This document shows positions 1 to 33,184 of a stretch of DNA of 33,184 nt, piece by piece (position 1 is the first letter of the stretch; the number at the start of each line of letters is the position of its first letter). Position numbers and translations under genes: made by a program. The notes under the pieces were generated by a model that was not told where the DNA came from, ran no database searches, and saw nothing but the letters and a program-made list of their open reading frames with translations. The stretch spans positions 1 to 33,184 of the forward strand of contig NZ_PDZH01000048.1 of the NCBI RefSeq assembly GCF_002735695.1. Direction: 5' to 3'. The stretch is from Chitinimonas sp. BJB300 (GTDB lineage Bacteria; Pseudomonadota; Gammaproteobacteria; Burkholderiales; Chitinimonadaceae).

Positions 1-118
1 GCCTGAGCATCAAGACGCAGAAGAACCCATTCGCACTTTGCCGCAAGTTACTGATCAACGCCTCCCGCGCGGCTTATGATCAGTTACAGCTGCTTCTCGC
101 AGCTACTGCGTAACATCA
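1..118 (+). mobile_element. Right (3') end of an insertion sequence
   Basis: The first 118 bases are the 3' end of an IS carrying the tail of a transposase gene on the plus strand. The terminal 15 bases (104-118, TACTGCGTAACATCAG region) are the inverse complement of the IS start seen at 33058-33072 (CTGATGTTACGCAGT), so the two window ends show the two termini of what is probably one IS type in the same orientation. Immediately outside, at 119, the sequence enters the middle of a dispersed repeat. The IS family is not certain; the N-terminus seen at the other window end resembles IS4/IS701-group DDE transposases. Confidence 0.8.
3..113 (+). CDS. Transposase, C-terminal fragment (partial at window edge)
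   Basis: Frame 3 is open from the window edge to a TAA at 111-113 and encodes 36 residues, LSIKTQKNPF...LLAATA. The stop codon lies inside the terminal inverted repeat of the IS, as is common for compact IS elements. The reading frame and position fit the end of the transposase whose N-terminus appears at 33093. Only the tail is visible, so no catalytic residue can be checked, and the link to the other fragment rests on the shared terminal repeat, not on overlapping protein sequence. Confidence 0.6.
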   Translation: MSIKTQKNPFALCRKLLINASRAAYDQLQLLLAATA

Positions 119-190
119 GTTAGTAAATTCCGCTTCCCCCGGTGTTGTCGCCTTGTCTCGCTCTAGCTCGCGAGACTTGGAGCAGGTTTT
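119..190 (+). repeat. Dispersed repeat copy A (half copy, cut by IS)
   Basis: This is the second half of the window's dispersed element, starting in the central loop (TTAGTAAATTCCGC) and running through the conserved block GCCTTGTCTCGCTCTAGC and CGCGAGACTT to a degenerate end (GCAGGTTTT). The missing first half would lie on the other side of the IS. The copy lies about 80 nt before the start codon of the carbonic anhydrase-like gene. Confidence 0.85.
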
Positions 191-234
191 CAGAACAATT
201 CCCTTGGGATTTTTTCTGCGAGGACCTGCTCCGT

Positions 235-240
235 TATACT
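235..240 (+). promoter_or_regulatory. Candidate -10 element (TATACT)
   Basis: TATACT lies 29 nt before the chosen ATG at 269 and just after repeat copy A. No good -35 hexamer is seen at 16-18 bp, so this is only a candidate promoter for the carbonic anhydrase-like gene. Confidence 0.3.
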
Positions 241-268
241 CAGGCGCTTGCTTTTTAGGAGATGCAAT

Positions 269-808
269 ATGCCTATTCGTCCTTTTAAAGGTACTTTGCC
301 CACAGTGCCTGTTTCTGCCTACATCGATGAATCCGCTGTTGTCGTGGGCGAGGTTGTGCTGGGTGAGAATGTGTCGGTCTGGCCGGGGGCGGTGGTACGG
401 GGCGATGTAAATCACATCCATATCGGCAAGGATTCCAATGTGCAGGATCTCGCCTGCCTGCATGTCAGCCACAAACGGCCGGAAGACCCATTGGGTGCGC
501 CATTGATCATTGGTGAACGGGTTACCATCGGCCATCAGGTAACCTTGCATGGTTGCACCATTGGTGACGAATGCCTGATCGGCATTGGTACGATTGTTCT
601 CGACCGGGCTGTGATCGAGTCGCGCGTCATGATAGGCGCCGGATCATTGGTGCCGCCGAACAAGGTGCTCAAGTCGGGTTACTTGTATGTTGGGCGGCCG
701 GTCAAGGAAGTGCGGCCGCTGACCGAGGACGAAATCAAGCATTTTGCTTATTCGGCGCAGCATTATGTCCGATTGATGCACGCTCACCTGGATAGTCAGG
801 TTGATTAA
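269..808 (+). CDS. Gamma-carbonic anhydrase family hexapeptide-repeat protein (YrdA-like)
   Basis: A 179-residue left-handed beta-helix protein built of hexapeptide repeats (VVVGEVVLGENV, IHIGKDSNV, LIIGERVTIG and others). Three histidines sit where the gamma-class family binds its metal: His65, His89 and His94 (the GHQVTLHG block). RGD (44-46) and Gln59/Asp60 of the family are also present. Members form trimers with metal sites between subunits; many YrdA-type proteins have weak or unproven carbonic anhydrase activity, so the substrate is left open. I chose ATG 269 because AGGAG precedes it by 7 nt; a longer frame from 248 has no ribosome binding site and adds seven unconserved residues. The gene stands alone before the acyltransferase gene, 79 nt away. 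Confidence 0.9.
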   Translation: MPIRPFKGTLPTVPVSAYIDESAVVVGEVVLGENVSVWPGAVVRGDVNHIHIGKDSNVQDLACLHVSHKRPEDPLGAPLIIGERVTIGHQVTLHGCTIGDECLIGIGTIVLDRAVIESRVMIGAGSLVPPNKVLKSGYLYVGRPVKEVRPLTEDEIKHFAYSAQHYVRLMHAHLDSQVD

Positions 809-887
809 TTTCGACGTGTTTTCTGCCGAGGCCCATATGACATACCATGTGGGCTAATACTTCGAACTTATCGATTGTTTATCAATT

Positions 888-1835
888 ATGTTGAATTTCC
901 TGCCTTCGCCGTTACTGGGTATTTTTTCCGCCGTGATGATTGTGCTGAATGTACTGGTGCTCGGCGCAATGATTCTTTTGTTGGCACTGATCAAGTTTTT
1001 TCTGCCGTTTGTGTCGGTGCGCCGTGTGGTGGACCCCGTTCTCAATGGCTTGGGCCAGGCATGGGTAGGTAATAACAGCCTGTGGATGGCGCTGGTGCAA
1101 AAGACGAACTGGCGGGTGGAAGGCCTGGATAAGCTCTCACCACAGGGATGGTATCTGGTGACGTCGAACCATCAAACCTGGGTCGATATCTTGGTATTGC
1201 AGCGTGTTTTCCATCGACGTGTCCCCTTCTTGAAGTTTTTCCTCAAGCAGGAGTTGATTTTGGTGCCGGTGATTGGCTTGGTATGGTGGGCGTTGGATTT
1301 CCCCTTCATGAAGCGTTATTCCGAAGCCTACTTGAAAAAGCATCCAGAGAAACGCGGCCAAGATCAAGCTACAACTCGACGCGCCTGCGAAAAATTCTCG
1401 GTGGTGCCAACCTCGGTGATCAACTTCCTGGAAGGCACGCGTTTCACCAAGGTGAAACACGATCGCCAGGGTTCACCATTTCATTATCTTTTGAAGCCAA
1501 AGGCGGGTGGTATTGCCCTGGCAATCAATGCCATGGGCGAGAAATTCCAGTCCTTGCTGGATGTGACGGTGTTCTACCCAGAAGGGGCACCGTCCTTTTG
1601 GGATTTGCTGTCGGGCCGGGTCAAGCAGATTGTGGTGCTGGTCAACGAGCAACCTATACCACGGGATTTGATGGTGGGTGATTATGGTGGCGATGCCGAG
1701 TTCCGTGCCCGCATGCAGGCTTGGGTACAGGGCTTGTGGCAAGCAAAGGACCAGCAATTGGCCGACTTGTACCAGCAATATCCGGCTGCCAAACGGGCTG
1801 GTTATGTAGGTGCCGAACAAGAAACCGCTCCTTGA
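888..1835 (+). CDS. PlsC-type acyltransferase (YihG-like)
   Basis: A 315-residue membrane-bound 1-acylglycerol-3-phosphate acyltransferase-type protein. Two hydrophobic stretches at about residues 5-45 would anchor it to the inner membrane. The catalytic NHxxxxD motif is seen as NHQTWVD near residue 93, and the substrate-binding block as EGTRFT near residue 181. Family members move acyl chains from acyl-ACP or acyl-CoA to a lysophospholipid; the length and the motif spacing resemble YihG/YihG-like enzymes more than the shorter housekeeping PlsC, so the exact acceptor is not known. The stop codon lies in the loop of a strong terminator hairpin. No clear ribosome binding site precedes ATG 888. 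Confidence 0.88.
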   Translation: MLNFLPSPLLGIFSAVMIVLNVLVLGAMILLLALIKFFLPFVSVRRVVDPVLNGLGQAWVGNNSLWMALVQKTNWRVEGLDKLSPQGWYLVTSNHQTWVDILVLQRVFHRRVPFLKFFLKQELILVPVIGLVWWALDFPFMKRYSEAYLKKHPEKRGQDQATTRRACEKFSVVPTSVINFLEGTRFTKVKHDRQGSPFHYLLKPKAGGIALAINAMGEKFQSLLDVTVFYPEGAPSFWDLLSGRVKQIVVLVNEQPIPRDLMVGDYGGDAEFRARMQAWVQGLWQAKDQQLADLYQQYPAAKRAGYVGAEQETAP

Positions 1836-1850
1836 GGAGCGGTTTCTTGT
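1817..1850 (+). terminator. Terminator hairpin at end of the acyltransferase gene
   Basis: A perfect 15-bp stem (1817-1831 with 1836-1850; ACAAGAAACCGCTCC) closes a TTGA loop that contains the TGA stop codon. The T-rich arm (TTTCTTGTT) gives a U-rich 3' side. It separates this gene from the converging minus-strand response regulator and could act in both directions. Confidence 0.8.
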
Positions 1851-1877
1851 TGAGAGCGGCAGCCGACGGAATGATCT

Positions 1878-2642
1878 TTATATTTGTTTGAACAGGTGGA
1901 CGTAGGCACGGCTGACGACAAGAGGCTCGGGGCGTGACTTCAAGGTGAGGGTCACTCGCCCTGTGAAGTCGCGGCGCGCTTCGGCAATGTCACGCACGTT
2001 AACCAGTGTTGCGCGGTGCACCTGCCAGAACTGTTCGGCATCGAGTTGCTCCAGTAACTCCTTTAATGGTGTCCGGATCAGATATTCCCCCTCGCGGGTT
2101 ACCACGGTGGTGTATTTATCCGCCGAATGGAAATAACACACATCGTTGATAGCAATCAGCTTCACCTCATTGCCCTGGCCGGCGCGAATCCAACTGAGGC
2201 GCTGTGGGGTGTTGCGTGGCCCTATGCCGCCCAGCGCCAGTCGCAGGGATTCGAGCAGTGCGCCATTATTGGCTGGCTGCTGGCTGGCGAGTTTATCCTG
2301 GAGTTTGCTGATAGCGCGCTGCAGCCGTTCTTCACTATACGGTTTGAGCAGATAGTCGATGGCATCACGGTCGAAGGCTTCAACGGCATATTGGTCGAAC
2401 GCGGTAATGAATACACAATGGCAGCCATGGGCACTGCGTGCGACTTCCAAGCCACTCAGGCCCGGCATTCCTATATCCAGAAATGCGATATCCGGCTCAT
2501 GTTCGTGAAGGGCGGCGATGGCTTCCAGGCCATTCCGCGCAATCGCGACAATCTGCAACTCCGGCCATAGATTTGCTAGCTGCGCCTTCAGGTATTCAGC
2601 CAGCAGGGGTTCATCATCGGCAATCAGGGCGCTTGGGTTCAT
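1878..2642 (-). CDS. LytTR-family response regulator (AlgR-like)
   Basis: A 254-residue two-component response regulator. The receiver domain (about 1-120) has the acidic pair Asp9/Asp10, the phospho-acceptor Asp56 in FLDIGMPG, and the Lys of the LLKPY block. The C-terminal domain (about 150-254) is LytTR DNA-binding, with the typical VNVRDIAEARRDFTG core and a closing VSRAYVHLFK. Proteins of this type bind direct repeats as dimers after phosphorylation, and AlgR, YehT and LytT are relatives. The kinase gene is directly upstream, 61 nt away on the same strand, so the two form a pair. Nothing in the neighbourhood reveals the target genes. Confidence 0.92.
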   Translation of the reverse strand: MNPSALIADDEPLLAEYLKAQLANLWPELQIVAIARNGLEAIAALHEHEPDIAFLDIGMPGLSGLEVARSAHGCHCVFITAFDQYAVEAFDRDAIDYLLKPYSEERLQRAISKLQDKLASQQPANNGALLESLRLALGGIGPRNTPQRLSWIRAGQGNEVKLIAINDVCYFHSADKYTTVVTREGEYLIRTPLKELLEQLDAEQFWQVHRATLVNVRDIAEARRDFTGRVTLTLKSRPEPLVVSRAYVHLFKQI

Positions 2643-2703
2643 AGGGTTCTATCGAGTATTGGATATTGCGCAGTACTGGGCTGATGCGTGCCAATAACAG
2701 CGT

Positions 2704-3807
2704 CTAATGCTCCAACGGCAGATTAACCCGTGCACACACCCCACCACCGGCTTGGGCTCTTAATGCCAACTGTGCCTGGCTGCCGTAAAGGGTACCAAGA
2801 CGTGCATGTACATTGGTCAACCCCACGCCGTCACCATACACCCCTGCGGGCAAGCCTAAACCGTCGTCGCAGACATCAGCAATCAGCTGCCCGGCCTCTG
2901 AATGCACGGTGATGCGCACCGTACCGCCCGCTACTTTGGGCTCCAAGCCGTGGCGGATGGCATTCTCGACCAAAGGTTGCAGCAACATGGGCGGCAGCAG
3001 TGCGTCTTGCAGCGTATCAGGGCAGTCGATTTCGAAATGAAGCCGGTCTGCCATGCGTATTTGCAATATGCCCAGATAAGTACGTAACAATTCCAGCTCT
3101 TGGCGTACCGTCGCTTTGGCATCCCGCGTCCGAGCCAGTGATCCACGTAAGTAGTCATTGAAAAGTCCAAGCATCTGCTTGGCCATGATAGGCGATACAT
3201 CAATCAGGCTTTGTACGCTGGCCAGGGTATTGAACAGAAAATGCGGTTCAATCTGCGCTTGCAACATACGCAGTTGCGCCTGCATCAACATCTTGTCCTG
3301 GCTGCCACGTTTGGCTTGCTCTGCATGATAAGCCGCTTCCAGCCGACCGATTTTCTCTCTTCCCCATAGGACGCTGGCGACCATCGCTGCGGAAAGCATC
3401 ATCACGATCAGGCTGGCGAGCAGATAGCGTGGATATTCAATCACAATCCACGCAACTTCATCCAGCCGAACCAGCCAGTTGATTGCCAGCCCAAGCACGC
3501 CGCCGACAATGATTGCGCCCATGAAGTAAAACGGCTCACGCGAGGGCGACGGCTTGATGACGGTGAAAGTCAACGTAAGGGCAACGAAGACGGATACGCC
3601 AACCGTATGGGTGGTAAGCATCACCCGCCACGCCGGCGCTTCGCTTGTCAGCGAAAAAAATACCCCGGCCAGGGTATTGACCAGCAGGGTGATGAGCAGA
3701 TTACGCCACAGCGAGCGCCGAATCTGGCCGGCTGAGGTAGGAGTCAGGGCAACGGTATGCATGGATTGGTGTGTTGGCCGTATTCTTTTCAGGTAGACCT
3801 GTTTCAC
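2704..3807 (-). CDS. LytS/FimS-type sensor histidine kinase (AlgZ-like)
   Basis: A 367-residue membrane histidine kinase of the His_kinase (PF06580) type. Four or more hydrophobic segments lie between about residues 34 and 150, followed by a short coiled linker. The phospho-accepting histidine is in QAQIEPHFLFN, near residue 190, and the ATPase domain has LVENAIRHGLEP (N box) and DDGLGLP (G box). There is no large periplasmic sensor domain, so the signal is probably sensed within the membrane. It is expected to phosphorylate the LytTR regulator just downstream. The frame opens at a GTG (3807) without a clear ribosome binding site; ATG 3762, giving 352 residues, is the alternative. Confidence 0.9.
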   Translation of the reverse strand: MKQVYLKRIRPTHQSMHTVALTPTSAGQIRRSLWRNLLITLLVNTLAGVFFSLTSEAPAWRVMLTTHTVGVSVFVALTLTFTVIKPSPSREPFYFMGAIIVGGVLGLAINWLVRLDEVAWIVIEYPRYLLASLIVMMLSAAMVASVLWGREKIGRLEAAYHAEQAKRGSQDKMLMQAQLRMLQAQIEPHFLFNTLASVQSLIDVSPIMAKQMLGLFNDYLRGSLARTRDAKATVRQELELLRTYLGILQIRMADRLHFEIDCPDTLQDALLPPMLLQPLVENAIRHGLEPKVAGGTVRITVHSEAGQLIADVCDDGLGLPAGVYGDGVGLTNVHARLGTLYGSQAQLALRAQAGGGVCARVNLPLEH

Positions 3808-3834
3808 ACAGTAACAGTGATTACACCTCGGCTT

Positions 3835-3975
3835 AGAACCTGTTCACTGTCTGCTGCGCGTCGGCGATACGGCGTTGAAAAAACCTCGGAATGCTCATTT
3901 ACCCTTAGGAAACTCCGTTTCCTCTGGCGTTTTCGCCATGTCTCGCTCTAGCCCACGAGACTTTGAACAGGTTCT
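3835..3975 (+). repeat. Dispersed repeat copy B (whole, 141 bp)
   Basis: A complete element: left end AGAACCTGTTCACTGTCTGC, then GCGTCGGCGATACGGCGTTG, a central palindrome (CTCATTTAC ... GGAAACTCCG), the block TCTCGCTCTAGC, and right end GAACAGGTTCT. Flanks are GGCTT on the left and TAGG on the right, as in copy C. Its right end supplies the T of the TAA stop codon of the minus-strand small ORF at 3975-4217. Confidence 0.9.
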
Positions 3976-4217
3976 TAGGGGTTTCGGCAAGGAGCCTGCG
4001 GGTTGGAGCGTGGCAAGAGGAAAACGGTAGAGGAGGCGGCATATACAGGGGTAGTTGTACCCTCCGTAGGCGTTGTCAAAGCTGTATTGCTGATGCGTTG
4101 TAAGCCTTGAACAGATGCTAATTGCGAACGGAGTGGGTTGGTGGGTGCCAGGGGCACGGCTTTGCCTGGGGCTGTCGATGCTGGTAGGCGGCGTGCCAAG
4201 GTCATAGGGCTGAACAT
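3975..4217 (-). CDS. Small hypothetical protein ending at repeat copy B
   Basis: I do not recognise this 80-residue ORF. It starts at an ATG preceded by a strong purine-rich ribosome binding site (AGAGGAAAGAGGA), which is the best reason to think it is translated. The product is rich in Thr, Ala, Pro and Ser, has no clear membrane span or domain, and its TAA stop uses the last base of repeat copy B. It lies 21 nt after another doubtful ORF on the same strand. It could be a real small gene, a leader peptide, or the truncated start of a gene disrupted by the repeat. Confidence 0.35.
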   Translation of the reverse strand: MFSPMTLARRLPASTAPGKAVPLAPTNPLRSQLASVQGLQRISNTALTTPTEGTTTPVYAASSTVFLLPRSNPQAPCRNP

Positions 4218-4238
4218 TCCTCTTTCCTCTTTTTGGGT

Positions 4239-4454
4239 TTATTTGAATATGTGTTTTACAGTCGCAGCACTTTGTTCTCGCTTGAGGTCAATCAGCGCGT
4301 AAAGCATCTGATAAGGGATGATTAAGCCCTCAAAACAGCAAAGAAAATGACCTGCTTCCCTTCTGTATGACCAGACATTGGGCTGGTTACGGCACAGAAA
4401 GTTGCGTAACTCGGCCGGGAACAAAGCAAAACCAACGTATTTCGCCGGTAGGTA
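4239..4454 (-). pseudogene. Open frame without clear start, possible gene remnant
   Basis: A frame open from just inside a repeat-end-like sequence (GAACCTGTTTGA, minus strand) to TAA at 4239. It has no ATG start; TTG 4424 would give 61 residues. The predicted peptide (…PNVWSYRREAGHF…LIIPYQMLYALIDLK…) has mixed, protein-like composition with several Cys, Trp and Tyr residues and no low complexity, so it may be the C-terminal remnant of a gene whose front part was lost at the repeat boundary. I do not recognise a family. Confidence 0.3.
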
Positions 4455-4471
4455 TCAAACAGGTTCTACAG
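4455..4471. repeat. Isolated repeat-end sequence
   Basis: The stretch TCAAACAGGTTCTA matches the right end of the dispersed element (AACAGGTTCT) but no body of the element precedes it. It may be the scar of a lost copy, or chance similarity. Confidence 0.35.
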
Positions 4472-4580
4472 CTGGCAGGGTGAAAGGTAATGCTTTGAAA
4501 CCACCAAAAGGAGGGGCTTGCGACGAATTGCAGTTTGCCGGCGTGAGGTGCGGCTAGGTTGGATGAGTTACATGAGGCTT

Positions 4581-4721
4581 AGAACCTGTCTAAAGTCTGC
4601 TGCGCGTCGGCAATATGGCGTGAAAACTTTCTCGAAATGCTCATTTACCCTGTGTAAACTCCGCTTCCTCGGCGGTTTTCGCCTTATCTTGCCTTAGCTC
4701 GCGAGACTTTAGGCAGGTTCT
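4581..4721 (+). repeat. Dispersed repeat copy C (whole, 141 bp)
   Basis: A complete element in the same orientation as copy B: AGAACCTGTCTAAAGTCTGC at the left, GCGTCGGCAATATGGCG, central CTCATTTACC...GTAAACTCCG, then CTTAGCTCGCGAGACTTTAG and CAGGTTCT at the right. Flanks GGCTT and TAGG match copy B. Read on the minus strand, its right 35 bases encode the last residues and the stop codon of the DUF3025 gene. Confidence 0.92.
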
Positions 4722-5496
4722 TAGGACGAAAGTGCTGTGTGTCCGCATAGAAAGCCACATTCTGTACGGGCCACCAGCCTGGTATACCCAACACCGGTAG
4801 TGGCGGCAGGGCACGCGGTTCACGCAACTGGCCAGCACCAATGCGCTGTGCAAGTTCACTATCAAGTTCGGCGATCTGTTGCACCAGTGGCAGATCAAAC
4901 CAGCCAGTAGGGACTTCGACCACGACGACTTTGGCGACAATGCCAATAAAAGGGGCCAAGCCTTTTTCCTGTAATGCATGACCAAAACAATAAGCTGCCA
5001 GTTGTCGGCTCCAATCGGCCCGGCGTACTTGGAACAGTGTTTTCCAGTCGTGGTTGTGTAGAGCCTGAACCAAGTCGGGGGCGGCGCAAGCTAGCACCAG
5101 TCCCGATTCATCAAATAACGTAGCTGCATCACGTGCTCTGTTGCGCTGGCCTGTGCTGCTTTGAGATAGCTCGTGCAGATGCTGGCCATTCAAAGCGGCT
5201 TTGCTCTTTGGCCAACCTAACCAGCATAGTGCGTTAAAGCAGTCGTGCCAGTTATCGGGGCGTGTCGCGACTTCGCCGCTTTGCGCAATGCGTAGTTCAT
5301 AGCCTTGTTCATCCAACTGACTTGGAGAGACAAAACGAACGGTTTGCCCCGACTGGGTAATCGGTAGCAGGTCTGCCGGAAGGCTGGCCCAGGTTGCTGC
5401 TGTGGGGAACTGCCGCCAGCCAAGCGTGCGCAAGGCAGGCAGTAGGGGCGTAAACCAAGGAGAGTGATGCAGCAGATCGGTGGGCCAGGACAGCAT
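4684..5496 (-). CDS. DUF3025 family protein with repeat-encoded C-terminus
   Basis: A 270-residue protein of the DUF3025 family, recognised from the block DNWHDCFNALCWLGWPKSK (about residues 80-99) followed by LNGQHLHEL and the acidic-His DAATLFDESGLVLA segment. The family has no established biochemical function, and the protein looks soluble. The last 12 or so residues (KNLPKVSRAKAR) and the TAA are translated from repeat copy C, so the original terminus was probably replaced when the element arrived. No strong ribosome binding site precedes the ATG. It faces away from both neighbours and sits between copy C and a palindromic repeat scar, suggesting a locus reshaped by the element. Confidence 0.82.
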   Translation of the reverse strand: MLSWPTDLLHHSPWFTPLLPALRTLGWRQFPTAATWASLPADLLPITQSGQTVRFVSPSQLDEQGYELRIAQSGEVATRPDNWHDCFNALCWLGWPKSKAALNGQHLHELSQSSTGQRNRARDAATLFDESGLVLACAAPDLVQALHNHDWKTLFQVRRADWSRQLAAYCFGHALQEKGLAPFIGIVAKVVVVEVPTGWFDLPLVQQIAELDSELAQRIGAGQLREPRALPPLPVLGIPGWWPVQNVAFYADTQHFRPKNLPKVSRAKAR

Positions 5497-5629
5497 GGGA
5501 AAAATGCAGGGAAGGTCTGGCGTGTATTTTAATGGTAAGCAGAAGTTTGGTGGGGGTGAACCGGTGAGCGTGCCTTTATCTTGGTACTGAAAGGCACACT
5601 CAGGACTCTGTTCCAGTAGGTTTTTGATA

Positions 5630-5642
5630 GGTTCTTAGAACC
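5630..5642. repeat. Palindromic repeat scar GGTTCTTAGAACC
   Basis: GGTTC-TTA-GAACC is exactly what results when the right end of the dispersed element (GGTTC), the TTA that usually flanks it, and the left end (GAACC) are joined. The central TTA is the stop codon (TAA on the minus strand) of the oxidoreductase gene. It may be an excision footprint, an empty target, or a junction. Confidence 0.45.
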
Positions 5643-6651
5643 CAGCCAATACCAGCTTGCCTATCACCCGGCCATTTTCCAGCAAGGCATGGGCTTTTTT
5701 CAGGTTGCTGGCATTGATGGTGCCCAATACTTGGCCCAGCGTTGTCTTTAGTGTGCCGGCATCGATCAGTTTTGCCACTTCGGTGAGCAGCTTGTGCTGT
5801 TCCACCATATCGGCAGTTTGGAACATCGATCGAGTAAACATCATTTCCCAATGGAAACTGGCGCTCTTTAACTTGAGCAAGTCGATGTTGTGTTGTTGTG
5901 TGGTTTCGACGATGGACACAATTTTGCCCTGAGGCGCGATCAAGGTAGCCATGGCATTGAAGTAGGCGTCGGTACTGCTGGTGCAGAAGATGTAGTCAAA
6001 TTCTGCGTAACCCTGGGCTTTTGCTTCTGTCTGTAAGGCCGCCCCGTGGTTGATCACCAAATCGGCCCCAAGTTCGCGACACCATTGGGTGGATTCTGCG
6101 CGCGATGCCGTGGCGACTACCGTCAGCCCTGCGAGCTTGGCCAGCTGGATGGCAATGGAACCAACACCGCCAGCGCCACCAATAATCAGCAGTGTCTTAC
6201 CCTTTGCACTACCGTCACGTTTGATAGCGAGGCGTTCGAACAACGCTTCCCATGCTGTGATGGCGGTGAGGGGTATGGCTGCGGCTTGGGTGGGGCTGAG
6301 GGTGGTTGGCGCAATAGCGACAATGCGCTCGTCAACCAGTTGGTATTCGGCATTGCTGCCTTTGCGGGTAATGTCGCCCGCGTAGTAGACCCTGTCACCG
6401 GGTTTGAACAAGCGAGCTTGTTCGCCTACCGCTTCGACAACGCCCACCGCATCCCAGCCCAAGATACGCGGACTGGTTTCGACTTTGTCTTTGGGTGCCC
6501 GTACCTTGAAATCAACAGGATTGACTGCAATGGCTTCGATTTTAACCAACAGGTCACGGGCTGTTGGCGCAGCAGGCTTTGGCAGGTCATAGTCGAGCAG
6601 GGCTTCAGGATGGCTGATGGGTAGATACTGGGTTAGGGCAACGGCTTTCAT
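5635..6651 (-). CDS. Zinc-type alcohol dehydrogenase family / quinone oxidoreductase
   Basis: A 338-residue medium-chain dehydrogenase/reductase. The N-terminal GroES-like domain contains IAVNPVDFKVR and the GWDAVGVVEAVG block; the Rossmann domain has the nucleotide loop GGAGGVGSIAIQLAK (about residues 156-170). The catalytic-zinc Cys/His residues of true alcohol dehydrogenases are absent, which points to an NADPH-dependent quinone reductase-type enzyme (adh_fam_1-like). GGAG lies upstream of the ATG. The gene is divergent from a LysR regulator, 91 nt away, with a palindrome between them, so regulation by that protein is likely. Its stop codon lies in the repeat scar at 5630-5642. Confidence 0.9.
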   Translation of the reverse strand: MKAVALTQYLPISHPEALLDYDLPKPAAPTARDLLVKIEAIAVNPVDFKVRAPKDKVETSPRILGWDAVGVVEAVGEQARLFKPGDRVYYAGDITRKGSNAEYQLVDERIVAIAPTTLSPTQAAAIPLTAITAWEALFERLAIKRDGSAKGKTLLIIGGAGGVGSIAIQLAKLAGLTVVATASRAESTQWCRELGADLVINHGAALQTEAKAQGYAEFDYIFCTSSTDAYFNAMATLIAPQGKIVSIVETTQQHNIDLLKLKSASFHWEMMFTRSMFQTADMVEQHKLLTEVAKLIDAGTLKTTLGQVLGTINASNLKKAHALLENGRVIGKLVLAGF

Positions 6652-6704
6652 GGGGGTTCTCCGGGTAGGTGAAATGAGTGAAGGCAGTTTGTACCAATGC
6701 CCCG

Positions 6705-6720
6705 ACTGGATAAATCCAGT
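6705..6720. promoter_or_regulatory. Palindromic candidate operator for the LysR regulator
   Basis: ACTGGAT-AA-ATCCAGT is a perfect 7+2+7 inverted repeat in the gap between the divergent oxidoreductase and lysR-type genes. It fits the T-N11-A form of LysR-family sites and ends 22 nt before the regulator's start codon. Confidence 0.6.
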
Positions 6721-6742
6721 TTATGGAATATGATTGTTGCCA

Positions 6743-7690
6743 ATGGAAAACAATCAAATCTTGCCGGATGAACTGGCCGCGATGGCTGTCTTCGCTACGG
6801 TAGTGGAAGCGGGTAGCCTCACATTGGCGGCAGAACGGTTGCAACTGTCCAAGTCAGCGGTGAGCAAAAGTCTGGCGTGGCTGGAGCGAAAACTTGCTGC
6901 ACGGCTATTGCAGCGTACTACCCGGCGTCAGTCGCTTACCGAGGTTGGTCAAGTCTATTTCGAGCATTGCCGGCGCATGCTTGTCGAAGCAGGCGAGGCC
7001 CGGCAGGCGGTGGACCGTTTGCATGCCGAACCCGTTGGCGTGCTGCGTGTCTCGGCGCCGGTAAGCTTTGGCAGCCAACATGTCGCGCCCTTATTACCCG
7101 AGTTGCTCGCACGTTACCCCACGTTGCAAATTGACTTGGTGTTGAATGACCGTTTGGTTGATTTGGCTGAGGAGGGCTTTGACGTGGCAGTACGGGTTAG
7201 CGATCAACCCGCGGATTTGCTGGTGGCACGGACCTTGGCGCCCATACGCTGGGTGATATGCGCCAGTCCAGCTTATCTGGCACGCTGCGGAACACCAGAG
7301 CGGCCGCAAGACCTCGCCCGGCACGCCTGCCTCACTTATCCACTATTAACACCCACCGGCGTATGGCCATTTATTCAGGACGGCCAACGGATTGCCGTAC
7401 CGGTGCAGGGGCCGCTGCGAACCAATAGCAGTGTTGCGTTGATGGCGGCTTGCGTAGGCGGGCTGGGCTTGACACGGCTTCCTACCTTCAGCTGTGGCTG
7501 CTTACTCACCAGTGGAGAGCTGGTACCGGTTTTGCAGGACTACGTCGTCTCTCCCCAGACTGCGATGGCGGTCTATTTACCGAATCGTTATCTGTTGCCC
7601 AAGTTATGGGCATTTATCGAATTCATGCGTGAACGAATGGGTGCGGGTCAAACACCCTATTGGGATGCTTGGTTATCGGCAAAGTCGTGA
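6743..7690 (+). CDS. LysR-family transcriptional regulator
   Basis: A 315-residue LysR-type regulator. The N-terminal winged helix-turn-helix covers about residues 1-65 (MAVFATVVEAGSLTLAAERL, SKSAVSKSLAWLERKLAARL), followed by a linker helix and a periplasmic-binding-protein-like effector domain starting near LRVSAPVSFG. The subtype resembles CrgA/AaeR-like regulators that control divergent oxidoreductase genes. ATG 6743 was preferred to the TTG codons at 6734 and 6737, which add only three residues. It probably controls the divergent dehydrogenase gene and itself through the palindrome at 6705-6720; the inducer cannot be told from sequence. Confidence 0.92.
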   Translation: MENNQILPDELAAMAVFATVVEAGSLTLAAERLQLSKSAVSKSLAWLERKLAARLLQRTTRRQSLTEVGQVYFEHCRRMLVEAGEARQAVDRLHAEPVGVLRVSAPVSFGSQHVAPLLPELLARYPTLQIDLVLNDRLVDLAEEGFDVAVRVSDQPADLLVARTLAPIRWVICASPAYLARCGTPERPQDLARHACLTYPLLTPTGVWPFIQDGQRIAVPVQGPLRTNSSVALMAACVGGLGLTRLPTFSCGCLLTSGELVPVLQDYVVSPQTAMAVYLPNRYLLPKLWAFIEFMRERMGAGQTPYWDAWLSAKS

Positions 7691-7740
7691 TCTAGTAGAA
7701 GTTATGGATGAATTGAGACAGTAAAGGTGAAAACATTGCA

Positions 7741-8148
7741 GTGAACGAAACGAATATTCCAAAGTTGATTAAGTTACATCGATTAGCTGTTTGGGTAGCG
7801 ATAGCCAGCTTTGTCAGCATGTGTACGCATATTTATGCCAGTTTGGCGGTGCTGCCAATTCAACTTTACTGTGTGGTACGGATAAGTCGGGAGATAAAAC
7901 TAAGGTGGTGGGGACAGGTTGTGTATGTTCTTCTGACATTGATACCTGTTGTAAGTACTTTGGCAATGCTTTCACTCAGCAATAAAGCAGCCCAGCTCTT
8001 GAAACATGCAGGAGTACCAATGGGCCCTATGGGTTTCAAGGCAGGGGAGGCTGAGAAGGTGAATTATTCGATGGTGTTTCTACGGGCAGCAGATGCTAAA
8101 GACACAACTAAGGAGTCTGATACTTCTAGCGACGAGCTTAAACAATAA
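7741..8148 (+). CDS. Small membrane protein of unknown function
   Basis: I do not recognise this 135-residue protein. It has two to three hydrophobic segments (about 14-35, 55-78) separated by a short basic loop (RISREIKLRWWG), then a polar, charged tail ending in KDTTKESDTSSDELKQ. The layout suggests an inner-membrane protein with a cytoplasmic tail. It starts at GTG 7741 with AAAGGTG upstream at moderate distance. Its stop codon is inside the rising arm of the terminator at 8147-8173. Base composition is more AT-rich than in the neighbours, which may mean a more recent arrival. It follows the LysR gene by 50 nt on the same strand. Confidence 0.65.
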   Translation: MNETNIPKLIKLHRLAVWVAIASFVSMCTHIYASLAVLPIQLYCVVRISREIKLRWWGQVVYVLLTLIPVVSTLAMLSLSNKAAQLLKHAGVPMGPMGFKAGEAEKVNYSMVFLRAADAKDTTKESDTSSDELKQ

Positions 8149-8173
8149 AAAGCCGCCAAATTGGCGGCTTTTT
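8147..8173. terminator. Bidirectional terminator between converging genes
   Basis: AAAAAGCCGCC (8147-8157) pairs perfectly with GGCGGCTTTTT (8163-8173) across an AAATT loop. The A-run and T-run on the two sides make it a good intrinsic terminator for both the membrane-protein gene (plus) and tpx (minus). Confidence 0.9.
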
Positions 8174-8187
8174 GTATGACTGCTGCC

Positions 8188-8688
8188 TTATTTCAAAGCG
8201 GCAATAGCAGCTTCGTAATTGGGTTCATCTTTGATTTCAGCAACCAGTTCACTGTGGATGACCTTGTTTTTTTCATCGAGTACGACCACGGCGCGCGCTG
8301 TTACACCAGCCAATGGGCCACCAGCAATATCCACACCGTAGTTACGGATGAATTCACGGCCACGCATGGTGGACAGCGTGACGACATTGGTCAGGCCTTC
8401 GGCACCGCAGAAGCGCTTTTGGGCGAATGGCAGGTCAGCCGAAATGCACAACACCACGGTATTGGGGAGTTTGTCGGCTTGGGCGTTGAACTTGCGCGTC
8501 GAGGTGGCGCAAGTAGGGGTGTCGATGCTTGGGAAGATATTCAACACTTTGCGCTTGCCAGCATAGTTTTCCAGCGTGATATCGCCTAGGTCTGCATTGA
8601 CCAAGGCGAAGTCGGGGGCTGTGCTGCCAACCGCTGGAAAACTGCCGTTTACGGGAATAGGATTGCCGCCGAGGGTAACGGTAGACAT
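8188..8688 (-). CDS. tpx: Thiol peroxidase (atypical 2-Cys peroxiredoxin)
   Basis: A 166-residue thiol peroxidase, the usual length for Tpx. The peroxidatic Cys60 lies in IDTPTCATS with Thr57 beside it, the resolving Cys94 in KRFCGAEG, and the active-site Arg132 in VTARAVV. The enzyme reduces hydroperoxides, mainly alkyl ones, using thioredoxin, forming a Cys60-Cys94 disulphide in each cycle. I chose ATG 8688, which begins MSTVTLGGN as in the family and has GGAG upstream; a frame from 8700 adds four residues. It lies downstream of a paralogue lacking these residues, with a hairpin in the gap. Confidence 0.96.
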
Positions 8689-8716
8689 GAAATGCTCCAA
8701 TTTTTGGGGTTAAAAA

Positions 8717-8746
8717 ACACCATTCCCGCTTGCGCAGGAATGGTGT
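8717..8746 (-). terminator. Hairpin with U-tract between the tpx paralogues
   Basis: ACACCATTCC (8717-8726) pairs perfectly with GGAATGGTGT (8737-8746). On the minus strand the stem is followed by TTTTTTAA, so it has the form of an intrinsic terminator for the upstream Tpx-like gene. Its U-run ends only about 23 nt before the tpx start codon, so it may act as an attenuator or partial terminator within a two-gene transcript. Confidence 0.75.
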
Positions 8747-8778
8747 CGAGGGTTCTTCCGGACGGAGTGAAACGTTAC

Positions 8779-9303
8779 TTAGTTGGCTGCAGCCGCAGCA
8801 GCTGCCAACATGGCTTCGGCCAATTTTTCGTAGTTAGGTTCCGAGTTCACATCCAGTACCAGTTCGGAATACAACACATTGTCGTCTGTATCGAGGCCAA
8901 ACAGCGCTGTTGCCATCATGCCTGACAAAGGAATATCGGTGATCATCACACCGTAATCCTTATGGAAATCACGCCCTCGCATGGTGGAGAGCAGCTGTAC
9001 CTTGCGCATGCCTTCAGTCGCCATCACCCGCCCCAGCGCATAGGGTGTATCGATCGAAACCACAAAGCACTTGGCGTTGGGAAAGCCATCCGCAATCGTC
9101 TCAAGTCTGCGGGCAATCTTCAGACCTATCTCCGCATCGACGCTCGGAACGACGGCAATGACTTTGCGTCGTCCGATGAATTTGGCAAGGGGTACATCGC
9201 CCAAGTTGGTGTCGACCAGCATGAAGCTCGGCGCGTTATCGCCGACGCGGGGAAAACGGCCACCCACACCAAGGGGTTCGCCGTTCAGTAGCACAGTGGC
9301 CAT
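8779..9303 (-). CDS. Tpx-like protein lacking all catalytic residues
   Basis: A 174-residue protein that aligns with the neighbouring Tpx without any gap over about 165 residues, sharing FPxVGxxAPxF, LGD, GxRKV, PSxD, LSTMRGRxF and SELVxxxxxEPNYE. At the positions that do chemistry it differs: Thr57 is Ala, Cys60 is Gly, Cys94 is Met and Arg132 is Thr. Its only Cys is at 79, on a buried strand in the family. The frame is intact and has a strong ribosome binding site (GGAGGA), so it looks like a maintained protein and not a decaying gene. The C-terminus is a run of alanines followed by Asn. It cannot work as a normal peroxiredoxin; it might partner or regulate Tpx, or bind a peroxide or another ligand. 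Annotation pipelines would probably call it thiol peroxidase by similarity. Confidence 0.9.
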   Translation of the reverse strand: MATVLLNGEPLGVGGRFPRVGDNAPSFMLVDTNLGDVPLAKFIGRRKVIAVVPSVDAEIGLKIARRLETIADGFPNAKCFVVSIDTPYALGRVMATEGMRKVQLLSTMRGRDFHKDYGVMITDIPLSGMMATALFGLDTDDNVLYSELVLDVNSEPNYEKLAEAMLAAAAAAAN

Positions 9304-9472
9304 GTCTTGTATCCTCCGGTTAATTGCCTTTGCAGTATTGACAGCCGCGAGGCTGAAAGCAAGGTGGCGTCTGGTTCAAGAGGCTTAAACAGATTCAAAT
9401 TACTTGTTCACTGTGTCTACTGCCCGTTGCTTGCTGGAATACTTGCGGCCGGTGGGGCTAGGGAATAAGAAG

Positions 9473-10777
9473 TCAGTTCGACTGTGGGTAGAACCAGTAC
9501 AGGGAATAGCCGCTTGACTTCATTGTTCCCAGATCAAGCTGTAGAAAGACGCGCAAATCGGTGCCGGCGCCTAAGGAGGTGGGAAGTGGGGCGGGTTGGC
9601 CGTCGGCTTGTGGGGCGATGTATTGGTCAGGATTAAATACCTTGCGCGCAACAATGCGGTCGTTGTCATCGGTCAGCGTCAATTCCAATAGCGGTAGCGC
9701 TTGCGCAAAACTGGCTTGGTTACGCAATGTGGCATTCAGTTGGATCAGGCTTGAATGATCGGCCACATAGGTGAGTTCATTCCATTCTGTCCGTAAAAGC
9801 TCTGCTCTGGCTGGTAATTCCAGCGTGCAGCCCACTTGCGCACAGAAGCGCTCCAGCTTGGGCTCGATACCAGGAAGTTGGACGGCTATCTCGGTACGAT
9901 AGCGTAAGGTGAACTGGCCTATCAGGGCGATCAGCGCCAACAGGGCCGGGATGCTCCATAACCAGCGCCATGGCGAGGGCGCATTGGGAACCCGTAGAAG
10001 TGCTTCGTCCTCTTCTGTCAGGATAGGACGATAGTCATGGGGGTGCTCTGGCCTGACGGTATGGCTGGTAACCATGGCGGCACTAGCGGGAACGAGGGTA
10101 GGGGCCAATGCGGCAGACAGACGCGCTTCGGTTTCCTGGTTCACATGTTGTGTCCAACGCTCAAACGCTTCGGGCGATATATCGTCGTTTGAGCCGACCG
10201 CCGTAATCTCGATCGTTTGCTCCTCCTGTTCTGCTGGTTCTGCGGGCTCATCTTCCGGAGGAGCAGTGGGGGAGGCAGCAGGAGGAGTAGCAGCAGGTGC
10301 CGGTGTTGGAGTAGGCGGGAACTTGCCTGGTGAAGTATCTAGCCCCTCCAGCGTCGGGAAACCCAGCGTGGGTTCTCGTTTGCCCAGATTACCGGATTTG
10401 TACTGCGCGGGTTCTGGCGTGATGGGGGGAATACTGGCGTGTTGCAGTTTAGGATGGACTGCTGCGGGTAGTTGGTCTTCGGTATCCGGCTTGTCGGCGG
10501 TTTCCAGCATGCTGGCCATATTGACCAAGCCATGCCCGGCCGCTTCGGCGTGGACCTGTTCCTGTGGTGCGGGCGGTTGTGCAGGCTCTGCCGAGACTGG
10601 CGTTTCTGTCACTGCCGATTTGATTGCTTCCTTTTGCGCATCGCCAACAAAATGCGTGCGCGCATCGAAAACAAACGCACAGCGACCGCAGCGCACCTTA
10701 CCGTCAAAAGCGGTCAGGTGGGCGTCGGTAACGCGAAAACTGGTGCGGCAATTAGGGCAGCGCGTAACGTGGTACAT
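9473..10777 (-). CDS. Zinc-ribbon (MJ0042) and DUF3426 membrane protein
   Basis: A 434-residue protein found after prmA in many betaproteobacteria. The N-terminus is an MJ0042-type zinc ribbon with Cys7, Cys10, Cys30 and Cys33. A long Pro/Ala/Glu-rich linker (about 45-260) follows, then one membrane span (about 270-290, WLWSIPALLALIALIGQFTL) and a C-terminal DUF3426 domain that would lie in the periplasm (LNATLRNQASFAQALPLLEL...). No activity is established; the architecture suggests a cytoplasmic metal-binding or sensing head joined to a periplasmic domain. It starts 39 nt downstream of prmA and is probably in the same transcript. Confidence 0.88.
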   Translation of the reverse strand: MYHVTRCPNCRTSFRVTDAHLTAFDGKVRCGRCAFVFDARTHFVGDAQKEAIKSAVTETPVSAEPAQPPAPQEQVHAEAAGHGLVNMASMLETADKPDTEDQLPAAVHPKLQHASIPPITPEPAQYKSGNLGKREPTLGFPTLEGLDTSPGKFPPTPTPAPAATPPAASPTAPPEDEPAEPAEQEEQTIEITAVGSNDDISPEAFERWTQHVNQETEARLSAALAPTLVPASAAMVTSHTVRPEHPHDYRPILTEEDEALLRVPNAPSPWRWLWSIPALLALIALIGQFTLRYRTEIAVQLPGIEPKLERFCAQVGCTLELPARAELLRTEWNELTYVADHSSLIQLNATLRNQASFAQALPLLELTLTDDNDRIVARKVFNPDQYIAPQADGQPAPLPTSLGAGTDLRVFLQLDLGTMKSSGYSLYWFYPQSN

Positions 10778-10816
10778 GGCGGGGATTCTAGCGGGCCTCC
10801 GCAGGTGTGCAAGCGC

Positions 10817-11701
10817 TTACTTGCGTATACCTGCAATACGTACCCAACCTTCGCGTTCTGCAGACACGCTCAACGTGAAGTTTGGGGCATAGATAGCAAT
10901 AATATCGTCGGCTTGTTCGGCCAGGATACCCGATAGCACCAGACGACCACCAATATGGCAGCGACTGGCCAATAGCGGCATCAGCATCTTGAGCGGGTTG
11001 GTCAGGATATTGGCGAAGACGAGGTCGTAAGTTTGTTCTGGCGCGGAGTCGGGCAAGAAAAAGCGCGCCTGCACATGGTTTTGCTCGGCATTCTGTTGGC
11101 TGGCGACCATGGCCTGGCTGTCGATATCCACACCGTGTACTTCACCTGCCCCCAGCAGCTTGGCTGCAATGGCCAGGATGCCGGATCCACAGCCGTAATC
11201 AAGTACGCTTTCCCCGGCCTTTACTTCAGCGTCGAGCCACTGTAAACATAACCAGGTGGTGGGGTGGCTGCCAGTACCAAACGCGAGGCCAGGGTCCAGG
11301 GCGATATTGATTGCATTGGCGGTTTGCACATGCCATGTGGGGGTGATCCACAGTCGGTCCGACACTTGGATGGGGTCAAATTGTGATTGGGTCAGCCGCA
11401 CCCAGTCCTGTTCCTCCACCCGGCTTACCGTGTGTACGGGTGGGGTTATCCCAACCACATTGGCAGCGCCCGTTACCATTACCTCGGCATCACTGTGCTC
11501 TTCCAGCAGCACGACCACGACGCTTTCATCCCATAGCTGTTCCAATGGCATGCCGGGTTCGCCGAATATGGGTTTTTCCATTTCGGTGCCGGCAGTGGCA
11601 TCTTCAATGCTGACGCTGAGCGCCCCTAGGTCGAGCAGCGCATCCGACAGGGCTTCGGCATGAGTGGAATTGGCATGGATACGTAGTTCTTGCCAGGGCA
11701 T
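10817..11701 (-). CDS. prmA: Ribosomal protein L11 methyltransferase
   Basis: A 294-residue SAM-dependent methyltransferase that trimethylates lysines and the N-terminus of ribosomal protein L11. The N-terminal substrate-recognition domain (about 1-60) begins MPWQELRIHA as in the family, and the catalytic domain has the SAM-binding LDYGCGSGILAIAA motif and the ANILTNPL motif IV. I chose ATG 11701, preceded by GGAG at a normal distance and giving the family's usual length (about 293); a start at 11728 adds nine residues. It follows accC by 140 nt, with a strong hairpin between. Confidence 0.95.
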   Translation of the reverse strand: MPWQELRIHANSTHAEALSDALLDLGALSVSIEDATAGTEMEKPIFGEPGMPLEQLWDESVVVVLLEEHSDAEVMVTGAANVVGITPPVHTVSRVEEQDWVRLTQSQFDPIQVSDRLWITPTWHVQTANAINIALDPGLAFGTGSHPTTWLCLQWLDAEVKAGESVLDYGCGSGILAIAAKLLGAGEVHGVDIDSQAMVASQQNAEQNHVQARFFLPDSAPEQTYDLVFANILTNPLKMLMPLLASRCHIGGRLVLSGILAEQADDIIAIYAPNFTLSVSAEREGWVRIAGIRK

Positions 11702-11728
11702 GGCGGACTCCGGGAGAGAAAAAGACAA

Positions 11729-11757
11729 CGGCCGGGTTGATTAATCCAACCCGGCCG
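11729..11757 (-). terminator. Hairpin between accC and prmA
   Basis: CGGCCGGGTTG (11729-11739) pairs with CAACCCGGCCG (11747-11757) around an AT-rich loop. On the minus strand it is followed by TTGTCTTTTTC, so it may terminate part of the accC transcript or reduce expression of prmA. Confidence 0.65.
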
Positions 11758-11841
11758 GTGCGAATTTTACCACTCAAGTGCCATACCGGCAGCATTGAGT
11801 CGGCAAATGAGCCAAGTCTGCCCATCTGCAATTGCAGGCAT

Positions 11842-13191
11842 TCAGCCTTTGGATGCAGCCAGCAAGTGCTCCAGATAATGGATGGACGTACCGCCCTTGA
11901 TGAATCCCTTATCGTTGAACAACACCTGATGCAATGGAATGTTGGTCTTGATGCCTTCAACCGCCATTTCCGACAGTGCGATCCGCATCCGGGCCATGGC
12001 TTGCTCGCGCGTGTCGCCAAAAGCAATCACCTTGCCTACCATCGAGTCGTAATTCGGGGGGACGGTATAGCCTTGGTAGATATGCGAATCTACACGGATG
12101 CCAGGGCCGCCTGGCGGGTGATAGGTTGCGATTTTGCCCGGGCTGGGTGTGAACTTGAATGGGTCTTCCGCATTGATGCGGCATTCCATCGCGTGACCCT
12201 TCAAGGTGATGTCTTTCTGGGCAAAGCGGAGTTTCTCACCTGCGGCGATATGGATTTGTTCCTGCACGATATCGATACCGGTAATTTGCTCGGTAACAGG
12301 GTGCTCTACTTGAACCCGCGTGTTCATTTCAATGAAATAGAATTCACCGTTCTCGAAAAGAAACTCGAAGGTGCCGGCGCCACGGTAACCAATCCGGCGG
12401 CAGGCTTCGGCGCAGGCTTCACCCACTTTTTTGCGTTGCTTGTCGGTAATACCTGGCGCTGGCGCTTCTTCAATCACCTTCTGGTGACGGCGTTGCATCG
12501 AGCAGTCCCGTTCACCAAGGTAGACGGCGTTACCGTACTCGTCGGCCAGTATCTGGATCTCGATATGGCGCGGGTTTTCCAGAAACTTTTCCATATAGAC
12601 GGTGGAGTTGCCGAAGGCTGCCCCAGCCTCGCTACGCGTCATGTCTACCGACTTGATCAAGTCTTCTTCTGCGCGTACGACGCGCATGCCACGGCCGCCG
12701 CCACCGCCAGCTGCCTTGATGATGACGGGGTAGCCCACCTTGCGCCCGATCTTGAGCATTTCGTCCGCATCATCGGGCAAGGCGCCGTCGGAACCGGGTA
12801 CACAGGGCACACCGGCTGCTTTCATTGCATCTTTGGCAGACACTTTATCGCCCATAAGGCGGATCGATTCGGGACGAGGACCGATAAACACGAACCCCGA
12901 TTGCTCGACGCGTTCTGCGAAATCGGCGTTCTCGCTCAAAAAGCCATAGCCAGGGTGGATGGCTTGCGCATCGGTCACTTCAGCTGCGGCGATGATGGCG
13001 GGGATATTCAGGTAAGACAGGGTGCTGGGCGCAGGACCGATGCAGACCGACTCATCGGCAAGCTTCACATATTTGGCTTCGCGGTCGACTTCGGAATGCA
13101 CTACCACCGTTTTTATGCCCATTTCACGGCAGGCGCGTTGAATACGCAATGCGATTTCACCGCGATTGGCGATAAGTACTTTTTCAAACAT
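11842..13191 (-). CDS. accC: Biotin carboxylase subunit of acetyl-CoA carboxylase
   Basis: A 449-residue biotin carboxylase, the standard length. It carboxylates the biotin on AccB with ATP and bicarbonate in the first step of fatty-acid synthesis. The N-terminal domain opens with [13 protein letters not shown]; the ATP-grasp domain has the glycine-rich loop [13 protein letters not shown] (about 162-174) and the [14 protein letters not shown] block carrying Glu and Arg active-site residues; the C-terminal domain has PSPGKI. GGAGTG lies just before the ATG. It is 89 nt downstream of accB; the gap is purine-rich on the plus strand but has no further gene. Confidence 0.98.
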
Positions 13192-13280
13192 GGATCACTC
13201 CGTGAGGGGTGAGGAGCGTGGGGTGCGAAGTGAGCGGCGTTGGACGTCTCACATTGCTCGACCCACATGCCTCACAGAAT

Positions 13281-13742
13281 TCAACCAATTACAAACAAGG
13301 GTTCGCCATATTCCACCGGGGAGCCATTGTCGACCAGAATGGCTTTGATCACGCCGGAAGTTTCGGCTTCGATCTCGTTCAGAAGCTTCATGGCTTCGAT
13401 AATGCACAGTGTGTCGCCAGCAGCGACCTGCTGGCCAACTTCGGCGAATGCTTTAGCACCAGGGCTGGAGGCGCGATAGAAAGTCCCCACCATGGGTGAC
13501 TTCAGTACCGCGCCATCTGGCAGGGTACTGGCGGCTGGGGCGGGGCTGGAGGCTGTTGCGGGTGCTATGCCGGGCATTGCGGGCGCGGCAAAGTGCTGGG
13601 CGGGCGGTTGCGCATACATGATTTGCGCATTTTGGTTAACGCGGGTGATGCGTACTTTCTCTTCACCTTCAGTTACTTCAATTTCGGCGATGCCAGATTC
13701 TTCCACGAGGTCGATCAGCTTTTTGAGCTTGCGTAGATCCAT
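13281..13742 (-). CDS. accB: Biotin carboxyl carrier protein
   Basis: A 153-residue biotin carrier subunit of acetyl-CoA carboxylase. The N-terminal part ([15 protein letters not shown]) is followed by an Ala/Pro-rich linker (about 43-78) and a lipoyl/biotinyl domain with the biotin-accepting Lys in [10 protein letters not shown] (Lys119 from the chosen start). ATG 13742 is preferred because AAGGGA lies 6 nt before it; the ATG six bases upstream (13748) is too close. It is placed between aroQ and accC in a conserved betaproteobacterial order, and BioC/BioD elsewhere in this window help supply its cofactor. Confidence 0.97.
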
Positions 13743-13799
13743 GCCCATTCCCTTTTAGTCATTTTGGTATTTTGCGTATATCAAGTGCCCTGAATGAAT

Positions 13800-14288
13800 T
13801 CAGGTTGACTGATTACGCTTGAGATAGTCAATCGCGTGTTCAAGCGCATAGCTGTAACCCGCTGCGCCCAAACCACAAATAACGCCCACCGCGAGATCCG
13901 AAAAGTAGGAGTGATGCCGGAAAGGCTCGCGGGCGTGAACGTTGGAAAGATGAACTTCGACGAAGGGCAACTTCACCATGGCCAATGCATCACGTAGGAC
14001 AATGCTGGTATGGGTGAAAGCAGCAGGGTTGATAATGATAAAGGCGGTGCCGTCATCAAAGGCCGTATGCACACGCTCTATCAGCGCCGCTTCGCTATTG
14101 CTTTGGAAGTGGGTACAGACGTAGCCAGCAGCAGCCCCCTGGTCGCAAAGGCGGCTGTTGATGCTGGCCAGGGTGTCGGCACCATAATATTGTGGTTCGC
14201 GCCGCCCGAGCATGTTCAAATTCGGGCCGTGCAGTATCAGAATGGTGCTTTGCTGTCCAGCCAAATTGTGCAAGTTTGGCTCTGTCAT
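13800..14288 (-). CDS. aroQ: Type II 3-dehydroquinate dehydratase
   Basis: A 162-residue type II dehydroquinase, which makes 3-dehydroshikimate in the shikimate pathway. The signature [18 protein letters not shown] is at residues 19-36 with catalytic Tyr35; other active-site blocks are NPAAFTHTS (about 92-100) and [17 protein letters not shown]. It is about 14 residues longer at the N-terminus than most members ([14 protein letters not shown]), and there is no internal ATG at the usual start, so the extension seems real. It heads the aroQ-accB-accC group, with 57 nt to accB. Confidence 0.96.
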
Positions 14289-14319
14289 GGCGGCGAGTTT
14301 GCCGCAGATAGCTGCACGT

Positions 14320-14348
14320 TGTCTATTATTCGACGAAAATTAAGTCAA
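14320..14348 (-). promoter_or_regulatory. Candidate sigma-70 promoter for aroQ-accBC
   Basis: On the minus strand TTGACT (14343-14348) is followed after 17 bp by TAGACA (14320-14325), 32 nt before the aroQ ATG. The -35 is good, the -10 weak. Confidence 0.4.
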
Positions 14349-14454
14349 GCATTTGCTCGAAAAATGTTTATTCTGACTAGCGGTATGCAGGCGGGCTGCG
14401 GCTTGTGAGGATAAATGGCCATTATCTCAATGGCGGAGAGTTGATTGGGGACGC

Positions 14455-14463
14455 TGTTATAAT
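14455..14463 (+). promoter_or_regulatory. Extended -10 promoter for queA
   Basis: TGTTATAAT is a consensus extended -10 (TGnTATAAT) 38 nt before the queA ATG. No good -35 is seen, which is acceptable for extended -10 promoters. Confidence 0.6.
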
Positions 14464-14501
14464 GCCGTTTTTTCCCCGTAGTTCGATTCATTTTCTACTT
14501 C

Positions 14502-15518
14502 ATGCAGCTTTCTGATTTCGATTACACCCTACCGCAACGGTTAATAGCCCAATTTCCACCTTCCCAGCGTGGGGGCAGCCGTCTTTTGCACCTGCCATCT
14601 GAGAGGGGATTATTCGATAGGCAGTTTTCTGACCTGTCTGGGCTCTTACGGGCCGGTGACTTGTTGGTGCTGAATGACACTCGTGTGATCAAGGCACGCA
14701 TGTATGGTCAGAAGGAAAGCGGGGGGCAGGTTGAAGCTATGGTTGAGCGTGTATTGGGACAGCATGAAGTGCTGGCCATGATTCGCGCCAGCAAATCGCC
14801 CAAGCCCGGTACATGGCTGGTTTTTGCGGGCCAATGGCGTGCTCAAATGTTGGGGCGGCAAGGGGAGTTTTTCCATCTGCGGTTTGAAAAGCCGGTGCTG
14901 GGTGTATTGGATGTGGCGGGCCAGCTCCCGTTACCGCCTTATATAGAGCATGTGCCCGATGGGGAGGATGCTGAGCGTTATCAAACTGTTTTTGCACGCG
15001 AACCCGGTGCAGTAGCTGCTCCGACTGCAGGACTGCACTTTACGGCAGCGATGCTTGATGCCCTGGCGCAAGCCGGGATTGATCACGCGCGGTTGACGTT
15101 GCATGTCGGTGCGGGCACCTTTCAGCCTGTTCGGGTGGAGAACCTGGCCGAGCACCGCATGCATCACGAACGTTATCAAATCCCGGCCGGGACACTTGCG
15201 GCGATTCAGGCAGCCCGTGCACGAGGTGGGCGGGTGGTGGCGGTGGGCACCACCAGCTTGCGGGCGTTGGAAGCGGCTTGCCAGCACGGTGACTTTGCTG
15301 AGCCCGAAGGGGATACCGACATCTTTATCACACCCGGCTATCAATTCCGGGCGGTTGATTCATTGATAACCAATTTCCACCTGCCAAAGTCCACTTTACT
15401 GATGTTGGTTTCTGCTTTCATGGGCTATGACCGCATGCGGGCGGCTTATGCGCATGCCGTTGCGGCCGAGTATCGCTTTTTCAGCTACGGTGATGCCATG
15501 TTGCTGGAGCGGCGTTAG
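14502..15518 (+). CDS. queA: S-adenosylmethionine:tRNA ribosyltransferase-isomerase
   Basis: A 338-residue QueA, which transfers and isomerises the ribosyl part of SAM to 7-aminomethyl-7-deazaguanine in tRNA to form epoxyqueuosine. It starts [19 protein letters not shown] as in the family and has the conserved [41 protein letters not shown] and [18 protein letters not shown] blocks. It acts after Tgt, whose gene lies 0.9 kb downstream; in many relatives queA and tgt are adjacent, but here a phosphatase gene separates them. The ATG lacks a strong ribosome binding site. Confidence 0.97.
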
Positions 15519-15553
15519 GGTGATAATCGTCTTCCGTCTGCCATAATTTGTTT

Positions 15554-16360
15554 ATGCCTGACTCCAATCCGGTGCCGCCGCGCATCGCATTTCTGCCGCG
15601 TAATGAAAGTGGTCGCGATTTTATAGTCGGTGATCTGCATGGTTGTCGGCGTGATTTGGATGTGCTGTTGGTATCCGTTGGGTTTGATCCGCGTCGGGGT
15701 GATCGGTTGTTTGCCTGCGGTGACTTGGTGGATCGCGGCCCGGATGCCATGGGCTGTTTGAATTTGTTACGTCAGCCATGGTTTTATTCGGTGCTGGGCA
15801 ATCACGAGCAGATGCTGTTGAATGCGCTGGAAGGTGACGATGATGCAATCGCACTGTCTGTAGCCAATGGGGGTGGGTGGGCATTGGGGCGGATACTTAA
15901 GCGTGATCCTGTTTTGCTCGCGGCGGCTCAGGTGCTACGACGTCTACCGCATGTGCTAGTGGTTGGGCCGGGGACATTAGAGCGATTCAACTTGGTTCAT
16001 GCGGCTTTGCTTGATTCCCCCGCTAGTAAGAAGCTTTACAAAGATGCCGATCTGGATGCGCGTTTGGCGAATGCTGATAACAAAGTAGTAGAACGCCTGA
16101 TCTGGAGTCGTACCCTGGCTGATGAGGCTGCCGAGGCAGTTTTGGCCAAGAAGCCCGCCAGCTGGATAAATGGCTTATCAATTACGTACTGTGGCCACAA
16201 TCCCGTGCCGCATCCGATTATCTTTCACTCGCATTGCCATATCGATACCGGTGCTGGTTATGAAGGCAACGTCAATGTGGGTCGCGTCGACAGCGGTGCG
16301 CCCATGCGGCTGACGCTGGCTGAGCACCGCGGTAACGATCCGGTCTTCCATACTCGCTAA
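15554..16360 (+). CDS. PPP-type metallophosphoesterase (Ser/Thr phosphatase or Ap4A hydrolase-like)
   Basis: A 268-residue calcineurin-like phosphoesterase. The three family motifs are present in order: GDLHG (about residue 26), GDLVDRGPD (about 55-63) and GNHEQM (about 79-84). Later histidines in YCGHNPVP and GAGYEGN complete the dinuclear metal site. It resembles the bacterial PrpA/PrpB and lambda-phosphatase branch and also the ApaH branch; the substrate, protein or dinucleotide, cannot be decided from the motifs alone. ATG 15554 was chosen over TTG 15548. It lies between queA and tgt with short gaps (35 and 66 nt), so it is probably co-transcribed with queA. Confidence 0.88.
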   Translation: MPDSNPVPPRIAFLPRNESGRDFIVGDLHGCRRDLDVLLVSVGFDPRRGDRLFACGDLVDRGPDAMGCLNLLRQPWFYSVLGNHEQMLLNALEGDDDAIALSVANGGGWALGRILKRDPVLLAAAQVLRRLPHVLVVGPGTLERFNLVHAALLDSPASKKLYKDADLDARLANADNKVVERLIWSRTLADEAAEAVLAKKPASWINGLSITYCGHNPVPHPIIFHSHCHIDTGAGYEGNVNVGRVDSGAPMRLTLAEHRGNDPVFHTR

Positions 16361-17554
<1,194 letters not shown>

Positions 17555-17674
17555 TTTCGGCTGTCTGGCGGGTAGGCAGTGCGTAAATCGCATGCTGAAC
17601 TACTTGATCACCTTGTAATCTAACGTGTTTGCATTCAGGGGGACTGGCCCCACATATACAGCGTGTTGTCTGCC

Positions 17675-17709
17675 CCACCTATCCGTTGGCTGTGCTGATA
17701 GGTGGATTT
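17675..17709 (+). terminator. Terminator-like hairpin between tgt and yajC
   Basis: CCACCTATC (17675-17683) pairs with GATAGGTGG (17697-17705), followed by ATTTTG. The rest of the 227-nt tgt-yajC gap shows no gene; a promoter for yajC-secDF is likely in its second half. Confidence 0.6.
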
Positions 17710-17781
17710 TGCTACCCGGCACAGCTAGAATGCCCCGCCTGATTTTCTTTATATGTACTTCTGTTTACCGAGATTCTTTTT

Positions 17782-18105
17782 ATGCTGATCACCCCCGCTT
17801 ACGCCGCCCCAGCTCAACCGGCTGGCTTTGAGCTGATGTCTTTCCTGCCGATGATCGTAATCTTCGTGCTGTTCTACTTCCTGTTGATTCGTCCTCAGCA
17901 GAAACGTATGAAGGAGCAGAAAGCCATGATTGACGCCGTTGCCAAAGGTGATGAAGTGGTTACCAATGGTGGGGTGCTTGGCCGTGTCATCAAAGCTGGC
18001 GAGCAATATCTCACCGTGGAAGTCGCGGATGGCGTTGAGATGGTGGTTCAGCGCGCTGCGGTTTCCGGCAAGCTGGAAAAAGGCACCCTCAAGGCGCAGC
18101 GCTAA
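17782..18105 (+). CDS. yajC: Preprotein translocase subunit YajC
   Basis: A 107-residue YajC, which associates with SecDF at the inner membrane translocon. One membrane span (about residues 18-38, SFLPMIVIFVLFYFLLIRPQ) is followed by the conserved RPQQKRMKEQKAMIDAVAKGDEVVTNGG cytoplasmic segment. An N-terminal stretch LITPAYAAPAQ is typical. It is placed as usual before secD, with 71 nt to the next start. Confidence 0.97.
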   Translation: MLITPAYAAPAQPAGFELMSFLPMIVIFVLFYFLLIRPQQKRMKEQKAMIDAVAKGDEVVTNGGVLGRVIKAGEQYLTVEVADGVEMVVQRAAVSGKLEKGTLKAQR

Positions 18106-18113
18106 ATTGTTCA

Positions 18114-18144
18114 CGGGCAGCCATCCGGTTGCCCGTTTCTTCTT
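18114..18144 (+). terminator. Hairpin between yajC and secD
   Basis: CGGGCA (18114-18119) pairs with TGCCCG (18130-18135), followed by TTTCTTCTTT. It could be a leaky terminator that sets YajC above SecD levels; secD still starts only 42 nt beyond the stem. Confidence 0.5.
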
Positions 18145-18176
18145 TGGCCCTCGGCCGCACAGTCTGTTCCCCGCCC

Positions 18177-20000
18177 ATGAATCGATATCCTCTCTGGAAA
18201 TACCTGATCATCCTGGCTGCACTGGCGCTTGGGTTGGTCTATTCCGTTCCCAATCTTTATGGCGAAAGCCCAGCGGTGCAGATTTCTGGCGCGCGCTCCA
18301 GCATCAAGGTCGACAATGCCGTCATGGGCAAGGTCGAACAGCTGTTGAGTACGGCGAAACTGCCGCCGACCGGCCTGTTCCTTGAGGGTAATAGCCTTAA
18401 GGTGCGCTTTAAGGACGTGGAAACCCAGCTCAAGGCTAAGACCTTGATCCAGGAAAGCATGGGCGAGAACTATGTGGTGGCTCTCAATCTGCTGCCGAAT
18501 ACGCCCCCTTGGTTGACTGCGCTTGGCGCTCACCCAATGTTCCTCGGTCTTGATCTACGAGGCGGGGTACACTTTCTGCTCGAAATCGATATGAAGGCTG
18601 CGGTGGATAAGGCCTTTGAGCGCATTGCGGGCGATGTCCGGCGTGAGCTGAAGGACAAGAAGATCCGCGCTGGTGCCATCAAGCGTGGTACCAATGGTGT
18701 AGAAGTTCAGCTGCGTGATGCGGAAACACTGCGTGCCGCTCGTAGCGCCATTGAAAAAGCCCTGCCAGCCGTACAGATTGCTGAGCAATCCAGTGGTGGA
18801 AACTTCAGTCTCAAGTTGACGCTGACTGAGACAGAGTTGTTCCGTATCAAGACGGATGCAGTGAAACAAAATATTGCTACTTTGCATAATCGGGTGAACG
18901 AGCTTGGGACGACTGAGCCTGTTATTCAGCAGCAAGGTGTAGAGCGTATCGTGGTACAGCTACCCGGCGTGCAGGACACTGCCCGTGCCAAGGATATTCT
19001 TGGCCGTACTGCGACGCTGGAAGTGCGCATGGTGGAGGATGACCAATCCAAATTGGCTGAGGCGCTCAATGGCAACGTGCCGGCGGGTTATGAGCTGATG
19101 GATGAACTGGACCCGCGTGGCAACCGGCGGATCCTGGTAAAGCGCGATGTAGAGTTGACAGGTGAGAATATCAACGATGCGCAGGCAGGGTTCGATGACC
19201 ACAATCAGCCTGCGGTGCATATCAATCTTGATGGTGGTGGCGCCAATATCTTCCGCCAATTGACAGCTGAGAATGTCGGCAAGCGTATGGCCATGATCCT
19301 GGTGGAAAAAGGCAAGGGCCAGGTTGTGACTGCACCGGTGATTCGTGGAGAGATCGGTGGTGGCCGGGTACAGATTTCAGGTTCCATGACTACTGCAGAC
19401 GCCAATGACACCGCATTGCTATTGCGGGCTGGTTCGTTGGCTGCGCCCATGGAGATTGTTGAGGAGCGCACTATCGGCCCAAGCCTTGGGCGGGAAAACA
19501 TCGAGAAGGGCTTTAACTCCACGCTGTATGGGTTTGCCGCCATCGTGGTGTTCATGGTTATTTACTACCGCGTCTTCGGTGTGACGGCGTCGATTGCCTT
19601 GGCTGCCAATGTGTTGTTCCTGATTGCGCTGTTGTCCATGCTGCAAGCCACGTTGACGTTGCCGGGTATTGCGGCTATTGCACTGACGTTGGGTATGGCC
19701 ATCGACTCCAACGTGCTGATCAATGAACGGATTCGCGAGGAAGTACGCAATGGTTCACCGCCGCAAACCGCGATCAAAGCGGGTTACGAGCATGCTTGGG
19801 CCACCATTCTGGATTCGAACATCACTACCTTGATCGCCGGTGTAGCACTGTTGATCTTTGGCTCGGGTGCGGTGCGTGGTTTTGCTGTGGTGCATTGCCT
19901 GGGCATCCTTACCTCGATGTTCTCGGCCGTGGTGGTATCGCGCGGCTTGGTCAACCTGATTTACGGTTATCGCCGTAAAGTCAGCAAACTCGCCGTATAA
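18177..20000 (+). CDS. secD: Protein translocase subunit SecD
   Basis: A 607-residue SecD, an RND-like subunit that uses the proton motive force to help complete protein export. The first span is residues about 5-27 (WKYLIILAALALGLVYSVPN), then a long periplasmic part with the P1 domains, including the D1-D3-type block GLDLRGGVHFLLEIDM. The C-terminal five spans include GMAIDSNVLINERIREE, with the conserved Asp of the proton path. ATG 18177 starts MNRYPLWKY as in the family; a longer frame from 18129 runs into the hairpin. It pairs with secF, 15 nt downstream. Confidence 0.97.
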   Translation: MNRYPLWKYLIILAALALGLVYSVPNLYGESPAVQISGARSSIKVDNAVMGKVEQLLSTAKLPPTGLFLEGNSLKVRFKDVETQLKAKTLIQESMGENYVVALNLLPNTPPWLTALGAHPMFLGLDLRGGVHFLLEIDMKAAVDKAFERIAGDVRRELKDKKIRAGAIKRGTNGVEVQLRDAETLRAARSAIEKALPAVQIAEQSSGGNFSLKLTLTETELFRIKTDAVKQNIATLHNRVNELGTTEPVIQQQGVERIVVQLPGVQDTARAKDILGRTATLEVRMVEDDQSKLAEALNGNVPAGYELMDELDPRGNRRILVKRDVELTGENINDAQAGFDDHNQPAVHINLDGGGANIFRQLTAENVGKRMAMILVEKGKGQVVTAPVIRGEIGGGRVQISGSMTTADANDTALLLRAGSLAAPMEIVEERTIGPSLGRENIEKGFNSTLYGFAAIVVFMVIYYRVFGVTASIALAANVLFLIALLSMLQATLTLPGIAAIALTLGMAIDSNVLINERIREEVRNGSPPQTAIKAGYEHAWATILDSNITTLIAGVALLIFGSGAVRGFAVVHCLGILTSMFSAVVVSRGLVNLIYGYRRKVSKLAV

Positions 20001-20015
20001 GCCGGAAGAATTGCC

Positions 20016-20966
20016 ATGTTGGAAATGTTCCATTTCAAGAAAGATATCCCGTTCATGAGCTACGGGAAGCTGACAACGACAATCTCGTTGCTCACCTTCC
20101 TCGTGGCTGTGTTCTTCCTGGGCTACAAAGGTCTAAACCTAAGCATTGAATTTACCGGTGGTACTGTACTGGAAGTGCGTTACAGCCAGCCGACCGACCT
20201 GCTGACAGTTCGCCATCAGGTCGAGTCGCTGAATTTAAGCGGCAGGAATACTGAGATCGTAGTGCAGGCCCTGGGCACCAGCCGGGATGTCATGATTCGC
20301 CTGCCGAATGTAACCGGCATCACCAGTGCCGCGCTCTCCGAGAAGGTCATGGCTGAGCTGCGCACGGGCGACCCAAAGGTTGAGCAACGCAAGGTGGAAT
20401 TCGTTGGCCCCTCCGTGGGTGAGGAACTGGTCACGCATGGATTGACCGCGTTGGTAATCGTCTGCCTGGGCATCATCATTTACTTGGCCATCCGCTTCGA
20501 GTGGCGTTTTGCGGTATCGGCCATTATTGCCAACTTGCATGACGTGGTGATCATCCTTGGCGTATTCGCCTTCTTCCAGTGGGAATTTTCGTTAACCGTG
20601 TTGGCTGCCGTGCTGGCAGTGCTGGGCTATTCGGTGAATGAGTCAGTGGTTGTGTTTGACCGGATTCGGGAGAATTTCCGTAAGGCGGGACTGCGGGGCA
20701 AGACGGTGCCGGAAGTGATCGACAACGCCATTACCGCTACGATGAGCCGTACGGTGATTACCCACGGCTCTACTGAAATGATGGTGTTGGCAATGTTGTT
20801 CTTCGGTGGCGCCGCACTGCATGGTTTTGCCATGGCGTTGACGATTGGCATCGTGTTCGGTATCTATTCTTCAGTGTTGGTTGCATCGCCTCTATTGCTG
20901 CTGCTGGGCGTAACACGTGAGAACATGATCAGACCAGTCAAAGTCAAAGAAGAAGCGGTCGTTTAA
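20016..20966 (+). CDS. secF: Protein translocase subunit SecF
   Basis: A 316-residue SecF, partner of SecD in the inner membrane. The first span is about residues 19-38, followed by the periplasmic domain with LSIEFTGGTVLEVRY, and then five spans with GYSVNESVVVFDRIRENFR (conserved Asp/Arg). GGAAGAA lies before the ATG at 20016. It closes the yajC-secD-secF unit. The following 150 nt contain a complex inverted-repeat region. Confidence 0.97.
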   Translation: MLEMFHFKKDIPFMSYGKLTTTISLLTFLVAVFFLGYKGLNLSIEFTGGTVLEVRYSQPTDLLTVRHQVESLNLSGRNTEIVVQALGTSRDVMIRLPNVTGITSAALSEKVMAELRTGDPKVEQRKVEFVGPSVGEELVTHGLTALVIVCLGIIIYLAIRFEWRFAVSAIIANLHDVVIILGVFAFFQWEFSLTVLAAVLAVLGYSVNESVVVFDRIRENFRKAGLRGKTVPEVIDNAITATMSRTVITHGSTEMMVLAMLFFGGAALHGFAMALTIGIVFGIYSSVLVASPLLLLLGVTRENMIRPVKVKEEAVV

Positions 20967-20992
20967 TCCGCGAAGTCATTGCTCTACCCCTC

Positions 20993-21092
20993 TGCCCGAG
21001 CTTGATGTGCGTACGGTTTGTCGTACCTGCGTCCTGCTTGGGCAGTTTGCCATTTGGCTTGTGTAAAACCAGTCATTAATCGACAAACCGTA
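20993..21092 (+). promoter_or_regulatory. Overlapping inverted repeats upstream of dedA
   Basis: Outer arms TGCCCGAGC (20993-21001) and GCTTGGGCA (21036-21044) enclose an inner GTACG/CGTAC stem (21011-21015, 21022-21026). In addition TACGGTTTGTCG (21012-21023) is perfectly complementary to CGACAAACCGTA (21081-21092), so the inner strand can pair either locally or with the downstream arm. It may be the secF terminator combined with a leader switch for dedA. Confidence 0.5.
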
Positions 21093-21116
21093 GCATTTAT
21101 GTAGTAGAAGCTGGCG

Positions 21117-21761
21117 ATGGACTTTAATCTGATCGATATCATCCTCCACCTCGATGTTTTCCTAGCTCAGATGGTGAGCGAGTACGGCCCGTGGATCTAC
21201 GTTATCCTTTTCCTGGTTATTTTCTGCGAAACCGGCTTGGTGGTGATGCCGTTTCTGCCAGGTGATTCCTTACTCTTTGTGGCCGGCGCCATTGCTGCAA
21301 CCGGTGGAATGGACCCTTACGGTCTGGCAGCATGCTTGATTACGGCAGCCATTCTGGGGGATTCACTCAACTATCTGGTGGGTAGGCGTGCTGGGGAGCG
21401 GTTATTTGCCAACCCCGATTCCAAGATATTTCGCCGCGATCATCTCGATAGCACCAAGGCTTTTTATGGCCGCCATGGCGGGAAAACCGTCGCCCTGGCG
21501 CGTTTCCTGCCGATTGTTCGTACCTTTGCGCCTTTTGTAGCAGGCATGGCCGCTATGCCTTACACCAAATTCCTGTTCTTTAGCGTGCTGGGTACGTTGA
21601 TCTGGGTAGGATCGCTGGTTACGCTCGGTTATCGGTTTGGTAGCGTGCCATTCATCAAGGACAACCTGTCGGTAATGGTTGTGGCGGTTGTGGCGATGTC
21701 CTTCCTGCCCATGCTGATCAAGCTGGTGCACGGGAAGTTGACTAGTCGTCGGACTGCCTGA
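21117..21761 (+). CDS. DedA family membrane protein
   Basis: A 214-residue DedA-family protein with about five hydrophobic segments. The family block FCETGLVVMPFLPGDSLLFVAGA is at about residues 37-59, followed by YLVGRRAGERL and the FYGRHGGKTVALARFLPIVRTFAPFVAGMA segment with conserved Arg residues. Family members are inner-membrane lipid or undecaprenyl-phosphate flippases or proton-dependent transporters; which applies here is not clear. It ends 8 nt before bioC and may be co-transcribed with it. Confidence 0.93.
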   Translation: MDFNLIDIILHLDVFLAQMVSEYGPWIYVILFLVIFCETGLVVMPFLPGDSLLFVAGAIAATGGMDPYGLAACLITAAILGDSLNYLVGRRAGERLFANPDSKIFRRDHLDSTKAFYGRHGGKTVALARFLPIVRTFAPFVAGMAAMPYTKFLFFSVLGTLIWVGSLVTLGYRFGSVPFIKDNLSVMVVAVVAMSFLPMLIKLVHGKLTSRRTA

Positions 21762-21769
21762 GCAAGCGA

Positions 21770-22642
21770 ATGGAAAGTTTTTACACCGACAAACAGCAAG
21801 TACGCCGCTCCTTCGAGCGTTCTGCCGCGGGTTACGATAATGCCGCGGTGCTGCAACGCGAGGTGGCCGATCGGATGTTCGAGCGGCTTGAGCTGGTCAA
21901 GCTTGCGCCTACCCGGATGCTGGATGCCGGCAGTGGCACAGGCTATGCCGGACCACGACTACGCGCTCGTTACAAGGACGCGCGTTTGGTGGAGTTGGAC
22001 TTGGCATTGTCGATGTTGCAAGTGGCAGCAGGCAAGCTCGGGCTGTTGGAACGGGTATTTCAGAAGCGTAGCTGGCAGGTTTGCGCTGATCTGGAAGCGC
22101 TGCCCTTGGCGGACAATTCACTTGAACTTGTATGGTCCAGTCTCGCGATTCAATGGCTGAACGAGCCTGACACGGTATTCCGTGAATTCCACCGCGTTCT
22201 CAAGCCGGACGGCCTATTGATGTTCAGCAGCTTTGGCCCCGATACTTTGATTGAACTTCGGGGCGCTTTTGCCGAGGTCGATGCGAAGCCGCATGTGAAT
22301 CGCTTTATTGATATGCATGACCTGGGCGATGCGCTTTCGCATGCTGGTTTTTCTGCGCCGGTAATGGATATGGAAAAAATCGTGCTGACCTATAGCGATA
22401 TGAAATCGGCGATGCGCGATTTGAAAGCGATTGGTGCACACAATGTTGCAGTAGGTCGCCGTCGCGGCTTGATGGGGAAGGCCGCTTTCCAACGGGCAGA
22501 AGCTGCCTATGAAAAACTGCGCCGGGAAGGCAAACTTCCTGCAACGTATGAAGTCGTCTATGGGCATGCCTGGAAACCCGCGCCAAAGTTGGGTTTTGCG
22601 GATGGCAGGCAGGTCATCGAATTTCGTCCGAGAGCCAAATAA
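21770..22642 (+). CDS. bioC: Malonyl-ACP O-methyltransferase
   Basis: A 290-residue class I SAM methyltransferase of the BioC type, which methylates malonyl-ACP to start pimelate synthesis for biotin. The N-terminus KQQVRRSFERSAAGYDNAAVLQREVADRM is the BioC signature, the SAM site is MLDAGSGTGY (about residues 50-59), and WSSLAIQWLNEPDTVFREFHRVLKPDGLLMFSSFGPDTL matches the family closely. The stop overlaps the bioD start by one base (TAATG), indicating translational coupling. No bioH, bioF, bioA or bioB is in the window. Confidence 0.96.
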   Translation: MESFYTDKQQVRRSFERSAAGYDNAAVLQREVADRMFERLELVKLAPTRMLDAGSGTGYAGPRLRARYKDARLVELDLALSMLQVAAGKLGLLERVFQKRSWQVCADLEALPLADNSLELVWSSLAIQWLNEPDTVFREFHRVLKPDGLLMFSSFGPDTLIELRGAFAEVDAKPHVNRFIDMHDLGDALSHAGFSAPVMDMEKIVLTYSDMKSAMRDLKAIGAHNVAVGRRRGLMGKAAFQRAEAAYEKLRREGKLPATYEVVYGHAWKPAPKLGFADGRQVIEFRPRAK

Positions 22643-23334
22643 TGGCGGGTTACTTCATTACTGGCACCGACACGGAAGTCGGCAAGACAGTGGCGACCTG
22701 TGCACTATTAGGTGCGCTGGTCAATTCAGGGCATCGGGTAGTAGGCATGAAACCGGTTGCCTCGGGTTGCAACCGTAGTCCCGCCGGTGAACTTGAAAAC
22801 GAAGATGTATTGGCACACGCTGTTGCCAGCAATGTGCAGGCCGAGCGTGCCTTGCGTAACCCTTATGCATTTGAACCACCTATCTCGCCACACTTGGCGG
22901 CTACCGCGGCTGGCGTGACACTTGACCTGGATCTGTTGTGCGATCGATACACTCAGCTTGCAGAAATCGCTGACGTTGTGCTGGTCGAAGGAGCGGGTGG
23001 TTGGCTCGCCCCGTTGGATGACAGTCGCACCATGGCAGACTTGGCTGCAGCACTGGGTTTACCGGTGATTTTGGTGGTCGGATTACGGCTCGGTTGCCTC
23101 AATCATGCCATGCTGACGGTAAAAGCTATTCGAGACAGTGGCTTAGCATTGACGGGGTGGATAGCCAATTGTGTCGACCCTGGTATGGCCGCCCGTGATG
23201 CAAACCTGACCTACCTTGATACCCACATCTTGGCACCTCGGTTAGGGTTGATTCCCTACCTGTCAGCTGATAAAAGATTCGAATTTAATCAAGAGCAAAT
23301 ATTCGGTTTTTTACCAGAAATGCTTATCAAATAA
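22642..23334 (+). CDS. bioD: Dethiobiotin synthetase
   Basis: A 230-residue ATP-dependent dethiobiotin synthetase. The P-loop-like GTDTEVGKT is at residues 7-15, GMKPVASGC at about 35-43, and the VEGAGGWLAPL block at about 115-125. It closes the ureido ring of dethiobiotin, the step before BioB. It starts on the last base of the bioC stop codon. The 176-nt gap after it leads into the cytochrome oxidase cluster. Confidence 0.97.
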   Translation: MAGYFITGTDTEVGKTVATCALLGALVNSGHRVVGMKPVASGCNRSPAGELENEDVLAHAVASNVQAERALRNPYAFEPPISPHLAATAAGVTLDLDLLCDRYTQLAEIADVVLVEGAGGWLAPLDDSRTMADLAAALGLPVILVVGLRLGCLNHAMLTVKAIRDSGLALTGWIANCVDPGMAARDANLTYLDTHILAPRLGLIPYLSADKRFEFNQEQIFGFLPEMLIK

Positions 23335-23445
23335 GGACTTCGGGCGATTTTGTTCGTTGTAGCCCCATTACTTCCTCTGCTAGCATTGTGCGACTTTTTG
23401 CCGCAGCTCTGACGCTGGTCAACGTAGAGCGGTAAAGCGAAACGA

Positions 23446-23505
23446 CGCCGGAATACCGGCGCAGAGGGAAAAGACGTCCGCGCCTGCGGGCGTGCCGTCA
23501 TGGGG
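23446..23505 (+). promoter_or_regulatory. GC-rich structured leader before coxB
   Basis: CGCCGG-AATA-CCGGCG (23446-23461) is a perfect hairpin. A second structure can form where GACG (23474-23477) pairs with CGTC near 23497-23500, enclosing CGCGCC/GGGCGTG. No T-run follows, so it looks like a leader or mRNA-stability structure and not a terminator. Confidence 0.4.
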
Positions 23506-23510
23506 ACAAT

Positions 23511-24629
23511 ATGAAGAACCGCGTATCCGGCTTGGCTGCATCATTGCTGCTTGCCATCAGTCACTCAGCCTTTGCCGACTACAAGCTCAATCTACAAACA
23601 CCGGTCAACGATCTCGCACGCGAGGTCTATAGCCTGCATACCTTTCTGTTGGTGATCTGCACGGTTATCTTTGTTGTGGTGTTTGCGGTGATGTTCTATT
23701 CGATCTTCAAACATCGTAAGAGCAAAGGGCATAAGGCTGCCAACTTCCACGAAAGCACCACCGTGGAAATCATCTGGACGATCATCCCTGTCGTGATTCT
23801 GGTCGCTATGGCTTGGCCGGCCACCAAAGTCATCATCGCGCAAAAAGATACCCGGGGTACGGACATGACCATCAAGGTCACCGGTTACCAGTGGAAGTGG
23901 GGGTACGACTACTTGGATGAAGGCATCAGTTTTCACAGCCGCCTGAAGACGCCGCAGGACCAATACGAAAATTTCGCCGGTGAAAAGCCACAGCGCAATG
24001 ACAACTACCTATTGGAGGTAGATAACCCTGTTGTGGTGCCGGTTGGCAAGCGTATCCGCGTGCTGCTTACCGCCAATGATGTGATCCATTCCTGGTGGGT
24101 GCCGGCTTTCAGCGTCAAGCAAGATGCAATTCCTGGATTTATCCGCGATACCTGGTTTCAAGCCGACAAGGAAGGTATTTACCGCGGTCAGTGCGTTGAG
24201 CTATGCGGTAAAGACCATGGTTTCATGCCTATCGTCGTGCATGTGGTCAGCCAGGGTAAGTACGATGCTTGGGTGACCGAGCAGAAGAAACTGGCGGCAG
24301 CCAGCCAGGACGACCCAAACAAGACCTGGGTGCTGGCTGACTTGAAAGCGCGGGGTGAGAAAGTCTACCAAGCCAACTGTGCGGTTTGTCACCAAGCTTC
24401 AGGCAAAGGGCAGGGTGCATTTCCTGCGTTGGATGGCTCAAAGATGGTGACCGGGCCCAAAGCAGACCAGATTAATTTGGTGATTAATGGTAAGAACGCC
24501 ATGCCGGCTTGGGGCAAGACGTTGTCTGATACCGAAATCGCCGCTGCCATTACTTACACTCGTAATACTTGGGGTAACAGTACGGGCGAAGTGTTGCAGC
24601 CAGCTGAAATCAAAGCTGCTCGCAAGTAA
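23511..24629 (+). CDS. coxB: Cytochrome c oxidase subunit II with fused cytochrome c domain
   Basis: A 372-residue subunit II of an aa3/caa3-type oxidase. A signal peptide (about 1-22, ending AFAD) is followed by two spans (about 44-66 and 84-104) and the CuA domain: His in DVIHSWWVPAF, then QCVELCGKDHGFMPIVV carrying the two Cys, Glu, His and Met ligands. A cytochrome c domain is fused at the C-terminus with CAVCH (haem c binding) and a later Met in AMPAWGK. The fused haem gives the oxidase its own electron entry point. It is the first gene of the oxidase cluster; GGGGACA lies before the ATG. Confidence 0.97.
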   Translation: MKNRVSGLAASLLLAISHSAFADYKLNLQTPVNDLAREVYSLHTFLLVICTVIFVVVFAVMFYSIFKHRKSKGHKAANFHESTTVEIIWTIIPVVILVAMAWPATKVIIAQKDTRGTDMTIKVTGYQWKWGYDYLDEGISFHSRLKTPQDQYENFAGEKPQRNDNYLLEVDNPVVVPVGKRIRVLLTANDVIHSWWVPAFSVKQDAIPGFIRDTWFQADKEGIYRGQCVELCGKDHGFMPIVVHVVSQGKYDAWVTEQKKLAAASQDDPNKTWVLADLKARGEKVYQANCAVCHQASGKGQGAFPALDGSKMVTGPKADQINLVINGKNAMPAWGKTLSDTEIAAAITYTRNTWGNSTGEVLQPAEIKAARK

Positions 24630-24653
24630 TGGCCGGATAAAGAGGACAAGAAG

Positions 24654-26282
24654 ATGACCACCGTAACGCATGCTCCTGATCTGCCCCACGACGATCACCA
24701 TGATCACCATCCTACCGGCTTGGCGCGCTGGTTGACGGCAACCAACCACAAGGACATTGGCACCTTGTATCTGTGGTTCGCCTTCACCATGTTTATTTCC
24801 GGTGGGGTGCTGGCCCTGTGCATTCGGCTGGAGCTGTTTTCCCCTGGCTTGCAATTCTTCCGCCCTGAACTCTTCAATCAGTTCACCACTTTGCATGGCC
24901 TGATCATGGTGTTTGGCGCCATCATGCCGGCCTTCACTGGCTTGGCGAACTGGCAGATTCCACTGATGATTGGTGCGCCGGACATGGCGTTTGCCCGGAT
25001 GAATAACTGGTCGTTCTGGCTACTGCCGCCTGCCGCTTTGTTGCTGATGATCAGCTTCGTGGTGCCCGGCGGGGCAGCCGCTGCCGGGTGGACGTTATAC
25101 GCGCCGCTTTCTACCCAGATGGGGATGGGGATGGACCTCACCATCTTCGCCATCCACATCATGGGTATTTCCTCCATCATGGGTGCGATCAATATTGTTA
25201 CCACCATCCTGAACATGCGTGCGCCTGGCATGACCATGATGAAGATGCCGATGTTCTGCTGGACCACGCTGATTACAGCCTATCTTTTGATTGCCGTGAT
25301 GCCGGTGCTCGCCGGTGCAGTCACCATGGTGTTGACCGACCGCCATTTCGGCACCAGCTTCTTTAATGCTGCCGGTGGGGGCGACCCCGTACTTTATCAA
25401 CACGTCTTCTGGTTCTTCGGCCACCCCGAGGTCTACATCATGGCCCTACCGGCATTCGGTGTGGTCAGCCAGGTGATTCCGACGTTTTCGCGTAAGCCTT
25501 TGTTTGGTTATCACTCGATGGTGTACGCCACTTCTTCGATTGCCATTCTCAGCTTCATGGTCTGGGCGCACCACATGTATTCGGTCGGTATGCCCGTGAC
25601 AGCACAGTTGTTCTTCATGTACGCCACTACGCTGATTGCCGTTCCCACCGGGGTGAAGGTGTTCAACTGGATCGCCACCATGTGGCAGGGGTCGATGAGC
25701 CTCGAAACCCCCATGTTGTTTGCGATTGGTTTTGTCTGCCTTTTCACCTTGGGCGGGCTGTCAGGCGTGGTGTTGTCGATTGCAGCGGTGGATATCCAGC
25801 TGCATGATACTTACTACGTCGTGGCCCACTTCCACTATGTATTGGTGGCCGGTGCGTTGTTCTCGCTGTTCTCGGCGGTTTACTACTGGCTGCCGAAGTG
25901 GACTGGCTATATGTACAACGAGAAGATGGGCAAGTTCCACTTCTGGTGGTCGATGATCTGGTTCAACGTTACTTTCTTCCCGATGCATTTTCTGGGGCTT
26001 GCAGGTATGCCGCGCCGTATTCCTGACTACGCTACTCAGTTTACCGAGTTCAATACCATGGCTTCGGTTGGGGCGATGATGTTCGGTTTCGGCCAGCTGA
26101 TTCTGCTGTACAACGTTATTCATGCCATTCGTGGTGGTGTTGGCCCTGCACCGCAAAGACCATGGGAAGGTGCGCATACGCTTGAATGGGAAGTGCCGTC
26201 GCCGGCTCCCTTCCATACTTGGGAAACGCCGCCGCCGGTGGAACTGGTCGATAAACTGTCTGCCGCACAGAAGTTGCACTGA
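24654..26282 (+). CDS. coxA: Cytochrome c oxidase subunit I
   Basis: A 542-residue haem-copper oxidase catalytic subunit with twelve predicted spans. Seen are the low-spin haem His region (FTTLHGLIMVFGAIMP), the CuB/Tyr cross-link block FWFFGHPEVYIMALPAFG, the HH pair in WAHHMYSVG, and the haem ligand pair in HDTYYVVAHFHYVLVAG. The K-channel residues and the Asn-rich D-channel region place it in the A1 type. An N-terminal His-rich stretch (HDDHHDHHP) could bind metal. It lies 24 nt after coxB with AGAGGA before the ATG. Confidence 0.98.
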   Translation: MTTVTHAPDLPHDDHHDHHPTGLARWLTATNHKDIGTLYLWFAFTMFISGGVLALCIRLELFSPGLQFFRPELFNQFTTLHGLIMVFGAIMPAFTGLANWQIPLMIGAPDMAFARMNNWSFWLLPPAALLLMISFVVPGGAAAAGWTLYAPLSTQMGMGMDLTIFAIHIMGISSIMGAINIVTTILNMRAPGMTMMKMPMFCWTTLITAYLLIAVMPVLAGAVTMVLTDRHFGTSFFNAAGGGDPVLYQHVFWFFGHPEVYIMALPAFGVVSQVIPTFSRKPLFGYHSMVYATSSIAILSFMVWAHHMYSVGMPVTAQLFFMYATTLIAVPTGVKVFNWIATMWQGSMSLETPMLFAIGFVCLFTLGGLSGVVLSIAAVDIQLHDTYYVVAHFHYVLVAGALFSLFSAVYYWLPKWTGYMYNEKMGKFHFWWSMIWFNVTFFPMHFLGLAGMPRRIPDYATQFTEFNTMASVGAMMFGFGQLILLYNVIHAIRGGVGPAPQRPWEGAHTLEWEVPSPAPFHTWETPPPVELVDKLSAAQKLH

Positions 26283-26291
26283 GGTAAAGCC

Positions 26292-26390
26292 ATGCAAAAC
26301 AAGAACCTGCGTACCGGTTTGATCCTTGCCAGCATCGCTGTTGCAATCGGTGTTGGTTTCGTGGCCCGTTTGTATATTTTGGGGCAATAA
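26292..26390 (+). CDS. Cytochrome oxidase small assembly protein
   Basis: A 32-residue peptide, MQNKNLRTGLILASIAVAIG...ILGQ, with one membrane span (about 8-29) and a basic N-terminus. AGGTAAAG lies just before its ATG. Such tiny proteins between coxA and cox11 are known in betaproteobacterial oxidase clusters and are annotated as small assembly proteins; their role is not well defined. It fills the 110-nt gap exactly, ending one base before the cox11 GTG start. Confidence 0.8.
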   Translation: MQNKNLRTGLILASIAVAIGVGFVARLYILGQ

Positions 26391-26391
26391 A

Positions 26392-26961
26392 GTGAGCCAG
26401 GAACTGCAAGGTGCAACCGGCGTCATGGCCGAAAACCGGCGCATGTTGGCCAAGCTCTTGGTGGTGGCCGTAGGTATGTTCGGTTTTGGTTTTGCATTGG
26501 TGCCGTTCTACGAACAGATCTGCCAGGCAACAGGCATTAACAATCTGCTGCGGCCTGATGAGGTGACCAACACCCAGGTTGACTTGCAACGCACGGTGAC
26601 AGTGCAATTTGATGCCAATCTGCGTAGTGATCTGCCGTGGCGTTTCGCCCCCGAGCAAACCAGCTTGAAAGTGCACCCAGGGCAGCTTGTGCAGGTGATG
26701 TACGACATAGAAAGCAATGCAAATCGGACGATTGTAGGCCAAGCGATACCGAGCTATGGGCCGGCCAAGGCGGCAGAGTATTTCAATAAGTTGGAATGTT
26801 TCTGCTTTACCCAGCAGACATTCCGGCCAGACGAAAAGCGGCGCATGCCTGTTGTGTTCGTGGTCGACTCTAAGCTGCCATCCGATATTCACACCATTAC
26901 GTTGTCGTACAGTTTCTTCGAGGTGGCAGGTACAGCCGCCGGCAAACCACCTGAAGCTTGA
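26392..26961 (+). CDS. ctaG: Cytochrome c oxidase assembly protein Cox11/CtaG
   Basis: A 189-residue copper chaperone that delivers copper to the CuB site of subunit I. An N-terminal membrane anchor (about 20-38, LVVAVGMFGFGFALVPFY) is followed by a periplasmic immunoglobulin-like domain with the copper-binding CFCF motif in KLECFCFTQQ and the PVVFVVDSKLP segment. I chose GTG 26392, which follows GGGGCAATAAA and one base after the small peptide gene; ATG 26425 is possible. A frame open from 26326 overlaps the small peptide and is not the start. Confidence 0.95.
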   Translation: MSQELQGATGVMAENRRMLAKLLVVAVGMFGFGFALVPFYEQICQATGINNLLRPDEVTNTQVDLQRTVTVQFDANLRSDLPWRFAPEQTSLKVHPGQLVQVMYDIESNANRTIVGQAIPSYGPAKAAEYFNKLECFCFTQQTFRPDEKRRMPVVFVVDSKLPSDIHTITLSYSFFEVAGTAAGKPPEA

Positions 26962-26969
26962 GGATTCTT

Positions 26970-27179
26970 ATGGATAATCAGCCGCCCAAGCCCAGCATGA
27001 ACCCATTCAAGGCAATCGGCGCTGTATTGGCGGCGTTTACCGGTATCCGCCGCGGAAAAGATTCCAAAGGGGATTTGCAGAAGCTATCTCCGGTGCAGAT
27101 CATCCTGGCGGGTTTGATCTGCGCAGCAGTATTTATTGGCAGCTTGATTCTATTGGTCCGCAGCATTGTGCCGGCTTAG
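26970..27179 (+). CDS. DUF2970 membrane protein
   Basis: A 69-residue protein of the DUF2970 family, recognised from FKAIGAVLAAFTGIRRGKD near the N-terminus and one C-terminal span (about 44-65, VQIILAGLICAAVFIGSLILLV). It is regularly found between cox11 and coxC in betaproteobacterial oxidase clusters, with no known function. GAGGA precedes ATG 26970. The TAG stop straddles the left end of repeat copy D, so the last codon or two may have been altered by the element. Confidence 0.88.
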   Translation: MDNQPPKPSMNPFKAIGAVLAAFTGIRRGKDSKGDLQKLSPVQIILAGLICAAVFIGSLILLVRSIVPA

Positions 27180-27319
27180 AACCTGTCTAAAGTCTCGCGA
27201 GCTAAGGCAAGACAAGGCGAAAACAGCCGAGGAAGCGGAGTTTACGAATGGTAAATGAGCATTCCGAGGGTGTTTTCAACGCGGTATTGCCGACGCGTAG
27301 CAGACTTTAGACAGGTTCT
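27178..27319 (-). repeat. Dispersed repeat copy D (whole, 142 bp, inverted)
   Basis: The best-preserved copy. It has perfect 18-bp terminal inverted repeats, AGAACCTGTCTAAAGTCT at 27178-27195 and its complement at 27302-27319, plus internal complementary blocks (GGCGAAAACAGCCGAGG with GGGTGTTTTCAAC) and a central GTTTAC...GTAAAT palindrome. Read in the opposite sense to copies B, C and E. It splits the cluster between DUF2970 and coxC. Confidence 0.95.
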
Positions 27320-27408
27320 CAGGCAAACGATGCCTGATCAAGCTGAACCGAAATAAGAGGGCCGGACCAACCGGCGCATAAACGAGAACCCATCTGGGAG
27401 CAGACAAT

Positions 27409-28260
27409 ATGGCAACGCATCAACCCGATTATTTTGTGCCGCAGCCATCCAAGTGGCCCTTGGTCGGCGCTTTTGCGCTCTTCTTTATCGGCTTTGGCGC
27501 TTCAATGGCAGTCAATGGTGTCAGCATTGGCTTTGGCTCGCTGGCGGTGGGTTTCGCCATCTTGATCTACATGTTGTTTGGCTGGTTTGGCGATGTCGTG
27601 AAGGAGTCCCAGGGCGGCGTCTATTCCAACCGGGTTGATTTGTCGTTCCGTTGGGGGATGGGCTGGTTCATCTTTTCGGAAGTGATGTTCTTTGCGGCCT
27701 TCTTCGGCACATTGTTCTATGTACGGACCATCTCGGTACCGGAGCTGGGCAATATGGAGCACAAGATGCTTTGGCCGGAATTCCGTTCCATGTGGCCCAC
27801 ATCGGTAGCACCAAACGGCACTGAACCCTATGAGGTGATGGAGGCCTGGGGGTTGCCTGCGTGGAATACCTTGATCCTGCTGACTTCCGGTGTGACGCTG
27901 ACGATTGCTCACTGGGGCCTGATGAAGAACAACCGTACCCAGCTTAAGCTGGGGCTGTTGGTGACGGTATTACTGGGGGCGTTCTTCTTAGGCTTGCAAA
28001 TGTATGAGTATTCGCATGCCTGGGGTCATATGGGGTTGACCCTGGCTTCGGGTGTCTACGGCGCTACCTTCTACATGATGACGGGCTTTCACGGCATGCA
28101 CGTCTTCATCGGCGCGCTGATGTTGGCGGTGATGTACTTCCGTTCCTTGAAGGGCCACTTTACGGCTGAACACCACTTTGCCTTTGAAGCGGCTGCCTGG
28201 TACTGGCACTTTGTGGATGTGGTATGGCTGATTCTGTTTGTGTTTGTCTACTGGCTATAA
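27409..28260 (+). CDS. coxC: Cytochrome c oxidase subunit III
   Basis: A 283-residue subunit III with seven predicted spans. The block GMGWFIFSEVMFFAAFFGTLFY contains the conserved Glu region, and the C-terminal AAWYWHFVDVVWLILFVFVYWL is characteristic; MTGFHGMHVFIGA is also conserved. It stabilises the proton-pumping complex. The ATG follows GGGAGCAGAC. Both sides carry dispersed repeats: copy D ends 89 nt before the start, and copy E begins directly after the stop codon. Confidence 0.98.
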   Translation: MATHQPDYFVPQPSKWPLVGAFALFFIGFGASMAVNGVSIGFGSLAVGFAILIYMLFGWFGDVVKESQGGVYSNRVDLSFRWGMGWFIFSEVMFFAAFFGTLFYVRTISVPELGNMEHKMLWPEFRSMWPTSVAPNGTEPYEVMEAWGLPAWNTLILLTSGVTLTIAHWGLMKNNRTQLKLGLLVTVLLGAFFLGLQMYEYSHAWGHMGLTLASGVYGATFYMMTGFHGMHVFIGALMLAVMYFRSLKGHFTAEHHFAFEAAAWYWHFVDVVWLILFVFVYWL

Positions 28261-28395
28261 GGACTGGTGCCGGGTCTGCTGCGCGTCAGCGATACGGCGT
28301 TGAAAACATCCTCAGAATGCTCATTTACTCAATGTAAATTCCGCTTCCTCGGATGTTTTCGCCTTGTCTCGCTTTAGCTCGCGAGACCTTTAAGA
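28261..28395 (+). repeat. Dispersed repeat copy E (complete body, worn ends)
   Basis: The body is well preserved (CTGCTGCGCGTCAGCGATACG, CTCATTTACTCAATGTAAATTCC, CCTTGTCTCGCTTTAGCTCG) but both terminal repeats have decayed (GGACTGGTGCCGGGT at the left, CCTTTAAGAAGTG at the right). It starts on the base after the coxC stop codon. Confidence 0.9.
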
Positions 28396-28446
28396 AGTGT
28401 TAATCGTTTTGTTTGTGAGGAAACGCGGGAGTACGGATGAAAAGAA

Positions 28447-28472
28447 AATGGTGCAGCACTGGTTGCACCATT
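28447..28472. terminator. Hairpin downstream of the DUF2909 gene
   Basis: AATGGTGCA (28447-28455) pairs with TGCACCATT (28464-28472). On the minus strand TTCTTTTC follows, and on the plus strand GTTTTG, so it may stop transcription from both sides. Confidence 0.65.
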
Positions 28473-28492
28473 GTTTTGCGATTGGTATTTGT

Positions 28493-28699
28493 TTAGCCGC
28501 CGTTAACCCCATGCGGTTGGATGTAGCCGAATTTGGCGGCCAGCATCAGCAGCAGAAATAGCCCCACCGACATAGCTACCCGTACAGTGAGTGCCTTCAC
28601 TGTTTTATCCGAACTGCCTTTGTGTTTGATCAGTGCAAAGAGTGCTGACCCAAGGGCGATCAGAATGCCGATGATCAGCAGAACGATGATGATTTTCAT
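28493..28699 (-). CDS. DUF2909 twin-transmembrane protein
   Basis: A 68-residue protein with two membrane spans (about 3-23 and 41-60) separated by a short polar loop (KHKGSSDKT), recognised as the DUF2909 twin-transmembrane family. It is commonly placed in betaproteobacterial cytochrome oxidase clusters on the opposite strand before the SURF1 gene, as here. Its role is not known. The start lies 49 nt from that of SURF1, so the two promoters must overlap or adjoin. Confidence 0.82.
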   Translation of the reverse strand: MKIIIVLLIIGILIALGSALFALIKHKGSSDKTVKALTVRVAMSVGLFLLLMLAAKFGYIQPHGVNGG

Positions 28700-28748
28700 G
28701 GTGAGCCGGTAGCGGTAGTAACAAAAGTAAAGCTGAGTGTAGCCGCCC

Positions 28749-29459
28749 TTGTCTTCTCCTCGCCAGACCTTCTCATTCCCTTTGCGTCGCCCGACCTGGC
28801 TGATGGTATTGGTTACGCTGGTGTTTATTGCGTTGACCCTCCGCCTTGGCTATTGGCAGCTGGGTCGCGGCCAGCAAAAGGCGGCGATGGCGGCACTGCT
28901 GACGCAGCGTGATGCTCAGCCGGTGACGGCGTGGCAGGGTGAGTTGGGTGAGGCTGTTTGGCAACGACGCTTTCAGCTGACCGGGGTGTGGCAACCACAA
29001 GGGCAGATTTACCTCGATAACCGCGTTAGCCAAGGTAGGGCGGGTTTTCATGTTTTGACGCCGTTGGCTTTGGCTGATGGACGTTGGATGCTGGTCAACC
29101 GGGGGTGGCTGCCTAAACAGGTAGGCGTGCAGCCAATGGCACCGGTACCCGCAGGACAAGTGACGCTGATGGCACGCCTGATGTCGCCGCAGCAGCATTA
29201 TGTTGAACTAGTCGCTGCGCAGGAGCGCGGACCCGTATGGCAAAACCTGGATTGGGCGCGTTATCGCCGGCTTGCTTCAGCGCCAATGGTGGCGACGCTG
29301 GCTTATCAGTTGGATGGTGAAGACAGCTTGATACGAGACTGGCCTGCGCCTGACCTGGGCGTGGAAAAGCACTATGGCTATGCCGGGCAGTGGTTTTTAT
29401 TCGCAGCGCTGGCTGCGGTGTTGTTTATTGTTTTGCATTGGAAGCGACCTAAGCAATGA
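28749..29459 (+). CDS. SURF1 family cytochrome oxidase assembly protein
   Basis: A 236-residue SURF1/Shy1 protein, which helps place haem A in subunit I. Two membrane spans lie at the ends (about 16-34 and 210-230), with the periplasmic part between. Conserved blocks are LRLGYWQLGRGQQK, YLDNRVSQGRAGFHVLTPL and VNRGWLP, and near the end HYGYAGQWFLFAALA. The frame begins at TTG 28749 without a clear ribosome binding site, and ATG 28800 would cut into the first span, so the start is uncertain. It overlaps the next gene by four bases (ATGA). Confidence 0.9.
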   Translation: MSSPRQTFSFPLRRPTWLMVLVTLVFIALTLRLGYWQLGRGQQKAAMAALLTQRDAQPVTAWQGELGEAVWQRRFQLTGVWQPQGQIYLDNRVSQGRAGFHVLTPLALADGRWMLVNRGWLPKQVGVQPMAPVPAGQVTLMARLMSPQQHYVELVAAQERGPVWQNLDWARYRRLASAPMVATLAYQLDGEDSLIRDWPAPDLGVEKHYGYAGQWFLFAALAAVLFIVLHWKRPKQ

Positions 29460-30028
29460 GTGCCCCTCTTAAGCAGGCCAAGAATGGCCGTCGTTGGACG
29501 TTGTTTGCCATACTGGCTGTCACCATTGCGCCTGTACTGGTGTCGTATCTGACTTACTACATCTGGAAACCTGCTGGGGGCAAGAGCTATGGCGAGCTGC
29601 TGCCGGTACGCCCGGTACCGACATTCAAATTAAGTACAACGGAAGGTGCGCCCGCAACCTTGGCCGACCTGAAAGGCAAGTGGTTGCTGGTGATGGCGGA
29701 TAGCGCCAGTTGCGATCGCTCCTGCCTCGATACCTTGTATGCCTTACGTCAATATCGGCTTGCCCAAGGCAAGGAGATGGACCGGGTCGAGCGGATCTGG
29801 CTGGTGACGGATACCGGTCAACCCTCTGCTGCTGCTTTGAAACAGGCGGATGGCGCACAAATCCGGCATGCGCTGGAGCCCATCCCACTACCTAAGCAGC
29901 TTGATGACAGCATTTATCTGATCGACCCGCTTGGCAATCAAGTGATGCGTTACCCACGCACGGCTGAACCACGAAAAGTCATCAAAGAACTGACCGGGTT
30001 GCTAAAGAACAACGAAAACATCGGATAA
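29456..30028 (+). CDS. Sco-like thioredoxin-fold oxidase assembly protein
   Basis: A 190-residue protein with one N-terminal membrane anchor (about 14-36) and a periplasmic thioredoxin-like domain. DLKGKWLLVMADSASCDRSC places two cysteines in a CxxxC pair, as in SCO1/SenC proteins, but the surrounding sequence is divergent and the second-shell His of true Sco proteins is not evident. It is the usual neighbour of SURF1 in betaproteobacteria and probably handles copper or thiol reduction for the CuA site. It overlaps SURF1 by ATGA and is followed by a 167-nt gap in which I see no gene or repeat. Confidence 0.82.
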   Translation: MSAPLKQAKNGRRWTLFAILAVTIAPVLVSYLTYYIWKPAGGKSYGELLPVRPVPTFKLSTTEGAPATLADLKGKWLLVMADSASCDRSCLDTLYALRQYRLAQGKEMDRVERIWLVTDTGQPSAAALKQADGAQIRHALEPIPLPKQLDDSIYLIDPLGNQVMRYPRTAEPRKVIKELTGLLKNNENIG

Positions 30029-30195
30029 CCCATAAGGAATGTTGCAAATGCTCTGCTGGACTCGCTGCTTTTGCTTGTGAGGTCGGCAGCGCTTGCGAAT
30101 CTGTGTAGGCTGTTTGCTCTAGGCCTTGCTGGCTGCGGGTTTACGCATCGCGTTTTGGCAAATTTTGGCTTTAATGCTTCACCGGTAGTGCGCTT

Positions 30196-31212
30196 ATGTT
30201 CAAGAAACTTACCCTGTTGGCTGCTGTTTGGACTTTCTGCTTGATTGTACTCGGCGCGTATGTCCGTCTCTCTGATGCCGGTCTTGGTTGTCCTGACTGG
30301 CCGGGTTGCTACGGCAAGGTCACACCTCACCATGCCATCGAATCCATCAGTGCCGCCCACGCCGAACAGCCGCACGGGCCGGTGAGTCTGGCCAAGGCTT
30401 GGAAAGAGATGGTGCATCGCTATTTCGCCAGTACCTTGGGTTTCCTGATTCTGGTGCTGATGGTGCTGGCGGTGCGGCAGCGCAGAAAGTTGCGCCAGTC
30501 GCCAGCATTGCCCGTTGCCACCTTTTTCGTTGTCTGTTTTCAAGGCGCGTTGGGGGCATGGACCGTTACCATGTTGCTCAAGCCGGCTATCGTCACCTCG
30601 CACCTGATTGGCGGCATGACGCTGTTGGCGATGCTGGTATGGCTGACGCTACGGCAACGCGACTGGTCGGTTGCCCGGCCAGAGTTGCCCGACTTCCGCC
30701 TTCAGGCTTTCTTGGGGCTGGTGATCTTGTCCTGCCAGATCATCCTGGGTGGATGGGTGAGCACCAATTATGCCGCCTTGGCCTGTACTGACTTCCCTTC
30801 CTGCCAGGGCAGCCTATTGCCCACCATGGATTTCAACGATGCCTTCCACGTGCTACGCGAACTGGGCCAGGCACCCGATGGCAGTATGTTGACCATGGCG
30901 AATCTGACGGCGATTCATTGGCTGCATCGTGTGGGTGCGCTGATTACCTTCTGTTATCTCATCTGGTTGAGTTGGCGTTTATATCGCCAAAAGGTTTTGC
31001 GTGGTCTGGTAGGTAGCATTGTGGTGGCGCTGGTGCTGCAGGTGTCGCTTGGAATTGGCAATGTGGTCTTGCATCTGCCACTGCCGGTGGCCGTCTTGCA
31101 TAACGCTGGGGCTGCCTTGTTGCTGGTGTTGCTGGTGTGTTTGAACTTTCGTCTTGCCTCTGGTCGCCCGGCGCCGATGGTGCCGCAACCGATTCATAGT
31201 CTCGCGAGCTAG
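30196..31212 (+). CDS. ctaA: Haem A synthase (COX15/CtaA)
   Basis: A 338-residue membrane enzyme that oxidises haem O to haem A. Eight spans are predicted in two four-helix halves. Conserved His-containing blocks are EMVHRYFASTLGF, VTSHLIGGMTLLAML, IHWLHRVGALITF and AVLHNAGAALLL; the RLSDAGLGCPDWPGCYGK segment near the N-terminus and ACTDFPSCQG in the second half are typical, with Cys pairs. The last four residues and the TAG come from repeat copy F. It precedes ctaB, whose product makes haem O. Confidence 0.96.
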   Translation: MFKKLTLLAAVWTFCLIVLGAYVRLSDAGLGCPDWPGCYGKVTPHHAIESISAAHAEQPHGPVSLAKAWKEMVHRYFASTLGFLILVLMVLAVRQRRKLRQSPALPVATFFVVCFQGALGAWTVTMLLKPAIVTSHLIGGMTLLAMLVWLTLRQRDWSVARPELPDFRLQAFLGLVILSCQIILGGWVSTNYAALACTDFPSCQGSLLPTMDFNDAFHVLRELGQAPDGSMLTMANLTAIHWLHRVGALITFCYLIWLSWRLYRQKVLRGLVGSIVVALVLQVSLGIGNVVLHLPLPVAVLHNAGAALLLVLLVCLNFRLASGRPAPMVPQPIHSLAS

Positions 31213-31300
31213 TGCAGTACAAGGTGAAGACAGTCGGGGGCATTTCGAAGGTGTTTTCAACGCAGTAAAGCTGGTGCCCAGCAGGCATTGAACCAGTTCT
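31198..31300 (-). repeat. Dispersed repeat copy F (central deletion, inverted)
   Basis: It follows copy D from AGTCTCGCGAGCTAG to CAGTCGGGG, then lacks about 30 bases of the central palindrome, resumes at GCATTTCGAAGGTGTTTTCA, and ends TTGAACCAGTTCT. The left terminal repeat is missing: the element is fused directly to the end of ctaA and gives its stop codon. Confidence 0.85.
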
Positions 31301-31463
31301 ATGCACCTATTCGTACCCTTTGTCGGGATAGATACTGCTCGGCATCCTCAGGTTGTTCCCACCTTGCTCTGTATTGATTGGTAAGCGGCTAGGTACGGTG
31401 CAGATGCACGCCGCGTAACCCTGGCAGGGCAGGGTGTTATTTGAAGCTAAGAATGGAGTCATG

Positions 31464-32375
31464 ATGAGTACTGCAATTCTGCGTAAGGCGCCGCCATCGT
31501 TGCGGGCAAGTTTGCGTGAATTCCTGGCGCTCACCAAACCCAGGGTGGTGGCGCTGATTGTGTTCTGTGCTGTCATCGGGATGTTCCTGGCTATGCCGGT
31601 ACTTCCCCCCTTACTGCCTGTGTTGGCGGGCACCGTGGGTATTGCCTTGGTGGCGGGGGCTGCGGCAGCTGTCAACTGCCTCGTGGAACAGAAGATCGAC
31701 GCTGTAATGGCGCGTACTCGGGCCCGTCCACTGCCCCGGGGCCAGGTGACCAGCCAGCAAACTATCTTGTTTGCCAGCGTGGTAGGGGGCTTTGGCCTTT
31801 GGTTGCTGTATACCTTGGTCAACCCATTGACGATGTGGCTGACCTTGGCCACCTTTGTTGGGTACGCCGTCATCTATACCTTGGTTCTCAAGCCTAATAC
31901 ACCGCAAAACATCGTTATTGGTGGGGCTTCGGGCGCGATGCCGCCTATCCTGGGCTGGGCGGCTGTTACGGGCACCGTTAGCCACGATGCCTTGATTCTC
32001 TTCCTGATTATCTTTACCTGGACGCCACCTCACTTCTGGGCATTGGCGCTGTACCGGCGGGAAGAGTATGCCAAGGCAGGCTTGCCGATGCTGCCTGTAA
32101 CCCATGGTGAAGCTTTCACCCGCTTGCATGTGCTGCTCTACACCCTTATTCTCACCGCGGTCACGTTGCTGCCGGTCGCTACTGGCATGGCAGGCTGGAT
32201 CTACCTGCTTGCTGCGTTGGTGTTGGATGCCGTCTTCCTGGCTTACGCTTGGCGTATCTGGCGCAAATATTCAGATGCGTTGGCCCGTAGCGCTTTCCGC
32301 TATTCCATCCTCTATTTGTCGTTGCTGTTCGCGGCATTACTGCTCGACCACTACTTGCCCTATCCCTTGGTATAA
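31464..32375 (+). CDS. ctaB: Protohaem IX farnesyltransferase (haem O synthase)
   Basis: A 303-residue UbiA-family prenyltransferase that adds farnesyl to haem B. The conserved polar block [21 protein letters not shown] (about 65-86) binds the prenyl diphosphate through Mg2+, and the second block is at [22 protein letters not shown]. About nine spans are predicted. ATG 31464 is preferred, with GGAG five bases upstream; ATG 31461 adds one residue. A frame from 31434 extends it without support. The 251-nt gap from ctaA holds repeat F and about 160 nt of unremarkable sequence. Confidence 0.97.
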
Positions 32376-32379
32376 AACC

Positions 32380-32973
32380 ATGCGTCGATCCATTATTACC
32401 GCTACCCTGTTGGGGTTGTTGCTGGGCCTGACCAGTTGCAGCCAACAGCCCAAGCCGGCTTTTCAATCCACCGATGTCACTGGTGCGCCTATTGGGGGTG
32501 AGTTCCGTCTGACCGGTCATGATGGCAAGCCACGGAATCTTTCCGATTTCAAGGGCAAGGCGGTAGTGCTGTTTTTTGGCTTTACCCATTGTCCAGATGT
32601 CTGCCCGACAACGATGAGTGAGCTGGCGATTGCCATGAAGCAGCTGGGGGAAAAAGCGAACCAAGTGCAGGTGTTGTTCGTCAGCGTTGACCCAGAGCGT
32701 GATACGCCAGCCTTGTTGAGCCAATATGTACCCGCATTTAATCCCAGCTTTCTCGGGCTTACCGGCACCCAGGCTGAAATACGCACGGTGGCGGATAAAT
32801 TCAAGATTGTTTATCAGAAGTCGGCAGCGAATGGTTCGGGCGGTACCAGCAGCTATACGGTCGACCATAGCGCTGGTTCATATATTCTTGATAAACAGGG
32901 CCAATTGAGGCTATTCGTCAACTATGGTGCGGGTAGTTCTGTGTTTGCACACGATTTAGCACTATTACTCTAG
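32380..32973 (+). CDS. SCO1/SenC copper chaperone lipoprotein
   Basis: A 197-residue Sco protein that delivers copper to, or reduces, the CuA site of subunit II. A lipoprotein signal (LLLGLTSC, lipidated Cys20) would anchor it to the membrane. The thioredoxin-fold domain has the copper ligands Cys71 and Cys75 in THCPDVCPTT and His163 in TVDHSAGSY, plus the SVDPERDTP block. The start is 4 nt after the ctaB stop; the long open frame upstream (from 32104) overlaps ctaB and is not the start. No strong ribosome binding site is visible, suggesting coupling to ctaB. Confidence 0.95.
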   Translation: MRRSIITATLLGLLLGLTSCSQQPKPAFQSTDVTGAPIGGEFRLTGHDGKPRNLSDFKGKAVVLFFGFTHCPDVCPTTMSELAIAMKQLGEKANQVQVLFVSVDPERDTPALLSQYVPAFNPSFLGLTGTQAEIRTVADKFKIVYQKSAANGSGGTSSYTVDHSAGSYILDKQGQLRLFVNYGAGSSVFAHDLALLL

Positions 32974-32988
32974 GCATGGCTGGCTAAT

Positions 32989-33057
32989 AACCTGTCTAAA
33001 ATCTCACGAGCCAGGGCAAGACAAAGCGAAAGCTGCCGAGGAAGCGGCATTTACTAT
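32989..33057 (-). repeat. Dispersed repeat copy G (half copy, cut by IS)
   Basis: The outer half of the element in the inverted orientation: AACCTGTCTAAAATCTCACG, AGGGCAAGACAAAGCGAAAG, CCGAGGAAGCGGCATTTACTAT, after which the IS begins. It matches the reverse complement of copy A, so both window ends show the same half of the element. It starts 15 nt after the sco stop codon. Confidence 0.9.
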
Positions 33058-33184
33058 CTGATGTTACGCAGTGCATACGCTAACCTGTCGCCATGAAGAA
33101 CAAAGAACTCGATTTGTACACCGACTATTTGCTGAGCACGTTTGGCGCGGCGACAGCAACGGGCTTGTCGGCGATGGTAGGTGG
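33058..33184 (+). mobile_element. Left (5') end of an insertion sequence
   Basis: CTGATGTTACGCAGT at 33058-33072 is the terminal inverted repeat, complementary to the IS end at 104-118. Thirty-five bases separate its start from the transposase ATG. The IS lies in the central loop of repeat copy G. Exactly 127 bases of it are in the window. Confidence 0.82.
33093..33184 (+). CDS. Transposase, N-terminal fragment (partial at window edge)
   Basis: The frame opens at ATG 33093 and gives MKNKELDLYTDYLLSTFGAA and a further ten residues before the window ends. The start MKNKELDLYTDYLLSTFG resembles the N-terminus of IS4/IS701-group DDE transposases that I recall; the catalytic residues are outside the window. 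Probably the same transposase as the fragment at 3-113. Confidence 0.72.
   Translation, partial: MKNKELDLYTDYLLSTFGAATATGLSAMVG

Follow-up and report, generated by a model that had tools for sequence, protein, structure and literature searches.

A conserved group of thiol-free Tpx-like proteins encoded beside tpx in Chitinimonas and its relatives

The locus and the missing catalytic residues

The window analysed here is the whole 33,184-nucleotide stretch of contig NZ_PDZH01000048.1 from Chitinimonas sp. BJB300. On its reverse strand, a canonical thiol peroxidase gene (tpx) is preceded by a gene for a Tpx-like protein without the catalytic thiols, here called psiTpx (Table 1). The preliminary description of this gene had reported an intact frame and a strong ribosome binding site, and both were borne out: the 174-residue frame opens with ATG, and GGAGGA lies 8 nt 5' of it. 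GGAG, AGGA or GAGG is found 4–17 nt 5' of the start in 40 of the 49 distinct orthologues. The Pfam Redoxin model matches psiTpx at 38.4 bits (cut-off 26.6). A second, weak Redoxin match (27.2 bits, same cut-off) was met elsewhere in the window, at 32500–32694 on the forward strand, in a 290-codon open frame.

Table 1. Features of the window around psiTpx (residues in psiTpx numbering)
Feature	Position	Strand	Basis or orthologue counts
psiTpx, thiol-free Tpx-like protein, 174 aa, intact frame	8779..9303	-	ORF, homology
Ribosome binding site GGAGGA, 8 nt ahead of the psiTpx ATG	9312..9317	-	sequence
psiTpx codon 57, Ala for catalytic Thr	9133..9135	-	A 38, S 9, T 2 (n=49)
psiTpx codon 60, Gly for peroxidatic Cys	9124..9126	-	Gly in 49/49 orthologues and 53/53 second-lineage sequences
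psiTpx codon 94, Met for resolving Cys	9022..9024	-	variable; Cys 0/49
psiTpx codons 105-128, most conserved part; holds Arg109 and loop 124-128	8920..8991	-	entropy
psiTpx codon 132, Thr for active-site Arg	8908..8910	-	Thr 48, Ser 1 (n=49)
14-bp hairpin followed by a T run in the psiTpx-tpx spacer, terminator-like	8716..8747	-	own scan
tpx, canonical thiol peroxidase (T57, C60, C94, R132)	8188..8688	-	NF001808 250.9 bits
DUF3025 protein; many relatives have it downstream of tpx or the catalytic sister gene	4684..5496	-	Pfam DUF3025 244.6 bits
Zinc-ribbon/DUF3426 protein, conserved upstream neighbour	9473..10777	-	Pfam DUF3426 127.3 bits, synteny
prmA, ribosomal protein L11 methyltransferase	10817..11728	-	Pfam PrmA 306.1 bits, synteny

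psiTpx and the adjacent Tpx align with 42% identity and without internal gaps. The pairwise alignment reproduces all four substitutions that had been described in the window's protein (Thr57 to Ala, Cys60 to Gly, Cys94 to Met and Arg132 to Thr). The peroxidatic Cys of the PxxxTxxC motif is absent from the window's psiTpx and from all 49 distinct orthologues, and the resolving Cys of helix 3 is absent as well. Catalytic Tpx proteins are nearly uniform at these positions: among 125 distinct sequences, Thr57 occurs in 125, Cys60 in 125, Cys94 in 124 and Arg132 in 125. The two classes were assigned by residue 60, where no third residue occurs, so the counts for Cys60 and Gly60 hold by construction. 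Homologues with both Gly60 and Met94 had been suggested as a check; Gly60 is indeed found in 49/49, whereas residue 94 varies, with Met in 8 (I 11, A 6, V 6, G 5, L 5, others fewer). The claim that every catalytic residue has been lost likewise holds across the orthologues for Cys60, Cys94 and Arg132 and fails for residue 57, where two sequences retain Thr. A replacement thiol elsewhere in the protein is ruled out, since no Cys is conserved among the 49 distinct sequences: the best Cys column is filled in 12/49, and 33/49 have no Cys at all.

The arrangement of the two genes is widely shared. psiTpx lies directly upstream of tpx on the same strand, with a gap of 16–451 nt, at 47 of the 49 distinct loci in three families; at three loci of family f32 the gap is only 16–17 nt. 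Terminator-like hairpins were found in 17/47 of these spacers by our own scan, which had no chance control, and none lies in the very short spacers of the three f32 loci. A packaged terminator scan of positions 7600–9600 did not list the hairpin of the window; it returned two other sites, both at chance level. Wherever the flank is long enough, the gene order is prmA-DUF3426-psiTpx-tpx. DUF3426 stands upstream of psiTpx at 20 of the 21 distinct loci with enough flank; the exception is genome G778, in which psiTpx and tpx are 52 kb apart. DUF3025 follows further downstream at 17 of the 21 psiTpx loci compared. A catalytic tpx occupies the same place in family f14, where locus L163 reads prmA-DUF3426-tpx-DUF3025 and DUF3426 and DUF3025 flank the gene, one per side, at 3/3 loci. 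Among the other 48 Tpx loci, DUF3426 stands beside a catalytic Tpx in at least five, from five families; this is a lower bound because the flanks are short.

Distribution, constraint and a second thiol-free lineage

Orthologues of psiTpx were found in 50 of the 58 genomes of three related families: 10/10 in f1, 36/43 in f5 and 4/5 in f32. The family of the window is f1, whose member G007 has the sequence of Parachitinimonas caeni, and f5 holds sequences identical to records of Chitiniphilus, Deefgea and Iodobacter. All 50 orthologue sequences were read and each has Gly60; 49 are distinct and, with the 125 distinct catalytic Tpx, make up the deduplicated comparison set. Among 399 genomes sampled from the order, psiTpx matched in 24 at 289–325 bits, and the next score, 246 bits, belonged to a catalytic Tpx; as the search had a cut-off of E 1e-45 and its lower rows were read in part, more distant thiol-free forms could exist. 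In a sample of 369 genomes of the class, the 29 fetched matches beyond the window's own were all catalytic (28 from other orders, one from the same order). One Tpx from another order of the class (L096, genome G610) nests among Iodobacter-like neighbouring-Tpx genes in a quick tree and is possibly a case of horizontal transfer.

psiTpx is absent from seven f5 genomes, which comprise all three of genus g127 and all four of g136, and from the f32 genome G199 (86% complete); it is therefore dispensable. No convincing remnant was found at the eight loci (best E 0.12). The names accB, accC and gcvH used here are those that we take these genes to bear, judging from their sequences. In g127, a gcvH-like gene occupies the expected position of psiTpx, and in g136 no gene is there. 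Because g127 nests within f5 (99/95 for the set containing it, in a tree of prmA and accC), it must have lost psiTpx. The Tpx of G199 (L132, L160) is 80% identical to that of the window. Genome G164 (L159) belongs to the same genus and presents the reverse case: this assembly, 95% complete in 680 contigs, has the thiol-free protein and no detectable Tpx.

Other variants of Tpx were met in passing. Two Tpx-like proteins (L186, 1977–2660, reverse strand; L187, 1827–2498, forward strand) have an N-terminal signal-like extension and retain the peroxidatic Cys, while the resolving Cys appears to be replaced by Ala; they are perhaps exported 1-Cys forms. The Tpx of L166 (G166, f35) has the peroxidatic Cys and Arg132, and Arg replaces its resolving Cys.

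The orthologues are under purifying selection. Open frames are retained in 49/49, and the comparison of dN/dS across relatives, which had been proposed for the gene pair, gave medians of 0.08 for psiTpx and 0.06 for Tpx over 15 pairs with a psiTpx dS below 0.55 (Nei-Gojobori; the pairs are not independent). Over 155 pairs with dS of 0.05–1.2 in both genes, the medians are 0.25 and 0.22, values made unreliable by saturation. At the 47 paired loci, psiTpx is overall less conserved than Tpx (entropy 0.87 versus 0.66 bits; 55 versus 64 invariant columns of 165). The difference is largest around the old active site (residues 46–68, 0.67 versus 0.37) and in helix 3 (residues 83–104, 0.96 versus 0.36). 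The order is reversed slightly in residues 1–45 and most strongly in residues 105–134, with a mean entropy of 0.22 bits in psiTpx versus 0.58 in the neighbouring Tpx. Residues 111–123 and 125–128 are each identical in 49/49 psiTpx sequences, as are Pro53, Ser54, Asp56, Arg109, His114, Met120 and Met130. Constraint at the DNA level is not supported as the cause, because codon choice in the block is as free as elsewhere (synonymous variation 0.77 versus 0.72–0.85). The conservation of the block is partly inherited, as catalytic Tpx proteins of the same order share RGRDFHKDYGVMITD.

A sequence search of the PDB with psiTpx retrieved 3keb_A, whose entry is entitled ‘Thiol peroxidase from Chromobacterium violaceum’, was released on 2009-11-03 and contains four chains of the same sequence. 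This protein has Gly at the peroxidatic site, lacks the resolving Cys and Arg132, and retains LSTLRGRDFHKRYGVLITEYPLSG (trimmed query). When the 3keb stretch was used as a query, relatives were found in 11 of the 399 order genomes, all of family f27 (cut at E 1e-32), and in a 331-genome class sample only the psiTpx of the window was retrieved (cut at E 1e-20). Thiol-free sequences are present in 53 of the 61 f27 genomes; all were read, and Gly60, Pro132, Leu53 and the absence of Cys from both sites are each found in 53/53. The sequence of one of them (G817) equals that of 3keb exactly over the 142 aa compared. Together with the title of the entry, this match suggests that f27 corresponds to Chromobacteriaceae. 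The eight f27 genomes in which no thiol-free sequence was found are G799 (61% complete), G081, four of genus g432 and two of g434; they were searched with Tpx as the query, which very distant forms may escape. At one g432 locus (L267, G821), several Tpx-like pieces lie close together and some are broken.

The two lineages share the features of one class, namely Gly in place of the peroxidatic Cys, loss of the resolving Cys and the RGRDFH block, all of which psiTpx has, together with the absence of Arg132 and the retention of the longer LSTLRGRDFHK block and of the interface residues. Identity is about 37–45% over the aligned part. Unlike psiTpx, 3KEB and its relatives carry an insertion of one or two residues in the active-site loop, Leu53 and Pro132, a C-terminal extension and no EPNY tail, and their genes are unlinked to tpx. 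prmA and DUF3426 flank the thiol-free loci of f27 in 35/35 cases outside genus g64 and in 0/18 within it; in two g64 genomes, neither gene was found within about 5–6 kb. A Tpx-type match exists in 59 of the 61 f27 genomes, the match in G832 consisting of two pieces with a stop. In 52/52 genomes with both genes, these lie either on separate contigs or at a distance of more than 300 kb. One f27 genome (G831, locus L228, 99% complete) has the thiol-free protein alone, with no detectable Tpx.

psiTpx shows neither a broken frame nor relaxed constraint. Within the Tpx fold family it thus represents a genuine and conserved branch without thiols, not a product of decay. Selection for the fold without the chemistry, as first proposed, is thus supported by the open frames, the dN/dS of about 0.08 in close pairs, the conserved block 105–134 and the second lineage.

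Origin of the thiol-free proteins

The nearest catalytic relative of psiTpx is not the gene beside it but the Tpx of family f14 in the same gene slot. In a quick tree of 174 proteins, psiTpx forms one clade (support 100) beside three catalytic f14 Tpx (98), and the adjacent Tpx genes fall in a clade apart. A careful tree of 62 proteins, without 3KEB-like rows, unites psiTpx and the f14 proteins with 97/94. The grouping of psiTpx with the adjacent Tpx, as expected of a recent tandem duplication, was rejected (p-AU 0.0018). The implied origin, by copying of the neighbouring gene and later loss of the catalytic residues, was therefore not borne out, and the term paralogue is apt in a distant sense only. 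The three f14 proteins (L013, L065, L067) share with psiTpx the prmA-DUF3426-tpx-DUF3025 slot and up to 56% identity; unlike psiTpx, they retain Thr57, Cys60, Cys94 and Arg132.

When 3KEB-like rows are included, psiTpx and the 3KEB-like proteins fall on the same side of one branch with 100/100, and a group of psiTpx and f14 alone is neither supported nor rejected (AU p 0.2). A single origin of psiTpx and the 3KEB-like proteins is likely from these sequences rather than proven, because the 3KEB-like rows have a long branch and five of the eleven are odd in composition. A tree of prmA and accC from 34 loci groups f1, f5, f32, f14 and f27 (83/94) without resolving the order among them; with several rows long or half empty, one loss of the thiols and two cannot be told apart. 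The odds are about even for the broadest account, in which the tpx that occupied the prmA-DUF3426 slot became a binding protein without thiols that still uses the dimer face of Tpx, perhaps in a single event that predates the split of the Chitinibacteraceae-like and Chromobacteriaceae-like families. This would be a bacterial pseudoperoxidase family, found in 103 genomes that all belong to different species, and one of its crystal structures would have been filed as an enzyme since 2009.

Fold, dimer face and possible role

psiTpx belongs to the Tpx fold family by full-length homology and by a predicted thioredoxin fold of the Tpx type with the N-terminal hairpin. The predicted monomer has the Tpx fold (mean pLDDT 81.1, pTM 0.79), and its best structural matches in the PDB are Tpx structures, with a Foldseek TM of 0.85–0.90 to 2XPD. 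With the Tpx subfamily (NF001808; 2XPD, 3HVV, 4JE1) it shares homology over the whole length, the predicted fold and hairpin, the dimer-interface residues and, in most psiTpx, the EPNY tail. It differs in that both catalytic cysteines, peroxidatic and resolving, and the active-site Arg are missing, and its pocket carries a new fixed set of residues. In the Yersinia Tpx dimer, R110 contacts the main chain of G125, P126 and A128 and, in the oxidised form, D57 contacts R93 (PMC3288085). Yersinia numbering is that of the window plus one, so the equivalents here are residues 109, 124, 125, 127, 56 and 92. Asp56, Arg92, Arg109, Pro125, Leu126 and Gly128 are invariant in 49/49 psiTpx and 53/53 3KEB-like sequences, that is, in all 102 thiol-free proteins; position 124, which makes a main-chain contact only, is V, I or Y in psiTpx. 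Judged from these sequences, the residues of the dimer face have outlived the chemistry. The six positions are nearly invariant in catalytic Tpx too (120–125 of 125), so their conservation is inherited and is no proof of a dimer. Residues 120–129, mostly invariant, have a pLDDT below 50 in the psiTpx model versus about 86–90 in the model of the neighbouring Tpx; one reading of the models is that this loop may take its shape from a partner.

The residues for chemistry have been lost while the fold and the pairing surface have been kept, and psiTpx is for this reason probably a binding protein. We favour, with a probability of about 0.6, a long-lived pseudoperoxidase that would form a Tpx-type dimer and act by binding. 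On this view, the conserved prmA-DUF3426 slot once held a Tpx gene from which both catalytic cysteines and the active-site Arg disappeared, and which would have been retained for what its product binds. The protein would dimerise through the Tpx face, with Asp56 to Arg92 and Arg109 to loop 124–128. The near-invariant surface around LSTLRGRDFHKDYGVMITDxPLSG and the emptied active-site pocket may form a docking site for a protein or ligand other than, or beyond, Tpx. Sequence alone cannot tell apart a homodimer, a mixed dimer with Tpx and another partner. A role in oxidative-stress physiology is likely.

One point against a binding protein of this kind is the adjacency to tpx at 47/49 loci, which suggests some link to Tpx that it leaves unexplained. 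Its absence from eight genomes, the inherited state of the interface residues and in part of the conserved block, and the low-confidence loop 120–129 also weigh against it. The same adjacency to tpx is an argument for psiTpx as a dedicated regulator of Tpx, which would tune its activity, stability or redox signalling through mixed dimers. This is also favoured by the six interface positions common to psiTpx and nearly all Tpx, by the very short gaps in f32 and by a precedent among eukaryotic Prx1-type proteins, for which oligomers that combine different peroxiredoxins are reported (PMC13038412). We nevertheless hold it to be unlikely. Two assemblies, G164 and G831, have the thiol-free protein without a detectable Tpx, the genes are far apart in G778 and unlinked in f27, a terminator-like hairpin stands between the two genes of the window, and, at the threshold used, the seven f5 genomes that lack psiTpx have no alignment column that sets their Tpx apart. 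Pairing with Tpx, as suggested in the preliminary description, is possible in view of the gene order but is not favoured, and obligatory pairing is disfavoured.

The emptied pocket might instead serve a new thiol-less chemistry or hold a small ligand (e.g., a lipid hydroperoxide, fatty acid or metabolite), which would make psiTpx a sensor, a carrier or a non-thiol enzyme. The pocket residues are strongly fixed (Gly60, Thr86 and Tyr88 in 49/49; Ala50, Leu61, Leu67 and Thr132 in 48/49), and a fixed replaced pocket implies more than mere loss. His114, Lys115 and Asp116 are also present in 49/49, but catalytic Tpx from this order have them too, so they are inherited. The pocket of the second lineage is different (Leu53, Ser86, Pro132), and such a function for psiTpx appears quite improbable. 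Decay of the gene after its neighbour took over the Tpx function would suit the redundancy with tpx and the complete absence from two genera. It is scarcely credible against the intact frames, the low dN/dS, the fixed new residues and the 55 invariant columns of 165 at the paired loci; as a general account it is refuted, and only the losses in g127 and g136 fit it.

The NCBIfam equivalog model NF001808, ‘thiol peroxidase’, matches psiTpx with 146.1 bits at a cut-off of 123, and at E 0.001 it matches 22/22 members of alignment A2; the two members compared with the cut-off, the psiTpx of the window and L039 (123.7 bits), both exceed it. Automatic annotation therefore likely names psiTpx an enzyme, and the suspicion that name transfer hides the protein was confirmed. 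The error is systematic: a curated model labels psiTpx a thiol peroxidase despite its missing catalytic residues, and a thiol-free relative stands in the PDB under the same name. An NCBIfam model named ‘Prx-SUH’ also matches; a literature search for this name returned only a review of selenoproteins, and ‘3keb’ has no mention in the literature searched. Pseudoenzymes are already known; for this thiol-free branch of Tpx, no description was found among the literature matches listed, in which subscription journals are thinly covered.

Peroxiredoxins are thought to signal and to act as chaperones besides reducing peroxides. Since the thiol may be used in both capacities, one is not easily studied apart from the other. 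If the reading proposed here is true, psiTpx and its relatives would be a natural family that has discarded the thiol but retains the fold and the pairing-surface residues, and would thereby isolate a non-catalytic role.
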